A DNA stretch of 64,000 bases from a virus. The DNA lies in the IMG/VR virus record IMGVR_UViG_3300021964_000041, positions 1 to 64,000 of that record; one strand, given 5' to 3'. The translations under genes and the position numbers were made by a program. Shown here in pieces: positions 1 to 64,000 of the stretch. The stretch's first letter is position 1; each line of letters begins with the position of its first letter. Below the pieces are notes generated by a model, which made no database searches, was not told the origin of the DNA, and worked only from the letters and a program-made list of their open reading frames with translations.

Positions 1-199
1 TTTTCCAAATAGTTTCAACTAGTTCCTTGTTCATATCTTTTTCAAACAATGAACTAAAGTTGCTTTTACCGTATTTTGTTTCGTGCCTTTCGTTTGCGCC
101 TTTGCCTCTTCTAGTAAATTTGCCTTCTGTTTCATGCTCTTTTACTAGCATCATAATCTCGTCTACGTTTGTAATAAAGTCTTCCCTAACTTCATACAT
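1..199 (-). CDS. Partial gene downstream of the fibre block, unassigned
   Basis: An open frame starts with ATG at 199 and runs off the left edge after 66 codons, so the C-terminus is outside the window. It begins MYEVREDFITNVDEIM and is charged and apparently soluble, with no signal peptide or membrane segment. Its start overlaps the stop of the upstream fibre gene by one base (TAATG), which implies translational coupling and membership of the same late operon. I do not recognise the family. In related marine T4-like phages small enzymes such as 2OG-Fe(II) oxygenases can follow the fibre genes, but the visible part shows no diagnostic motif, so that would be a guess. Confidence 0.75.
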   Translation of the reverse strand, partial: MYEVREDFITNVDEIMMLVKEHETEGKFTRRGKGANERHETKYGKSNFSSLFEKDMNKELVETIWK

Positions 200-2571
200 T
201 AAAAATTTCCTACAAATTCCCAACTACCGCTTAAAACAGTTTTTGTTATGTCATATTCGTAAATATTACACACTGTACTTGGATCATTTGAAAACTGTCC
301 TCCTAAATCAAACCAATTTAGTGTTACTGTACCATACAGTTGTCCTCTACCAATTCTTACACCGCTTTTAATTCCATCTAGTGAAACAGCAGTTTCGTCA
401 AAGCCATATGCTTGAATAACACCATCTTGCCATACTACAACTCTTGCACCCACACCTTGTGGTAATCCAATATAATCAGCCATACGTTGATTTAATCCAG
501 GAGTAAACGTTAGATAAAAACTATCAAAAAAATCAAAATCAACTGCATCAGTAACAACTACGTTTGTATTAGTTGTTGTTGATGCTCCTGTACCTTTTTT
601 AACAAACTCATACCCCGTAATTGCACTTTTTGACGTAAGCACTTCACTTACATTTGCTTTTACACCAGTGTATGAATACGCTCTACCACCAATATAACCA
701 ATACCATATCTTACACCACTAACAGTTCCGTATCTACGGTAGAATTGTCCTGATGGTGTGTTTGAATAATAGTACGATCCTAAAATTCTTGCCTTAGTAC
801 CGGCGGCATATTCTGATGCTGGTGCTATTCTGTTTAATTGTGCTTTTACAGCATTGACATCCATGTCTCTTGTATCTAAGTGGAATGTTAAATCTTTAGG
901 TATTGCACCTACTTTTTCATCTACATACTGTTTGATTGCTAGTTGTGTTACAACTGTGTCGTTATCTGCATTACCAAATGTTCCATCTTTACTGATAAAC
1001 TTGAATGATCTGTTTTGATTGTCAGTAAATTTAGTAGATTTAACATTTGTTAAGATACCTACTGTACCTAATGCACTGTTTTCAATTCTTGAACCGTCAT
1101 CAATTACAACACGTTTTAGGTTTGAATCTTCAATGTCTGAATTGTCAACAGTAACACCGTCGATTCTTAAACTTGTTCTAGTTCTACCTGTATCCTGCGA
1201 AGGAATAGCGCCAGCGCCAATAGTACCTTTTGAAAGATTAACATTATAAACACTTGCTGTATGGTTAATATTAACCGCGGCATTAAATATTTGTGTTGCA
1301 GAGAAAGTTTTACTTCCACTAATTGTTTGATCATTTGATCTATACATGCCATCAAGCACATATCTTGCTGTACCATCTAAGAAACCTTCATAGTTTCCTG
1401 GGACACCGTCTTGGCCTGCGTCTGTTAATGCTATTTGTCTATCATTGTCAACAACAACTTTACCACCTGTTGCATATAAAGCACCAGTTGTGTTACCTGT
1501 TACGTTACCTGTTACGTTACCTGTAACTGCACCATTAACATTTCCTGTTAATGTACCGCTGAAGTTACCTAAAGCGTCACCAATAATGTTAGAATATATT
1601 GCATCTGCATAGATGTTTCTATATTTCATTGTAGGAGCACCAAGATTTACTTCATTATCTGCATAAGGTTTAATATCTTTGCCTTCAATATAGAATACAG
1701 TTTTATCTGCGCCGCTTCCTGTGTAGTTTACACCAAACGATAATATATCATTAGTTTCGTTGTTAACACCTGCATTACCAGTTACACTGTCAACGTTAAT
1801 TTTAAGTTCGTCATTTGGTCCTACATTAATACCGTCATTGTTTCTAAAACTATATACGCCTGCGATTAGTTCATTTTCTAATCTATTAGCATAAGTGTCG
1901 CCGGCTTTGCCTACTAATCTGTCTGCATTAGTAGCAGTACCGTGATGTTTTGTATCTGTGCTTACACCGTTTGAATTAGTTCCTTTTAATGTTGTGCCTC
2001 TATAACATTTTGTAAAGTTAGGAACAGATGTAACTGCTTGGTCAATAGTAAATTCTGTATCTGCAACAATAGCATATATTACATTATGAATATATCCTGC
2101 CATTACAGGATGTTTTGTTCCTTGGTCATCAGTTAAAACAATACTGCGCCATTGTGTAAATTCATATCCTTTTAGATCCTGTGGTCCAATTAGAATATGT
2201 TGGTCACCATCTGCTGTCCAAGCATACAATTGATTGTTATCTGAGTCCCACCAAAGGTCACCTTCTTTTCTATTATTAGGTTCTAGATCGGATACTTGTA
2301 CAATTCCAAGTTGTCTCCATTGTGTGCCATCAAAAACTGCCGGACGTAAGGTGTTAACTGTTTTGTCAAACCAAATTTGACCTACTTGCGCCTTTGCTGG
2401 TGCAGTAGTTGATGCAAAATTTTCTAATAATTTTACAAAATTTTCGTTTTGTATTTCACCGTAACCTGCAACATTTCGTCCTACTAGTTGTAGATCGGTA
2501 GTTGTATCAACTACACCATCTGCTAGTGTTACTAATGTTGTTCCGTCTGTTCTGTTAATAGTATATGGCAT
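199..2571 (-). CDS. Fibre-like baseplate protein, third of three paralogues (gp10/gp12-type N-terminus)
   Basis: This 790-aa protein shares its N-terminal module (about residues 1-125) with the next two genes: a start like MPYTINRTDGTT, then LVGRN, YGE, ENFVKLLENFA, GQIWFD and EGDLWWDSDNNQLYAW. In marine T4-like phages this module belongs to virion structural proteins in the gp10/gp12 region. The middle (about 330-370) holds short Thr-Gly-Asn-Val repeats typical of fibrous beta structure, encoded by a 12-bp tandem repeat. The C-terminal third is a separate globular-looking, Tyr/Gly-rich domain that may be the receptor-facing tip. An SD-like AAGGAT precedes the ATG. Its stop overlaps the next gene. 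The role in host contact is inferred. Confidence 0.8.
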   Translation of the reverse strand: MPYTINRTDGTTLVTLADGVVDTTTDLQLVGRNVAGYGEIQNENFVKLLENFASTTAPAKAQVGQIWFDKTVNTLRPAVFDGTQWRQLGIVQVSDLEPNNRKEGDLWWDSDNNQLYAWTADGDQHILIGPQDLKGYEFTQWRSIVLTDDQGTKHPVMAGYIHNVIYAIVADTEFTIDQAVTSVPNFTKCYRGTTLKGTNSNGVSTDTKHHGTATNADRLVGKAGDTYANRLENELIAGVYSFRNNDGINVGPNDELKINVDSVTGNAGVNNETNDILSFGVNYTGSGADKTVFYIEGKDIKPYADNEVNLGAPTMKYRNIYADAIYSNIIGDALGNFSGTLTGNVNGAVTGNVTGNVTGNTTGALYATGGKVVVDNDRQIALTDAGQDGVPGNYEGFLDGTARYVLDGMYRSNDQTISGSKTFSATQIFNAAVNINHTASVYNVNLSKGTIGAGAIPSQDTGRTRTSLRIDGVTVDNSDIEDSNLKRVVIDDGSRIENSALGTVGILTNVKSTKFTDNQNRSFKFISKDGTFGNADNDTVVTQLAIKQYVDEKVGAIPKDLTFHLDTRDMDVNAVKAQLNRIAPASEYAAGTKARILGSYYYSNTPSGQFYRRYGTVSGVRYGIGYIGGRAYSYTGVKANVSEVLTSKSAITGYEFVKKGTGASTTTNTNVVVTDAVDFDFFDSFYLTFTPGLNQRMADYIGLPQGVGARVVVWQDGVIQAYGFDETAVSLDGIKSGVRIGRGQLYGTVTLNWFDLGGQFSNDPSTVCNIYEYDITKTVLSGSWEFVGNF
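1492..1527 (-). repeat. Three tandem copies of a 12-bp unit inside a fibre gene
   Basis: On the plus strand the unit is GTTACCTGTTAC, repeated at 1492, 1504 and, with one change, 1516. On the coding strand it encodes Gly-Asn-Val-Thr steps, and diverged Gly-Asn-Val units continue toward the N-terminal side. The repeat length is a multiple of three, so copy number could change by slippage without breaking the frame. Confidence 0.85.
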
Positions 2572-2580
2572 ATCTTATCC

Positions 2581-4419
2581 TTACAACGCTTGGGTATACG
2601 TCCAAGTCCCTCCGCTCACTGTTAATAAATGGTATGATCTTACCACACCCAACGCACTTCCTGAAAGTGTAATACCATCTGGGAATGCCACACTTGATAA
2701 AACACTAGCACTATTTTGTACTCCGTTTTGATCAACTGCTGTTTGTCCAATCAATAATGTGTTAGTTGTACCAGTTGGCACACTTGTAACACTAATATTA
2801 GTTTGTGCACCAGCAAGTGTTAAGTCTTCTGCTAACACTCTTGCAGTTGCACCGTTATTAAAATTACTTGCAGGAGCAAGTGTGTTCATAATAAACGGTA
2901 AACCGTCTACTGCTGATGTTTTATCTGCAATACCAGTTGTATTAATAGTCATAAACAGTGTTCTTGTTCTAATTTCACTGTCAATGTAATTCTTTGTTCC
3001 AACATCTTGTGCATCTGTTGGATCTTGCACACCTTTAATTTGTGTTACTGGTGATGCTTCTTCAGGATCAAGTACAATGTTACCTGTTCCGTGTATGTTA
3101 AAGTTTAAGTTACCGTTTGTATCTCGTGTACTAATAGTTGTACCGTTAATATCAATGTCGTCAACTTGTAATTCTGTAAGAACACCTACATTTTGTAGAT
3201 TAGAATTTACAACACTCGGTCCAATAGTTGTAGTATTAATAATATTGTTTTGTGCAATTCTAAATTCTCTACCTGCTTCTAAACTGATTGACTCTGAACT
3301 TTCCCATGCTTCATCTGTTCTGCTCCAAGCAAACGTATGATCACTGTCACCTTTAAGTGTTATACCACCGCCGTCTGCTGTAACATCTGTCTCTGAACCA
3401 CTAGCAAAACCAAGTTCAATATTTTTATCTGCAACTCTCAAATTTTGTGAATCAACAAAAGTTGTAATACCGTTTACTGTTAAGTTTTGTTGTACAACTA
3501 AACTTCCGCCAACTTCAACTTCACTTGCAGTCTTATCTTTGAATACATTAACTTTCATTACATCTGCATCAATTTCTAATGCATCAATAATACCACCATT
3601 TGTTTGTGAGTTAACTTGAATTTTAAAATCTTTGTCTTGTAGGTTATTTTTTAATACTGTTGTATCACCAATAACTTCAATATTGAGATCTTGTTCGCCG
3701 CCAACAACTAAACCAGCATCGTTTTGAATACTTAACTGTGCCTGCGATGTTGATGCAATATCTGCACGTAGAAAGTTACCTGGATCAATACCAGCAATAG
3801 TATCTGCCGAAGCCGCTGTTCCGTGTAACTTTAATCCTGTTACATTTGTGCTAAAATTTAATCCTACTTTAATACTTGCAAATCCTGTGATTGCTGTTTT
3901 AGGAGTAAAAGCATATCTACTTAAAATACCTACAAGCAAGTCATTTACAAAAAGTTTTGTGACTGCACGACCGTTATCGTTTGAGTCAACAAGTGTTTCA
4001 ACAATCCAACCGTGTTTACCTTGTGCTGAAGTATAGATTGGGCCTGCTAATCCTAAATCAACACCATCATAGAAATACAATTGATTGTTTAGTGAATCCA
4101 TCCATAGGTCACCTTTAACTAATCCTTGTGGTTGTGATTCTTCAACTAAAGGACCACCGGTTGGTTTAAATGTTGTACCTGTGTATACTTTTAATCTACC
4201 TTCAAGTTTATCATACCAAACTTGCCCTTCTAAAGGATTATCAGGTGCAGTAGTATTCGCAAAACTTTCTAGTATTTTAATTAAGTTTTCATTTAACACT
4301 TCGCCGTAGTTGCTAAACTTTCTACCTACTAATGAAATATCTGCAGAAGTATTATCAACTGTTCCGTCGACAACCGTTGTTAAAAGTGTCCCATCTGTTT
4401 TATTAACATTATATGCCAT
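2581..4419 (-). CDS. Fibre-like baseplate protein, second of three paralogues
   Basis: This 612-aa protein has the same N-terminal module as its neighbours (MAYNVNKTDGT, LVGRKFSNYGE, ENLIKILESFA, GQVWYD, KGDLWMDSLNNQLYFYDG). After about residue 195 there are beta-rich fibre segments, including LRVADKNIELGFASG, a motif that marine T4-like fibres use repeatedly. The C-terminal ~110 residues are hydrophobic and Thr/Ser-rich and carry no collar domain. Its ATG overlaps the stop of the preceding gene (TAATG at 4419), and only 9 bases separate its stop from the next ATG. The three paralogues are probably co-translated and may build a hetero-oligomeric short fibre, which is inference. Confidence 0.8.
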   Translation of the reverse strand: MAYNVNKTDGTLLTTVVDGTVDNTSADISLVGRKFSNYGEVLNENLIKILESFANTTAPDNPLEGQVWYDKLEGRLKVYTGTTFKPTGGPLVEESQPQGLVKGDLWMDSLNNQLYFYDGVDLGLAGPIYTSAQGKHGWIVETLVDSNDNGRAVTKLFVNDLLVGILSRYAFTPKTAITGFASIKVGLNFSTNVTGLKLHGTAASADTIAGIDPGNFLRADIASTSQAQLSIQNDAGLVVGGEQDLNIEVIGDTTVLKNNLQDKDFKIQVNSQTNGGIIDALEIDADVMKVNVFKDKTASEVEVGGSLVVQQNLTVNGITTFVDSQNLRVADKNIELGFASGSETDVTADGGGITLKGDSDHTFAWSRTDEAWESSESISLEAGREFRIAQNNIINTTTIGPSVVNSNLQNVGVLTELQVDDIDINGTTISTRDTNGNLNFNIHGTGNIVLDPEEASPVTQIKGVQDPTDAQDVGTKNYIDSEIRTRTLFMTINTTGIADKTSAVDGLPFIMNTLAPASNFNNGATARVLAEDLTLAGAQTNISVTSVPTGTTNTLLIGQTAVDQNGVQNSASVLSSVAFPDGITLSGSALGVVRSYHLLTVSGGTWTYTQAL

Positions 4420-6407
4420 TACGATAGTGCCCTTATGATATAATTCAATGTCAAGTAAGGATTCATAACATTAATGTTGCTGTAAACACCTGTACCAGTA
4501 TTATTTGTGTACTGTGTACCTTGACCTATTTCGTTATCTGTAATATCTTTTAATTCGTCACCTGCTGAACCACCTAATGATTCTGCTGATGTATCTGTAA
4601 CTCTACCTGCACTACCACCACCTGCATCAACAGCATTATTGTCTGTGTCTTGTACAGTTAATCCGTTATCCATGTTATCTTTACCTAGTGCAAATCTACC
4701 ACGTAGGTCTGGAAGTTTAAATGTGTTTGGATTTACACCTGTACCATATGTTGTACCGATAACTGCATACAAATCTTGATAACTTGCAATCGGAACTTCT
4801 GATCCATCACATAATAGATATCCTGTTGGTGCTGTAGAACCTGCATATGGCATAACACCTCCTACTGGAACTGTCGGTGCTCCTGCAAAGAAGTTTTTAT
4901 ACTGTACTTTTCTTAAACCTGTATTATCTCTTGATAGTAAAACAAAATCTTCATTTGATTCTGTAGTTGTACTTTCTATCTGCTCATCAATAGCGTCTTG
5001 TGTAAGTGTTACGTTAAATATTTTTTCTGTACCACCTGTTTGTCCATCAAAACTAAATCCTGTTGAATCAGCAACGTGTCCTGAAATCTTAAATGTTGTA
5101 CTAGCAACTAGTCTATCTGATGTACCATTAACGTTACCAGTAACGTCACCAACCATCGTACCAACTAATCTACCTGTGAATATTTCTGAATGTACGTTTT
5201 TAAATCTTAAACTAGGTGTACCAATAGTAAGTTTATCATCAACACTTGGTGCAATACCAGTTGCGTTGTCTACTGGATCATCTTCACCAACTCTAAAGTG
5301 TCCTCGAGTAGTTAAGTTGCCGCCGACAAATAATTGTTTAGCAACACCAATACCACCGCTGGTTGTAATACTTCCTGTTGTTGTATCTGTTGCTTCTTCT
5401 ATTGAACTACAAGTTAGTCGCTCTGTAAAATGTCCTGTACCATGAATATCTAGTGTTGTTACAGGACTTAGTGTGTTAATACCTAAACGCTTATTGGCTC
5501 CGTCAAAACGTGCCATTGTTTCGATAGTTCCTGTATCATTTGGAAATACTGAAATATCAATACTACCATCAACACTGTTGTTTTTAATTACAGCATTGTT
5601 GTCTGCAATTTCTAAGTTAAAAATTTGATTTGAGCCGATTGTAACACCACCATCGTTACGTACATATAACTGACCATTCATTGTATCAGTTATGTCACTT
5701 CTTAAAAAGTTGTTTGCATTTACAACTTCTACTGATGGTTGTGTAACGCTAAGTGCATCTGCTTTGGTTGCACTAGCATGTAATTTATTTAGAACAATAC
5801 CGTTACCGTCAAAGTCTTTTGCTGAAATGTTAATACCTGGATAAAGTTCTGTAAAACCTTCAATAACCTGTTTAGGAATAAATTGATCTTTTGAAATAAT
5901 TGTAACAACTTTATCATCGACATAATTTTTAACAATAGTATGTGTTACACCTTTTGTATCTACAACTTGCTCTGCTTGAGCACCTGACTTAAGGCCTCCA
6001 CTAAAGTTCGGACCTACCAGTTGAAATTGATTAGCAGTAAACAAGTATAGTTGTGAATTTGTTGTGTCAACCCAAATATCACCTTGTATTGGATTTTGAG
6101 GTTCTGTGGCACTTACATGAACGCCGCCTGCTGGTCTCCAGTTTGCCGCACCTGCTGTTGAATCGTTAATTAATAATCTATTCGATGCACTGTCATACCA
6201 CAACTGACCTTCAATTGGGTTATTAGGTGAAGTAGGATTAGCAAAGTTTTCTAATACGTGTACAAAGTTTTCTGCAATACTTTGACCGTAACTTGGTTCG
6301 TTACGTCCAATTAATGTTAATGATGTATCACTAGTATTTCTACTGTTATCATCTACAGTAATCGGTGTCTTTTGAACTGCGTTTGTAAAATTTACTGTAT
6401 ATGCCAT
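4419..6407 (-). CDS. Short tail fibre/collar-domain protein (gp12-like), first of three paralogues
   Basis: This 662-aa virion protein starts with the shared module (LIGRNEPSYGQ, ENFVHVLENFA, GQLWYDSASNRLLIND, QGDIWVDTTNSQLYLF). A beta-rich shaft follows. Near the C-terminus (about residues 512-578) is a phage tail collar domain, seen in GGVMPYAGSTAPTGYLLCDG and TFKLPDLRGRFALGKD. This domain is found in T4 gp12-type short tail fibres and many other fibres. The last ~70 residues, rich in Gly, Asp and Asn, are the likely tip. It is the first and only collar-bearing member of the triplet, which suggests the other two arose by duplication and tip replacement. Confidence 0.85.
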   Translation of the reverse strand: MAYTVNFTNAVQKTPITVDDNSRNTSDTSLTLIGRNEPSYGQSIAENFVHVLENFANPTSPNNPIEGQLWYDSASNRLLINDSTAGAANWRPAGGVHVSATEPQNPIQGDIWVDTTNSQLYLFTANQFQLVGPNFSGGLKSGAQAEQVVDTKGVTHTIVKNYVDDKVVTIISKDQFIPKQVIEGFTELYPGINISAKDFDGNGIVLNKLHASATKADALSVTQPSVEVVNANNFLRSDITDTMNGQLYVRNDGGVTIGSNQIFNLEIADNNAVIKNNSVDGSIDISVFPNDTGTIETMARFDGANKRLGINTLSPVTTLDIHGTGHFTERLTCSSIEEATDTTTGSITTSGGIGVAKQLFVGGNLTTRGHFRVGEDDPVDNATGIAPSVDDKLTIGTPSLRFKNVHSEIFTGRLVGTMVGDVTGNVNGTSDRLVASTTFKISGHVADSTGFSFDGQTGGTEKIFNVTLTQDAIDEQIESTTTESNEDFVLLSRDNTGLRKVQYKNFFAGAPTVPVGGVMPYAGSTAPTGYLLCDGSEVPIASYQDLYAVIGTTYGTGVNPNTFKLPDLRGRFALGKDNMDNGLTVQDTDNNAVDAGGGSAGRVTDTSAESLGGSAGDELKDITDNEIGQGTQYTNNTGTGVYSNINVMNPYLTLNYIIRALS

Positions 6408-6410
6408 TTA

Positions 6411-7070
6411 TTAATTCTCGCTCAAGTTAGTTAAACTTTGGATTCTAACTGTATAATCAATTTGAATCAATCTGTTTAAGGACTTTTGCACAGGGTGGAA
6501 AATAACATGTGTCAATAATCTACCTTCATTCGCTCCTTCTGTGCTGTATGCTCTTAATCCTAATTCATCAAAAACAAAGTTGCCATCTAAATCAGTGCTG
6601 TTGTCAAACGCTTGTTGTCCTGATGGTTCACCATAGTCTAGCAAACAACTAACAATAATGTCTGTGTATGTTGTTCCTAATGTATGACGTGTTTCAATAA
6701 AGTTTCTTGCAGGATCTGTATTGTTAACGTTGTTGTCATCAACAGTTTTATAATATGTTTGGTTGTACAACGAAGCGTTAACGCCTGTGTTATTTGGTGT
6801 CAAATATGTGATAATGCCTGTAGGATCAACTGTTGTACCACCGTTACCAAATGCCATTTCAACGATGTTACCGCGACCCTCGTTTCCTAGCGATTCCGCT
6901 AGTGATATACTCATGTTTTCGTAATGAATAGCATTACGTTTGTTTACTAGGATTTCACCTGATTTCGGATCAAATATTTTAATATGACCTTCCATTAGTA
7001 CCCCAGTATTTTCATTAGGTTTTTTATTATCTTTTGGCATTTGTTCCAACTTTTTATCCTCGTTTGACAT
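6411..7070 (-). CDS. Virion protein in the gp8 slot of the baseplate operon
   Basis: The protein is 219 aa long. Residues 1-20 are highly charged (MSNEDKKLEQMPKDNKK), and a beta-rich body follows (GHIKIFDPKSGEILVNKRNA, VEMAFGNGG, LTHVIFHPV, LIQIDYTVRIQ). There is no signal peptide or membrane segment. In T4 the gene after 7 encodes wedge protein gp8 (334 aa). This one holds that position but is shorter, and I cannot confirm homology by eye. A late-promoter motif and an SD (AAGGA) lie directly upstream, inside the end of the preceding giant gene, so it can be transcribed separately as well as by read-through. Confidence 0.7.
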   Translation of the reverse strand: MSNEDKKLEQMPKDNKKPNENTGVLMEGHIKIFDPKSGEILVNKRNAIHYENMSISLAESLGNEGRGNIVEMAFGNGGTTVDPTGIITYLTPNNTGVNASLYNQTYYKTVDDNNVNNTDPARNFIETRHTLGTTYTDIIVSCLLDYGEPSGQQAFDNSTDLDGNFVFDELGLRAYSTEGANEGRLLTHVIFHPVQKSLNRLIQIDYTVRIQSLTNLSEN

Positions 7071-7073
7071 TTG

Positions 7074-10000
7074 TTATTCCTTAATATTTATTACAGGTAA
7101 ACCAGAGGACCTCTCTAGCAAGAACGTAGCCTGAGGAGTTTCTGCTCTTTGCAGTGTAACACCATTCGAAGCAGTGCTAGATCCGGCTGTATACCATATG
7201 TGACCCTGCTTTTGAACCACTTTTATTTCAGTTCCGTTCTCTGGTTCATCCCTTAATATTAGTTTATAATAGCCTTTTGCTGTACTATCAGCAACTGGCT
7301 CAATAGTAAATTCTGCTTCTTGAACTACGTCACTAGCAACACCTGTACTATTTGTTTCATTACTATCATAAGCAATAGATGCATCGTGTTTTGTTATAGG
7401 ATTTGTAGAAGAAGTTGGCTTTTGTAACTTTCTTCCGCCTACATAAACTTCAACTTGATTGTGTGCATTAGCACCACTTGCAATGTTGATTGTTTCTAAA
7501 ACATGAACGCTTTTACCGTTAGGTAATCCGTCACGTACAATAATTTCGTATACACTTACACTATCTTTATATGGCATAGTTTGGGTAGGTCCAAAGTCGA
7601 ATACCTGTGTGTTAACAAGGTGTTCATCAGCAATACCTGTTCCTAGTGTACCTCTAGTAATTTGTTTTAGTTTATTACCTTCAATTTCATAAAATTCAAT
7701 ACGTTCTTTACCAATAATTACTACACCTGGTATACGTTTTTCTGCACTTGGTGTATCAAAGAAACTAGTATCTTGTACTTCAATTTCTTTATCGCCTGGT
7801 AATAGTTTGGTTGTTAATATTGTTGTATCCTGTTTACTAATTCTCTTATAGAAATTTCTGTTTAACATATCTTGGAATACATTAAATCCAACACCGTCAT
7901 AATTTTTATCTTCACTAAATGATGTGATAACAACTCTATCAGTAGATTTTTGCGAAAATCTATTGTCAATATAAACTGTTGTTCCGTTGTCTAAAATTTT
8001 GTAATCCGCATCTGCAATCAACGGTGTGTTGTTTAGTTCTACCCAAATGTAAGCAACATCAACTGACTTACGAGACAGTGTATAAGTTCCTCCTGGGTTA
8101 CCTGCATATACTTCTTTACGCATTAGATTTGCATCATGATTTGTAAAACTTGTAACTTTTAAAACTTGACCTTCTGCAAGTCCTGTACTGTCATCAGCAC
8201 TATTGTTTATAATTCTAATGTACCCTGCATTTGTGCTATCGTCGGTTGTGTTTTTTCTAATCTCATAATCATGATTACGTAATACTGTAATTGCAATTAC
8301 ATCGCCCGATGACAGTTTACCTTCATAGAAAGTAATTAAGTTTGTAGCAGTATTGAATTGATAATCTGCAATCGGCTCAAGTCTTACACCATTACGATGT
8401 ACTTCAAGTTCACCTAGTGCCAAACTGAATGCTGGGTATGCTGGATCTTGACTTACAAGATAATCTAATGTTATTCCATTAGCAACATAATAAATTGTAT
8501 CAGGTGCTCTTAATCTTTTACCGTCTAGTTCCACAACTACCATTGCATGGAACGGTTCAATTTTGTCTGGTACTTGACTTAGGTAAAATTCATTTCCTGA
8601 ATTACTTGCAATATTAAACACATCAGTTTTAACCTGACTAAATGTTTTTTCTAAACCACTTAGTGCTGTTATTTGTGTTACAGCATCAGACATATCATTT
8701 GGTGGATTTGTTAAAACAATTTTAGCACTTCCTGAATCTGTATCTTCGTAAATTTCATATTCTTGGACTACACCATTTACTGTAACAAACGCACTTTTTA
8801 CATCTTCATACTTACTTGTTAATATAAATTCAATTGTGCTGTCACCTTGATCTACATACTCTTGTTTTTCTAACATGTTAGTACCAGCAACATTTAAAGT
8901 TGTAATTGTAACCAACTCATCTGTTGCAGGTGCTGTTGTTAATATAATCTTTTTGTTTGCATAATCAACTGTATAGTCTGTGTCTAGAACTTTATATGCA
9001 CTAGTTTTTGTTGCAGGAGCACTTGGTCCAACTGTAACTAAAATACTATCTTCTGTTCCTGGGTACTTGTTAAAACTGAACTCAGTTTCGTTTCCATCAC
9101 CCCAGTGTCTAGTAATATCAATAATTGGTGAACCATCTGCAGGTGCATTGTAAACTTTCATGCTTAACGCATCAAATACTTGTCCTGGTACAACTTCTTC
9201 TGGTGCATGTGAAGTATCTGGTGTAACAAATCCGTCACCGTCTAAACTAATATCTTCTGGCTTAGCACCTGTTGCAGTACTGTAAGCAAAGTTACCACCA
9301 CTAATTAATGTGTCAAGATTGTTTACGTCAGTTGGTACTGTACTACCGTCTGAATCTTCTTGTCTAAACACAACCAATACTCCTTCAGCAGGTGTAACGT
9401 TTAGTGTATATTCTGTTTCATCTCCATCTCCAACAATAGTTGGTGTGTTAGTTGGATCTTGACGTTGTCCATCAAAGTATACGTTTAACTTATCGCCATT
9501 GTCTGGTGCATAAGGTAAAGTAAATGTGTTTGTGTTGCCGTCTGCACGGAAAGCATAATCTGTGTTATCACCTGAGAAAGTATCCCAACCATGACTGAAC
9601 CATGGAAGGCCGTCCCAACCTACACTAACACCAAAATCTAAACCTTGTACTTTTACGCCATCATACTCAATACCAGTCATTAACTGTGAAAGTTCTTTAC
9701 CTGGCATTCCGTCAGTTGGATTATAGAAATAGTTAATTCTATCAACAGCATTCATTAGACCAACATTTTTCTTATATGTAATCTGTACTGTTGATCTTTC
9801 TTTAGGTAATGTTTTTAATATTACATAACCAACTTGTTTTTTATATGTATTATCTGTTAGTGTTTGAATACTTACATCAAAGTTTTCAATAAACACTGTT
9901 TCGTTGTTTACACTAATTGTAAAGTCACGTTTATCAAGAGTAGGTACATACGTCAACTTGTATCGTACTTGCCCTGATGTACTTGTGTATGTGTCAATGT

Positions 10001-13000
10001 AATCTTGTGATTCAATCAATGCTTTAGAACTTGTTCTATCAAATTTCAAAGAAGTTTTACTTGTTCTTACTTTGTTATTTTCAAGTATTGCTACTGCTTT
10101 TGCAATTTCTGTTGCGTCACCGCCACCTGTAATAGTAACAGTAGGTGCACTTACATAACCTGCACCTGGATTGTTTACAACAATTTTACCTAGTTTGTTT
10201 CTACTGATGTATGCTGTTGCTGTTGCATTAATATTTCCGCTTTGTGGCATAGTACCGTTACCATTCGGTAGCAACGGTGTACCGTGATAGTTAGGTCCGA
10301 CAATATACGGATATGCTTCTTTAAGTTCTCCTTCGGCATCTGCTTCAACAGCAATGAAGTAAGCGTAGGTGCCTTGTGGGTGTTCTGGTGTTTGAACAAA
10401 ACGACCGTTGTTCTCATCAAGGTCTCCTAACCCTTCAACATATTCATAGTCTTCATTATAACGTCCTGTTGGCATACTACCGTCAGCACGTGGAGTAGTT
10501 TTTAATCTATAACTAGATTTAACTAATACAATAGTTTTGTCATTTGTTGCACGGTATCCATATGGACCATAAATTGGGAACCCATCAAACGCATATCCTA
10601 AAATAGGACTGTGTACTTCTGAGTCTTTGTTGTACATAAATTTAGGATCACTATGATAATGATAAATTCCATCTTCTTGTGGATGGCCGCTACCATCGTC
10701 AATACCTAATTCTTCATGACTGTAAACTGCATTTACTGTGTACTCAACTCCACCAAGTCTTTCAGTTGCGGCAGAACTTGGATTGAAAATACTTACTCCA
10801 TTAACTGCTACACCAATTGCACCTAGCGGTGTTGGAACTTTAACTTCAGGAACACTAGGGAATCTTGGAATTTGATAAACTAGATTTTGTGCAACTACAT
10901 TGGTTGTATTATAGAAGTGATCCGGAACACTTGTAGTATTAATGTACACATACTGATTATCGTAGTCAGTTGTTACAATACTTCTAAATGGTTTAGTTTG
11001 TGTAATAGCAGGTTTATCTTCTCTACCTCCACTAATTACAACAATTGGTGCTTGTGTATAACCGGAACCTGCACTTGCAATATCAATTCTGTCAATACTA
11101 AATTTGTAATTTTCAAACCACTGATTAAATGGCTCGCTAGTAATTAACTCACTAGTTTCATCTAGTACTTCAAACTTTTTAGTTTCTTCATTATATCTGC
11201 TAGGTAAATCAAAGTCAGTACCAAAAATATTACTTTGTTCTCGATTCTGATAACTTGTGATCATGTCTTTAATTGTAACACTGTAAGGTTTAATTTCTTT
11301 TACATACTTTTCTACGTCACCTGGATCATCAAGATTGTAATTTACTTTTCTTGTAAATCCGCCTAGATTGTTTTTAACACTTATTAAACTTGTTTTGAAA
11401 ATCCAATCAGTAAATGTTTGTTCACTAATTGCATATCTAATTGCAGTGAATAAAAACTCATTCCAAGCAAATTTTAAATCATCTACAAAAATATTGTTGT
11501 TAATGTTTTCTAAAATAATTCTAGTTTCTTGTGTAGGTTGTTCGTCATACAAGTTAATATCAAAGTTTTCTGCACCTGCAAAACCAAAACTTAATCCGCT
11601 GTAATCATAGATATTAGTACTAAATTCAATAGTACTTTTTGCTTTGTACATAATATCATAGTCTGCATTCCACGTACCATTTGATTCAACTTTACGTAAT
11701 ATGATTTTATTACCATCGCCAACGTTTGTAACTTCTACAAGTTCGCCAACATTAGGTTCGATAGTTTTTAGTAAGTATGGCTCTGCAATTTTAAAGTCAA
11801 TAATACTGTCAACATCAAAGCCTTCTACAACATAATCTTTATAGTTCCAGAATCTTGTTACATCGTAAGTTTGTGTATTTGTTCTTGACCATTGCTCAGA
11901 TGCACTGTTCCATTCATACATGGTCCAGTAGTTTCCAGCAGTTTCATCATTTGTTACTAATACTTTGTATGCTCTGATTCTAATAGTACCAGTTGTGTAG
12001 TTTCTACCTTCTTTTAAGACTTCGATGCCTGTAACTTCACCGTCAGCATTAATTGTTGACTTGAATTTTGCACCGTACCCTTCGCCGCTGATTTCAATAT
12101 CAGGTGCGTTTGTGTACCCAAAACCTTTGTTAATTACGTTAACAGATTTAACTCTACCATTAACAATAACTGCTTCAGCAGTTGCTTGTTTAAGATCTTG
12201 TGTTTTAATATCGTTAATATCGCTAAACTCTGCTACTTCAACATCATACTTGCCGCTAATAAGTGTAGGCTTAGGATCACTAGCAGATAACCCACTTAGA
12301 TCCTTTTCATCAACAACTCTATATTTTGCAAGTAAATTGTTTGTGTATGTTATTAGCACTTCTAGTGCTTTTAATCTATCTACAAAAATACTCTGTCTTG
12401 GTCTTATTGCTAACCCGTATTTTTTCTGTACAGGTAATTGTGCATCAGGAACACTGTTACCTGAATTGTCAAATCCAACTAAACTATCATATAACTTTTT
12501 AATTAATATTTGATTATCAATTTTATCACGCTGTTTTTCATCTAGTAATAACCAACTATTATGATCTGGTATATCTGTTTTAACTGTTTTATACTGTATA
12601 TTCAAACTAACATTTAAATCACTTAACGATGTTTTAACATTGGTTACTGAAAACGCATTAGTATCTAAAAGTTGTATAGACTTAATTCCATAGTTCTTAG
12701 GATCTAATATAACACTGGCAATTTCATTTGCAGGTAATTTTCTAGTATCAATTGCAATCTGTTCACTTAAACCTACAGCAATTTGTGTTGTAAATCTTTG
12801 AGGTAAAATTACAGCATTTCTTACCCAGAAGTAATATCTATCAACAAAGTTATTTGTTGCAGTGTCATATACACGTTTTAGTACATACGTGTTATCATCA
12901 TACTTTGTTGCTCCACTAAAGCCGGCCGCAATACCTTCGGTTGTATCTGCAATGTTGTTCCACTCTTCTGGTGAAATATCACTTTCTACCCATTCGTAAA

Positions 13001-16000
13001 TATCTATTCTTGATCCAGGGAATGTTGTTCCCCAGTTATTTTTTCTAAACTCTATATCACCTTGTTCATACCATGTGTATCGTACTGTGCTTAAATCCCA
13101 CCAAGTTTCTCCGACGTGGGTTGCACCCCAGTTAGTATCAGGATCGACATTTAAAGGTTGATCACTTGTTGTATAAATTGCAGGATCTCTTTCACTCTTA
13201 TATGTTAATTCTGTTTCCGCAATATATGGAATTTTTCCTTTTACAGGATCATAAGGTTCTAAGAAGTCAACAATAGTTTGTGTGTCGGTTCTGTATGTTA
13301 GTACTTTCTCGATGCTGAACGGATCTGTTAAACTTCCTTGTTGTCTTAGAGTATTCCAACCAGCAGTTGCTTCTTTTTGGTACACAAACAACATACCTGT
13401 TTTACTATCTTCTAATTCAAAATACGGAGCACCTACATATAAACTTGTTGTACTGTAAGCAAGTCCTGAACCAAACCCATCATTGGTTTGTAAATCGTTA
13501 CTTGATAATTTTTGACCAAATACAAAATCACTACCTAATTTAGTAAATGTATAAACACTACCTGTTCCAGTTACGTTGTCAATAAAGTTTGTACTGTAAG
13601 CATCAAATGTTGTTGTTTTGTTATCAAATGTTGTTGTTTTGTCATTGCTACCACTTGCACTAGAAACTGCAAAACTTGTTCCGTCTGGATTAACTGCAAT
13701 CTTATGACCGAACTGTTCGCCGTTTTGTATGCTTGGACTTATAATTGTTTCTTTGAGTGCATAACCAACAGTTGAATCACCTTGTGTTTGTCTTTCAAAC
13801 ACATAAACTGTTCCTTGGTTTACTTCTGTAACATCACCAAGTGGAGCACCTATAACAAGAGTATCACCATTATTACTAATTCCCATTGATGATCCGAACA
13901 AATCATTATTGCCTAATGACGTTACTACCGTTTCGTCAATTGTTTGAATTAAATTATATCCTGTGCCGTCGTGATAGTAAACAAAAACTTTACCTGTATT
14001 TTTAACTGTGCTGTCACCTGCTTCTGCAATAGTTTCTTTGCTTTTAGCACTTACAATTAAAATACCTAGATCTTTTGTAGCAACTAGTACTTCACCAAAT
14101 CTATCGCCTTCAGTATATTCTGGTGCTAGTAACTCTTCCGCATAATCCCAGTCTGTGCCTTTTTCATAAACATAAACTGCACCTGTATTAGTTGCTCTAC
14201 CAGGAGCACCAACAACTACTCTTTGATCACTAGTTGCAACACTGTAACCAAATTCTTCATTGTTTGCTGGCTTAGGACTACCAATAACATAGGTGTTATC
14301 ATAGACATTTGTAAGTGAATTATATGTTGTAAGTTTAACAACACCTTGCTTGGTAAAACTACTTACTGTTGCACCGTTGGCACTGTATTTGAAATTAGGG
14401 CGTTCTGGATCAGTTTCAGTTCTAACCGAACTTGCAAATGGAGCACCGGCAACAAGTGTATTTGTTGTAGATGAAAGTGATACACTGTGTCCTAGTCCTG
14501 CGTTGTTGTTAACACCAACCCATCTATCAGAAAATGTCGGACCAATATTAAATCCACTTGCACCTTCTAATGTATCAATTTCGCTGTTTAATTTTCTACG
14601 TAATACCAGTACTGAACCTTCATATGTTTGCCCAGGATTTCCTACAACAATAGTTCTACCCTGATTACCAAAAGCAATACTTGAAGCATACGTTTTTGCA
14701 TCACTAGCAATTTTTGTAAACTGATTTTCTACAAATGCTTTTGTCTTTTCATAAACTTTCCATTCACCGTTACCTGTATCATCTGCCCATATTTTAGAAC
14801 CAATTGAAAACTCTGCAATATCTTTAATATTGTTTATTTCGTTTGGTGTGTTTACCCTTACAGATTCAAGATTAAGTATTGTGCCTGTTGCACTATCTTC
14901 TGCAAGTGTAATTGTTGTTAACTCAGTTGCAACTTTAAATTTACGTAGGCCGTTGACCTCAGCAACAATGTGTGTTCCGTTTACTTGACTATCAAACCAA
15001 CGAATAACAATAGTATCACCTTCTTTTAAACCATGAGGAATATCTGTTGCTAATTCTAGTAACCCATCATCAATCACAACTAGATCTGTTTCTGTTTGAA
15101 TTACCCTTGCGTTGTTTGCTGTTAGCCTATAAATGTTCCACGTATCATTATCGTCTTTTGCTACCCAAACACTTGCACCTTCGCCTAGTGTTGGAATTGT
15201 TGTATCAGTTAAAATATCTCTACGATTGAATACTGTATGATTCACATCTTCTATACGAGCATAACCTGCTGTTGGAATTTTCTGTATGGTGTTTAAACTT
15301 ACTCCTTCGTCTGAAGTATCAAAGTTTTTCCAAGGATTATTATCAAACCCATTAGGTTTAAGAGTAAGTTCATTACTTAATAATTGTAAAGTATTTGTAT
15401 CAGCATCTGGTGTTTTAGCATTTACAAACTCATATGCTTGTGGATTCTCTACGTTATTTGCTTCTGATAAAACTAATTCAATTTCTTTTGTAGTGGCACC
15501 GCTACCAAGACTACCAATTTTTAATGCCCAGTTTTCATTAATGCTTAGGTCTGTACTAGTTCCGTCAATGGTCAAACGATTTAGTTTTTGTAATGCATTT
15601 TCTGTACCTTTTTCTTTAATAAAGCCAGTGTAAAACTTATACTGTGCAATATCGTCTCTTATAAGATTGTCAAGGTATAATCGTTTCTGATATCCTAATA
15701 GATGTTGACTTAGTTCAGTTGTTTGCTGATCAAAGTTTTCGCTTTCTAGTGCATAAAAATCTTCATACGAACTTGCTTTATAATCTAGGTTAGGTAATAA
15801 TTCTGCAACAGGCTTGTCACCTATAAACACCCAATCGCTAAAATTAAATGTTTTTGTTGCAGGTAAAAATTTACTTGCACTATAATACTTGCTCTTAAAT
15901 CTTACAACATCACCAAGATTGTAATCACGTCCTTGAACGTAATCTTCTACTACTGCTTCGTCAAATACAAATCCAGGACTAACATAATCACCGTCCCACT

Positions 16001-19000
16001 CGCTTGTTTTAAATCCAACTAACTTGATACGTTTTTGTCTGTAACCTGCTTCTTGGTCATATATCACATCGCCGAATTGACTCTTATCATCAAATACTAC
16101 AATGTGTTCCCACTGTACTAGATTTAATACAGCAAAGAAAATTCCTTTTTGTGTTCCTTTTGTAGAAAGTAAAAACTTACCATTGCCTCTAACAATGCTT
16201 AGAGACTCTTTTTCTAATGGTGCCCCATTAGCACTTAAAATACTATATTCATAAAAACTGTTAAGGACACTGTCTACAGTTGCATACTTGTATTCAAACT
16301 CTAAATTGTTTGCAAAAGGACTTAGTGCAATAACACTACCTTCTGCCCAATTTTGTGTTGTCCAGTACAAAAATTCTTTTGCACTTAGATCCCAGTCTTG
16401 TATTGATAATGTTTCTCTTTGATACTTGTCAAAAACAAAACCTTGTTCTTTCAACCAGTGTTCATAACCAAGAATTACATCATATACTTCTTGTGCTCTT
16501 GCATATACAGTTCCATAACTGACTTCGGTTACTTTGTTTTCGAATGATCTTGCTTTAGCAACTTCTGCTCCGCCAGTTATAGGCAATTCACCTAAAGATG
16601 TAAACTTATCATTGTCAAATGTTTCTGTACTTGTATGATTTGTTTTTACTCTAAAGTATTTTCCGCCAAATTCTACAATTTGCTTTTCACCGTAAAATTT
16701 TTCTGAACTCCAAATAACAAACTTTGCTTCTGTACCGCCTACATTGATCCCAATATCATTCTGTCCATGCTTTGGCTTATAGATATTAAACCACGGACGT
16801 AGTGTATCATAACCTCTAATTAAAAATCCTTTGGTTGTTTTTTCAACAATCATACCACTTATTCTTACACTGTTAATAGGGTTACTTTTTCTTAGTGTAA
16901 GTTGATAGTTTTCGCTAGGAAGGAAAACACTGTTGTCAGCAGTATTAGGATTAGAACTTTCTGCTAATACTCTTAATCTATTTTTGTTTGCAAAGCCGCC
17001 TAGTTTATAAGTTAAGTTACTTGATGTATTTCTCAATGTATCATAAAATGTTTCTTTAACGTCTTTCGAAAAACTCTTGAGGTATTCAACCATAGGTACA
17101 TGGTACCCTAGTCCTAAGAATCTCTTATTGCTAAACAGCAAGTCTTTAATTTTTGCTTCTTTTAGATTGAAAATCTTTCCTGTATCAGCATAAACAACAT
17201 TTCCACTAGCAGTAATTTGATTTTGATTAGTATCAAACTGACTACCAAAGTATTGTGCAGGTTTTGTTAGTGCTACTGCATTCTGTAATGCAAAAGGATA
17301 CCAACTAGATTTTCTCCATGAAGTTTCTGCCGGACCTTCGTCTCCGTACTTCCAATCATTTTTAATTTCTGTAACAAATATTGCTTTAACAATATTAATT
17401 TTACTAGGATCTATTAAATCACCGTATTCATCAACTGGTAAATTTTTAGATAACCCGAGTCTTGCAAAGTCTGAATATATTTTATTACCACTCGGATCTC
17501 TTACCAACCCTCTTTCAATGTCGTCCCAAAGAATTTTGTTTCCACTAGTGTAAGGTGCTTGGCCATAAACTTCGTCCCACCATGTAGGTTTAATTGTAAT
17601 ACCCAACATTTCCCATGGATGTGTATGAGGTCTATCAGTATCAAAGTATGATTTGTAAATTGCTCTCCAATAACCAGGTAAACGCTGATCATCAACACTG
17701 ATCATTGTGTTAAAGTTATAAGAAAACGGATTAGCGTCTACTGTAACATTGTTTGTTTCATAATCAATATCAAACAAACTCTTCCAATAACCAAAATCTG
17801 TTCTTAATACTTTGTTAAACTCGTTAGCGGTAAAAGTATTTGTTCTATATTTTCCAGGAACCTGTTTTAAAATATCAAAAACGTCTCTATTATATTTTAC
17901 TTTAAGGTTATTATAGATACGCTTTTCTAATTCTAAGATTAATTCATCACGTTCGTCATCAAACGCTTTTGTAATACTACCGTCGTGTCCTTGAATTACT
18001 TTTGTTGCTGTTAGATAACTGTTGTCTACAAATATTTCAGGAACAAATGCAGGATATAAACCAAGTTTAGTTGGAGTATGAGGGATAACCGAACCAGTAG
18101 TATCGTAATCGTTAACTTTGATTATGTCGCCAACTGATAATGTTTTTTTAATTGTAACAGTATTGTCTACAGCATCAAACTCATAGTCTGTATCGAGATA
18201 TAACTGTACATCATTCAAGTACACATACACTGCACGGTCGCTTACTTTAGTTGTATCAAACGCATTGTTAATTGCAAATACATTTTGCGTTCCATTTTTT
18301 ACTTCAAACTGTAAGCGTTCAACTTTTTTACCAAAGCCTGCCATGTCTGAATAAAAGTACGGTGCTTCGCTTGACTTATTAATACTTAATTCATATAAAA
18401 TTTTATCCACATCAGAAGCAATATTTTCACTTCTTTCAATTTTTCCTGCTTTTTCAATAAACTGATCTTTAAAGAAGTTATAATCTCTACCTGTCTTACG
18501 CATAGAGTTAACAAAATTTAAATCTTCTTGAATTAAGAAAAGTATTGCAGGTAAAACACTGCCTTTGTGCTTAACATATCTACTACCATCTAGGTGAATA
18601 TTGTACACATCTCTAGCATTATTAGGTCCTACCGACTTTCCTATAATGTTTGTATTAGATTGAAATATAGTTTTAAAGTGATCACTAACACTGCCAAGTG
18701 TAAATGTACGCAAATCGTTATTTTCACCATTGTTGGTTAGATTGATCGGTGGTTCATAAAACCCGTTGTCATTAGGTTTTTGATCAGTAAGAACTTTTAG
18801 TGTTACTCTTGTGCCACCTTCAATTGGTGTTTTAAATTTTAACTGATAAGATGCTCTATTTTTGTCAATAATTTTTTCAAAATCAGTTGTTTCCTTATAG
18901 GTAACACCGTTGTATTCAGCAATAATATCTAAATCATACTTGTAAGGTTCTTTTATACAATTAACAGCAACAGTATCTGCTGTTTGTGCTAGATCAAACA

Positions 19001-20987
19001 CCTGCAAAATTCTCTGTCTTGTAACTTTATCTTTTACAAGTTGCCAGCCACTATAATATTTTTCGTCATTATAATCATAAACTAACCCACTGGCAGTATC
19101 AACAGTTGTCAATATATTATTTTCTTGGTATGTAAACTCGCTATCGTCCCAATTGAATTCAAATGTAATATCACCTACATTGTTGATATTTTGATAACTG
19201 ATTGGAAACCCTAGTACAGGATCGTTTGCTCCTACACCACGCTTATAACTTGCAATAGCATTACCTTGGAAGTTAGATGAAAAGTAATTTGTTGCGTTTG
19301 AAAAACTGTTTGCACTACTATCAAACAAGTCAAACAAAGGACTTTGATTTAATTCTGTTTTAACTTGTGCTTTAACCCACTCTGTACCATTGTAATAATA
19401 TGACACACCTTGGTTTACTGCACCGTCTGTGGCAACAACACTGTCGTTGACCAAAGGTGTGTATTTTTCAATTAGATGTAAACGTTCTTGTCCTTCATAT
19501 TCTACAAAATCAACTTCGTATACTTTACCTTTTACTGTGATATCTGGATCAGCATTAAAAATTACACGCATACCTTTACGTAAAAGAACTTCATCTACGT
19601 GGTATCCAAATGACCCTTCAACATCACTCATAGCATCTTTAGTATCTGTATCAATTAAATCAACATTACCAATACCTTTTTCACCAAAGTTAAACAGTTT
19701 AAGATTAGGGTTGAATTCTAAAATAGGTCTTACTGCTCTATTGTTTTCATCAAGTACAGGAGATGTATTATTATACTCTGCACTTAGTTCAATTACATCT
19801 TTATGAACCCATCTATTATATCTACTCCACGGGTTTTTATCTTTACTTGCACGATTAATTGTAATATATTCTGCTGTTAAAGGACTATTCTCAGTATCAT
19901 CATATGGTGTATCATCAAATGGGTCAACGTCAAATTCGTATTCAGCATTTTTAGCATATAGTTCAGGTGTATCTAATTCTGTTTCGTCAATTAGCGTAAT
20001 TCGATCGCCTACACCTTCAACATACCAATTCTTTTCTCTATACTTTGTAGGTAAAACATCGCCTACAAAATTAATTTTCATTCCGTTTGTAAGTTTTACA
20101 CCATTAGCACTTGTAAAGTTTGCTTTTCCAATAATTTCTTGTTCAACATCAATTGTTAAATCTTGAGAAGTGTCACGGATTTCTAAGGTACCTTGCATCG
20201 ATTGATGATACTGACAAGCATAAAATAATCTATCAGGTGCATTTACAGGAACAGTAAATGTAATAGTTCCACTTTCTGCACCATTATTTTCAACACCGTC
20301 ATTGTATTGATCGCCTATGCCGATTGTATTTGCTGTTTTGATGTAGAAAGGATGCCCTGTTGCATTAACTTTAAACTTGTATGTGCCACCTCTATATAAT
20401 ACAACTGTTGGATTTTCACTAAATCCGTTTGGTGTAAACACAAAACTATTTTGTCCGCTATTTGTAACTGAATATTCACTTTCAGTATTGCCAGGATTTC
20501 CTGAAACACTTACTGGATCTGGACCTTGTGAAAGCCAATAGTACTGTCTATAATTTACAAACTTGTCAAAATCAAACATCGGATTCCAAGCAAAATATTC
20601 TGCTTGAAATAGTTTGTCGTGGTTATCTGTTATGCCGCCAAAAAAATCTAATTGATTAATTAGGTCGTCATATGTACCTGTCCACTTGTTTGAATTATCA
20701 ACAGGATTTTTAGTTACTGCTGATGGAAGAAAGTTATATCTTCTTCTATTTGCAGTTGGTTCTGAAATGTAAACGTCTTTAGGTGATGCATTTTCAGTAT
20801 TCCTAGCACCAACAAATCCATTTAGCCTATCTAAATTACCTTTGCTGATTAAACTGTCAACTGTTGCACCAAAAAACTTTCTATTTGCTTCTGTACGAAA
20901 GTACATAGGTAACAAGTCGGCACTGTTTCTCAACTTGTCTTTGTTTTCTATGTTTACTGGTGTACCTTGTTTGTCGCTATATGCCAT
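7074..20987 (-). CDS. Giant multidomain baseplate wedge-slot protein (gp7 position)
   Basis: At 4637 residues (roughly 0.5 MDa) this gene fills 22% of the window and occupies the place of T4 gene 7 (1032 aa), between gp6 and the gp8 slot. Recognisable parts are listed in order. A wedge-like N-terminus contains LLPMYFRTEANRKFFG. A cupredoxin-like domain spans about 175-272, with H212, C258, H261 and M264 as possible metal ligands. Seven FG-GAP-like repeats lie at about 2095-2540 (e.g. FGYSVATSDQRVVVGAPG), consistent with a propeller. A YHYH domain lies near 3440 (IYHYHSDP, then GYAFDGFPIYGPYGY). Repeated short beta modules of the pattern VNG...DY...PPxxGDxI fill much of the C-terminal third. 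The frame is uninterrupted, with an SD (AGGAT) before the ATG. Wedge function is inferred from synteny; the extra domains suggest surface display. Confidence 0.85.
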   Translation of the reverse strand: MAYSDKQGTPVNIENKDKLRNSADLLPMYFRTEANRKFFGATVDSLISKGNLDRLNGFVGARNTENASPKDVYISEPTANRRRYNFLPSAVTKNPVDNSNKWTGTYDDLINQLDFFGGITDNHDKLFQAEYFAWNPMFDFDKFVNYRQYYWLSQGPDPVSVSGNPGNTESEYSVTNSGQNSFVFTPNGFSENPTVVLYRGGTYKFKVNATGHPFYIKTANTIGIGDQYNDGVENNGAESGTITFTVPVNAPDRLFYACQYHQSMQGTLEIRDTSQDLTIDVEQEIIGKANFTSANGVKLTNGMKINFVGDVLPTKYREKNWYVEGVGDRITLIDETELDTPELYAKNAEYEFDVDPFDDTPYDDTENSPLTAEYITINRASKDKNPWSRYNRWVHKDVIELSAEYNNTSPVLDENNRAVRPILEFNPNLKLFNFGEKGIGNVDLIDTDTKDAMSDVEGSFGYHVDEVLLRKGMRVIFNADPDITVKGKVYEVDFVEYEGQERLHLIEKYTPLVNDSVVATDGAVNQGVSYYYNGTEWVKAQVKTELNQSPLFDLFDSSANSFSNATNYFSSNFQGNAIASYKRGVGANDPVLGFPISYQNINNVGDITFEFNWDDSEFTYQENNILTTVDTASGLVYDYNDEKYYSGWQLVKDKVTRQRILQVFDLAQTADTVAVNCIKEPYKYDLDIIAEYNGVTYKETTDFEKIIDKNRASYQLKFKTPIEGGTRVTLKVLTDQKPNDNGFYEPPINLTNNGENNDLRTFTLGSVSDHFKTIFQSNTNIIGKSVGPNNARDVYNIHLDGSRYVKHKGSVLPAILFLIQEDLNFVNSMRKTGRDYNFFKDQFIEKAGKIERSENIASDVDKILYELSINKSSEAPYFYSDMAGFGKKVERLQFEVKNGTQNVFAINNAFDTTKVSDRAVYVYLNDVQLYLDTDYEFDAVDNTVTIKKTLSVGDIIKVNDYDTTGSVIPHTPTKLGLYPAFVPEIFVDNSYLTATKVIQGHDGSITKAFDDERDELILELEKRIYNNLKVKYNRDVFDILKQVPGKYRTNTFTANEFNKVLRTDFGYWKSLFDIDYETNNVTVDANPFSYNFNTMISVDDQRLPGYWRAIYKSYFDTDRPHTHPWEMLGITIKPTWWDEVYGQAPYTSGNKILWDDIERGLVRDPSGNKIYSDFARLGLSKNLPVDEYGDLIDPSKINIVKAIFVTEIKNDWKYGDEGPAETSWRKSSWYPFALQNAVALTKPAQYFGSQFDTNQNQITASGNVVYADTGKIFNLKEAKIKDLLFSNKRFLGLGYHVPMVEYLKSFSKDVKETFYDTLRNTSSNLTYKLGGFANKNRLRVLAESSNPNTADNSVFLPSENYQLTLRKSNPINSVRISGMIVEKTTKGFLIRGYDTLRPWFNIYKPKHGQNDIGINVGGTEAKFVIWSSEKFYGEKQIVEFGGKYFRVKTNHTSTETFDNDKFTSLGELPITGGAEVAKARSFENKVTEVSYGTVYARAQEVYDVILGYEHWLKEQGFVFDKYQRETLSIQDWDLSAKEFLYWTTQNWAEGSVIALSPFANNLEFEYKYATVDSVLNSFYEYSILSANGAPLEKESLSIVRGNGKFLLSTKGTQKGIFFAVLNLVQWEHIVVFDDKSQFGDVIYDQEAGYRQKRIKLVGFKTSEWDGDYVSPGFVFDEAVVEDYVQGRDYNLGDVVRFKSKYYSASKFLPATKTFNFSDWVFIGDKPVAELLPNLDYKASSYEDFYALESENFDQQTTELSQHLLGYQKRLYLDNLIRDDIAQYKFYTGFIKEKGTENALQKLNRLTIDGTSTDLSINENWALKIGSLGSGATTKEIELVLSEANNVENPQAYEFVNAKTPDADTNTLQLLSNELTLKPNGFDNNPWKNFDTSDEGVSLNTIQKIPTAGYARIEDVNHTVFNRRDILTDTTIPTLGEGASVWVAKDDNDTWNIYRLTANNARVIQTETDLVVIDDGLLELATDIPHGLKEGDTIVIRWFDSQVNGTHIVAEVNGLRKFKVATELTTITLAEDSATGTILNLESVRVNTPNEINNIKDIAEFSIGSKIWADDTGNGEWKVYEKTKAFVENQFTKIASDAKTYASSIAFGNQGRTIVVGNPGQTYEGSVLVLRRKLNSEIDTLEGASGFNIGPTFSDRWVGVNNNAGLGHSVSLSSTTNTLVAGAPFASSVRTETDPERPNFKYSANGATVSSFTKQGVVKLTTYNSLTNVYDNTYVIGSPKPANNEEFGYSVATSDQRVVVGAPGRATNTGAVYVYEKGTDWDYAEELLAPEYTEGDRFGEVLVATKDLGILIVSAKSKETIAEAGDSTVKNTGKVFVYYHDGTGYNLIQTIDETVVTSLGNNDLFGSSMGISNNGDTLVIGAPLGDVTEVNQGTVYVFERQTQGDSTVGYALKETIISPSIQNGEQFGHKIAVNPDGTSFAVSSASGSNDKTTTFDNKTTTFDAYSTNFIDNVTGTGSVYTFTKLGSDFVFGQKLSSNDLQTNDGFGSGLAYSTTSLYVGAPYFELEDSKTGMLFVYQKEATAGWNTLRQQGSLTDPFSIEKVLTYRTDTQTIVDFLEPYDPVKGKIPYIAETELTYKSERDPAIYTTSDQPLNVDPDTNWGATHVGETWWDLSTVRYTWYEQGDIEFRKNNWGTTFPGSRIDIYEWVESDISPEEWNNIADTTEGIAAGFSGATKYDDNTYVLKRVYDTATNNFVDRYYFWVRNAVILPQRFTTQIAVGLSEQIAIDTRKLPANEIASVILDPKNYGIKSIQLLDTNAFSVTNVKTSLSDLNVSLNIQYKTVKTDIPDHNSWLLLDEKQRDKIDNQILIKKLYDSLVGFDNSGNSVPDAQLPVQKKYGLAIRPRQSIFVDRLKALEVLITYTNNLLAKYRVVDEKDLSGLSASDPKPTLISGKYDVEVAEFSDINDIKTQDLKQATAEAVIVNGRVKSVNVINKGFGYTNAPDIEISGEGYGAKFKSTINADGEVTGIEVLKEGRNYTTGTIRIRAYKVLVTNDETAGNYWTMYEWNSASEQWSRTNTQTYDVTRFWNYKDYVVEGFDVDSIIDFKIAEPYLLKTIEPNVGELVEVTNVGDGNKIILRKVESNGTWNADYDIMYKAKSTIEFSTNIYDYSGLSFGFAGAENFDINLYDEQPTQETRIILENINNNIFVDDLKFAWNEFLFTAIRYAISEQTFTDWIFKTSLISVKNNLGGFTRKVNYNLDDPGDVEKYVKEIKPYSVTIKDMITSYQNREQSNIFGTDFDLPSRYNEETKKFEVLDETSELITSEPFNQWFENYKFSIDRIDIASAGSGYTQAPIVVISGGREDKPAITQTKPFRSIVTTDYDNQYVYINTTSVPDHFYNTTNVVAQNLVYQIPRFPSVPEVKVPTPLGAIGVAVNGVSIFNPSSAATERLGGVEYTVNAVYSHEELGIDDGSGHPQEDGIYHYHSDPKFMYNKDSEVHSPILGYAFDGFPIYGPYGYRATNDKTIVLVKSSYRLKTTPRADGSMPTGRYNEDYEYVEGLGDLDENNGRFVQTPEHPQGTYAYFIAVEADAEGELKEAYPYIVGPNYHGTPLLPNGNGTMPQSGNINATATAYISRNKLGKIVVNNPGAGYVSAPTVTITGGGDATEIAKAVAILENNKVRTSKTSLKFDRTSSKALIESQDYIDTYTSTSGQVRYKLTYVPTLDKRDFTISVNNETVFIENFDVSIQTLTDNTYKKQVGYVILKTLPKERSTVQITYKKNVGLMNAVDRINYFYNPTDGMPGKELSQLMTGIEYDGVKVQGLDFGVSVGWDGLPWFSHGWDTFSGDNTDYAFRADGNTNTFTLPYAPDNGDKLNVYFDGQRQDPTNTPTIVGDGDETEYTLNVTPAEGVLVVFRQEDSDGSTVPTDVNNLDTLISGGNFAYSTATGAKPEDISLDGDGFVTPDTSHAPEEVVPGQVFDALSMKVYNAPADGSPIIDITRHWGDGNETEFSFNKYPGTEDSILVTVGPSAPATKTSAYKVLDTDYTVDYANKKIILTTAPATDELVTITTLNVAGTNMLEKQEYVDQGDSTIEFILTSKYEDVKSAFVTVNGVVQEYEIYEDTDSGSAKIVLTNPPNDMSDAVTQITALSGLEKTFSQVKTDVFNIASNSGNEFYLSQVPDKIEPFHAMVVVELDGKRLRAPDTIYYVANGITLDYLVSQDPAYPAFSLALGELEVHRNGVRLEPIADYQFNTATNLITFYEGKLSSGDVIAITVLRNHDYEIRKNTTDDSTNAGYIRIINNSADDSTGLAEGQVLKVTSFTNHDANLMRKEVYAGNPGGTYTLSRKSVDVAYIWVELNNTPLIADADYKILDNGTTVYIDNRFSQKSTDRVVITSFSEDKNYDGVGFNVFQDMLNRNFYKRISKQDTTILTTKLLPGDKEIEVQDTSFFDTPSAEKRIPGVVIIGKERIEFYEIEGNKLKQITRGTLGTGIADEHLVNTQVFDFGPTQTMPYKDSVSVYEIIVRDGLPNGKSVHVLETINIASGANAHNQVEVYVGGRKLQKPTSSTNPITKHDASIAYDSNETNSTGVASDVVQEAEFTIEPVADSTAKGYYKLILRDEPENGTEIKVVQKQGHIWYTAGSSTASNGVTLQRAETPQATFLLERSSGLPVINIKE
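7085..7092 (-). promoter_or_regulatory. T4-type late promoter motif AATAAATA
   Basis: The motif lies inside the last codons of the giant wedge gene. It is followed by TT, the SD AAGGA and the ATG at 7070. With T4 spacing, transcription would start near 7079, giving a very short leader that still contains the SD. Confidence 0.55.
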
Positions 20988-20998
20988 TTATAATCCTA

Positions 20999-23900
20999 TT
21001 AGTAACCGCTAGATCCACTACTAGTAGTAGTTCCACTATTTGCAGTGGACACTGAAACTGTACCACTAGCATCTACAGAAGTAACAACGTTACCATCTGC
21101 CTTCAAATTATTTGCTGTAATTTGATCAATTATTTCTACGTTGTCAACTGATGCTGTACTAATAAAGATTTCATCTGCACGACATTTAATTTGATACAAA
21201 CTACCAAATGCTTGTGAACCGCTTCTCGGTACAATAACAAAGTTTGCTACATCTGGTGCAGTTTGCTGTTGTACAAAAGTTGCTAGTTCTGTAAAATAAA
21301 ATGTTTCGCCAAAGTCCCAATTATCAATAGCAAAGAAATCATTTACTGCTTGAATAATATTACTTTTAATTTCATTGTCACTTATTGTGCTTCCTGCACT
21401 TTTAACAACTTTGAATGTTGCTTGTAGTGTTGGGTCTGCATTAACTCCAAACAATGATCTGTAGTTTACAGCATGATATATAATTTCATCACTAATTGAT
21501 TTCACGCCGTTTAGTGTTCCATTAAGTTCAAGTCTTAGCGAAGCACTTGTAGGCTTAGTCGGTTCTGTACCGCCACTGTTTACAAAAATTCTATAATCTT
21601 CATCATATGCTCTTGTTAAAACATACATATCAATAATATTTGTTTTACCAGGATCAAGTCTTCTATCATTTTGTGCATTATGATTGTATTGGAATTTTAA
21701 TTCATCTCTGCCTGGTCTTGCAAAATAAGAAGTGTCTAAAGTAAGTGTACCACTTACACTATCAAATACTTTAACAACATCTTCTCTGCTATCATAGAAA
21801 TAAAATAACTGTCCTGTTTCGTAACCAACTAATGAACTTACATTTGCTTCTTTATCAAAAATTACAAACTTAGAACTATCAACTTTTGTTGTGGTTGTTA
21901 TACCGTTATCAATTGTGCTTTGGAAGAAAACAAATTTGTCTCTATAACCTCTACCGTCAACATTTGTTGGTTGAACAATTTTTACAAAACTATCCGGATC
22001 ATCAATCATGCCGTCATCGTCTGAATCATAAAAATTAACTCTTACTTTGTTTACTTCTTCAAATCCGTCATTGTTTAATACACTACCAATAATTTCCCAC
22101 TGATAATCTTTTTCTAAAATCTTATCTTCAACAGGATCTTCGTTTATTTTTAAAACCTTAACTTGATCTTTAATTACATTTCCAGTTTCGCTGTCGTATT
22201 TTTTAATACCTCTGTCAACGAAGAACTGAATTAACTGTTCGCTTTCGAATCTATAATCTAATCCTCTATAAGTGATTGTATATGTTTCACCGTCTGTTTC
22301 AAATAACACAAACCAACTCTTATCTAGTTTAGAACCTGTTGTATCACCTTGGCGTTCTAAACTAAAATCGTCTTTTGTGTTTAGGTTTGCGTTTACAACA
22401 ATTTTCCACTCTTTAGCATTTTGATCATAACGAATACCAAATGTCTTGTAGTTAAAAATTAAATCAACTAATTGTAATTCTAAATCACTTGGGAAGTTTG
22501 TTACAATATTAGGAACAATTAAACTTGGAACAGCAAGTGACGGAATGTTTTCGCTGAACACAATAGGACCAGTACCGTCATCTAAATTGCCTTGGCCGCC
22601 ATTTGAACCGTCACCACTTACTTGAACAACTTTTGCCCATATATAATTTAGACTGTTTTTAGTTTTTGTCGAAACTATTGTTCCGTCTGCTAAGAAGTAT
22701 TTTCCTTCTGGTGGCTCAAATTTTACTAAACTGTCAGGTCCAATAAACTTAAAATTATTTGTTGTAAATGTGCCTACTGTAATAGGTGAACCATTAATTG
22801 TATTTCTAAAGTATCCTGTACTATTTGTACTTGACTCAGTTGATCTTACCCAATCAATATTAATATCACTTGTTATAATTCTTGGAAACTTGTCATAATA
22901 AAATGCTTTGGTTGGCAAACTGTCAATAATAGGTTCAATAGTATTTCTAATTACACCCAAAATATCATTACGTGTTTGGAATGAAAAGTTAAAATCACTT
23001 TCATAAGGATTTTTATAAAGTATGCCATCATCTGCCATTAAATTAACAGAACTGTATTTTCCTGTAGGATCTTGAATTTCAAACTGTCTTGAAATTCCTG
23101 AACTAACTCTGTTTACTGATTTAATTTTAATTACATTATTACTTGCTGTTAAAGGATAAGAATTATAATCTTCTCCAGTAATCATTCTGTTTTGTGTATA
23201 AAAACTTTGTGGTGCATTTACTCTAATATCTGCTGTTGGCTCACTTGCACTTGCATTTGTTAAACTTGCTTCTAGTCCAAGTTGAACTGTAAGTGTATGT
23301 CCTTGACCATTCTTATTAAAGTAAGGAATAGTTAAAATGATATTTTGCATATCATTAGGTCTAATTGTATATGTTAATCCGTTTGACGTTCTGTAGTAAA
23401 CTCTAAAACTACCTAGCGGTAAGTCTCCAAAACTTCCGTCTGCAAAATTTAAACTAATCTGATCTTGGTCTCTAGTTGTGACATTGTACAATGTTCTAAT
23501 ATTTTTATTAACACTATTAAAAATTACATTGCTACCATATATGCTGTTTAACTTTGTCCATTCTGTAGTTGGAGCACCATTTCTATCAAGTTGCCATAAC
23601 CACACGTCAGTATTGTTAATGTTTGGAATATCAATATTAACAATTTCGTTTGGACTAGGATCAGTTACCGTAAACGGTGAACTTTGTAGTTCTCCTTGCC
23701 TAAAGTGGAAAAAGAATCCTGTATTAGGTGAACTGTTTCCTCTTTTATCATTTCTGTATAACATTCCAAGACGTCTTCCAGGAAAGGGTGATTCCTCCTG
23801 AATGGCACCATCTTCAATTCCGGCGCTAGTAACTTCAAATGTCATAGATCTACCAGTAACTGTTTTACTAAAAGTGTACAACGGTACATCAGTATTTTGT

Positions 23901-24472
23901 GTATTAACTTTATATTGTTCTGTTGTAATACCATCAATAACATCACTTTGATCTGGTTTACCAATTACAGTACTACCTTGCAAACTATTATTAATAATCA
24001 CTTGGAACTGTTCTAACCAGTTGCTGTTAGTATCATCATTCCAGTTAATAAATGTGTTTTCTAAACTATTACCTAAACTGTCTTGAACGTTGTCTGTTGT
24101 TTGTACACCGATTACTTTCAAAAGTCCATTACTTGGTACGTTACGAGTAGGATTATATCCTACAAGTCTTGCAAGACGTAAAACACTATCACGTCTTTCT
24201 GCTAATTCAATAAAATTTTCTCTGGCGTTTAAATCAAATCTGTAAGATAAACTTTGTCCTAAAAAGGCAATCATATCAATTAGTGCAAGGTATTCACTAG
24301 ATTCGATATAATCATTAAAATCTTCAGGATAATTCGCTCTTAGATAAGCGATCATAGTCCTACGTAGTGTAGGAAAATCATAAGAACTAAAATCAGCATT
24401 AGAAAAAGCCTTGTAAACCTTATCCCAATCTTGATTTGCTAACAACGAATTTTGTCTATCTGTACTTGCCAT
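20999..24472 (-). CDS. gp6: Baseplate wedge protein gp6 (baseplate J-like)
   Basis: This 1157-aa protein is longer than T4 gp6 (660 aa), as is common in marine relatives. The N-terminus (DWDKVYKAFSNADFSSYDF, TMIAYLRANYPEDFNDYIESS, LIDMIAFLGQSLSYRFDLNA, ENFIELAERRDSVLRLAR) is the characteristic gp6/baseplate J-like start. gp6 forms the ring that joins the wedges around the hub and changes shape on contraction. The C-terminal ~40 residues are Ser/Thr/Gly-rich, a likely flexible tail. The ATG is preceded by AATAAATA-TTGTT with no SD, so this gene appears to have its own late promoter and possibly a leaderless transcript. It follows gp25 as in T4-like baseplate clusters. Confidence 0.93.
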   Translation of the reverse strand: MASTDRQNSLLANQDWDKVYKAFSNADFSSYDFPTLRRTMIAYLRANYPEDFNDYIESSEYLALIDMIAFLGQSLSYRFDLNARENFIELAERRDSVLRLARLVGYNPTRNVPSNGLLKVIGVQTTDNVQDSLGNSLENTFINWNDDTNSNWLEQFQVIINNSLQGSTVIGKPDQSDVIDGITTEQYKVNTQNTDVPLYTFSKTVTGRSMTFEVTSAGIEDGAIQEESPFPGRRLGMLYRNDKRGNSSPNTGFFFHFRQGELQSSPFTVTDPSPNEIVNIDIPNINNTDVWLWQLDRNGAPTTEWTKLNSIYGSNVIFNSVNKNIRTLYNVTTRDQDQISLNFADGSFGDLPLGSFRVYYRTSNGLTYTIRPNDMQNIILTIPYFNKNGQGHTLTVQLGLEASLTNASASEPTADIRVNAPQSFYTQNRMITGEDYNSYPLTASNNVIKIKSVNRVSSGISRQFEIQDPTGKYSSVNLMADDGILYKNPYESDFNFSFQTRNDILGVIRNTIEPIIDSLPTKAFYYDKFPRIITSDINIDWVRSTESSTNSTGYFRNTINGSPITVGTFTTNNFKFIGPDSLVKFEPPEGKYFLADGTIVSTKTKNSLNYIWAKVVQVSGDGSNGGQGNLDDGTGPIVFSENIPSLAVPSLIVPNIVTNFPSDLELQLVDLIFNYKTFGIRYDQNAKEWKIVVNANLNTKDDFSLERQGDTTGSKLDKSWFVLFETDGETYTITYRGLDYRFESEQLIQFFVDRGIKKYDSETGNVIKDQVKVLKINEDPVEDKILEKDYQWEIIGSVLNNDGFEEVNKVRVNFYDSDDDGMIDDPDSFVKIVQPTNVDGRGYRDKFVFFQSTIDNGITTTTKVDSSKFVIFDKEANVSSLVGYETGQLFYFYDSREDVVKVFDSVSGTLTLDTSYFARPGRDELKFQYNHNAQNDRRLDPGKTNIIDMYVLTRAYDEDYRIFVNSGGTEPTKPTSASLRLELNGTLNGVKSISDEIIYHAVNYRSLFGVNADPTLQATFKVVKSAGSTISDNEIKSNIIQAVNDFFAIDNWDFGETFYFTELATFVQQQTAPDVANFVIVPRSGSQAFGSLYQIKCRADEIFISTASVDNVEIIDQITANNLKADGNVVTSVDASGTVSVSTANSGTTTSSGSSGY

Positions 24473-24477
24473 AACAA

Positions 24478-24485
24478 TATTTATT
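24478..24485 (-). promoter_or_regulatory. Late promoter motif AATAAATA, 5 nt before the gp6 ATG
   Basis: AATAAATA is followed by TTGTT and then the gp6 ATG at 24472. In T4 late promoters the 8-mer covers about -13 to -6, so the predicted start site is the A of the ATG. No SD exists between motif and start. Confidence 0.6.
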
Positions 24486-24510
24486 ACCCTTTTAATGTGC
24501 GTAGTTTATT

Positions 24511-24945
24511 TTATGCCAAAGCATTTGCTTTATCAAAAGTAAATTGCAATGCTTCTGAAACATCATACTGTTCATAGTACAAAACTGCTTGAATTTGCAA
24601 TCCGTACTCTTTTTCTACCAATGCTAAACTGTCAATACTAACCCTTGGATCACTATCAACTATTTCTCTAACATCTTGTAAAATTCTTTCTTTTAGGACA
24701 TCAGTAAACGGTTCAAACAGTGCGTCCCATATAATTGTACCAAATTGAGGTCTATAAATCTTTTCACCCTTACGTATGTTGAAATGATTAATCAAGTCCT
24801 GCTTAATTAATTCAATATCATATGACTGAAACGTGGGTGTTTCAGCGTTGACTGTACTAACTCCTCTATAAACATTCGATCGGCTATTTTGATTGCCTTT
24901 GTTGTTAGAATTAGGTTTAATTACAATGTCGGTATACTTTGCCAT
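24511..24945 (-). CDS. gp25: Baseplate wedge protein gp25
   Basis: This 144-aa protein belongs to the GPW/gp25 family (T4 gp25 is 132 aa). Diagnostic segments are YDIELIKQDLINHFNIRKGE, then the conserved YRPQFGTIIWDALFEPF, followed by the amphipathic stretch ILQDVREIVDSDPRVSIDSL. gp25 is a small wedge component that sits at the gp6/gp53 core and is structurally related to T6SS TssE. The residues before about 35 are a low-complexity Asn/Ser-rich extension. The start is set by CTTAAATA-GCAGT-ATG, a late-promoter motif exactly 5 nt upstream, and no SD is visible. The gene lies between gp5 and gp6. Confidence 0.93.
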   Translation of the reverse strand: MAKYTDIVIKPNSNNKGNQNSRSNVYRGVSTVNAETPTFQSYDIELIKQDLINHFNIRKGEKIYRPQFGTIIWDALFEPFTDVLKERILQDVREIVDSDPRVSIDSLALVEKEYGLQIQAVLYYEQYDVSEALQFTFDKANALA

Positions 24946-24950
24946 ACTGC

Positions 24951-24958
24951 TATTTAAG
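24951..24958 (-). promoter_or_regulatory. Late promoter motif CTTAAATA, 5 nt before the gp25 ATG
   Basis: CTTAAATA overlaps the last codons of gp5 and is followed by GCAGT and ATG (24945). The arrangement is the same as at gp6 and at 46335. Confidence 0.6.
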
Positions 24959-26813
24959 CCTCTCTATCCGTCACCGACTTCTTGGATGAATTCGGATTTT
25001 GATTTTCATGTTGATCCCATGGTTCGTGAGTTGGAACACGTTTTAATATAGTTTCAAATGTGTCTGATCTATAGTAATTGTAGCCTTCCCATTTTGCTGT
25101 GATCTCTTTTTCCCACAACTGTATAACACCCATATGATCAATAAATCTGCTAGGTTGTGGAGCAGAATTATATGCACTAATATTAGGTTTAGCACCTGGT
25201 CCTGGTAAGTTCAAATGTACTGCTTCAGTACCATCTACATACACAACTTTATCTGTTTCAACATTAATGTTAGCACCGCTAGTATCAATTGAAATATCAT
25301 TTTGTGTAGTACTAATATTAATTTGTCCATTGCTGGCGCCTGCTTTATGTTCAGGTCCTGCAAATTCTGTCCAATACTCAGTATTGTTAGGATCAATGGC
25401 TTCTAGTGAATTGGGATCTTGTGTTCTTTTTAGTGCTTGATAAAATTTTAATTCATCATCTTCGTTTATAAAAGTAGTTGTATATCCTTTGCTATAAACA
25501 TCAGTTGCTACAAATGTTTCTGTAATTGCTGTGCTAGAATTTGCTTTGATGTTTACACTAGTTCCTGCTGTTTGTCTAATACCTAATGTAGTCGCTAAAT
25601 CAAAGTTACCGCTTTGTATTTTTGTATCAATTCTGTTTGCAATACTTAAATTATTTGTGTTAACTTGATAATCATTTGTATCTAAACGACTGTTAAGAGT
25701 TTTGATATCACTATTACCTTTAACCATCATTCTATGAGAACCATTTACTATTTCTCGTAAATGATTGCTTTCGATTTGTATACTATTATTAGATTTAATA
25801 TTGATATTTCTTTTTGCTTCTAAATTAAAATCTCTATCTGCAAAAAAATTAAAATCTCCTCTAGTACGCATACTAATACTGTCCTCACAGAACACATCCA
25901 TTTTACCGTCACCGGTTAATTCAATCCATGCAGTTCCTTTTGAGTTTGCAATGTAAATTAAATCTTCAGTGTCATGCAAAAGTATTTGATGTCCGGCTTT
26001 AGTTCTTAGTCTAACAAGGTTATTATTGCCGTCACCGTCACCGTCGTCCATAACAAACACATGACCACCGGACTGCGTAACTTTTAGTTTTGCTTTTTCT
26101 GCGCCAACTAGTTTTGTAACACCTTCATAACGACCTGGAGTGTTAATACCAAATATTTGATTTACACTGTCACGTCTATGACTGCTTGTTGTTAAACCTC
26201 TAGTACTATCTGCAAGTAATCCTTGTTCTTTTAATCTATTTGCAAAAGGATGAACAGGGTGTTTAATTTTATCTTCTGTTGTTTGTCCGATGAATGCCGC
26301 TTTGTTAAAATTACCTACCGGTAAACCATCTTCAGCAGGACTTAGTGCATTGTAAGTGTCATCGTCGACAGCAATATCAGTTTTTGCCGCATAATCAGGA
26401 ATACTATGATTCATTTCAGGTTCAATCAAAGCACCTAACCAAATTGCTTCTTCAATATTCTTATTGACTAGTAATACTAAACCTTTAGTACCTATCTGAG
26501 GTGCTGGAAAAATCATTCCCGAACTTTGTTGTGTGTGTTCAAAATTTTGTGGATCTTTTCCTGCATTTTTAAAATCCTTAACACTATAATAAGGCAACAT
26601 GACTCGACAATTAATTCTAGTGCTTACTACATCTCTACTGTCGTCTTGATTACCTAAAATTGTAACTGCTAATTGTCCGTGTTTAGTGTAATCACTATTT
26701 GATTCAACAACAGCAATATAAGGACCAATGCCTCCTGATGCTTGAGATAGTTTTTCGGCACGGGTTTCATTCATCTGCCCCCTGTTTTTCATTTGTCTAT
26801 TATAAATTGCCAT
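24954..26813 (-). CDS. gp5: Baseplate hub spike protein gp5-like, no lysozyme domain visible
   Basis: This 619-aa protein is the central spike. Residues about 28-140 form the OB-fold domain (GPYIAVVESNSDYTKHGQLA, VMLPYYSVKD, GMIFPAPQIGTKGLVLLVNK), and residues about 255-450 form a repetitive beta-prism/VgrG-like needle (AGHQILLHDTEDLIYIANSK, MRTRGDFNFFADRDFNLEAK, NINIKSNNSIQIE). T4 gp5 has a lysozyme domain between these parts. Here the linker (about 150-250) is too short and shows no lysozyme-like E...D/T motif. A Trp/Tyr-rich C-terminal segment (about 555-600) follows the needle. The ATG lies 1 base past the upstream stop, with an AGGAA SD. Confidence 0.85.
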   Translation of the reverse strand: MAIYNRQMKNRGQMNETRAEKLSQASGGIGPYIAVVESNSDYTKHGQLAVTILGNQDDSRDVVSTRINCRVMLPYYSVKDFKNAGKDPQNFEHTQQSSGMIFPAPQIGTKGLVLLVNKNIEEAIWLGALIEPEMNHSIPDYAAKTDIAVDDDTYNALSPAEDGLPVGNFNKAAFIGQTTEDKIKHPVHPFANRLKEQGLLADSTRGLTTSSHRRDSVNQIFGINTPGRYEGVTKLVGAEKAKLKVTQSGGHVFVMDDGDGDGNNNLVRLRTKAGHQILLHDTEDLIYIANSKGTAWIELTGDGKMDVFCEDSISMRTRGDFNFFADRDFNLEAKRNINIKSNNSIQIESNHLREIVNGSHRMMVKGNSDIKTLNSRLDTNDYQVNTNNLSIANRIDTKIQSGNFDLATTLGIRQTAGTSVNIKANSSTAITETFVATDVYSKGYTTTFINEDDELKFYQALKRTQDPNSLEAIDPNNTEYWTEFAGPEHKAGASNGQINISTTQNDISIDTSGANINVETDKVVYVDGTEAVHLNLPGPGAKPNISAYNSAPQPSRFIDHMGVIQLWEKEITAKWEGYNYYRSDTFETILKRVPTHEPWDQHENQNPNSSKKSVTDREA

Positions 26814-26814
26814 T

Positions 26815-29800
26815 TTACGTTCCTATATCCTGTCTGCCTATTCCAGACCCACCAGTAGTCACAACTTCAGTTCCTGCAACCACTTTGCTAGAAACTGCGT
26901 TTCCTGTTTCAACCGCTTTTTGTACAGTATCTGGTGTAAACTGACTTGCATCAAATGTTCCTGCGGCAAGTTGTTTGCTAACTTGTGTTGCTTGAGATAC
27001 TGATGCAAAAACACTTCCGCCAAATGCACCTGGATTTAATCCAAGCAATTCTGATGGTATTTCTACTTGTGCTTGTTGGGTAATGCCGCCTAGTGCACCA
27101 GGACCGTGATAATTTAAATTGTCAAGATCGTCTTGAGTTAATTTTTTCTTAGGTGCTTTTTTCATTTTTTCTAAGTTCTCTGGACTTGATGGTGCATGTT
27201 TAGGATCCTGTGCAGGAGCATTACGTATAATTTTTTGTTCACGCTGTTCTCTATAATCATTTGGTTGATTAGGTCTTCTGTAGGTATAAAGATTTTGTGT
27301 AAACACACCTTGATTAAATGAACTTTCAACCTGTGTAACCTTATATGCACCACTGTAAATGCTTTCGTCTAATAGCATGGCACTCTGGCCACCTTGCAAT
27401 TCGTCCCAAGTTGGATAATCTTCTGCCGTTCCAAATCTGAAAATTATGTCACCTTCTCTACTAAAACAGTTTATTTCTCCAATATTAGTTTCTACTTCGT
27501 CTGCTTCAATTAACGCACGATTAGTAATACCACTGCTTAGGAGATAAACTGGATCGCCTACAATCTGAATTTCTGCTTGTACTAATGATTTTTCTTGTAC
27601 TCCGCTATAAAGTGCATCATGTAACATTTTGGCCGTATCACTAGCATTCGTTGCTCTTGGCGAAGTTTGCGTTGTGCTCGATGATTGATCTACCTGTTGT
27701 GTACGCTTTGCTCCTACCATGTTCTGTACTGAGTGTGCATAAATTTCTTTGATAGATGGCGGCTTTGTGTTTGTTGTTTCTTTAGATGCTGTTCCTTGCG
27801 ATCCTTCAGCAGTTTGTTGTTTTTTATAGGTAGCAGTTGCTACAAATAAATTATTAAACTCTAAATCAAATTTTAATACATCTAAATTTTTACCAGTGTA
27901 AATGTAATTGTATTCTCTTACCGCTAATTGTTTTAAAACATCATACAAATAAACATCAGACGGCAAAGGCATACTGCTATAATGAACTTTAAAAGGTTGG
28001 ATTATATAATGAAAATCATATACTTCAGTATTCCTATATGTATCAAACCCTCTAAGATGTGCAATTTTTTCAATTCTGTACCAAGGAATATAACCAGTTG
28101 CTTCGTATTCTGCCGCAAGTTTATCGCCATCTAAATCTGTAGCGTACACACTGTCAAATATTACTTTGTGAATGTTATCATCTAACCGTGTATCCTTTTT
28201 GAATTGCCAACTTTCTGCACCTTTACCATAACGTACATATTTCTTTTCGTATATCTCGCCTTTTTTATTTGCAAGACCTTCTAGCACTTTTACTGCATCT
28301 TCATATTTTTTCTTGGCTTTGTTAGCAAGATCAATTTGTGTCATCCACTCTTGTCTTAGTTTGTTTAAATCAGCAACTTTAGTTTCGTCAACGTTAGGTT
28401 TAACTTTTGTATTGCCTGACTTATCCTCGTCATTAGGATCTAGTTCATTAAAATCATTGTATGTTAAAGTTTGTTTAATTTCCGGAGCACCTTTGTCTTC
28501 ATCTTCTTCTTCTGGAAATAGGCTTTTTAAATCTTGTCTACTAAATTTAAAATATGCTTGTGCTTTTACTTCGAAATCTTTTCTTGCACCAGTGGCTTTT
28601 GCTTTTGCAGTTTGCATTTCATCTCTAAAGTCATTAACAATTTTTTGTTGATCTTTGATTACTCCGTCTGCTTTTTCTACTTCTTGATCTAAAGTATTAA
28701 CAGCATAAAACCCTGTGTAAGATTGTTTTTCGCCTGATTGCATTCCTGACTTACCTATATGATTGCTAACAATCAAACTGTCATTAGCGCCAGCATAGTC
28801 TTTTGTGTTTAGGCCTTGGTCACGTTTATCGTTTGTTAGAAATGCTTGTGTATTTTGTTCCCACGACGTATAAGCGCCGCCTTCTAGTCCAGAAAGAACT
28901 GCTTCAAAAATAGTTATATTACTGCCTTCTTTAGATACGTTTGTCATAGGAGTGCCGCCGTTGATTGTGAAATCGTTTTTTGCATCGGCTGTCCTTGCTG
29001 TTCCATAATTTTTTGGAAACCAAAGCATGTATCTGTTACGCTGATATGGTTTTACTGCATCAGCACCTTTAATATCAGTTACTTTTTTTATTCTATCTTT
29101 ACTTGCTTTTGTGTTTTCTTCTATCTTCTTTTCTTTGTCTTTAGAATCTTCTTCATCTTTTCTAATATCTTCAAGCGTGTTGTTCATTTCCTTAAACAAA
29201 TGTAAAAGCACACTTGCTACTGTTGGCTTTACTTGTTTTGGTCCTGCTAGGTTTGCTGGTAACTTTGACATTACAGTTTGATTTGATATAGCATTAAGAC
29301 CAAAGAATGATACATTATAACTCGACCCTGCTTCGGTTACACTCATAGTACTGTTTTGCAAGGCTATAGGAAAATATCGAGTAGCACGAGGAACTATTTC
29401 TGTTACTAACTGGTCACCATCAAATCTGTGTCCAACAAACTGAAGTGTTAACAAAAACGGTGCTCCTAGATAATGTTGATGTCCAGCAAATACAGATGCA
29501 TTATATAATTCTTCATAAAATCCACCAACACCGTAAGGTTCAGTAACTTCAAAACTGCCTGTTGTTAAATTACTGTTACCGTTTGCACCGAGATCCATTG
29601 TGCAATTAAAATTTACATTATCTATAAAAAGATCTTTGTCTTTATGTTTTCCTTTTTTAAATCCACTATATCCAGTTAAGCCGCCTTTTTTACTCCCAAA
29701 AGTTTCTTCAATGTCTTGTGAGGTAACACCTTCGTCAAACTCTCCAAATTCGTTAAAATATTCTTTTGTAAATTGTTCACTGCTTACTGCTCCACTCCTT

Positions 29801-30183
29801 TTATATCCTCCCGATCTTAAAACAATATAGTTGTCGCGAGTTTCTAGGCCGGCATTAGTTCCGTCGTTAAAACCGCCGCCACCTACTTCATAATATCGTT
29901 GTGGATTTTTTAATTGATCAGTTGTTAAACTTGCTAGTGTAAAAATATAATTGTATGAGTTGTAGTTGTGTAAAATGTTACCGTTTTTAAACTTTCCATT
30001 ACCGGCATCGCCATAAAACTGTTTTGCGTTTATTTCAAGTGTAACATCGTTGATTCCTTTTAAATCTTCATAGGTAAGTGTATCTTCATACGCTTCGTAC
30101 TCGTCAGTTGGCTTAGAAACTGCTTCTTTATTTTCTTTAACTGTTGAATTTGTTTGAGTTCTACCTCGTTCGCCTGGAAACAT
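26815..30183 (-). CDS. Large hub-slot baseplate protein (gp27 position), coiled-coil centre
   Basis: This 1122-aa protein lies between gp53 and gp5, where a gp27-like hub is expected next to its gp5 partner. The N-terminal ~330 residues are beta-rich. The centre contains three strongly charged helical stretches, about residues 335-375 (EDIRKDEEDSKDKEKKIEEN), 500-550 and 615-660, likely coiled coils. A beta-rich C-terminal domain (about 860-1010) includes EIQIVGDPVYLLSSG and SEAYKVTQ-like hub segments, the latter seen as SGAYKVTQVESSFNQGVFTQ. Late-control-D/gp27 hub proteins share this kind of segment (GDP.Y..., then Y.V..V.H.f..G.f). Sequence homology is weak by eye, so the hub role rests mainly on gene order. 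An SD is present and its ATG is 1 base past the gp53 stop. Confidence 0.7.
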   Translation of the reverse strand: MFPGERGRTQTNSTVKENKEAVSKPTDEYEAYEDTLTYEDLKGINDVTLEINAKQFYGDAGNGKFKNGNILHNYNSYNYIFTLASLTTDQLKNPQRYYEVGGGGFNDGTNAGLETRDNYIVLRSGGYKRSGAVSSEQFTKEYFNEFGEFDEGVTSQDIEETFGSKKGGLTGYSGFKKGKHKDKDLFIDNVNFNCTMDLGANGNSNLTTGSFEVTEPYGVGGFYEELYNASVFAGHQHYLGAPFLLTLQFVGHRFDGDQLVTEIVPRATRYFPIALQNSTMSVTEAGSSYNVSFFGLNAISNQTVMSKLPANLAGPKQVKPTVASVLLHLFKEMNNTLEDIRKDEEDSKDKEKKIEENTKASKDRIKKVTDIKGADAVKPYQRNRYMLWFPKNYGTARTADAKNDFTINGGTPMTNVSKEGSNITIFEAVLSGLEGGAYTSWEQNTQAFLTNDKRDQGLNTKDYAGANDSLIVSNHIGKSGMQSGEKQSYTGFYAVNTLDQEVEKADGVIKDQQKIVNDFRDEMQTAKAKATGARKDFEVKAQAYFKFSRQDLKSLFPEEEDEDKGAPEIKQTLTYNDFNELDPNDEDKSGNTKVKPNVDETKVADLNKLRQEWMTQIDLANKAKKKYEDAVKVLEGLANKKGEIYEKKYVRYGKGAESWQFKKDTRLDDNIHKVIFDSVYATDLDGDKLAAEYEATGYIPWYRIEKIAHLRGFDTYRNTEVYDFHYIIQPFKVHYSSMPLPSDVYLYDVLKQLAVREYNYIYTGKNLDVLKFDLEFNNLFVATATYKKQQTAEGSQGTASKETTNTKPPSIKEIYAHSVQNMVGAKRTQQVDQSSSTTQTSPRATNASDTAKMLHDALYSGVQEKSLVQAEIQIVGDPVYLLSSGITNRALIEADEVETNIGEINCFSREGDIIFRFGTAEDYPTWDELQGGQSAMLLDESIYSGAYKVTQVESSFNQGVFTQNLYTYRRPNQPNDYREQREQKIIRNAPAQDPKHAPSSPENLEKMKKAPKKKLTQDDLDNLNYHGPGALGGITQQAQVEIPSELLGLNPGAFGGSVFASVSQATQVSKQLAAGTFDASQFTPDTVQKAVETGNAVSSKVVAGTEVVTTGGSGIGRQDIGT

Positions 30184-30184
30184 G

Positions 30185-30478
30185 TTAAACTCCTAGTACA
30201 CGTTTGATAACATCGATAGTTGGAATCTTAATTTCGACGCCTGCTACAAAATCAAAAATTGGATCTTCAAGTTCGTTGGGATTTCTTGATTTGAACACCC
30301 ACCATAGATTAGGATCATCGTACAAGTCACTTGCAAGTAGATCAGGACGATAATTGTATTGTGGTTTGATAACATAAGGAACATCACTAGCAACGTTGGG
30401 AATTTTTCTATAATTCAAAATTCCTAATCCGGTTTGATTAAATCCTGTTGTTCCGTACAAACTTGTTTTTTCGTACAT
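30185..30478 (-). CDS. gp53: Baseplate wedge protein gp53
   Basis: This 97-aa protein is shorter than T4 gp53 (196 aa). Its core, YNYRPDLLASDLYDDPNLWW, followed by VFKSRNPNELEDPIFDF and VEIKIPT, is the gp53/LysM-like signature: a Leu-Ala-x-x-Leu-Tyr-x-Asp-Pro-x-x-Trp-Trp helix, an Asn turn and a Val-Gly-x-x-Ile-x-Ile-Pro end. gp53 clamps the wedge inner core together. The ATG overlaps the stop of the upstream tube-cap gene (TAATG), so the two are translationally coupled. It lacks the C-terminal half seen in T4. Confidence 0.88.
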   Translation of the reverse strand: MYEKTSLYGTTGFNQTGLGILNYRKIPNVASDVPYVIKPQYNYRPDLLASDLYDDPNLWWVFKSRNPNELEDPIFDFVAGVEIKIPTIDVIKRVLGV

Positions 30479-31278
30479 TAGATCATTCCTTTAAATCGCA
30501 TATTACCTTGTGCATAATCTTGCATAGAAAACGTTGCTTGGTCTCTTCTTGAGAACGCTGGCATACATTCAACTGTAAATTCTGCTCTTGTTGGAACAGT
30601 AGTTTTTGCACCCTCTGTTGTGGCTACATCAATATAGTCTACATCTTCGTTTAATGTATAGAAAAAATTGCCTATAACAACCGGCATATCATTAAACATA
30701 TATTCACCATAACCCGAAAGTCTTACAACAGGCGGCGGTGCACCAACATTTGCTCCACTACCAAAGTGCATTTTTGTTATAGTTCTTAGTGCATGAACAC
30801 TACCAAGAAGCATACGTGCTTCGCCTGTATTTTGTGCAGTAAACGTTCCTACAATAGATAGTGCATCCAATTGTGAGTTCTGGTATGCTTGAAACTGATA
30901 ATTACTGTGTGTAGGATGTACCGGTGTATAATTGGCTCTTGTGGTTACAACTATTTGCGGTGTGAAAGGAAATACTACTCCGCCTAGTTTTTGTAATTCA
31001 GCCGCAGGACCTTGTAGATACTCCTGGTGAATTTTAATTTTGACTCTGTTATCAATAGTTGCTAAATGTGTTCCAGGTATGGGTTGGTATGGTTTTGCGC
31101 CACCCTTGGCTAGATCAAACCCTAAACGTTTTGTTGCTTCGTCACCAATGATCGACTGTAACCCTCGTACTGCGCCGGGGTTTTGTCCGATACCTGTTGC
31201 TTGTGCGGCGCTCTTACCGAACTTACCGGCGAAACTACCTACTTTGTCTATAAAACTGTTTGGATTATTTCCTGCCAT
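30478..31278 (-). CDS. Baseplate tail-tube cap/initiator (gp48/gp54 type)
   Basis: The protein is 266 aa and first in the minus-strand baseplate operon. Residues 1-60 are a Gly/Ala/Lys-rich N-terminus. The body contains VVFPFTPQIVVTTRANYTP, QFQAYQNSQLDALSIVGTFT and ARMLLGSVHALRTITKMHFG, then VRLSGYGEYMFNDMPVVIGN. These resemble the tube-like fold of gp48/gp54, which join the baseplate hub to the tail tube. Marine T4-like phages have such a gene next to gp53. I cannot separate gp48 from gp54 by eye. An SD (AAGGA) and a late-promoter motif (31302-31309) precede the ATG. Confidence 0.72.
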   Translation of the reverse strand: MAGNNPNSFIDKVGSFAGKFGKSAAQATGIGQNPGAVRGLQSIIGDEATKRLGFDLAKGGAKPYQPIPGTHLATIDNRVKIKIHQEYLQGPAAELQKLGGVVFPFTPQIVVTTRANYTPVHPTHSNYQFQAYQNSQLDALSIVGTFTAQNTGEARMLLGSVHALRTITKMHFGSGANVGAPPPVVRLSGYGEYMFNDMPVVIGNFFYTLNEDVDYIDVATTEGAKTTVPTRAEFTVECMPAFSRRDQATFSMQDYAQGNMRFKGMI

Positions 31279-31301
31279 ATTTTGGTTCCTTTTTATAACA
31301 A

Positions 31302-31309
31302 TATTTATT
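31302..31309 (-). promoter_or_regulatory. Late promoter motif AATAAATA for the baseplate operon
   Basis: AATAAATA on the minus strand lies 23 nt before the first baseplate ATG, and the SD AAGGA lies in the predicted leader. It physically overlaps the -35 box of the divergent gp55 promoter. Confidence 0.65.
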
Positions 31310-31336
31310 GCTTTTTTTAACTGCGTAGTTTATAAT
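31308..31336 (+). promoter_or_regulatory. Sigma70-type early promoter of gp55
   Basis: TTGCTT (31308-31313), a 17-nt spacer and TATAAT (31331-31336) lie 23 nt before the gp55 ATG, with an SD (CGGAGA) in the leader. The -35 box shares two bases with the divergent late promoter. Confidence 0.75.
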
Positions 31337-31359
31337 ACTTATATTAATCGGAGAATCTA

Positions 31360-32211
31360 ATGAAAAGAACGAAATACTTAACAAATAAAGATCTACTATC
31401 AGAGATTCATATCAGCAAGTGTACTTATTGCTCGTTTGTAGACGACGAACATGCACAACATGACATAATTTTACCGAGTTTAGAGAAAATTAACAGACTT
31501 AGTGTTGCACAGGCAAAACGTAATAGAGCCGATAGAATCGGTAAAGCCGCATATGAAAAAGCAAAAGAAGAAAAAAGAAAAGTAAAACAAGCAGATGTGC
31601 TTCCAGATTGGAAGAAAATTGAAAAAACAGACTTGATTTTTAGAATTATGACGTTTGATCATGTTCCACTAGAGCCGGGACGTAAACGAAAAACAAAAAC
31701 TGTGGCTGACGAACATACAAAGGTTAACTTTCCTCCATTCCAGCATTGGAAATATGACGAAAACGATAACTTGATTTGTGTGGGTAAAAGCCACTGGCAG
31801 GGTGGTATTCACAATGGACACTTTAACAAGGACCACGGCCGTATGACTGAACAACTAGGACGTATGTTCTTAAAACTTGCTGATCGTTATGGTACACGAA
31901 GCAACTGGCGTGGTTACACTTACAATGATGAGATGAGAGCACAGGCTGTGCTACAACTTTCACAGATTGGATTACAGTTTGACGAAAGCAAAAGTTTAAA
32001 TCCATTTGCTTATTACACCGCCGCAGTTACAAATTCATTTACTAGGGTATTGAACATTGAAAAGAAAAATCAAAACATTCGTGATGATATCTTACAAGAA
32101 AACGGTTTGAACCCATCATTCACTAGACAGAATGAGGAAGTGTTTAAAGAAGACAAAGAAAAACTTGCAGAGTTCTACAAAAATATGAGACGCCCAAAAG
32201 CGGACTATTAA
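31360..32211 (+). CDS. gp55: Late-transcription sigma factor gp55
   Basis: This 283-aa protein is longer than T4 gp55 (185 aa). The conserved core lies at about 175-245: YTYNDEMRAQAVLQLSQIGL, then FDESKSLNPFAYYTAAVTNS and FTRVLNIEKKNQNIRDDIL, matching the reduced sigma region 2 of gp55 (the NPFAYFT hallmark). gp55 directs host RNA polymerase to TATAAATA-type late promoters together with the sliding clamp in T4. Residues 50-85 form a very basic helix (RNRADRIGKAAYEKAKEEKR) absent from the T4 core. The gene is driven by a sigma70-type promoter, consistent with early expression, and is divergent from the late baseplate operon it would switch on. Confidence 0.9.
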   Translation: MKRTKYLTNKDLLSEIHISKCTYCSFVDDEHAQHDIILPSLEKINRLSVAQAKRNRADRIGKAAYEKAKEEKRKVKQADVLPDWKKIEKTDLIFRIMTFDHVPLEPGRKRKTKTVADEHTKVNFPPFQHWKYDENDNLICVGKSHWQGGIHNGHFNKDHGRMTEQLGRMFLKLADRYGTRSNWRGYTYNDEMRAQAVLQLSQIGLQFDESKSLNPFAYYTAAVTNSFTRVLNIEKKNQNIRDDILQENGLNPSFTRQNEEVFKEDKEKLAEFYKNMRRPKADY

Positions 32212-32213
32212 GG

Positions 32214-32242
32214 TTGACAAAACTTTTTTAATTTCGTATAAT
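32214..32242 (+). promoter_or_regulatory. Consensus sigma70 promoter of the gp47/gp46 operon
   Basis: TTGACA (32214-32219), exactly 17 nt and TATAAT (32237-32242) make a perfect match to the bacterial consensus. The first T lies 3 bases after the gp55 stop, and the gp47 ATG is 26 nt after the -10 box, with SD AAGGAAAGG. Confidence 0.9.
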
Positions 32243-32267
32243 GTTGTAGATCAGTATAAGGAAAGGC

Positions 32268-33290
32268 ATGACACAATTATTTAAAAAGGCCGCTGTGTTT
32301 ACAGATATTCACTTTGGTCTTAAATCGAATTCAAAAATACACAATGACGATTGCGAACGTTTTGTAGATTGGTACATCGAAACAGCCAAAGCAAATGGCT
32401 GTGATGTGGGCCTATTTACAGGCGACTGGCATCATAATAGAAGTGCATTAAATTTAACCACAATGGACGCTAGTTTACGTTCACTGGAAAAACTAGGTGC
32501 GGCTTTTGATAAGTTTTACTTCTTCCCAGGCAATCATGATTTGTATTACAAAGACAAAAGAGAAATTCATTCTGTAGTATTTGGTAAACACGTACCAGGT
32601 GTTACTGTGGTTAATGAACCAATGATTATAGACAATGTTGGTTTAGTTCCATGGTTGGTTGGAGAAGAGTGGAAAAATGTTGTAAAAATGAAGTGCAAAT
32701 ATATGTTTGGTCACTTTGAACTTCCGCACTTTAAAATGAATGCTATGGTAGAAATGCCAGATACAGGTGAAGTTAAAGCCTCAGACTTTAAGAATCAAGA
32801 ACTAGTTTTTAGTGGTCATTTCCATAAACGTCAAACACAAAATAATATCCATTACATCGGCAACGCCTTTCCACACAATTATGCTGATGCTTGGGATGAC
32901 GAACGTGGTATGATGATACTTGAATGGGACGGTCAGCCAAAATATGTTGATTGGCCAGACTGTCCTAAGTATCGAACTGTAAAACTTTCACAGTTACTAG
33001 ATAATACAGAAAGCATTTTATCGCCTAATAATTTATATCTACGTGTTACACTTGATATTGATATTAGTTACGAAGAAGCAAATTTTATTAAAGAAAACTT
33101 TACTGCACAATATGATGTACGTGAAATTAGTTTGCTACCAAACACAGAAGAAAATGACGAAGCACTAACACTTGAACGTGGAGAAATTGAATTTGAAAGT
33201 GTAGATCAAATTGTTACTGATCAAATTACAAAAATACAAAGCGAGCAGTACAGACCAAATACACTTTTAGATATCTATAGGAATTTATAA
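32268..33290 (+). CDS. gp47: Recombination endonuclease subunit gp47 (Mre11-like)
   Basis: This 340-aa calcineurin-like phosphoesterase matches T4 gp47 in length (339 aa). All metal-site motifs are visible: D13-x-H15 (FTDIHFG), GDWHHN at 52-57, GNHD at 88-91, H149 (GHFELP) and GHFH at 183-186. gp47 and gp46 form the phage Mre11-Rad50 complex, which resects DNA ends for recombination-dependent replication and degrades host DNA. The gene has a consensus sigma70 promoter, and its stop overlaps the gp46 ATG (TAATG), so the two subunits are coupled. Confidence 0.95.
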   Translation: MTQLFKKAAVFTDIHFGLKSNSKIHNDDCERFVDWYIETAKANGCDVGLFTGDWHHNRSALNLTTMDASLRSLEKLGAAFDKFYFFPGNHDLYYKDKREIHSVVFGKHVPGVTVVNEPMIIDNVGLVPWLVGEEWKNVVKMKCKYMFGHFELPHFKMNAMVEMPDTGEVKASDFKNQELVFSGHFHKRQTQNNIHYIGNAFPHNYADAWDDERGMMILEWDGQPKYVDWPDCPKYRTVKLSQLLDNTESILSPNNLYLRVTLDIDISYEEANFIKENFTAQYDVREISLLPNTEENDEALTLERGEIEFESVDQIVTDQITKIQSEQYRPNTLLDIYRNL

Positions 33291-35071
33291 TGTTTAAAAT
33301 TAAAACTTTAACAGTTAAAAACTTCATGAGTGTTGGAAACACAACACAAGCAGTTGATTTTTATAAAAACTTCTTGACCCTTGTGCTAGGTGAAAATATG
33401 GACCTAGGCGGTGATGATGCAGGGTCACGTAATGGTACAGGTAAGACTACTATTATTAATGCACTAAGTTATGCACTGTACGGTGAAGCACTTACAAAAA
33501 TTCGTAAAGAAAATCTAATTAACAAAACCAACGGCAAAGACATGTTGGTTACTGTTGAATTTGAAAAAGAAGGACGTTCATATCGTATTGAGCGTGGTAG
33601 AAGAAAAAACGTATTGAAATTTTATATCAACGATGTTGATTCGACTGCTGATGATATAGATGAATCACAAGGCGATTCACGTAAAACGCAGGAAGAAATA
33701 GAACGACTTTTGAACATGAGTCATGGTATGTTCAAACACTTGGTGGCACTTAATACCTATACAGAGCCTTTCCTATCTCTCAGTAATAACGCACAACGCG
33801 AAATTATTGAACAGTTGTTAGGTATCACCATTCTGTCTGAAAAAGCGGAGAACCTCAAGGAGCAACAGAAACAGGTCCGTGACAATATTACTGAAGAAGA
33901 TGCTCGCATTAGAGGAGTCGAAAGTGCAAACAAGGCTGTACAGGAATCCATTAATGCCCTTGAAATTAAAAGCAAGGCTTGGGACGCTTCACAGGCAGAA
34001 GAAATTTCACGACTGAGCAAAGCAATTATGCAACTGATTCAAGTCGATATTGATGCTGAAATTGATGCATTTACAAAGTTAAGTGATTGGGAAACTAAAA
34101 ATAACGAACTGTCAAACTTGCAAAAAGAAAAAGCAAGTTTAGAAGCATCACTACAACGTGCAGAAAGACAGCACAAAAAATATGAACAAGAATTAAAAGA
34201 CATCAAAAGCAAAAAATGTTTTACTTGCGGTCAAGAATTACATGACGAATCACATGCGGATTTGTTAAAAGAAAAAGAAAATGATCATAAAGAAAGCGAA
34301 ACATACATACAAGGCGTTGCACTGCAACTTGAAGAATGTTTAGGAAAAATAGATGCTATTGGTGATCTAGATAGCAAACCGCAAACATTTTATGAAACTG
34401 CGGAAGAAGCATACAATCATAAAAACAATCTTGCAACACTAGAAGATAGAAAAAAAGAAAAAGAAGAAGAAACTAATCCTTACACAGAACAAATGAATGA
34501 ATTGCAAGATACAGCAATTAAAGAGATTTCGTGGGATTATATGAACGATCTGCAGAACATGAAAGCACACATGGACTTTTTATATAAACTGCTTACAAGC
34601 AAAGATTCATTTATTCGTAAACGTATTATTGATCAAAACCTTGCTGTATTAAATAAGCGTCTAGCGTACTATTTAGAAAAGACAGGATTGCCACATCAAG
34701 TACGATTCCAGAACGATTTAACGGTAGAAATTACAGAACTAGGACGCGACTTAGACTTTGATAACCTCAGTAGAGGAGAACGAAATAGACTCATCTTAAG
34801 CATGAGTTGGTCGTTCCGTGATGTTTGGGAAAGTCTATATCAAAGCATTAATTTGCTGTTTATTGATGAACTTATTGATAGTGGTATGGATGCCGCTGGT
34901 GTAGAAAGTTCTATAGGAATATTGAAAAAAATGGCTCGTGAACGTAACAAAAACATCTATCTTATTTCACACAAAGATGAACTAAGTTCAAGGGTCAACA
35001 ACATATTAAAAGTAGTCAAAGAAAACGGCTTTACAAGTTATGCTACTGATACTGAGGTAGTAGATGTCTAA
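33290..35071 (+). CDS. gp46: Recombination endonuclease subunit gp46 (Rad50-like ATPase)
   Basis: The protein has 593 aa (T4 gp46 560 aa). The Walker A loop SRNGTGKTT lies at residues 46-54. Long coiled-coil arms run from about 165 to 300 and 320 to 460. They are separated by a zinc hook, C310-x-x-C313 (CFTCGQEL). The ABC signature LSRGERNRL lies near 493 and Walker B LLFIDELID near 522. This is the complete SMC/Rad50 architecture. The first residue of the usual GxNGxGK loop is Ser rather than Gly. It works with gp47 and is coupled to it by overlap. The next small gene starts inside its last codons. Confidence 0.95.
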   Translation: MFKIKTLTVKNFMSVGNTTQAVDFYKNFLTLVLGENMDLGGDDAGSRNGTGKTTIINALSYALYGEALTKIRKENLINKTNGKDMLVTVEFEKEGRSYRIERGRRKNVLKFYINDVDSTADDIDESQGDSRKTQEEIERLLNMSHGMFKHLVALNTYTEPFLSLSNNAQREIIEQLLGITILSEKAENLKEQQKQVRDNITEEDARIRGVESANKAVQESINALEIKSKAWDASQAEEISRLSKAIMQLIQVDIDAEIDAFTKLSDWETKNNELSNLQKEKASLEASLQRAERQHKKYEQELKDIKSKKCFTCGQELHDESHADLLKEKENDHKESETYIQGVALQLEECLGKIDAIGDLDSKPQTFYETAEEAYNHKNNLATLEDRKKEKEEETNPYTEQMNELQDTAIKEISWDYMNDLQNMKAHMDFLYKLLTSKDSFIRKRIIDQNLAVLNKRLAYYLEKTGLPHQVRFQNDLTVEITELGRDLDFDNLSRGERNRLILSMSWSFRDVWESLYQSINLLFIDELIDSGMDAAGVESSIGILKKMARERNKNIYLISHKDELSSRVNNILKVVKENGFTSYATDTEVVDV

Positions 35072-35294
35072 AGGCCCAACAACACATGAACTATTAATCC
35101 AAGCAATTATGGATTACTATAACATGAATGAACGTTGGGAAGCAAAAGGCTTTGATGAAAACGGTCGTAAAGTACGTTCTATACTAAGCGATATTAGAAG
35201 GCTATGCACACAAAGGCGATACGAAGTACAGGATAGGCGCAAGGATCTTAAGGCAAAAAAGAAGCAAAATCAGAATCAAGACACTGAAAATTAG
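35064..35294 (+). CDS. Small basic protein downstream of gp46, unknown function
   Basis: This 76-aa protein starts 8 bases inside the end of gp46 (ATGTCTAAAGG), so translation is probably coupled. It has a helix-forming N-terminal half (THELLIQAIMDYYNMNERWE) and a very basic second half (RRYEVQDRRKDLKAKKKQNQ), which suggests nucleic-acid binding. I do not recognise a family. Operon position with gp47/gp46 suggests a role in early DNA metabolism, which is inference only. Confidence 0.75.
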   Translation: MSKGPTTHELLIQAIMDYYNMNERWEAKGFDENGRKVRSILSDIRRLCTQRRYEVQDRRKDLKAKKKQNQNQDTEN

Positions 35295-35312
35295 GCATCG
35301 GTAAGTATCACT

Positions 35313-35744
35313 ATGGAGTGGACTTATCAGGGCAAAAAAGTACAAGAACTTCCCGCAGATTGCGAAGGATTTGTATACCTGATTACTAACACTACCAACA
35401 ATCGCAAGTACGTAGGCAAAAAACTCGCAAAATTCAAAACCACTAAGCCACCTCTCAAAGGCAAGAAAAACAAACGACGAGGCACAAAGGAATCAGATTG
35501 GAGAGACTATTGGGGATCTTCAGATCATCTAAATGCTGATGTTAAAAAATTAGGGCCAGAAAACTTCACAAGAGAAATTTTATACTATTGCAACAGCAGA
35601 GGCATAATGAGTTACCTTGAGGCTAGAGAACAATTTGAACGCCGTGTGTTAGAGACGGATGAGTATTACAATGGAATTATTAATGTTAGAGTTGGCAGTT
35701 CAAAAATTCTCAAAGAAGCACTAGAAAATCTAAAGGCAATATAA
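35313..35744 (+). CDS. GIY-YIG nuclease-domain protein
   Basis: This 143-aa protein has the GIY-YIG signature at GFVYLITN (19-26) and KYVGKK (32-37). Downstream residues that may be the catalytic Arg/Glu lie in FTREIL and SYLEAREQFERR. A very basic linker (about 40-60, KPPLKGKKNKRRG) would contact DNA. Such stand-alone GIY-YIG proteins in T4-like phages are often homing endonucleases, though some are structural-gene-associated nucleases. It has no separate DNA-recognition domain. It ends the early operon and lies just before a large structured non-coding stretch, a neighbourhood typical of mobile or intron-like elements, although no group I intron core is seen. Confidence 0.8.
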   Translation: MEWTYQGKKVQELPADCEGFVYLITNTTNNRKYVGKKLAKFKTTKPPLKGKKNKRRGTKESDWRDYWGSSDHLNADVKKLGPENFTREILYYCNSRGIMSYLEAREQFERRVLETDEYYNGIINVRVGSSKILKEALENLKAI

Positions 35745-35749
35745 CAGCA

Positions 35750-36165
35750 CATAAGGTTGGCGGGCCAGTTTGCAAATACCGCTGAGTAAAAGGTCCCCTG
35801 AGAAGGACACTCGTACACATTGATCGACCCCCCATGGGAGGAAGCCAACAAACAAATTGGGCTCACTGGTTAATGTAGATTGAATGCTGTCAGTCGAAAA
35901 CACATGTGTTTGAAAAAACTCCACGCAACGGAACGAGGCGGGAGGTAGCGTAGAAGACCGCGAAGCGGTTTGCGGTAGCAAAGCGATTTGTAAAGCAGTT
36001 TTTTACGTGATGTCGACGTAGGTAGGGGAAAGGTCAGAGCCCCACAAACAGGTGTATAAACAAAATACCTACTTCCAAGTCTTGGCTGTGACGAACTCAC
36101 ATGATGTTCAAGATTAGATGGAACCATAAACAGGTTCCGTCTGACTGAAACAATCTACATGATGC
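35750..36165 (+). ncRNA. Candidate large structured RNA, family unknown
   Basis: No convincing gene lies here, and base composition is clearly more G+C-rich than the flanks. Complementary pairs visible by eye are as follows. GTTGGC 35756-35761 pairs with GCCAAC 35844-35849. A 10-bp perfect closing stem joins ATGTAGATTG 35873-35882 to CAATCTACAT 36151-36160, with CAGTC 35891-35895 / GACTG 36143-36147 nested inside. Hairpins are ACCGC-GAA-GCGGT (35957-35969), TTGC-GGTA-GCAA (35970-35981), TGTGA-CGAAC-TCACA (36087-36101) and GGAACC-7nt-GGTTCC (36120-36138). GTAGGTA 36018-36024 pairs with TACCTAC 36066-36072 and encloses GGGG/CCCC. The strand is unknown, because stems are nearly symmetric; plus is favoured by the upstream operon. 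It could be an orphan phage RNA of the large ornate kind. Confidence 0.6.
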
Positions 36166-36250
36166 TAAATTGCTTCGCAATTATCTTTCATATATAAAGG
36201 AATAAATGTGTTCGAGCGATAGCGATAACACAGATGAACGTAGTTCATCT
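36166..36250. other. Run of three hairpins between convergent transcripts
   Basis: AATTGC-TTC-GCAATT (36168-36182), TGTGTT...AACACA (36207-36232) and an 8-bp AGATGAAC-GTA-GTTCATCT (36232-36250) stand in a row. None is followed by a clean U-tract. They may be the 3' end of the structured RNA or processing/termination structures between the plus-strand early operon and the minus-strand gp26 unit. Confidence 0.5.
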
Positions 36251-36256
36251 ACTAAC

Positions 36257-36451
36257 TTAATAAATTGCTTTTCCTGTTTTTTTAGATAGTTCAGAATTCT
36301 CTTTGATTAATTCGAATATGTATTTGCGTTGATCCCATGTAAGGTTGTAAGCATCGTTAAGATTGATACCACCTCTCATGTACCATAATATTTCCATTAG
36401 ATTCTTTTCGATGGCTTCTGACTCGTCTTCTAGTTTTTTGACGATCTCCAT
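36257..36451 (-). CDS. C-terminal frame of the gp26 frameshift product (tape-measure chaperone extension)
   Basis: This is an open frame of 64 codons from the first ATG (MEIVKKLEDESEAIEKNLM), acidic at the start and helical throughout. No SD precedes its ATG. The same frame is open upstream with no stop all the way to the slippery site at the end of gp26, in the -1 register, adding FRITVSQCTDSDQV before the Met. It is therefore more likely translated as the tail of a ~359-aa gp26 fusion than alone. The arrangement copies the lambda G/GT and P2 E/E' tail-assembly chaperones, and the tape-measure gene lies next door, divergent. Confidence 0.72.
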   Translation of the reverse strand: MEIVKKLEDESEAIEKNLMEILWYMRGGINLNDAYNLTWDQRKYIFELIKENSELSKKTGKAIY

Positions 36452-36483
36452 TACTTGGTCAGAGTCCGTGCATTGGCTTACGG

Positions 36484-37335
36484 TTATACGAAAAAATTTA
36501 CGTTATTCAAAAATACTGGAACACTTATAGTAGTTGGTGCTCCTTGATCCACTAAAGGTTGTGGCACTGTGACTTTTTGTACAGGAATATCAAACTTGCT
36601 TCGATTGCTTATTAAAAAGTCTCTAATAGCATTAAACAGTTCGCGATCTGAATCTGCTAGGAACTGCGTGATATTTGTAGGATTTGTTTCTTCACCTTCA
36701 GGTGTTGTTATTTTAACTATTTGTTTTGCTACAACATCAATGTTATTCATGCTGGCTTTATCGAGTATTTCCTGCATTACTTGTTTTCTTTTATCTTGAG
36801 GTAGTGTTTTATCGCTTAGTATATTGATAAAACGCTGTGTTTCAAACGTTTCGATATCAAAAAAGTTTTGATGCTTTAGTTTAAGTGGTAATAGATGAAA
36901 AGTAAGTTCATCATATGTAAATGTATCCTGCCATACTTGCGATTTTATACCGTCTAGCACTTCTGGAAGGCTTATTTCTACTTTTAGTTCTTCGTCCTCT
37001 ACTTTTGGAACTTTAACATCCATTTCCAGTTTTTCGCCGGTGGTTGCAATTCTAATAGCAATTAGTATTGCGTCCATATCAATGCTTGGAATATCCCATG
37101 GATCATCAATTAAAGGCACACAACTTTTAATAACTTCCGCTACTGCGTCTCCATTCATCAGTGCGTCAGGAGTTCTAAAGATCAATTCATCCTTAGCGGT
37201 CATGCTTAAAATAGGAATTTCACCCGTGCCTGAGCGTTCACAAGGATTATTCTTGTAAAATTTACCACCGCTAGGCAAAGTAAGGTAGATTTTTGGTGTT
37301 CTACTGTACTTGCTTAATATATTGTTTTGGTCCAT
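36484..37335 (-). CDS. gp26: Baseplate hub assembly protein gp26-like / tail chaperone
   Basis: The protein has 283 aa (T4 gp26 208 aa). Conserved segments are YLTLPSGGKFYKN, ILSMTAKDELIFRTPDALMN, then AEVIKSCVPLIDDPWDIPSI and DMDAILIAIRIATTGEK, matching the T4 gp26 baseplate family. Many relatives have Cys pairs after this segment; here there are none. T4 gp26 assists hub/tape-measure assembly. The last codons AAT TTT TTC form a slippery run that would shift ribosomes into the downstream 64-codon frame. A perfect late promoter TATAAATA lies 44-51 nt upstream on this strand. Confidence 0.85.
   Translation of the reverse strand: MDQNNILSKYSRTPKIYLTLPSGGKFYKNNPCERSGTGEIPILSMTAKDELIFRTPDALMNGDAVAEVIKSCVPLIDDPWDIPSIDMDAILIAIRIATTGEKLEMDVKVPKVEDEELKVEISLPEVLDGIKSQVWQDTFTYDELTFHLLPLKLKHQNFFDIETFETQRFINILSDKTLPQDKRKQVMQEILDKASMNNIDVVAKQIVKITTPEGEETNPTNITQFLADSDRELFNAIRDFLISNRSKFDIPVQKVTVPQPLVDQGAPTTISVPVFLNNVNFFV
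36490..36499 (-). promoter_or_regulatory. -1 programmed frameshift slippery site AAATTTTTTC
   Basis: In the gp26 frame the run reads A-AAT-TTT-TTC, containing both X-XXY-YYZ heptamers AAATTTT and TTTTTTC. The zero frame stops two codons later (TAA at 36484-36486). The -1 frame continues into the 64-codon frame without a stop. Confidence 0.7.
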
Positions 37336-37345
37336 ATTTTTCTCA

Positions 37346-37353
37346 AATAAATA
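37346..37353 (+). promoter_or_regulatory. Late promoter motif AATAAATA upstream of the tape-measure gene
   Basis: It lies 62 nt before the ATG at 37416. The divergent late promoter (37379-37386) lies to its right, so the two predicted transcripts overlap by a few bases at their 5' ends. Confidence 0.5.
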
Positions 37354-37378
37354 AAACTACAATAATATGTAGCAATAG

Positions 37379-37386
37379 TATTTATA
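37379..37386 (-). promoter_or_regulatory. Perfect T4 late promoter TATAAATA for gp26
   Basis: The minus strand reads TATAAATA, identical to the T4 consensus. The predicted start is near 37373, leaving a leader of about 38 nt before the gp26 ATG at 37335. Confidence 0.7.
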
Positions 37387-37415
37387 TACGTACTTTATAG
37401 AGGATTTAAAAAAGA

Positions 37416-39740
37416 ATGGGTAGAGTTAGATTTGATGCGCCGGGCACGGAATTTGATAATATTATCCTAAACAATGCGGCATCTGAAGATACCTTGAAAG
37501 ATCTTATTGCGGCTGTAGAAGGTAAAAGCAGGCGTGACAACAACAACAATAATAATCTGGATAATAGCAGTGGAAAAGCCAGTAGTGCATTGGCAAAAGT
37601 TGCCAAAGTTGGTGCATTAGTAGGACAAGCATTCGATGCCGTTGTAACTGGAGCGGCTGGTGTTGTAGCAGGATTAGCAACTTATACCAAAGAACAGAAA
37701 AAAACTTCTGCGGCTTTGCGAGATATGGCTGATCTATTACCAGGTTCAACAAGCAAACTAGCAAGATCTTTTGCTGATACAGCAGAGTTATTTCAAGACA
37801 ACTTCCTTGCTTTTAGAAAACTAAGCGGAACTGGTCTTACACTAGGCGACAGAATAATTGATTTAACCACTGATTTTACTACCCTAGGCATCGACCTTGA
37901 TAAACTGACAACACAACTTGCGGCAAACTCAGAAGGTATTGTAAGGATAGGTAGTGGAGCAAGAGGAGTAGGACTTGCTTTAGACGAATCAAAGCGTTTT
38001 ATAAATGAGTATGGTACTGATCTACAGAGATTTGGTTATGGTTTTGATGAAGCAAACGAAAAGTTCTTTACATTCCTAACACTAAACAGTCTAGCACTAA
38101 GAAAAAATGCAAGTGAAATGACAACACTAAGTCAACGTGGTGCAGAATATGCAAAATATCTAAGGCAGTACAGTGACCTAACAGGACAACAAGCAGACCA
38201 ACTAGAAGATCAAATGAAGAAACAGCAGTTGGATGCTATATTTGATAACTTTATTAGCAGTATTAATGATCCTCAAGAACGCGATAGAATTAGAAATGCT
38301 GTTGCCGCGGCCGGCGCACTAATGGCAGATGGAGGTAGAGAACTTGCCATGGCAACCGCAATGGGTATCCAACCTCAAACAGAGGCTAGTAGAAGTCTTG
38401 CAGGTGTTAACCTAGGCTTTGCAGACCAAATTACTAACAGTGTAAACATGGCTAGAACGTTTAATGGTAGCATAAGCGATTATAATAAAGCAGTGCTAAC
38501 TGGATATGTAAACACTAACAATGCAAATCAAGATTTCTTACAAAGATTTAACCAAACAGGGTTTGCAATATCACAACAAGGCGGACCACTTGCTGATACG
38601 TTTATGGGAATTTACAGAGCAAATCAGTTGTTAGGTAAAAGCCAAGGCGACCTCGAGGAAGTGTTTCGAGCAGGAGAAGAAAGAGTAGGTGATGCGGCTG
38701 AAGGTTTTATTCAACTAGATGATTCAATGAGACTGTTAAGAATGGGTATGTCGGATCTGTATGATAATGTTTTTGGAGATCCTGCATTCCAAGAAGGATT
38801 TAAAAATTTTGCAAACGAAGTTAAAGGGTTTGCAAGAAAAGCAGGATCCGGAGCATTTAGTGGTAGTGAGTCTGACGATATAGCAAGTAGCGGTGCTACT
38901 GATGTAAACAGTGGCGTAATAGATACAATAGTAAGTGACTTTCTTGAAGGATTTAGTAAATCAATCGGAGGTGGTGAATTACCTAGCGGTGGTGAACTAA
39001 TGGACCTTATAGAAAACGGAATCCTTTCTGATAGTGGCGGTGGTGCACAATTTATTAAAAGCATAAAAGAAGGATTAAAAAAGAAAGCACTTGCGTCAGG
39101 CACAGAATTAAGCAATGAACAACTTTCACAAGCAACTCTTCAAGCATTAAAAGAATATCTTGCAGATCCTAATGTAAGAGATGTAATATTTGATAGTGCT
39201 CGAAAACTAGGAAAACCTATTATAAATCAACAAATTGACGGTGTTACTAAGAACGAACAAGTAATAGGAAAAATTAAAGAATATAATAAAGGTACTTTAG
39301 GATTTGGAAAACTGTTTGAAAACTTTGGCGATGGTACACTAGCAAAATTACACGGTGAGGAAGCAGTTATTCCTAAAAAATCTCCACTAGGTGGAATGCT
39401 AGACATGATGCAGGGAGATTTAGGAAATCTTAAACAGAATATGTTTACTGCTGACGGTAAAATGAATGTTTCTGGAATGATGGAAGCAGGACAAGCAATG
39501 GGTGCCAAGTATGATGCCTATGCAAAAGAAAATCAAGGTGCTATCAAGGAACAAGGTCGCGGTTTGGTAAAATCCATGACCAATTTGACTGATGCAGATC
39601 TTGACAAGATGGAACAATCTAGTGTAAAATCAAATACAACTGCGAAATCTAGTACATCGGTAAATACTATGTCTGGCAATAAAATGGATGAATTAATAAG
39701 AATTAACAAACAAATGCTACAAGAATTACGTAGTATGTAA
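37416..39740 (+). CDS. Tail tape-measure-like protein
   Basis: The protein has 774 aa. After a polar N-terminus with an Asn run (about 41-50) there is an Ala/Gly/Val-rich hydrophobic segment at about 57-90 (VGALVGQAFDAVVTGAAGVV), then long alpha-helical sequence, and near the C-terminus LAKLHGEEAVIPKKSPLGG (about 646-665). The GEEAV[IL]P motif is a recurrent C-terminal mark of phage tape-measure proteins. The last ~30 residues are again helical (MDELIRINKQMLQELRSM). In T4 this role is held by gp29 (590 aa), but homology to it is not obvious here. Its neighbour is the divergent gp26/frameshift chaperone gene, as expected for a tape measure. An SD-like AGAGGA lies upstream. Confidence 0.75.
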   Translation: MGRVRFDAPGTEFDNIILNNAASEDTLKDLIAAVEGKSRRDNNNNNNLDNSSGKASSALAKVAKVGALVGQAFDAVVTGAAGVVAGLATYTKEQKKTSAALRDMADLLPGSTSKLARSFADTAELFQDNFLAFRKLSGTGLTLGDRIIDLTTDFTTLGIDLDKLTTQLAANSEGIVRIGSGARGVGLALDESKRFINEYGTDLQRFGYGFDEANEKFFTFLTLNSLALRKNASEMTTLSQRGAEYAKYLRQYSDLTGQQADQLEDQMKKQQLDAIFDNFISSINDPQERDRIRNAVAAAGALMADGGRELAMATAMGIQPQTEASRSLAGVNLGFADQITNSVNMARTFNGSISDYNKAVLTGYVNTNNANQDFLQRFNQTGFAISQQGGPLADTFMGIYRANQLLGKSQGDLEEVFRAGEERVGDAAEGFIQLDDSMRLLRMGMSDLYDNVFGDPAFQEGFKNFANEVKGFARKAGSGAFSGSESDDIASSGATDVNSGVIDTIVSDFLEGFSKSIGGGELPSGGELMDLIENGILSDSGGGAQFIKSIKEGLKKKALASGTELSNEQLSQATLQALKEYLADPNVRDVIFDSARKLGKPIINQQIDGVTKNEQVIGKIKEYNKGTLGFGKLFENFGDGTLAKLHGEEAVIPKKSPLGGMLDMMQGDLGNLKQNMFTADGKMNVSGMMEAGQAMGAKYDAYAKENQGAIKEQGRGLVKSMTNLTDADLDKMEQSSVKSNTTAKSSTSVNTMSGNKMDELIRINKQMLQELRSM

Positions 39741-39750
39741 GGAATTTTAA

Positions 39751-41490
39751 ATGAGTTGGAAAAGATACTTTCAAGAATACACACCTAAAGACACATCAGG
39801 ACAGTCTAGTCCTGTTCCAGGCACCGGTGCAGGTCCTGCACGTACTAACTATTCAAGTTATTTGCCAGATGTGTATACAGGTCACCCAAATCGTATTGAA
39901 CGTTATGGTCAATATGAAACAATGGATATGGATTCGGAAGTAAATGCCGCTCTTGATATCCTTGCAGAATTTTGTTCACAGAAAAATGCAGAAAACAAAA
40001 CACCATTTACAATTACATATAAAAAGCAAGGTACTAGCACAGAAACAAAAGTTTTAAAACAGTATTTGCAACAATGGTGCGACCTAAACAGGTTTGAAAG
40101 ACGTATTTTTAAAATTGTGCGTAACGTATTCAAATACGGTGATGCATTTTTTGTAAGAGATCCTGAAACATTTAAGTGGATGCATGTTGATCCATCTAAG
40201 ATGGACAAGATTATTGTTAATGAAAGTGAAGGCAAAGAGCCAGAACAGTATGTTGTAAGAGATATTAATCCTAACTTTCAAAATTTATCAGTAACACAGA
40301 TTGATTCTAGAAGTTCTTCTTCACAAAGTGAGTATACAACAAGTGGCGGAGCACTAGGACGTGGTTATGTTGGCGGTGTAAACAGTGCAACCGGTACACG
40401 TTTTGAAAACAATCTAAATCAATATGCAATTGATGCCGCACATTTTGTACATTTAAGTTTAAGTGAAGGCCTAGACAGAAACTTTCCATTTGGTAATTCA
40501 CTGTTAGAGTCAGTTTTTAAAGTTTACAAACAAAAAGAATTATTAGAAGATGCGATTATTATCTACCGTGTGCAAAGAGCACCAGAGCGTAGAGTATTTT
40601 ATATTGATGTAGGTAATATGCCTACCCACCTTGCTATGGGATTTGTTGAAAGAGTTAAAAACGAAATTCATCAAAGACGTATTCCAAGTTCAACAGGCGG
40701 CGGAACTAATGTTATTGATGCTAGTTTTAATCCATTATCAATTAATGAAGATTACTTTTTCCCACAAACAGCAGAAGGACGTGGATCTAAAGTTGAAACG
40801 TTACCAGGCGGTACTAATTTAGGTGAAATTGATGATTTGAAATTCTTTACTAACAAGTTATTCCGTGGTTTACGTATTCCAAGTTCATACTTGCCAACAG
40901 GTGCAGATGATTCAGCCGCACAATATAATGATGGTAGAGTTGGCACAGCATATATTCAGGAACTAAGATTCAACAAATATTGTGAAAGATTACAAAGTCT
41001 TGTAGCACACGTATTTGATAAAGAGTTTAAAATGTATCTAAACGCCAAAGGCGTAAACATTGACAACGATTTATTTGATCTAATGTTTCAACCACCACAA
41101 AACTTTGCCGCTTATAGACAAAGTGAAATGGATAATGCTCGTGTTAACACATTTGCTTCCTTACAAGAAATTCCATATATGAGTAAACGCTTTGCACTTA
41201 AACGTTTCTTAGGACTAAGTCCAGAAGAAATGGCAGAAAACGAAACTATGTGGCGTGAAGAAAATACAGATGATAACATTTCTAATCCAGCCGCAGGTGT
41301 TGAGATGCGTGGAGCAGGTGTAACACCTGGAGGAATGCAAAGTGATCTAGACAATCTTGGTGATGCAACACCAGATGCAGATGCACCACCGCCAGCAGAA
41401 GAAGGCGGAAACACTACACCAGCAGGTGGCGGCGGCGGAGGAGCAACACCTACTCCTGGCGCAGGTGGTGGCGGTGACACAGGATTATAA
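39751..41490 (+). CDS. gp20: Portal vertex protein gp20
   Basis: The protein has 579 aa (T4 gp20 524 aa). Conserved portal segments include RIERYGQYETMDMDSEVNAA, ALDILAEFCSQ, FGNSLLESVFKVYKQKELLE, IIYRVQRAPERRVFYIDVGN and RGSKVETLPGGTNLGEIDDL. The portal is the dodecameric DNA gate and nucleates head assembly. A C-terminal tail (about 530-579), rich in Gly, Pro, Ala and Asp (AGGGGGGATPTPGAGGGGDT), is probably disordered and is absent from T4. The gene follows the tape measure by 10 nt, with SD AAGGA. Downstream come the head genes. Confidence 0.96.
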   Translation: MSWKRYFQEYTPKDTSGQSSPVPGTGAGPARTNYSSYLPDVYTGHPNRIERYGQYETMDMDSEVNAALDILAEFCSQKNAENKTPFTITYKKQGTSTETKVLKQYLQQWCDLNRFERRIFKIVRNVFKYGDAFFVRDPETFKWMHVDPSKMDKIIVNESEGKEPEQYVVRDINPNFQNLSVTQIDSRSSSSQSEYTTSGGALGRGYVGGVNSATGTRFENNLNQYAIDAAHFVHLSLSEGLDRNFPFGNSLLESVFKVYKQKELLEDAIIIYRVQRAPERRVFYIDVGNMPTHLAMGFVERVKNEIHQRRIPSSTGGGTNVIDASFNPLSINEDYFFPQTAEGRGSKVETLPGGTNLGEIDDLKFFTNKLFRGLRIPSSYLPTGADDSAAQYNDGRVGTAYIQELRFNKYCERLQSLVAHVFDKEFKMYLNAKGVNIDNDLFDLMFQPPQNFAAYRQSEMDNARVNTFASLQEIPYMSKRFALKRFLGLSPEEMAENETMWREENTDDNISNPAAGVEMRGAGVTPGGMQSDLDNLGDATPDADAPPPAEEGGNTTPAGGGGGGATPTPGAGGGGDTGL

Positions 41491-41498
41491 GGTAAATA
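41491..41498 (+). promoter_or_regulatory. Late promoter motif GGTAAATA, 5 nt before an ATG
   Basis: GGTAAATA begins right after the gp20 stop, then AAAAC and ATG (41504). The same 14-nt string from TAAATA to ATG recurs before the gene at 41777. Confidence 0.55.
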
Positions 41499-41503
41499 AA
41501 AAC

Positions 41504-41752
41504 ATGTTGTTAAAAGAATTCTTTTATTTTGATAAAGATGGAAATAGTTTCGGTCAAGACAATCGTTATGACGCTGAAAGAGATATTTCTGTGGTTAAAC
41601 AGGATGATACTAGAAAAACTAGATTAACTCTTAGTCAAATTAATACTATTCGCAAAACAGCAGAGGCTAGAGAATTAGAACAAGCCAAAGACCTAGAGTT
41701 TGTAAAAACTATGTACGGTCAACCACCAGCGGACCAGGCTGGAACACTTTAA
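41504..41752 (+). CDS. Small charged protein between portal and head-core genes
   Basis: This 82-aa protein begins MLLKEFFYFDKDGNSFGQDN. The rest is hydrophilic and helical (SQINTIRKTAEARELEQAKD) and ends QPPADQAGTL. An upstream ATG in the same frame (41357) overlaps the coding sequence of gp20 by 134 bases. The start chosen here lies after the gp20 stop and 5 nt downstream of a late-promoter motif, which explains the absence of an SD. Marine T4-like phages often have a short unnamed gene at this place. A minor head-core or portal-associated role is inferred from position only. Confidence 0.75.
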   Translation: MLLKEFFYFDKDGNSFGQDNRYDAERDISVVKQDDTRKTRLTLSQINTIRKTAEARELEQAKDLEFVKTMYGQPPADQAGTL

Positions 41753-41763
41753 TAAATTATTTC

Positions 41764-41771
41764 CGTAAATA
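41764..41771 (+). promoter_or_regulatory. Late promoter motif CGTAAATA, 5 nt before an ATG
   Basis: CGTAAATA is followed by AAAAC and the ATG at 41777, a copy of the arrangement at 41491. No SD is present. Confidence 0.55.
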
Positions 41772-41776
41772 AAAAC

Positions 41777-42364
41777 ATGCGTAGAGTTGGGTATGTATTA
41801 GGTAACGGAACCTCTAGAAAGAAGTTCGACCTTAACAAATTAAAAGATAAAGAAATAGTTTATGCCTGTAATGCAGTGTATAGAGAGTTTCTTCCCAATA
41901 AACTTATCGCTGTAGATCCTAAAATGGTTCATGAAATAGTTGCCTCAAGGGCACACTTTGAAACAGAAGTATGGACCAACTATAATAAAGCATACGATGA
42001 ATACGTCGGATTAAACTACTTTAGTCCAAGCAAAGGATGGAGTAGTGGACCTACTGCACTGCTTAGAGCCTGTTTAGATGGCTGTCAAACCATCTATATT
42101 TTAGGGTTTGACTATGTAGGATTGCAGGGCGGACGTAAAGTAAACAACATATATGCAGGCACACCTAACTATAAACAGGCACACGAACCAGCAACCTACT
42201 ATGGAAACTGGCTAAGACAAACAGAAACCATACTTAGAGACCACTCAGACCGCGAATTTATACGTGTTGTAGGCAAAAAAGACTACAATCCTAACAATTT
42301 TAATAACTTTAATAACTATAAAACCATCAGTTATAAAGAGTTTGAGGAGTATCTTGATAAGTAA
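41777..42364 (+). CDS. Rossmann-like enzyme, sialyltransferase/DUF115-like look, in the head operon
   Basis: This 195-aa protein opens with a nucleotide-binding-style strand and loop, RVGYVLGNGTSRKKFDL. YACNAVYREFLPNKLIAVDP follows, then GWSSGPTALLRACLDGCQTI with YILGFDYVGLQGGRKVNNIY. The GNG-S start combined with the pattern GPxALxxA...IYxLGFDY resembles the family of small sialyltransferase/DUF115-type proteins that handle sugar nucleotides. No catalytic assignment can be made by eye. The position between portal and head-core genes is odd for an enzyme and suggests either virion modification or an inserted cargo gene. A terminator-like hairpin follows it. The start is set by a late motif 5 nt upstream. 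Confidence 0.72.
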   Translation: MRRVGYVLGNGTSRKKFDLNKLKDKEIVYACNAVYREFLPNKLIAVDPKMVHEIVASRAHFETEVWTNYNKAYDEYVGLNYFSPSKGWSSGPTALLRACLDGCQTIYILGFDYVGLQGGRKVNNIYAGTPNYKQAHEPATYYGNWLRQTETILRDHSDREFIRVVGKKDYNPNNFNNFNNYKTISYKEFEEYLDK

Positions 42365-42370
42365 AGATAT

Positions 42371-42419
42371 AAAAAACCGCGATTTTACCACCATTTGGAC
42401 CGGTAAAACTGGTTTTTTT
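42371..42419 (+). terminator. Nested hairpin with U-tract after the Rossmann-like gene
   Basis: The outer stem is AAAAAACC 42371-42378 / GGTTTTTT 42411-42418, and the inner stem is TTTTACC 42383-42389 / GGTAAAA 42402-42408. A T-run ends at 42419. The A-run at the 5' side makes it usable on either strand. Confidence 0.7.
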
Positions 42420-42426
42420 GTAAATA
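42419..42426 (+). promoter_or_regulatory. Late promoter motif TGTAAATA of the head-core operon
   Basis: It follows the terminator immediately and precedes the ATG at 42471 by 44 nt. An SD, AAGGAGAAAT, lies in the predicted leader. It would serve the core protein, gp21, gp22 and gp23. Confidence 0.6.
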
Positions 42427-42470
42427 TATTATGACAGCCTTGCCAATTAACAAAATGAAGGAGAAATAAG

Positions 42471-43328
42471 ATGTCTGACAATACAAAGTTTGAACAATTA
42501 TTAGACCTTCTCGTAAACGAAGAAAAGGATAAAGCAGAATCTTTATTCCACGATATCGTTGTTGAGAAGTCAAAAGAGATTTATCAAGGATTAATTGAAT
42601 CTGATGAATCAGAAAAAGAAGATGAAGTTGAAGAAACTTCAGAAAAAGATGAAGATGCTGTAGAAGAAGCAACTGATACAGAAGAAGAAAAAACAGATGA
42701 GTCATTTGATGACGAGTCAGTAGAAGAAGTTGGTGGCGATGCCGCTGACGATATGGTTTCAGATGTTGAAGCACCAGACGCTGAAGGCGATATGGACTTT
42801 GACGGAGACGGCGAAATGGACGATCATGAAGATTCACATGATGACATTGAAGACCGTGTTGTTGACCTAGAAGATGCTTTAGACGAACTAAAAGCAGAGT
42901 TTGAAGAAATGATGGGCGACAAAGAAGGCGGAGAGGGCGAAGAAGAAATGCCTGCCGCTGATGAAGAAGAATCAGAAGAAGCCGAAGAAGAAGCAATCCA
43001 ATCACCGTTTGAAGCAACAGAAGAAGACGGTGAAGAAGTTGAAGAAGGTGCAAAAAGAGAAAAATCCGTTGGCGAGACTATGAGAGAATATGTCGAAAAA
43101 GTCTCTGCACCTAATAATTCAGAAGGCGCTGATAACACTGCGAGTCCAGTAGCATCGAAAGGTGGCAAAGACTCAGGTGCTGATGGTAAAAACATTGCAC
43201 AAAGCGGTGAAGAAAAGGGCGGTAGTGCCGTTAAAGCCAAGGACATGGGAAAATCTTTCGAGAATGAACCAGGTTCAAAAGCAGGCGACACTTTTAAGAA
43301 AGCATCTGCACCAAAGAGTGCTGAATAA
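42471..43328 (+). CDS. Very acidic prohead-core candidate protein
   Basis: This 285-aa protein is dominated by Glu/Asp (e.g. ESEKEDEVEETSEKDEDAVE) from about residue 45 to 200. The N-terminus is helical (FEQLLDLLVNEEKDKAESLF) and the C-terminus is basic/neutral and Gly/Ser/Lys-rich. T4 has small acidic head-core proteins (gp67, gp68) in this position beside gp21/gp22. A match in composition and place makes an internal core role likely, but length and sequence differ too much to name it. Repetitive Glu/Ala cleavage-like sites are plausible substrates of gp21. A strong SD precedes the ATG. Confidence 0.72.
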   Translation: MSDNTKFEQLLDLLVNEEKDKAESLFHDIVVEKSKEIYQGLIESDESEKEDEVEETSEKDEDAVEEATDTEEEKTDESFDDESVEEVGGDAADDMVSDVEAPDAEGDMDFDGDGEMDDHEDSHDDIEDRVVDLEDALDELKAEFEEMMGDKEGGEGEEEMPAADEEESEEAEEEAIQSPFEATEEDGEEVEEGAKREKSVGETMREYVEKVSAPNNSEGADNTASPVASKGGKDSGADGKNIAQSGEEKGGSAVKAKDMGKSFENEPGSKAGDTFKKASAPKSAE

Positions 43329-43347
43329 TTGTTAAGGAGAAAGCCAA

Positions 43348-43974
43348 ATGGCTTACTTACGTGAGAATTTGACATTTGACCAAGCACAGGTCACCCTAGA
43401 GTCTAAAGGAGAAGGAGATTCCAAGGATCTTTATCTCAAAGGCATCTGTATTCAGGGTGGTGTCAAAAACGCTAATCAGCGTGTTTACCCTGTTTCCGAA
43501 ATAGGCAACGCTGTTAAGACTCTAAAAGATCAAATTCATGGCGGTTATTCTGTACTAGGTGAAGTAGATCACCCAGATGATTTGAAAGTAAACTTGGACC
43601 GTGTATCGCATATGATTACTGATATGTGGATGGACGGACCGAACGGATTTGGCAAGATGAAAATCTTGCCGACTCCAATGGGTAATCTAGTTAAAACAAT
43701 GCTGGAAAGCGGAGTTAAACTAGGAGTATCCAGTAGGGGTAGTGGAAATGTTAGCGAATCCAATGGTGAAGTTAGCGATTTCGAAATTATCACGGTTGAC
43801 GTGGTAGCACAACCTAGTGCCCCGGGTGCATATCCAACACCAATCTATGAACATTTTATGAATACAAAAGGTGGTTATAGTGCGTTAAGGACTGCGTCAG
43901 AGGTACAACAAGATGCTAGAGCACAAAAGCATCTTAAGGAAGCAATGCTAAGAGTCATAAAAGGCTTAAAGTAA
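43348..43974 (+). CDS. gp21: Prohead core protease gp21
   Basis: The protein has 208 aa (T4 gp21 212 aa). The catalytic pattern of the T4-type prohead serine protease is visible: GEVDHPDD with His75, and KLGVSSRGSG with the nucleophile at Ser128 or Ser129. The middle segment IITVDVVAQPSAPGA is also conserved. gp21 cleaves the core and capsid proteins during head maturation. The SD is AAGGAGAAAG. It is 19 nt after the acidic core gene and 16 nt before gp22. Confidence 0.93.
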   Translation: MAYLRENLTFDQAQVTLESKGEGDSKDLYLKGICIQGGVKNANQRVYPVSEIGNAVKTLKDQIHGGYSVLGEVDHPDDLKVNLDRVSHMITDMWMDGPNGFGKMKILPTPMGNLVKTMLESGVKLGVSSRGSGNVSESNGEVSDFEIITVDVVAQPSAPGAYPTPIYEHFMNTKGGYSALRTASEVQQDARAQKHLKEAMLRVIKGLK

Positions 43975-43990
43975 CAATAGGAGAAACACG

Positions 43991-45076
43991 ATGAGTGATG
44001 TTTTTAATAAACTTTTTGAAACAGGTATTATCAGTGAAGAGGTCAAAGACCAAATTACTGGTGCTTGGGACGAAAAGATTAAAGAACACCGTGATAGTGT
44101 GACTGCTGAACTCCGTGAAGAATTTGCGAATCGCTACGAACATGACAAACAAAACATGGTCGAAGCAATTGATCGCATGGTCTCCGAGCGTTTGGAATCA
44201 GAAGTTGCTGAATTTGCTGAAGATAAGAAATCACTTGCAGAAGCAAGGGTTGAATATAAGAAGAAAGTCAGTGAGCATTCTGAGAAATTGCAAGAGTTTA
44301 TGCTCAAGCAATTAACCAAAGAAATTGCAGAGTTGAATGAGGACCGTCAAAAAGTCACTGAAAACTTTGCTAAACTTGAAGACTTTGTCGTGAAAGCACT
44401 CGCAAAAGAAATCAACGAGTTTGCAGAAGACAAAAAAGATCTTGCAGAAACCAAGGTTAAACTTGTAAAAGAAGCAAAATCAAAATTCAATGAACTTAGA
44501 TCTAAGTTTGTTGAAAAATCCGCTAAAGTGGTTGAGTCTGCTGTTAATGAAAAATTAGCAACAGAAATCAAACAACTCAAAGAAGATATCACGGCTTCAA
44601 GAGAAAACTACTTTGGTAGAAAAATATTCGAAGCATTTGCTAACGAGTATGGTTCTTCTTACTTAAACGAAAAATCAGAAACTTCTAAGTTGATGAAAAT
44701 CGTTGCTGAGAAAGAAGAAGCATTAGCAGAGGCTAAGAAACAAGTCACAGAGAAGGCTACACTTGTTGAGTCTAAGGAAGCAGAAATTGCTAAAGCCAAA
44801 GACGAAGCAGAGAGAGTTGCAGTGATGAACGAGTTGCTATCTCCATTAGGCACAGACAAAAAAGAAATAATGTCTGAATTACTGGAGTCAGTGCAAACGA
44901 ACAAGTTGCACTCAGCATTTGAGAAGTATCTACCAGCAGTAATGGAAGATAAGGCTCCAAGAGTAAAAAAGGCATTAAATGAAGGCGTAGAAGTAACAGG
45001 CAACAAAGAACACACAATTAAGGAAGATACTGATTCAAACTTAATTGAACTCCGCAGATTAGCGGGATTAAACTAA
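43991..45076 (+). CDS. gp22: Major prohead scaffold protein gp22
   Basis: The protein has 361 aa (T4 gp22 269 aa). From about residue 25 to 290 it is an almost continuous charged helix with repeated Lys/Glu/Ala segments (AEFAEDKKSLAEARVEYKKK, EFAEDKKDLAETKVKLVKEA), a coiled-coil scaffold. The two quoted segments are internal repeats. The C-terminus ends DSNLIELRRLAGLN, a pattern seen in marine gp22 homologues. gp22 forms the assembly core inside the prohead and is degraded by gp21. It lies between gp21 and gp23 as in T4. Confidence 0.9.
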   Translation: MSDVFNKLFETGIISEEVKDQITGAWDEKIKEHRDSVTAELREEFANRYEHDKQNMVEAIDRMVSERLESEVAEFAEDKKSLAEARVEYKKKVSEHSEKLQEFMLKQLTKEIAELNEDRQKVTENFAKLEDFVVKALAKEINEFAEDKKDLAETKVKLVKEAKSKFNELRSKFVEKSAKVVESAVNEKLATEIKQLKEDITASRENYFGRKIFEAFANEYGSSYLNEKSETSKLMKIVAEKEEALAEAKKQVTEKATLVESKEAEIAKAKDEAERVAVMNELLSPLGTDKKEIMSELLESVQTNKLHSAFEKYLPAVMEDKAPRVKKALNEGVEVTGNKEHTIKEDTDSNLIELRRLAGLN

Positions 45077-45092
45077 AAAGGAGAGACAAAAA

Positions 45093-46265
45093 ATGTCAGA
45101 TAATATCAACAACAACTGGCAGGAAACCAAAGAAGCACTTTTAGAAGGCCTAAATGGTTCGAAAAAAGGTGTAATGGACGTCACTCTCGAGAACACTCGT
45201 AAGTATCTCGCTGAGGCGGCATCTTCTGGGGCAACTTCCGCAGGGAACGTAGCAACTCTTAACAGAGTTATCCTTCCAGTAATTAGACGTGTAATGCCAA
45301 CTACAATCGCAAATGAGATTGTTGGTGTTCAACCAATGACTGGACCTGTAGCACAGATCCATACATTACGTGTCCGTTATGCAGACACAGCAGACACAGC
45401 AACAGCGGGTGAAGAAGCACTTTCTCCATTCAAAATTGCTGAAGGTTATTCAGGTAACGCATCTACTAATGGCGCAGACGCAACTGCAACGTTAGAAGGT
45501 ACACCTGGTAACAAGTTGTCAATTCAAATCTTAAAACAAGCAGTAGAAGCGAAAACTCGTAAACTATCTGCACGTTGGACATTTGAAGCGGCACAAGATG
45601 CACAAGCACAACAAGGCATCGACGTAGAGGCTGAAATTATGGCGGCTTTAGCACAAGAAATTACTGCTGAAATCGACCAAGAGATCATCCAATCACTTCG
45701 TTCATTAGCATCAGTTGAAGAAACTTACAACCAAGCAGGTGTAAGTGGTACAGCAACTTTCGTTGGTGACGAACATGCGGCGTTAGCAGTTCTAATTAAC
45801 AGAACTTCTAACAAGATCGCTCAGCGTACACGTAGAGGCGCAGGTAACTTTGCAGTGGTTTCAAACCAAGCATTAACTATCCTACAGTCTGCTACAACTT
45901 CAGCGTTCGCAAGAACTACAGAAGGTACATTTGAAGGACCAACAAATACTAAATTTGTAGGAACTTTAAACAACTCTATGAGAGTTTACGTTGACGCTTA
46001 TCTTGCTGATTCAGGTCAAGATGACAACCAAGTGTTAGTTGGTTACAAAGGCTCATCAGAAGCAGATGCGGCGGCATTCTATTGCCCATACATTCCGCTA
46101 ATGTCTTCAGGTGTTGTACTAGATCCAGCAACATTTGAACCAGTTGTTTCTTTCATGACACGTTACGGTTATGTAGAATTAACAAACACTGCATCTTCAC
46201 TTGGTAACGCGGCTGACTACTTAGGCAGAGTATCAATTACTTCTGCTAACGTATCATTCTCGTAA
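45093..46265 (+). CDS. gp23: Major capsid protein gp23
   Basis: This 390-aa protein is shorter than T4 gp23 (521 aa), as in marine relatives. Key parts are NVATLNRVILPVIRRVMPTT, ANEIVGVQPMTGPVAQIHTL, VEAKTRKLSARWTFEAAQDA, AQQGIDVEAEIMAALAQEIT and the C-terminal FMTRYGYVEL. It forms the HK97-fold capsid lattice. The N-terminal ~50 residues are the likely cleaved delta region. Codon use is biased toward C-ending codons compared with its neighbours, as expected for a highly expressed protein. SD AAGGAGAG precedes it and a strong terminator follows 22 nt later. Confidence 0.97.
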   Translation: MSDNINNNWQETKEALLEGLNGSKKGVMDVTLENTRKYLAEAASSGATSAGNVATLNRVILPVIRRVMPTTIANEIVGVQPMTGPVAQIHTLRVRYADTADTATAGEEALSPFKIAEGYSGNASTNGADATATLEGTPGNKLSIQILKQAVEAKTRKLSARWTFEAAQDAQAQQGIDVEAEIMAALAQEITAEIDQEIIQSLRSLASVEETYNQAGVSGTATFVGDEHAALAVLINRTSNKIAQRTRRGAGNFAVVSNQALTILQSATTSAFARTTEGTFEGPTNTKFVGTLNNSMRVYVDAYLADSGQDDNQVLVGYKGSSEADAAAFYCPYIPLMSSGVVLDPATFEPVVSFMTRYGYVELTNTASSLGNAADYLGRVSITSANVSFS

Positions 46266-46287
46266 TCCATAGAAGATAACGTAATCC

Positions 46288-46319
46288 AAATAGGGCGGCT
46301 TAGGTCGCCCTATTTTTTT
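46288..46319 (+). terminator. Rho-independent terminator after gp23
   Basis: A 10-bp stem AAATAGGGCG/CGCCCTATTT with an 8-nt loop is followed by a T-run to 46319. Confidence 0.93.
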
Positions 46320-46321
46320 GG

Positions 46322-46329
46322 CTTAAATA
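46322..46329 (+). promoter_or_regulatory. Late promoter motif CTTAAATA, 5 nt before an ATG
   Basis: It starts 3 nt after the T-run of the gp23 terminator and is followed by CAGTT and the ATG at 46335. Only 15 nt separate terminator and start codon, which leaves no room for a normal leader. Confidence 0.65.
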
Positions 46330-46334
46330 CAGTT

Positions 46335-46610
46335 ATGAAAGAATTAGAAACATCACTGGATTGGCAAGCCATTGAACAAGAACTCAGAGAGATGGGAAAA
46401 ACTGCTCCTGAGTTTAGATTTAATATTATAAAATTTTGTTCATCAATACAAAGCGAAGTACGAAAACTTTCAGATATTGAAATAGATATTAGAAGAAGAC
46501 CAAGCGATAGTTTATTAGTAAAGCATAAAGATCAATCTAAAAAGATCAATGATGCAATAAAATTGTTCTCACAAACACACTTATTACACCTGTTTAGCAG
46601 GGTTGACTAA
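46335..46610 (+). CDS. Small protein after gp23, unknown
   Basis: This 91-aa protein is helical and charged (MKELETSLDWQAIEQELREM, FRFNIIKFCSSIQSEVRKLS) and ends HLLHLFSRVD. There is no signal peptide and I recognise no family. It is isolated between the gp23 terminator and a new late promoter, whose TAA overlaps its stop codon (GACTAAATA). With no SD and the late motif 5 nt before the ATG, it is the clearest case of a predicted leaderless late gene. Confidence 0.75.
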   Translation: MKELETSLDWQAIEQELREMGKTAPEFRFNIIKFCSSIQSEVRKLSDIEIDIRRRPSDSLLVKHKDQSKKINDAIKLFSQTHLLHLFSRVD

Positions 46611-46613
46611 ATA
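46606..46613 (+). promoter_or_regulatory. Late promoter motif ACTAAATA with structured leader
   Basis: The context is GACTAAATAC, identical to that before 49176. The predicted start near 46619 gives a leader of about 98 nt. Confidence 0.65.
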
Positions 46614-46619
46614 CATTGT

Positions 46620-46716
46620 CAGATATGTTCCATTCGAAGTAATGGACTTATGCAGTACTAAACCCACTGCGTACCGGCTAGAACCCGGATCGGACTTCTA
46701 AAAAAGGAGAAAACAA
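46620..46716 (+). promoter_or_regulatory. Structured 5' leader RNA, copy 1
   Basis: Hairpins are TCCATT-6nt-AATGGA (46629-46646), GCAGT-9nt-ACTGC (46652-46670) and CCGG-7nt-CCGG (46674-46688), before the SD AAGGAG. The segment from CAGT to CTAGA resembles the leader at 49072-49175 and sits at the same distance (64 nt) from the ATG. Confidence 0.6.
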
Positions 46717-47163
46717 ATGGGTAGACCACTTAATAAAAGATACTTCGGCGAACCTACTGCGGGTGGAAATGAAATCAAAGTTGATTTTCACAACGGTACA
46801 AGTGTAGTTGAAGGACACATTGTAAGACAAAAAGGTAGCAAGAAGTTTGTAGTATCAGAAATTGGTGCTTCAGACACCGAATATACTTGCACATTAACAA
46901 CTGGTAAACTAATGTCAGCACTAGCGGCTGGTGAAATGGGTATCACGTTTAAAATGGACGATGCAGAAACTTACCAAGTTTCTAAAATTTCAGGTCGTAA
47001 AGCAACACTAGTTGCTCCAGATGCTACAGGTACTAACGCATATGACGGAAAGTCAGTGCCATGGAACTTTAACACATCTGTTGTAGACGGTGCGGCACAA
47101 GTTGAAGAGGCTGGTGACGACGATGTTGCTGGCGTTGATGACGACGATTTCGTTAACGCATAA
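46717..47163 (+). CDS. Virion protein of the MGRPLNKRYFG type
   Basis: This 148-aa protein starts MGRPLNKRYFGEPTAGGNEI, a start I associate with small structural proteins of marine T4-like phages near gp23. The body is beta-rich (GHIVRQKGSKKFVVSEIG, CTLTTGKLMSALAAGEM), ending in a very acidic tail (EEAGDDDVAGVDDDDFVNA). A head-decoration or tail role is possible; the sequence does not decide. It has its own late promoter, a structured leader, a strong SD (AAGGAGA) and its own terminator, so it is a one-gene unit with signs of high expression. Confidence 0.75.
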   Translation: MGRPLNKRYFGEPTAGGNEIKVDFHNGTSVVEGHIVRQKGSKKFVVSEIGASDTEYTCTLTTGKLMSALAAGEMGITFKMDDAETYQVSKISGRKATLVAPDATGTNAYDGKSVPWNFNTSVVDGAAQVEEAGDDDVAGVDDDDFVNA

Positions 47164-47182
47164 TCGTAGTTTTACTAAACTT

Positions 47183-47217
47183 GAGAAGAGGGCAAATTTA
47201 CTTTGCCCTTTTCTTTT
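47183..47217 (+). terminator. Rho-independent terminator
   Basis: GAAGAGGGCAAA pairs with TTTGCCCTTTTC around the loop TTTAC (47197-47201), followed by TTTT. The next late promoter begins directly after. Confidence 0.88.
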
Positions 47218-47218
47218 G

Positions 47219-47226
47219 ACTAAATA
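47219..47226 (+). promoter_or_regulatory. Late promoter motif ACTAAATA (GACTAAATA context)
   Basis: It lies 25 nt before the ATG at 47252, with a short unstructured leader carrying an SD-like AGGAT. Confidence 0.6.
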
Positions 47227-47251
47227 ATAGCATACGATAGGATCCTAATGC

Positions 47252-48181
47252 ATGGCAACTGATATTTTAAAATTAACCGGTGATTACAAGATTGTAACTG
47301 CTAGTGGTGGCGAAGTTACCCTTAATACAGGTACGAGAAGAGGAACTACTAGAGTTACAGGAAATTTAATTGTAGAAGGTACTACTACAACTGTTGACAC
47401 TGAAGAACTTGCTATTGAAGATGCAATTATTACCCTTAATAAAAATGAAACAGGTAATGGTGTATCTCTAGGACAAAGTGGTATTGACATTGAAAGAGGT
47501 ACTGCTGATAATGCTACTATACTTTGGGACGATACATTAAGTTATACTAGACCAAATGGCGGTACTGGCGAAGGTATTTTTACATTTAAAGTTGGATCAG
47601 GATTAGCCGCAATTAGAACTAATCATATCAGTACTACAGGCGATGATATTGTTTTCTTAGGAACTAATGCACCTAATGCTAAACTAAGTGTTAGAGGTAC
47701 AACAAACTACGAAACTGGTTTACAAGATGACGATATTCCAAATGTAAGATATGTAAACCAAGCATTCCAAACAATTAACATTCCTCAAATTCAAGCAGAT
47801 AATACTATCATGAAAGCAGAAGATACAGCAGAGGGTGATGCAGTATCAAGATTGCTTGGAAAAGTAGATAATGTTATTAGAGTTGATATTAGATCAGATA
47901 TTATGACTTTTGGTAGTTTAGAATTTGATGATACTATTATTAGACCAACAAATACAAACGATGAACTAGTTTTACAAGCAAATGGATCAGGTGAAGTAGT
48001 AATTGATGAAATATTAAGTTTGCCTACAGTAAGCACAACACCTTCAGGTACTGATGGGCGTTTAAAAGTATATAAAGATTCAGAAGGGTTCGGCGGAACT
48101 GGTCTCTTTTTTGTAAATAACACTACTAACGGAGAGATAACTAGCAAAAGAAAAGCCATGCTCATGAGCATGATATTTTAG
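47252..48181 (+). CDS. Fibre-like virion protein
   Basis: This 309-aa beta-rich protein opens MATDILKLTGDYKIVTASGG. It contains the marine-fibre motif LAIEDAIITLNKNETGNGVS, preceded by TGNLIVEGTTTTVDTEE, and Gly/Asn/Thr repeats suggesting a shaft. The C-terminal end, RKAMLMSMIF, is unusually Met-rich and hydrophobic. It heads a late operon that continues with two small proteins, SD-linked with gaps of 9 and 4 nt. It is probably a fibre or fibre-base subunit; the exact T4 counterpart is not clear. Confidence 0.72.
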   Translation: MATDILKLTGDYKIVTASGGEVTLNTGTRRGTTRVTGNLIVEGTTTTVDTEELAIEDAIITLNKNETGNGVSLGQSGIDIERGTADNATILWDDTLSYTRPNGGTGEGIFTFKVGSGLAAIRTNHISTTGDDIVFLGTNAPNAKLSVRGTTNYETGLQDDDIPNVRYVNQAFQTINIPQIQADNTIMKAEDTAEGDAVSRLLGKVDNVIRVDIRSDIMTFGSLEFDDTIIRPTNTNDELVLQANGSGEVVIDEILSLPTVSTTPSGTDGRLKVYKDSEGFGGTGLFFVNNTTNGEITSKRKAMLMSMIF

Positions 48182-48190
48182 GATAAAGAT

Positions 48191-48535
48191 ATGGCAATAA
48201 CAAATAGTTTTATAGATGCAACACTTACAACTGTGTACACTTCATCAGGTGAGAATGCTGTAACAAGCATGATTTTCTGTAACTACGCAGATGCGGATAA
48301 TATTCCTGGTGATAATATCTTGACTGATGCTGATACGTTTCTTGATTTACATATTGTAAGATCAGGTGAAAGTGCAACAGATGTAAACAAAATCTTACAT
48401 CAATTAAAAATTCCTGCAGGAGAAACTTTTATTATGGATACTGAAAAGTTTGTTCTTGAAACTGGAGATAAAGTTATTGCACAGACTACGTCACCAGCAA
48501 CTATTTCAGTTACGATTTCAACAATAGCGGTGTAA
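48191..48535 (+). CDS. Small beta-rich virion protein, family shared with 52863
   Basis: This 114-aa protein is all-beta by pattern (TTVYTSSGENAVTSMIFCNY, LDLHIVRSGES, HQLKIPAGETFIMDTEKFVL, TGDKVIAQTTSPATISVTIS). The layout of strand, x-I-C-N strand, IPAGE turn, VL-x-TGDK turn and a final alternating strand matches the 109-aa protein at 52863. Both are single-domain, SD-preceded and next to fibre genes, so they are probably adaptor or decoration domains of fibres. No enzyme motif is seen. Confidence 0.7.
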   Translation: MAITNSFIDATLTTVYTSSGENAVTSMIFCNYADADNIPGDNILTDADTFLDLHIVRSGESATDVNKILHQLKIPAGETFIMDTEKFVLETGDKVIAQTTSPATISVTISTIAV

Positions 48536-48539
48536 TAAT

Positions 48540-49028
48540 ATGCGTTTTGTAAAACAACAACAGATTAACAGAAAAATGATAGTCGACAAATCAGTGTTTG
48601 TTGACATTGACGGGTCAGTAAGTTTCCAAGGTGCTGTTGGTGGATTGCAATTAGGTACAGGTGATACAAGCCAACGTAGTGGTGCGCCTGTTAACGGAAC
48701 TATTCGTTATAATAATCAAATAAATGAAATTGAAGCATACATTAACAATGCATGGGAAACCATTAGATCAGATCGTCCTGGTAACATTGTTGTACAAAAC
48801 TTAGGTACAGGTGATGCTTCTGAAACACAGTTTGGTACATTAGAACCTAAACCAGCCGCGGCTGAGAATGTACTTGTACTTGTTGAAAACGTTGTGCAGA
48901 TTGCAGGTGTAAACTACACAATGACAGTAGACAACAACGGAGACAAATATATTAAATTTGATTCTCCAGTTCCTTTAGGCAAAGACGTCACCGTTATACA
49001 CGGCTTCGACGGTAGCATTGTAGGTTAA
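48540..49028 (+). CDS. Small fibre-associated protein, unknown
   Basis: This 162-aa protein starts MRFVKQQQINRKMIVDKSVF. A Gly-rich segment GAPVNGTIRYNNQINEIEAY includes IEAYINNAWETIR, a short motif that recurs in the fibre genes of this window (e.g. FELYANGFWNAVG at 52276-52314). The C-terminal domain (VLVLVENVVQIAGVNYTMTV, VPLGKDVTVIHGFDGS) is the short beta module that also occurs many times in the giant wedge protein. The ATG is 4 nt after the upstream stop with little SD, so coupled translation is likely. Confidence 0.7.
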   Translation: MRFVKQQQINRKMIVDKSVFVDIDGSVSFQGAVGGLQLGTGDTSQRSGAPVNGTIRYNNQINEIEAYINNAWETIRSDRPGNIVVQNLGTGDASETQFGTLEPKPAAAENVLVLVENVVQIAGVNYTMTVDNNGDKYIKFDSPVPLGKDVTVIHGFDGSIVG

Positions 49029-49063
49029 TTTTTAACTACTAACTTACGGTTTTTCCAATTAAG

Positions 49064-49071
49064 ACTAAATA
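49064..49071 (+). promoter_or_regulatory. Late promoter motif ACTAAATA with structured leader
   Basis: The GACTAAATAC context is identical to 46605-46614. The predicted start is near 49077. Confidence 0.65.
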
Positions 49072-49077
49072 CTATTA

Positions 49078-49175
49078 ATGCAGACTTGACCGTTTAGGTT
49101 TGCAGGACAAACAGTGGTTAACCCGCTATGTAAGGTGGTTAGAGGCACAGGATGCCCGGTTTATAGGAGAACACA
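49078..49175 (+). promoter_or_regulatory. Structured 5' leader RNA, copy 2
   Basis: Hairpins are GTTTG-cagga-CAAAC (49098-49112), AGTGG-5nt-CCGCT (49113-49127) and GGCA-5nt-TGCC (49144-49156), possibly closed by ACCG 49089-49092 / CGGT 49157-49160 into a cloverleaf-like shape. SD AGGAGA follows. The core resembles copy 1 at 46620. Confidence 0.6.
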
Positions 49176-52100
49176 ATGGCCGTCGGTCGTATTTCGGGTC
49201 CGTTGTTAAAGGCAAACCTACTTCGTAATGGAGTGGATTTAGCATTTGAAACGGATTTATTATATTTGGATGTTAACAATGGTCGCATTGGCGTAAAGAA
49301 GACCAATCCTTCCTATGAACTAGATGTAAACGGTACAGTACAAACAACAGACTGGATTGCTACAAATTCAGCAACAACAGGTAATTTAACTTTTCAAGGA
49401 AACACAATCAGCAGTACACTAGGTACTATTGAATTGACACCTAGTGGTGGTGATCCTGTAATTTATCATTCAAGAATTCAAGTCGATTCATTAGAAATGA
49501 ACGACAACACTATTAGCACAATAGATTCAAATGCATCAATTGAACTTGCTCCTAACGGTACAGGTACTATCGAACTATTAGGAAACACAAACGTCACAGG
49601 AAACTTATATGCGACTGGCAATATTACTGCTGGCGGAAATATTAATTTAGGTGATGCTGATACTGACACTGTTAATTTCAAAGCAGATGTTGTTTCAAAT
49701 ATTATTCCAGACGTTGATCAAATTTACACACTAGGTACTCCTAGCAAACGTTGGAAAACACTAAACTCTAGACAAGCAAACATTGACAATATTCAAATTA
49801 CTGATAGTTTGATCGAAACTATTGACAGTAATGCAGATTTAACTATTCGTGCAAACGGAACAGGTAAAGTAAGAATTGAAAACTTGCTTTTGAATGAAGC
49901 AGGAAATACATATCATGTTACTACTAACGGTGATGACACAGAAGAAGGTACTAGTGTCGACAATGCTTTTGCTACAATAAAACATGCTCTAAGTGTTGCT
50001 ACATCAGGCGACAATATTAAAATTAGTGCAGGAACATACACTGAAGCATTTCCACTAGTGGTACCAGCGGGTGTTACTGTAGGTGGTGAAGGACTAAGAG
50101 CAACAGTTATAAAACCTACAGCAGGAACAAATAATAAAGACTGTTTTCATTTAAACAGTGGCACAACAGTACAACATATTTCGATTAAAGATATGTTTTA
50201 CGATTCGGTAAATGATACAGGATATGCTTTTGCTTTTAATCCTGCAGGTGTTACGGTTCCATTACAATCTCCATACATTATTAATTGTACGGTTTTAAAC
50301 AAAGGTACTGTAACGAGTGCTAGTGATCCATATGGGTTTGATTCAGGTAACGCAGGACGCGGTGCTAAAATTGATGGCAGTTTAGTTACTACAAGTTCAA
50401 TCGAAGCGGCAATGTTGTTTAATGATTCTACTTTCTTTGTACCAAACTCAGTTGGTTTATATATGACTAACGGTGCAAGATGTGAATGGTTAAACAGTTT
50501 CATTTACTTTGCTGACAAAGGTATTATTGGTGAATCAGGTACTGCTGGTAGAGGCGGCGACGGAAAAACTATTGTTGATCTTACAAACCAAGTAGGTACA
50601 TTCAATGTTGCTGACACAGTAACATTAACATCTGAAGATGGCTCTACAGTACTTGCACAAGGAACTATTGAAGCAAAAGAAATAGTTGATGGTAGATTAA
50701 GATTAACATTTGATGGCAAAACTACAGGTTGGGTAACCAATCTTGATAGAGAATCAAAAACAATTTCACTTTCAGGTAACAGTCAATTAAGTACAGCACA
50801 AAAGAAATTTGGTACAGCAAGTTTATACCTAGATGGTACTGGTGATTATGCAAGTATTTCAAGTACTAAAGACTTTGGGTTTGGTGATGGAAACTTTACA
50901 GTTGAAGGATTTTTTAGATTTGACGATGTAACAGGTACAAAATATCTGTTTGATATGAGAGATGATTCAAGCACAACTGCAATAGCAGTTTATGCCGATG
51001 GAGCCAATGTAAAAGTTTCTGTTGCAGGTAGCGACATTATTACAGGTACAGATACACTATTAGCAAATACATTTTATCATATTGCTGTTGCAAGATCAAA
51101 TGACGGAACAAAATTATTCATTAACGGATCTCAAGACGGGTCAACATATTCAGACTCCAACAACTACGGTACATCAAAACCGTTCTACATTGGCGGAGAA
51201 TATGATAACACAAACTTGTTTAAAGGATACATTGATGAAGTAAGAGTAACAAATGGTTTACCAAGATACTTAGGATCATACACAACACCAACAGCAGAGT
51301 TTGTTGGAGATCCTACGACAGTATTTTTAACACACTTTAACGGAACAAATGCAAGTACAACTGTTACTGAAGATGTTGAAGTTGCATTAGACATTGAAAG
51401 TTCAAGTGGCGGTACTGCAACAGGTATTGCATTTATTGATCTAAAACAATTTGGTGCTGAATTGAGAGCAATTGGTTCAGCAAACGTTTATGGTAACCAG
51501 GGTGTTGTTGCAGACGGCGACGGAGTTTTACTAAGACTTATTAATCATAACTTTGGATATATGGGTGTAGGTAAAGCACTTGAAAATGATGTATCAAAAG
51601 TTATACAAGCAAACGAAATTACACAAACCAACAATGGTAAAGTACTGTTTAGTTCAATTGACCAAAGCGGTGACTTTAGGGTTGGTAATGCATTTACAGT
51701 TGATCAAGAAACAGGTAACGTAACATTTGAAGCACAGAGTTTTGATATTAGTTCATTAAGTGGACTTACATTTACAGATGGCGGCAGTACTACTATTGTA
51801 GATCCTAGTAGATTAGAAACAGGCAATATTAGAATTAGTGGTAACCAAATTATTACAACAACAGGAGATTTAACTCTTAATCCAGATGGTGGAAACAATG
51901 TTGTAATTGATGGTAACTTAGATATTACTGGCGGATTTATTCAACTACGTGATGCTGATGGTGATACTAAAGTAACTGTTGAAAGCGACTTTGGCGCTGA
52001 CGAAGATACAATTAATTTCCAAGTTGCAGGAGCAACCATTGCTTATGTTGATGCTGATGGATTGCAAACTACTTCATTTATATCAGACGAAGTTAAATTA

Positions 52101-52856
52101 ATTAACAACTCTGTACAAACATTTAGAAATGATACAAACTTAGAAATTTTTGCTGACGGTGCTGGCTATGTTGACTTTAACAGTGACGATGCTATTAAAT
52201 TACCGTCTGGTACAACTGCACAAAGACCAGCAACACCTGTAAATGGTATGTTCAGATATAATACAAGTTCAAATGTTTTTGAATTGTATGCTAACGGCTT
52301 CTGGAACGCTGTTGGTGGTAGTGTTAGTGGTGTTGTTGACCAAGATTTGGACACATATATTACTGCTGAATTATCACAAGGTAATGACGATGACACATTT
52401 AGATTTTACAATGCAAGTACGTTATCAGCAGATTTAAATTCTACTAGATTTAATGTTGATACAATACATGCAAATACCATTAGTACAGAGGCTGTAGATG
52501 CAGATCTTACCCTTGCTCCAAACGGCACAGGTAAGGTAATAGTTGGTGATATTGAGATTGATCAAATCACAAATACGATAACTAATACTGTAGCAGATAG
52601 TGTTTCGAGTTTTAGTAGTACTAATGAAGGTTATTGGGACTTTACTGGTACAAACGGATTTAAAGTTCCGGTTGGTGACAACAATGATAGACCACAAACA
52701 AATGTTGCTACAGGGTTATTAAGATATAATACTCAAGGTGGTAAATTAGAAATTTGGAATGGTGTTACTTGGTCGTCAGTAGTTGGATCAAGTGGTGGTA
52801 TTACTTTTGCAGAAGCAGAAGATTTATCATTTATTAACGCATTATTATTTGGATAG
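49176..52856 (+). CDS. Tail fibre with beta-helix and LamG-like domains
   Basis: The protein has 1226 aa. The N-terminus, GRISGPLLKANLLRNGVDLA, is followed by fibre repeats (IELAPNGTGTIELLGNTNVT). At about 245-460 is a right-handed beta-helix/pectate-lyase-like part (YHVTTNGDDTEEGTSVDNAF, SAGTYTEAFPLVVPAGVTVG) shared with the next two giant fibres. At about 528-725 is a LamG/concanavalin-like domain (FGTASLYLDGTGDYASISS, FTVEGFFRFD, TFYHIAVARSNDGTKLFING, GYIDEVRVTNG), a fold that commonly binds sugars. DQSGDFRVGNAFTVDQETGN near 830 recurs in the 2199-aa protein. It is preceded by a structured leader. The host-receptor role is inferred. Confidence 0.85.
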   Translation: MAVGRISGPLLKANLLRNGVDLAFETDLLYLDVNNGRIGVKKTNPSYELDVNGTVQTTDWIATNSATTGNLTFQGNTISSTLGTIELTPSGGDPVIYHSRIQVDSLEMNDNTISTIDSNASIELAPNGTGTIELLGNTNVTGNLYATGNITAGGNINLGDADTDTVNFKADVVSNIIPDVDQIYTLGTPSKRWKTLNSRQANIDNIQITDSLIETIDSNADLTIRANGTGKVRIENLLLNEAGNTYHVTTNGDDTEEGTSVDNAFATIKHALSVATSGDNIKISAGTYTEAFPLVVPAGVTVGGEGLRATVIKPTAGTNNKDCFHLNSGTTVQHISIKDMFYDSVNDTGYAFAFNPAGVTVPLQSPYIINCTVLNKGTVTSASDPYGFDSGNAGRGAKIDGSLVTTSSIEAAMLFNDSTFFVPNSVGLYMTNGARCEWLNSFIYFADKGIIGESGTAGRGGDGKTIVDLTNQVGTFNVADTVTLTSEDGSTVLAQGTIEAKEIVDGRLRLTFDGKTTGWVTNLDRESKTISLSGNSQLSTAQKKFGTASLYLDGTGDYASISSTKDFGFGDGNFTVEGFFRFDDVTGTKYLFDMRDDSSTTAIAVYADGANVKVSVAGSDIITGTDTLLANTFYHIAVARSNDGTKLFINGSQDGSTYSDSNNYGTSKPFYIGGEYDNTNLFKGYIDEVRVTNGLPRYLGSYTTPTAEFVGDPTTVFLTHFNGTNASTTVTEDVEVALDIESSSGGTATGIAFIDLKQFGAELRAIGSANVYGNQGVVADGDGVLLRLINHNFGYMGVGKALENDVSKVIQANEITQTNNGKVLFSSIDQSGDFRVGNAFTVDQETGNVTFEAQSFDISSLSGLTFTDGGSTTIVDPSRLETGNIRISGNQIITTTGDLTLNPDGGNNVVIDGNLDITGGFIQLRDADGDTKVTVESDFGADEDTINFQVAGATIAYVDADGLQTTSFISDEVKLINNSVQTFRNDTNLEIFADGAGYVDFNSDDAIKLPSGTTAQRPATPVNGMFRYNTSSNVFELYANGFWNAVGGSVSGVVDQDLDTYITAELSQGNDDDTFRFYNASTLSADLNSTRFNVDTIHANTISTEAVDADLTLAPNGTGKVIVGDIEIDQITNTITNTVADSVSSFSSTNEGYWDFTGTNGFKVPVGDNNDRPQTNVATGLLRYNTQGGKLEIWNGVTWSSVVGSSGGITFAEAEDLSFINALLFG

Positions 52857-52862
52857 GAAAAC

Positions 52863-53192
52863 ATGGCAAACTTATTAAAAACAGCAGTAATAGCAGACGT
52901 AGGAAAACTACCAATTGATGTTGCAACCGTGGCGGCGGGAAGAAAAATTATTGTAATTGGAATGACTATGACAAATAAAAAAGATTCAACAGTGCTTGGC
53001 AATGTATTTGTTAAGGATCCAGGAAGTGTTACTGCGTATTATGCAAAAGATATTCCACTTCCACCGAATGGTTCTGCAAGAATTGTTAATGGCGGTGAAA
53101 AATTAGTATTAGACCAAGATCACACGTTACAAGTATCATCAAGTTATCCTGATAGTGTAGATGTAATTGTAAGTTATGCGGAGCAATCTTAA
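52863..53192 (+). CDS. Small beta-rich virion protein, paralogue-like to 48191
   Basis: The protein has 109 aa: MANLLKTAVIADVGKLPIDV, RKIIVIGMTMTNKKDSTVLG, KDIPLPPNGSARIVNGGEKL, LQVSSSYPDSVDVIVSYAEQ. The strand order and turns (I-P-x-x-G, a VL-x-x-D turn and a final V-x-V-x-x-SY strand) parallel the 114-aa protein upstream. It lies 6 nt after the LamG fibre with SD AGGA and is probably a fibre-attached or fibre-joint subunit. Confidence 0.72.
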   Translation: MANLLKTAVIADVGKLPIDVATVAAGRKIIVIGMTMTNKKDSTVLGNVFVKDPGSVTAYYAKDIPLPPNGSARIVNGGEKLVLDQDHTLQVSSSYPDSVDVIVSYAEQS

Positions 53193-53204
53193 TAGGAGAA
53201 TAAA

Positions 53205-53552
53205 ATGGCTGATTATGTAGGAGCAAATGTAAACCAAGTTATAGACGGAATGGGAACACGTTATTTCTATGGTTTAAGAAAACAAGATGATGGATCAATA
53301 TATCTTGCAACAGTTGATCAACTTAACCCTAATGACCAAATTGAAATTAACGTTCCAGGTGATATTACACAGAACTATAATGATTTTGACATTGGACAGG
53401 ACTTTTTTGAAGGTAGAGATGTAAACCATGAAAAGGTTTATGAAAATCTAAAATACGAACAGTACAGATGGGACTACCAAAAAATTAATTATTATATCAA
53501 CGAGGATGGTAACTTAGTCGCAAGAGTAAACGACCCATACGATTACAGTTAA
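53205..53552 (+). CDS. Small acidic fibre-operon protein, unknown
   Basis: The protein has 115 aa. The N-terminal half (ANVNQVIDGMGTRYFYGLRK) looks like a short beta domain. The C-terminal half is rich in Asp, Tyr and Asn (YENLKYEQYRWDYQKINYYI) and ends ARVNDPYDYS. I recognise no family. It has a clear SD (TAGGAGA) and lies 12 nt after the preceding gene and just before the 2199-aa fibre. The late motif of that fibre begins inside its final codon and stop. Confidence 0.7.
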   Translation: MADYVGANVNQVIDGMGTRYFYGLRKQDDGSIYLATVDQLNPNDQIEINVPGDITQNYNDFDIGQDFFEGRDVNHEKVYENLKYEQYRWDYQKINYYINEDGNLVARVNDPYDYS

Positions 53553-53555
53553 ATA
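53548..53555 (+). promoter_or_regulatory. Late promoter motif GTTAAATA before the 2199-aa fibre
   Basis: It overlaps the stop of the preceding gene. The ATG is 16 nt downstream and an SD-like GGTGA lies between, so this is not of the 5-nt class. Confidence 0.45.
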
Positions 53556-53570
53556 CAGGTGAAGTAAAAA

Positions 53571-56500
53571 ATGGCACAATTTAAACTAGATAGATTTACA
53601 TACAAATACAGAAATGATTGGACTTCTGGTGTGGCTTATGCACTAGATGATATTGTAACTGTAAATGGTAATGTTTATTATTGTACAAAAGCACACACAT
53701 CTAACGAAGACTTTTACTTTGATTTCCTATACGATTTTACATATCCGGCTCCATACAGTGCTTCGGATAATATTAACGCGGCATTTGACTTTAGTGCTAA
53801 TGTAGGTGGAGAAAATACTACTGTTGACGGCACTGGAATACAATTTCAAATTGTAAGACGTGGCGACAAATATTCAGTTACCTTAACAGATGGTGGTAGA
53901 AACTATGTATCCAAAGAGTATTTTAAAGTTCCAGGTGATCAATTAGGTGGTGTTAGAGGCGTTAATGATGCAATAGTAACTGTTGCAACAGTTGATAACG
54001 TTACACAAAACAATCTAGTTGTTCCGGGTGTAGTACAAAGTTTAACAGTAACAGGAACTGCGGCAATAACCAAGTGGGAATTGATGTCAGAAGGTTACAG
54101 TTGGAAAGGTGCTTGGCAACCTAGTACATCAGTAACTAAGCAAGATGAAAATGGCAATGACGTAATTACAATTACACCAAATTTATATTATATCAACGAT
54201 CTAGTTGAGCGTGAAGGTAACATTTATAGATGTACACAAGGACACCAAGCACTAGTTGATGCTGATTTTGGTCTAAGTCAAAATTTACAATATTGGACAC
54301 TGCATGTTTTTGGAAGCCATTGGGAAGGTAATTGGACAGGACTAAATGCATATCAAGTAGGTGATGTAGTAAGAGCCGGCGGCACTGTTTGGAGATGTAC
54401 AACAGCACACACGAGTGGAACTAATGTTTCTGGTCTAGCAGGAGATCAAGGTAACTGGCAACAAGTTACTACATCAAATGACTGGTTGAATGAATGGCTA
54501 CCGACACAGAATTACAGACCAAATGATGTTGTAAGATACGGTGGGTATCTATATCGTTGTAATTCGCAACACACTTCAACTAATAATTTTGAAAATGAAT
54601 TAGACACTGAAGGCTGGTGGGATCTAGTTGTTCCTGGCATTGAATATAAAGGTACATGGACAGCACCAACTGCACACGCCGTTGACGGAGTAGCAAATAC
54701 TACTAAGTGGAAATTAGGTGATCTAATTAGATACAGTCAAGAAGTTTATGTTTGTACACAAACACATACCGTAACAGGTACAGATGTAGAAGCAGATGAT
54801 CCTTTATTCAAAGATTATACTTCAAACTGGCAACTGTATGTTGCTGGAATGGCTTATGAAGATCAATGGGACGAAACTGTAAACTATCAGCCAGGCGATA
54901 TTGTTATGTACGGTGGTTACACATACTACTGTAAGACATTTAATTTTTCAGCAAACCCAAGCACAGAAATAAATGATTGGGAAATTTTAAGCGAATGGTA
55001 CAACTTTAAAAATGACTGGAGTGAAATTACAGTATATAAAGTAGGTGATGTTGTACGTAACAATGGTTATTTGTATTGGGCAGTTACAGATAATACAGGT
55101 GAAAAACCAGATAGCGGCCAAGTTGATACTATTAAAGTTACTGTAGGTAATCCAGGATCCGGTAATAGATATTATTGGGACGGAAATTTACATCCTAATC
55201 AAACATTTATTAGAGGTAACACCTATGTATTTGATCAGTCTCACCCAACAAATGACGGTCATCCAATTTATCCAGCAGACGCAGAAAACGGTTTCTTAAA
55301 CACAGCAGTCGGCGGTAATGAATTATTTACAGGTGTGCAGACAACCTATATTTTAGATGATCAAATAATTGATACACTAGAAAATTACAATGCAGGATTT
55401 AATGCGGCAACTGTTAGACAGGTACGTGTTAAGATTGAGCCAGATGCTCCTGCAACTTTTTACTTTGCATGTTATAATCATTTAAACATGAGCGGCAGTC
55501 AAATTATTTCAGTAGGTGGAAGCACTTATTGGGATTTATTAATGCCTGGTGTAAGTTTTAGAGGTCCATGGGACGATTTCAATGCAGATTCAAGTATTAA
55601 CTTATATGAATTAGGTGATGTTGCTCTTTGGGCAGGAACTGCTTATCAGTGTATTAGAAGTCATAGATCAGATGCAACTGACAGCCGACCAGATGTAGAT
55701 GCTAGAAAAGATATTCCTGTATATTGGAAAGTTTATGTACAAGGTATTAGAACGAACGTACTTGCAAGACCAGGTGATATCAAATCGTTTAGTGCAGATT
55801 CAAATATACGTATTCCAATTGGAGACTTAGGTACTGTACTTAAAGGTCTACCTCAAACAAATGCAGATTCAAGTTTAGGTCAAGGACCACAATGGCAATT
55901 ACTAGGTGCTTCAACAAAAAATTACTATGTAAGTTTAAGTGGTGTTGATGCTACAGACAAAGGAGCGTCAAAAGAAAATCCTTTTAGAACTGTTAAGTAT
56001 GCATTAGATTACATTCTTGCAGATGAAGCAAATAGAGCACCAGCAACTGTATTTGTTGCAACAGGTGAATACGAAGAACAGTTACCTTTAAAGATACCAA
56101 GCAATGTTGCTGTGGTAGGCGACGAACTGCGTTCAACAAGAATCAAACCAAGACCCGGTAAAGAAGGCGTGGATATGTTCCATGTACGTAACGGTTGTGG
56201 TATTAGAAACATGACACTATCAGGATTGGTAGGAACACTAGGATCACCAAATGAGTTTGGAACAAAACGACCAGTTGGTGGTGGACCGAGTTTTGTTAGT
56301 TTAGATCCTGGAACAGGACCAACCGACGAAACAGTTTGGGTAACAAACAAATCAACATACGTACAAAACGTATCTACATTTGGTACAGCCTGTGTGGGTA
56401 TGAAAGTAGACGGCGGATTACATCAAGGCGGTAATAAATCTATTGTTGCAAACGACTTTACACAAGTTATCAGCGGCGGTATTGGTATGTGGATTGCTAA

Positions 56501-59500
56501 CGGTGGCTTATCAGAACTTGTATCGGTGTTTACATACTATTGTCATATTGGTTATTTGAGTGAATCAGGTGGTAAGATTCGTGCTACAAACGGTAACAAC
56601 TCTTATGGTGACTTTGGGTCTGTTGCAGAAGGTTACGATTTATTAGAAACCCCAATTACAGCAAGTGTAAACAACAGAGATAATGAAGCATCAGTAGCAA
56701 ATGTTTTAACTGATTTAGATAATGAAATTTATTTCTTTGGTTACTCACATGCTGGTCAAAGTTACACAACAGCAGATATTGATGCTTTTTCAGGAACAGG
56801 TTCAAATCTAGAAGCAGAATTTAAAGAATTTAGAAATAAAGCACTATCGCAAGTTCGTGTGCTTGATCCAGGTGATTCAACAACTCCTGGAGGTAGAGGA
56901 TTTAGTATTACTACAGGACAAGCACAAGGCGGAACTAGTTCTGGAATAATTACTTTAAGTGCTACAGATACTGTAGAAGATAGTAGTGGTGTATATGATG
57001 GCAAACGTATCTTTATTACACAAGGTAAAGGTAAAGGACAGTATGGTTATATTCAATCATATGATCCTTCTACAAAAATTGCATACGTACTAAGAGAAAG
57101 TGACGGATTACCTGGATGGGATCATTGGATTCCAGGAACACCGATTGAAGCAAATCTAGGCGATACAGCATTTTATCAAATTGAACCAAGGGTTGAATTT
57201 AATAAACCACCTTTTGCAACACAATCAATTAACGTTAACACACCATTAGATTATAGTAGTGTTGTATATGGTGGCGGAAGATATGTTGCTGTTGCACAAA
57301 GTAGTTTTGGATCACCAGGTACGCCACAATTTATTTACAGTACAGACGGAACTTCGTGGAGTTCAGGAAATATTGATGGACAGAATCTACCACAAAATTC
57401 AGGAACATGGTCATGGCAGGACATCGACTACGGCGGCGGCAAATTTGTTGCTGTTGCTAGAGAAGGTATTGTTGCAGTATCCAGTGATGGCGAAAACTGG
57501 ACTTGTTATGAAGTAACAAATGACAGTTCTACAGTTACAACAAGGCACATTGCATACGGTGATAACCCAACTATTGAACAAACATTTAAAGTTACAGTTT
57601 CTGTGCCAGGCGATAATCCACTTTACCACTTTGATAGTGCTGTTAATACTGCACCAGATATTTCTGTTGTTGAAGGTAACACATATACTTTCCAACAAAA
57701 TGACACTTCAAACACAGGTTGTCCGATATATTTCAGTACAACACCTGAAGGAATAAACGGTGGCGGCAGTGCATTTACAGAAGGCGTAAAATATTTCTTA
57801 AACAATGTTCAAGTTTCAGACTTACAAGCCTATGCCGCTGGTTTTAATACAGCAAACACTAGAAAAGTTACTTGGACAGTGCCAAATTCATTGGTAGGAA
57901 CAAATTTATATTATGTAAACTACAACAGCACAGGATCAGGTGTACAAACAGATAGTTCATATGCTGTTGTTAGAGTTGACGGACGTAGTGAATGGCTAGT
58001 TACAGCAGACGGTTCTCCAGAATATTTTCAAAGTTTAGATGGAGGTAATACATGGACACTGGGTAATTTACCTTCGTATCAATCATATGACGGTGGTGTT
58101 AAAGCAATGGCATATGGTGCTGGTAAATTTGTTGCAGTATCCGGCGACTGGGATTCAAGTAAACAGAGAATTTATACTAAAACTCCTGGTAACACTGATT
58201 GGCTAGAAAATTTTGAACAAACTACAAACATGTCTAACATGACTAGTTTAGAATTCGGTAACAATATTTTTATTGGTACTGTTGCAGGAAGTGACAGTGT
58301 ATGGATAAATCCAAAAGCCGGCAACGGAGCATTCTATGAACAAACTAATGTATTACCTACAACAGGTAATTGGACAGTAGGTTATGGTCAAGGTGTTTAT
58401 GTAGCATTTAAACCAAACACTAATGAATTTGCAATAAGTGAAAATGGTATAGTATGGGAAGCAAAAACATTACCAACAAGTGCTAACTGGACAACAATTG
58501 GTATTGGTACTCCTAATAATTCTTGTAAATTTGTATTACTAGGTAGTGGTAATCCTTTACAAGGTAGTGGCGAAGTAAATGCTGTTGTGGTTCAAGCAGG
58601 ACGTAGACCATTTGCTAGAATGTTTGTAAGAAATACAAGAGCAAGTGAATTTTGGATTTATGATCCAGGTTCAGGATACGAACAGGATCTTGCAAACTCA
58701 GTAAACAATGCTGTAATTACATTTGGCAGAAATACTGCCGATGATGCAGATGTTTATACAATTGACGGTGTAGAAAATCCTGCACTTACTTTAACTGAAG
58801 GTAGAAAATACGTTTATGATCTAAGCGACACATCATTAACAAACTATGGCGGCGCAGTTGTAGAAGGCGAAGTAGAAGACAATCCACATCCGTTCTTGTT
58901 CTATAGTGATGCGGCAAAAACAACAGTGTATGAAGACAATGTAATTTATAGATTAGGATCAACAATAGTTTCAAGAGCAACTTATCTTGCAGACTTCGCG
59001 GCCACTTTAACACGCTCAATTGAAATTGAAATTCAGTATGATGCTCCAAGCACATTGTACTATGGAAGTTCAGAAGATGCCGGCGTACAAACAATTACTA
59101 TTGAAGAAACAGACGATCTAAGTATGACAGTGAGTGATCCATTAGCGACAGCAGATCCTTATGTTAAACTAAGAATTGCTAATGGTGTTTTACCTCAACC
59201 ATCATTTAGAAACAGAGGTACTAAATTTAGAAGTGCAACAGCAAGTGTTACAGGTGATGGATTTGCTGATTCTTTCCAAATTGGTAACAAAATCAAAGTA
59301 ACAGACTTAACTAGAGAACCTGGACCAGGTGCTAACTTACAGGTTACAGGAATTGATGGTGTAATTTATCTAGTAACTAAAGTAACAAATATTACTGGAA
59401 CAGAACCAAATCTTTCTGCAACAATACAAATTAGTCCAACAATGGGAGTTGATGAATCACCAACACATGATACTTCAATTACTATTCGTGAATCATACAG

Positions 59501-60170
59501 TCAGGTACGTTTAACATTCCATGACTTCCTAGATATTGGTACTGGTAATAAAAATTCAACACGTTATCCTTTAAGATACCTAGAAGGTTACACTGATGCT
59601 GATGCTAATACTGTAAAACAAAATCAAGAAACAGACTTCAGTGATGGTGGTAGAGTGTTCTACTCAAGTACAGACCAAGATGGTAACTTTAGGGTGGGTG
59701 AACTATTTGAAGTTGAGCAGGCATCGGGTATTATTACTATTAATGCTGATCAGTTTGACTTATCAGGATTAACAGAATTATCATTAGGTGGAGTAACACT
59801 TGGTGGTACAGGTGCTGTTATTAGAGAATTTAGTATTGACCCACTGTTTACTGCAAACAGTGATAGCATTGTTCCAACACAAAAAGCAGTAGCGGCATAC
59901 GTTAAATCACGTATTACTGGTGGTGGTTCTAGTGTTAATGTTAACAAAGTAACTGCTGGTGTTATTACATCGGGTGATAGCGGACAAGGACTTGAAACAA
60001 CTGATGGTAGTACAATACAAATGAAAGCAAAAGTATCATTTGAAGGCGGAGTAGGCGGGGATATGGCGGCTAGAGCGTTCTTTGCATTTGGTACAGATGT
60101 TGCTATATCAGACGATTTTGGCGGTACAGACGAAGGTGGAGGAGACTATCAAGATGGCTTTGGCGGATAA
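53571..60170 (+). CDS. Giant tail fibre with CBM-like, cupredoxin-like, beta-helix and Asp-box propeller domains
   Basis: The protein has 2199 aa. Residues 1-510 and about 655-715 hold eight W...Y..GD.V.Y.G..Y.C...H modules like carbohydrate-binding family 5/12 (e.g. YQVGDVVRAGGTVWRCTTAH). Three cupredoxin-like inserts lie at about 520-650, 1339-1470 and 1715-1847; only the first keeps H564, C634, H637 and M640. A beta-helix block at about 783-1025 contains AVVGDELRSTRIKP. Asp-box repeats at about 1230-1645 (YSTDGTSWS, SSDGENWT, SLDGGNTWT) suggest a sialidase-like propeller interrupted by the second insert. The C-terminal part has DGNFRVGELFEVEQASG, shared with the LamG fibre. Surface-polymer binding is inferred. 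Confidence 0.85.
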   Translation: MAQFKLDRFTYKYRNDWTSGVAYALDDIVTVNGNVYYCTKAHTSNEDFYFDFLYDFTYPAPYSASDNINAAFDFSANVGGENTTVDGTGIQFQIVRRGDKYSVTLTDGGRNYVSKEYFKVPGDQLGGVRGVNDAIVTVATVDNVTQNNLVVPGVVQSLTVTGTAAITKWELMSEGYSWKGAWQPSTSVTKQDENGNDVITITPNLYYINDLVEREGNIYRCTQGHQALVDADFGLSQNLQYWTLHVFGSHWEGNWTGLNAYQVGDVVRAGGTVWRCTTAHTSGTNVSGLAGDQGNWQQVTTSNDWLNEWLPTQNYRPNDVVRYGGYLYRCNSQHTSTNNFENELDTEGWWDLVVPGIEYKGTWTAPTAHAVDGVANTTKWKLGDLIRYSQEVYVCTQTHTVTGTDVEADDPLFKDYTSNWQLYVAGMAYEDQWDETVNYQPGDIVMYGGYTYYCKTFNFSANPSTEINDWEILSEWYNFKNDWSEITVYKVGDVVRNNGYLYWAVTDNTGEKPDSGQVDTIKVTVGNPGSGNRYYWDGNLHPNQTFIRGNTYVFDQSHPTNDGHPIYPADAENGFLNTAVGGNELFTGVQTTYILDDQIIDTLENYNAGFNAATVRQVRVKIEPDAPATFYFACYNHLNMSGSQIISVGGSTYWDLLMPGVSFRGPWDDFNADSSINLYELGDVALWAGTAYQCIRSHRSDATDSRPDVDARKDIPVYWKVYVQGIRTNVLARPGDIKSFSADSNIRIPIGDLGTVLKGLPQTNADSSLGQGPQWQLLGASTKNYYVSLSGVDATDKGASKENPFRTVKYALDYILADEANRAPATVFVATGEYEEQLPLKIPSNVAVVGDELRSTRIKPRPGKEGVDMFHVRNGCGIRNMTLSGLVGTLGSPNEFGTKRPVGGGPSFVSLDPGTGPTDETVWVTNKSTYVQNVSTFGTACVGMKVDGGLHQGGNKSIVANDFTQVISGGIGMWIANGGLSELVSVFTYYCHIGYLSESGGKIRATNGNNSYGDFGSVAEGYDLLETPITASVNNRDNEASVANVLTDLDNEIYFFGYSHAGQSYTTADIDAFSGTGSNLEAEFKEFRNKALSQVRVLDPGDSTTPGGRGFSITTGQAQGGTSSGIITLSATDTVEDSSGVYDGKRIFITQGKGKGQYGYIQSYDPSTKIAYVLRESDGLPGWDHWIPGTPIEANLGDTAFYQIEPRVEFNKPPFATQSINVNTPLDYSSVVYGGGRYVAVAQSSFGSPGTPQFIYSTDGTSWSSGNIDGQNLPQNSGTWSWQDIDYGGGKFVAVAREGIVAVSSDGENWTCYEVTNDSSTVTTRHIAYGDNPTIEQTFKVTVSVPGDNPLYHFDSAVNTAPDISVVEGNTYTFQQNDTSNTGCPIYFSTTPEGINGGGSAFTEGVKYFLNNVQVSDLQAYAAGFNTANTRKVTWTVPNSLVGTNLYYVNYNSTGSGVQTDSSYAVVRVDGRSEWLVTADGSPEYFQSLDGGNTWTLGNLPSYQSYDGGVKAMAYGAGKFVAVSGDWDSSKQRIYTKTPGNTDWLENFEQTTNMSNMTSLEFGNNIFIGTVAGSDSVWINPKAGNGAFYEQTNVLPTTGNWTVGYGQGVYVAFKPNTNEFAISENGIVWEAKTLPTSANWTTIGIGTPNNSCKFVLLGSGNPLQGSGEVNAVVVQAGRRPFARMFVRNTRASEFWIYDPGSGYEQDLANSVNNAVITFGRNTADDADVYTIDGVENPALTLTEGRKYVYDLSDTSLTNYGGAVVEGEVEDNPHPFLFYSDAAKTTVYEDNVIYRLGSTIVSRATYLADFAATLTRSIEIEIQYDAPSTLYYGSSEDAGVQTITIEETDDLSMTVSDPLATADPYVKLRIANGVLPQPSFRNRGTKFRSATASVTGDGFADSFQIGNKIKVTDLTREPGPGANLQVTGIDGVIYLVTKVTNITGTEPNLSATIQISPTMGVDESPTHDTSITIRESYSQVRLTFHDFLDIGTGNKNSTRYPLRYLEGYTDADANTVKQNQETDFSDGGRVFYSSTDQDGNFRVGELFEVEQASGIITINADQFDLSGLTELSLGGVTLGGTGAVIREFSIDPLFTANSDSIVPTQKAVAAYVKSRITGGGSSVNVNKVTAGVITSGDSGQGLETTDGSTIQMKAKVSFEGGVGGDMAARAFFAFGTDVAISDDFGGTDEGGGDYQDGFGG
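55128..55520 (+). other. Cupredoxin-like insert 1, ligands kept
   Basis: YVFDQSHPTNDGHPIYPAD, then FYFACYNHLNMSG. H564, C634, H637 and M640 match the spacing seen in the giant wedge protein (C-x2-H-x2-M). Confidence 0.6.
57585..57980 (+). other. Cupredoxin-like insert 2, ligands lost
   Basis: YTFQQNDTSNTGCPIYFST aligns with the first half of insert 1, with Cys-Pro where the others have His-Pro. LYYVNYNSTGSGVQ replaces the C-x2-H-x2-M loop. It lies between Asp-box repeats. Confidence 0.5.
58713..59110 (+). other. Cupredoxin-like insert 3, ligands mostly lost
   Basis: YVYDLSDTSLTNYGG followed by NPHPFLFYS keeps the His-Pro, but LYYGSSEDAGVQT lacks the Cys, His and Met loop. Confidence 0.5.
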
Positions 60171-60173
60171 TAT

Positions 60174-60181
60174 AATAAATA
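60174..60181 (+). promoter_or_regulatory. Late promoter motif AATAAATA before the last fibre
   Basis: It lies 21 nt before the ATG at 60203, with SD CGGAG in the leader. Confidence 0.55.
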
Positions 60182-60202
60182 ACTACAATATCGGAGCAAA
60201 AC

Positions 60203-63200
60203 ATGGCTGAATTTCTATTAGGAAGAATTAAATTTGTCTGGAAAGGTAACTGGACTACTGGTACTGCATACGTTAAAGATGACGTTGTAAGGCACGGTGG
60301 TAAGGTATACATTTGTATTGCGGCACACACTGCGGATGCAGATTTTTACACTGATCTAGAAAATCAAACACCAAGATGGAACATCTTTGCAGACGGCCAA
60401 GAATGGAAGGGTGACTGGGCAATCAACACTGTTTACAAAGCAGGTGATGTTGTCAAATACGGTGGTTACTTATATATTGCAAACAACGGCCATACTTCAG
60501 CAGATACAATCACAAAAGGTTTAGAATTTAATCAAGGTGATTGGGATACATATTCAGAATTTTTTGATTACAAAAGTGACTGGGCAATTAGCACACGTTA
60601 CAAAGTAAACGATATTGTAAAATACGGTGGTACAGTTTATGTTTGTACCGACGATCATACATCAGCATCAACTGCTACAAGCGACGATGATGGATTAGAA
60701 TCAGACAACGACGGTAAAGCACTTACAATTGATTCGATTTCAAATGCAGATGCTAGTCGTTCACAAGGAACTTACAATAATATTATTCCTACAGGCGGTA
60801 CTGGTACAGGATTAATTGTAAATGTTGTTGTTGACAACATTGGCGGACTTGCTATATCAATTACAGATAACGGTAGTGGTTATAGAGTAGGTGATACATT
60901 GAGTATTCCAGATGCAAGCCTAGGCGGTGGTGGCGCGGCAAACGTAAGTTTTGCTATTGCTTCTGTTGCAGATAGATGGAATATTTTTAGTGAAGGCTTT
61001 GAATGGAAAAACAACTGGCAAGTAAGCACAAGATATAAATTAAATGATCTAGTAAAATACGGCGGACAAATTTACGTTTGTATTCAAGGACATAAATCCT
61101 CTGTTGATTTAGCAGGCGGGTTAGAAGAAGATCAAGCAAAATGGCAACACTTCCACAAAGGTATTGAATATAGACAAACCTGGCAAACAGGTGTAAGATA
61201 TAGAGTAAATGACATTGTAAAATATGGTGCAAATATTTGGATTTGTACAGGCGCTCATACAGCGACAAATAGTTTTGCAACAGACGAATCAAACTGGTCA
61301 ATCTTTGTACCAGGTTTAGAATACGAAGATAATTGGAATAACGGAACAGTATATCAACCTGGTGACATTGTAACTTACGGTGGCTATTCTTATATAGCAT
61401 TAACCAATCACAGTGGTCGCCCGCCATACGCAAATGCATCAGATTGGAAACTGTACTTAAAAGGATATAACTTTAGAGGCGACTATGCAGATGATTCGAC
61501 CCTACAAGACTATCTAGTAGGCGATGTTGTTAGACTAGGTGGATACACTTATATGTGTATTCAAGATCATCAAGGTGTTGCAAAAAATCCTGCAAGTGAA
61601 ACTACTTTCTGGACAAGACTAAATGAAGGTTTTGCTTGGAAAGGTGACTGGACAAACATTACAGATTATGTATTAGGTGATGTTGTATACTATGGCGTAA
61701 ACTCATACGTAGTAATTCAAGCACACCAATCAAACCAAGCAATTGGTCAAAAGCGTCCTGACTTAGATGTTTCAGGTACCTACTATAAATTGTTAGCAGG
61801 TGGTGCTGAAGGTTCTAACTTAACAACAGACGGTGACATATTAATTTATAATGGTGCAGGTCCTGCACGTTTACCAATTGGTGAAGAAGGACAAATACTA
61901 ACAGTTGACACAACTGGATTACCAGCATGGAAATACTGGGGTAGAACAGACCATGTTTATTATGTTGGTCCTGATGGTGTTGACGGGACATATCCAAGTT
62001 ATGGTTCAACACTAGACAGACCATTTAAATCTGTAAGATATGCTTGTGACGCAATTGAAAAAGGTGTACTAAGACCTAACGCAACAAACTTATTAAAAGA
62101 AAATAGACAGTTTATTCAACGTGAAGCAGTTGAATGGGTTGACTATCAAATAGCAAATACCATTGCTCCATTTACTGGATCATTCAGTTACGATAAAGAC
62201 AAGTGTTACCGTGATGTAGGTATTATGGTTGACGCTATTATCTGGGATTTATCACATGGTGGTAATACAGAATCAAGAAAAGCGGCGTTTGCTTACTTTA
62301 CAAAAGCAGGCGTAAGTTATGTAGCAGGACAAGAAGATGAAACTGTTGCGGCACTTAACTATGCTAAAACTGTAATTGATGCAATTATTAGTAATTTAGA
62401 TCCTGCAACAAATTATCAAACTGAAAACAGTTATACACCTGCTGTTACACAAAGAAAAAACAGCAAAGTTGAGGAAGCAGAAGCACAAAGTATTATTGAT
62501 AGTCTAGTTGCAATAGTAACAGATGCTATCACAGCAGGAGCAGATACTAGTATTCCTGTAGAAGAACAAGTACAAAAAACAGTATTTGTTAAAACAGGTG
62601 AATATAAAGAAGTACTTCCAATTAGAGTACCGGCTAACACTGCTGTTGTTGGTGACGAACTACGTTCAACAAGAATTAAACCAAGCACAGCAGATGATTA
62701 CACTCAAAGATCAGATGTAGAATATAGTGTAGCAGGTATTACAAGAGTAAAAGATCTATTAAGCAATATTATTATAGGTAGTGCGGTTACAAAAACTGGC
62801 ACAAACACACAATCACAGGTACAAGCATTACCATACGGTTCAGCAACTGAAGGTACTGCGGCAGTAGCAAAACTACAACATGTTATTGATTATATCAATT
62901 ACTATGCAGGCAATGACTCACAAGATTCAACTGCACCTACAATGACAACAGGGCAGACAACTGCAAGTGTTATTAGTGCAACTAAAGCAAATCCAGTTAT
63001 AATCGAAACAAGTACAGCACATGGTCTATATGATAGAGCATTAGTAAACATTAAAAATATTAATGGTATGATCGAATTAAACGATCGAATGTATTATGTT
63101 GATGTATTAACAACAACTACTTTTGCACTTTACGAAGATTATAAAATGACAGTAGGTGTAGATGGAACAGGATACGAAGCATACACAAGCGGCGGTACTG

Positions 63201-64000
63201 CATACTGGAATGGTAACGTAAGAAGTTCAGATCAGAATGCACACAATGCGGCTAGACAGTTGTTATTAAACAAAGAATTTTTAGCAGAAGAAGCAACTGC
63301 TTATATTACAGCAACTTATCCAAGTTACACTTACAGTGTAGCAAGTTGTAAAGACGATGTAAGAGATTATATCGATGCTGTAATTTATGATTTAGTTTAC
63401 GGCGGAACTTATGCTTCACACTTTGCGGCAAGATTTTATTCAAATGCTGTTGAAGGTTCAGTTACAGAAGATATGTTCTACTTGAGAAATGGTTGTGGAT
63501 TACGTAACTGTTCACTAAATGGATTGACTGGCGTATTAGGAAGTGCAAATGCATATGGCACTAAACGTCCAACAGCAGGTGCATTTACATCACTAGATCC
63601 AGGTTGGGGTCCAGCAGATGATAGAACATGGATTATTAACAAATCACCTTACATTCAAAACGTATCAAACTTTGGTACTGCGGCAGTAGGTTGTAAAATT
63701 GATGGTGCATTACATGATAGCGGTAATGACTCAATTGTATCCAACGACTTTACACAAATTATTTCCGATGGTATTGGTGTATGGTGTACTAACTTAGGTA
63801 GAACAGAACTTGTTTCTGTGTTCTCATACTATGGACACATTGGTTACCTTGCAGAAAACGGCGGTAAGATTCGTGCTACAAACGGTAACTCATCTTACGG
63901 TACATTTGGTTGTGTTGCTGAAGGTGTTGATGCAACAGAAACAGTTATTGATGGTACAGTTAACAACAGATATTCAGAAGCATTAATTGGCGAAGTACTA
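60203..64000 (+). CDS. Giant tail fibre, partial, paralogous to the 2199-aa fibre
   Basis: The frame is open from the ATG (SD CGGAG) to the window edge, 1266 codons, so the C-terminus is missing. It begins MAEFLLGRIKFVWKGNW. Eight CBM5/12-like modules lie in residues 1-530 (e.g. YKAGDVVKYGGYLYIANNGH). A beta-helix block begins near 583 (DHVYYVGPDGVDGTYPSYGS) and includes VVGDELRSTRIKPS. Two copies of a helical insert are present (YRDVGIMVDAIIWDLSHGGN near 667, DDVRDYIDAVIYDLVYGGTY near 1050). The last part, RNGCGLRNCSLNGLTGVLGS onward, is closely similar to the middle of the 2199-aa fibre, down to a 27-nt identical DNA stretch. Probably an adhesin or fibre; polymer binding is inferred. Confidence 0.85.
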   Translation, partial: MAEFLLGRIKFVWKGNWTTGTAYVKDDVVRHGGKVYICIAAHTADADFYTDLENQTPRWNIFADGQEWKGDWAINTVYKAGDVVKYGGYLYIANNGHTSADTITKGLEFNQGDWDTYSEFFDYKSDWAISTRYKVNDIVKYGGTVYVCTDDHTSASTATSDDDGLESDNDGKALTIDSISNADASRSQGTYNNIIPTGGTGTGLIVNVVVDNIGGLAISITDNGSGYRVGDTLSIPDASLGGGGAANVSFAIASVADRWNIFSEGFEWKNNWQVSTRYKLNDLVKYGGQIYVCIQGHKSSVDLAGGLEEDQAKWQHFHKGIEYRQTWQTGVRYRVNDIVKYGANIWICTGAHTATNSFATDESNWSIFVPGLEYEDNWNNGTVYQPGDIVTYGGYSYIALTNHSGRPPYANASDWKLYLKGYNFRGDYADDSTLQDYLVGDVVRLGGYTYMCIQDHQGVAKNPASETTFWTRLNEGFAWKGDWTNITDYVLGDVVYYGVNSYVVIQAHQSNQAIGQKRPDLDVSGTYYKLLAGGAEGSNLTTDGDILIYNGAGPARLPIGEEGQILTVDTTGLPAWKYWGRTDHVYYVGPDGVDGTYPSYGSTLDRPFKSVRYACDAIEKGVLRPNATNLLKENRQFIQREAVEWVDYQIANTIAPFTGSFSYDKDKCYRDVGIMVDAIIWDLSHGGNTESRKAAFAYFTKAGVSYVAGQEDETVAALNYAKTVIDAIISNLDPATNYQTENSYTPAVTQRKNSKVEEAEAQSIIDSLVAIVTDAITAGADTSIPVEEQVQKTVFVKTGEYKEVLPIRVPANTAVVGDELRSTRIKPSTADDYTQRSDVEYSVAGITRVKDLLSNIIIGSAVTKTGTNTQSQVQALPYGSATEGTAAVAKLQHVIDYINYYAGNDSQDSTAPTMTTGQTTASVISATKANPVIIETSTAHGLYDRALVNIKNINGMIELNDRMYYVDVLTTTTFALYEDYKMTVGVDGTGYEAYTSGGTAYWNGNVRSSDQNAHNAARQLLLNKEFLAEEATAYITATYPSYTYSVASCKDDVRDYIDAVIYDLVYGGTYASHFAARFYSNAVEGSVTEDMFYLRNGCGLRNCSLNGLTGVLGSANAYGTKRPTAGAFTSLDPGWGPADDRTWIINKSPYIQNVSNFGTAAVGCKIDGALHDSGNDSIVSNDFTQIISDGIGVWCTNLGRTELVSVFSYYGHIGYLAENGGKIRATNGNSSYGTFGCVAEGVDATETVIDGTVNNRYSEALIGEVL

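Follow-up and report, generated by a model that had tools for sequence, protein, structure and literature searches.

Locus and covarying structure of the RNA

The window analysed, 64,000 nucleotides of T4-like phage DNA, was taken from a virus record of 79,465 bases. The order at the locus is gp47-gp46-orf76-GIY-YIG-RNA-gp26, with gp26 on the opposite strand, and the RNA sits between intact convergent genes. The gene on the gp26 side was called from a T4_baseplate match, gene order and length; the two genes which we take to be gp46 and gp47 were named from general knowledge together with gene order and length. The SegE-type GIY-YIG gene upstream of the RNA (Table 1) occurs as a single copy in the 79-kb record.

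An earlier note on this DNA had described positions 35750 to 36250 as a densely folded, G+C-richer region without a convincing gene, unlike a tRNA cluster, tmRNA or group I intron, and this description was borne out. No convincing gene was present between 35745 and 36256/36260, where the open reading frames encode 41 to 85 aa and all lie on the minus strand. The G+C content was 0.44-0.49, compared with about 0.33-0.40 around the region. The plus strand folded with -152 kcal/mol (z = -3.63), and 0 of 100 shuffled sequences folded as low; the minus strand gave z = -2.04. ARAGORN found 0 genes for tRNA or tmRNA. The Rfam scan proposed in the earlier note (4227 families, with the GOLLD, ROOL, HEARO and group I covariance models included) yielded nothing overlapping the RNA up to E = 10. 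The flanking genes are intact and none is interrupted, which also argues against a group I intron. By eye, the first 60 nt had looked similar to a td-type group I intron; this idea was discarded because Rfam gave it no support and the local helices do not form a group I core. Elsewhere in the window, a freshwater-2 RNA (RF02980) was detected with 73 bits at positions 46629-46719 (+), between two genes of the same phage.

Structure was assessed in an alignment of 15 close full-length relatives (A1), which contained 79 pairs in 14 helices, with 96% of the cells paired. Changes on both sides were found in 27 pairs, compared with 10.7 +/- 2.0 in shuffles, and in 74 cells, compared with 17.5. When the partners were slid by 1-3 columns as a control, 2-9 pairs were changed on both sides. 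Helices 12-14 accounted for 12 pairs changed on both sides, and helices 10 and 11 showed one-sided changes or were invariant in this close set. Among 30 freshwater relatives, a 5-bp pseudoknot of the 3' core was paired in 100% of the cells; 28 cells had changes on both sides and 0 were broken. The marine type has the same pseudoknot layout, with an exchange of GAC/GUC for GUG/CAC in a few variants, which represent few sequences.

Table 1. Features of the RNA and its surroundings (window positions)
Feature	Position	Strand	Remarks
Neighbouring SegE-type GIY-YIG gene	35313..35744	+	PF19835, E = 3.7e-35
Whole RNA, about 500 nt	35750..36252	+	Conserved span in close relatives; 14 covarying helices
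5' module	35759..35876	+	Helices 1-5, each with at least 1 pair changed on both sides
5' module stems	35759-35763/35779-35783, 35784-35787/35809-35812, 35793-35796/35805-35808	+	
5' module stems	35817-35826/35867-35876, 35844-35846/35860-35862	+	
Local hairpin 35878-35883/35890-35895	35878..35895	+	Helix 6; 98.9% paired, 2 pairs changed on both sides
Hairpin 35919-35922/35941-35944	35919..35944	+	Helix 7; contains conserved GGAACGA(A/G)GC
Variable insert	35945..36008	+	Missing or shorter in several relatives; gap in L013, L028, L044, L006
Conserved 3' core	36015..36072	+	Helices 8 and 9: stem 36018-36023/36067-36072, hairpin 36025-36028/36040-36043
Candidate pseudoknot in 3' core	36015-36017/36033-36035	+	By analogy with the 5-bp pseudoknot of freshwater relatives
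Twin heptamer copy 1, ACATGAT	36099..36105	+	Identical to copy 2
Hairpin 36116-36125/36133-36142 in short UUCA/UGAA stem (36107-36110/36146-36149)	36107..36149	+	Helices 10 and 11
Twin heptamer copy 2, ACATGAT	36157..36163	+	Identical to copy 1
3' hairpins 36168-36173/36177-36182, 36208-36212/36227-36231, 36232-36239/36243-36250	36168..36250	+	Helices 12-14
NATAAATA sites in the window	7092, 24485, 31309, 37346, 37386, 60174	-, -, -, +, -, +	

The earlier note had named two long-range helices, 35873-35882/36151-36160 and 35756-35761/35844-35849. Both pair perfectly in the window sequence, but neither is conserved. In the 15 close relatives each had 0 pairs changed on both sides, which is not above shuffles, and single pairs were broken in up to 11 of the 15 sequences. 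The covarying local hairpin 35878-35883/35890-35895 and local stem 35817-35826/35867-35876 account for the bases that had been assigned to the closing stem. The covariation check that the earlier note had called for therefore came out in favour of 14 other helices and against the ones named. The proposed boundaries were nearly exact, as relatives are conserved from about 35750 to 36252. Comparative sequence analysis shows an RNA of about 500 nt in which the 5' platform is exchangeable and the 3' core is conserved and pseudoknotted.

Relatives in phages and in marine bacteria

Viral contigs were gathered via the GIY-YIG protein and via gp26, and their RNAs were compared by nhmmer. Some 60 of 86 loci matched the window RNA at E < 0.1. 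Aquatic T4-like phages yielded more than 100 relatives, which nearly always adjoin the same GIY-YIG gene; together with the covariation, this conservation upholds the proposal of a large structured non-coding phage RNA. Conservation begins just behind the GIY-YIG gene and stops at about 36250. The 3' half is most widely kept and the 5' half is exchanged between groups of relatives, the 5' module of the window being swapped for others in more distant ones. Forty-five of the 66 GIY-YIG loci with at least 600 nt downstream matched by single-sequence search. Among the remaining 21, a family profile recovered L076, L077, L078 and L084, and a freshwater profile gave seven more, weaker matches; profile matches ending inside the GIY-YIG gene came from that gene and were excluded from the count. 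A blastn search for relatives in cultured phages and plasmids found none.

Where contigs reached far enough, the GIY-YIG gene was present in 120 of 122 loci with twin heptamers. L090 and L159 have it on the downstream instead of the upstream side of the RNA, still adjacent, and L182 has the RNA without the gene. Phage Melnitz encodes a 79% identical GIY-YIG protein gene with merely a short gap behind it.

The freshwater relatives link the RNA to the Rfam family Polynucleobacter-1 (RF01718). L083, obtained via the GIY-YIG protein, matched the window RNA with an nhmmer E of 3e-6 and carries RF01718 (59 bits) just before the 3' core that the two have in common. When further loci were scanned, 12 of 17 had RF01718 upstream of the core at 62-112 bits, which gives 13 loci at 59-112 bits with a cut-off of 37. 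R1, a covariance model built from the 3' core of the freshwater type, detected the GIY-YIG-adjacent place with E below 1e-4 in L038, L083, L180, L076, L024, L085, L039, L051 and L060. It does not match the window RNA itself; the link between the window and the freshwater type runs through L083 and L024, the latter matching the window RNA with an nhmmer E of 5e-12. Since the 5' part of the freshwater relatives is RF01718, Polynucleobacter-1 is one domain of a larger RNA. Polynucleobacter-1 was listed in 2010 from Burkholderiales and from fresh water and estuary (PMC2864571). It corresponds to the 5' domain of the freshwater and estuarine relatives, immediately before the shared 3' core, but RF01718 covers 141 nt, without the 3' core and the twin heptamers, and the relatives bearing it here sit in phage contigs. 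The 5' module of the window gave no match to the RF01718 covariance model up to E = 10.

A near-consensus sigma-70 promoter (11/12, spacer 17) was found 5-8 nt behind the GIY-YIG gene in seven loci of one group. Upstream of the RNA in the window, no promoter scored better than chance, so the RNA may there be co-transcribed with the gp47-gp46 operon and cut from its transcript. The sequence NATAAATA occurs six times in the 64-kb window, each time 13-70 nt upstream of an open reading frame of at least 80 aa. Placement shortly before open reading frames is expected of T4-type late promoters, which these sites apparently are.

A scan of one genome per species revealed true copies in four Rhodobacteraceae genomes, and a search within this family added one more copy-bearing genome; 3 of the 397 genomes searched hold the RNA. 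With model R1, matches to the copies in Rhodobacteraceae were weaker (E 1.6e-4 to 0.04), and the TGAGCG-AGCGA motif of the 3' hairpins is also present in them. L220 is a partial second copy in G001, and its heptamers differ by one base. A tyrosine recombinase of 188 aa is encoded 0.3-2.2 kb downstream on the same strand in the four complete copies with sufficient flanking sequence (L218, L219, L221 and L222) and in the partial L220, a count that leaves out L223, where the copy lies at a contig end. Of 199 genomes, 10 encode the recombinase, frequently more than once. In G003 (Nereida ignava), nine recombinase copies were found on contigs C4, C12, C17 and C20, several of them lying no more than about 1 kb from a contig end, as though flanking repeats had broken the assembly. 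Nereida ignava CECT 5292 also carries one copy of the RNA, L207.

In L218, L219, L221 and L222 the RNA is preceded by the box (T)TGATAAATA, which is also found upstream of protein genes in elements of this kind. L218 encodes a protein related to the phage clamp loader (phrog_168, E = 1.6e-25), of which a 97% identical copy is present in L219; homologues lie near further recombinase copies. Parts of these elements, namely the 188-aa tyrosine recombinase, a gp44-like clamp loader, a DUF6626 protein and TTGATAAATA boxes, recur in various combinations in L218, L219, L222, L237, L239, L241, L242 and L246-L249. The clamp-loader gene in two elements suggests that the integrative elements of Rhodobacteraceae may be satellites of T4-like phages. 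They look similar in kind to PICMIs, which are small marine bacterial islands dependent on virulent phages (PMC10803314), as judged here from gene content. They differ from these in host family and in having the gp44-type clamp loader, the T4-late-like boxes and the RNA.

Behind the same box, sequences resembling Polynucleobacter-1 by eye (CCGTTCTGATGTGAGACGGTG...ACTACCCC) were seen in L243 at 2381(-), L246 at 2557(-) and L249 at 4171(-). They may be diverged members of the RNA family; neither Rfam nor model R1 confirmed them, and among the three only L249 has twins (TTTAGAT).

Twin heptamers

The 3' part of the RNA carries two identical heptamers (Table 1). The core places them in joints, each is followed by a hairpin, and their start-to-start distance is 50-68 nt among the relatives, in values that are not multiples of three. 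A search pattern of two motifs with free bases inside gave 119 matches, in 114 of which the heptamers were identical; at least two of the five non-identical matches are due to chance. Because the pattern fixes part of the heptamer, relatives gathered without it were also examined, and the heptamers were identical in 32 of 32. Identical twins of the sequences TGCCAAG, TGTCAAG, GGTGAAG and GCATGAT occurred in loci that were missed by the pattern or lay outside its reach. The identical heptamers comprise about 17 sequence variants.

Parsimony gave about 26 heptamer changes on the GIY-YIG tree and about 20 on the gp46 tree, with the copies mismatched in 2 of 114 rows. These numbers are approximate because the FastTree trees contain many weak branches, and independent changes on supported branches amount to a handful.

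In the mutual information analysis, the heptamers were coupled only with each other. Their complement was not enriched within 520 nt upstream or 150 nt downstream. In predicted folds they were moderately unpaired (0.55 and 0.47, compared with 0.40 for all windows). Neither the heptamer nor its complement was in excess in about 1.16 Mb of flanks, and their use elsewhere as promoters or operators was rejected on this ground. A reading as codon plus stop, as in bypassing, had been suggested by the first variants. It was abandoned in view of the TGCCAAG, TGTCAAG and GGTGAAG twins, the spacings that are not divisible by three and the lack of an apparently conserved reading frame.

Possible functions and comparison with known RNAs

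Strict identity, free sequence and the lack of a partner within the RNA point to either one partner that meets both heptamers or pairing with the RNA's own gene. Tentatively, and at somewhat less than an even chance, we favour a trans-acting two-site docking RNA of the lytic cycle. Acting in trans, such an RNA would offer both heptamers to a single putative partner, either a protein or a nucleic acid from the phage or its host, which each of them would have to match and which would thereby be held or titrated twice. It might thereby serve replication, late expression or packaging at the phage stage; a phage-stage role is suggested by the satellite-like elements, which carry the RNA behind a T4-late-like box. 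Against docking, a partner in trans would have to change together with both copies about 20 times, which is demanding, the flanking kilobases show no enrichment of the heptamer or its complement, and the heptamers are only moderately unpaired. Possible, though unlikely, is a new two-site class whose heptamers, although free in sequence, stay identical because they base-pair with a nucleic acid that is shared or self-derived. The RNA would then be a twin-guide or self-priming RNA of T4-like phages and their satellites.

ColE1 RNA II is a structured transcript of about 550 nt, one segment of which pairs with the template DNA of a like segment, and the two segments must match. With rather low probability, the RNA acts in the same way: copy 1 in the nascent RNA would pair with the template DNA of copy 2, and the hybrid would prime replication. 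R-loop pairing of this kind requires identical copies and leaves their sequence free. It accounts for strict identity with about 17 sequences and for the absent partner within the RNA, and the 3' flank is A+T-rich and the length similar to that of RNA II. However, the turn in G-C skew, at about 30-32 kb, coincides with the switch in gene orientation and lies 4-6 kb from the RNA, which does not support an origin there, and seven mostly A-T base pairs form a weak nucleus. RNA II belongs to a plasmid and not to a phage, and the likeness is one of description, not of sequence or covariance match.

Lower still we place a homo-oligomeric ornate RNA, in which the heptamers would dock on identical receptors in neighbouring RNA copies, in the way of GOLLD and ROOL. 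GOLLD is a large ornate phage RNA of unknown function with a conserved 3' and a less conserved 5' region (PMC12286853). ROOL is a large pseudoknotted RNA of phages and prophages for which no protein partner is known (PMC12286853). The architecture with a conserved 3' and a variable 5' region resembles that of GOLLD in layout only, and the phage setting and the pseudoknot fit as well, the latter being shared with ROOL. However, a complementary receptor was not found in the RNA and no tRNA island is nearby. The RNA also differs from GOLLD in its length (about 500 nt, GOLLD often >800), in its twin heptamers and in the lack of a GOLLD model match; from ROOL it differs in gene context, in not lying near tRNAs and in giving no ROOL covariance model match.

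An RNA-protein machine with the adjacent GIY-YIG nuclease, with the heptamers as guides or cleavage sites, is less probable again. The gene adjoins the RNA in nearly all phage loci, even where its side is reversed (L090, L159), but L182 lacks it, the Rhodobacteraceae copies adjoin an integrase instead, and Melnitz has the gene with just a short gap behind it. No residues of the GIY-YIG protein could be tied to heptamer type, in a test that was without power. Improbable to a greater degree is a 3' untranslated structure of the gp47-gp46-GIY-YIG operon that stabilises or terminates the message. It would suit the start of the RNA close after the GIY-YIG stop codon in most loci, between convergent genes. 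The size is nevertheless far above need, the order is reversed in L090 and L159, the gene is missing in L182, and some phages and integrative elements have own promoters for the RNA.

Very doubtful is a recombination site, in which the heptamers would be overlap sequences of a tyrosine recombinase that match each other and are otherwise free. The seven-base identity, the free sequence and the recombinase downstream in the Rhodobacteraceae loci would agree with it, but the 79-kb phage record, which is a fragment, encodes no PF00589 protein and the surroundings covary in the manner of an RNA. In addition, the heptamer is not a flanking repeat of the elements, except for one further match each in L218 and L223. 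A chance fold in spacer DNA would explain why the long-range helices named in the earlier note are not conserved, but it is contradicted by covariation, synteny and wide conservation and has a negligible probability.

The RNA and its family are well supported as real. We regard it as a new family of the kind that GOLLD and ROOL represent, whose unusual feature is the pair of identical, co-changing heptamers; this agrees with the earlier suggestion of a relative of these RNAs or a new class, and Rfam contains no such class as a whole. A widespread family thereby joins the few large ornate phage RNAs known, and the orphan Rfam family Polynucleobacter-1 gains a home as one domain in a larger phage RNA. 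The shared RNA forms a link between T4-like phages that are virulent and marine bacterial elements that bear an integrase, and the twin heptamers, mutually identical yet free to change, provide a sharp and testable clue to the mechanism.
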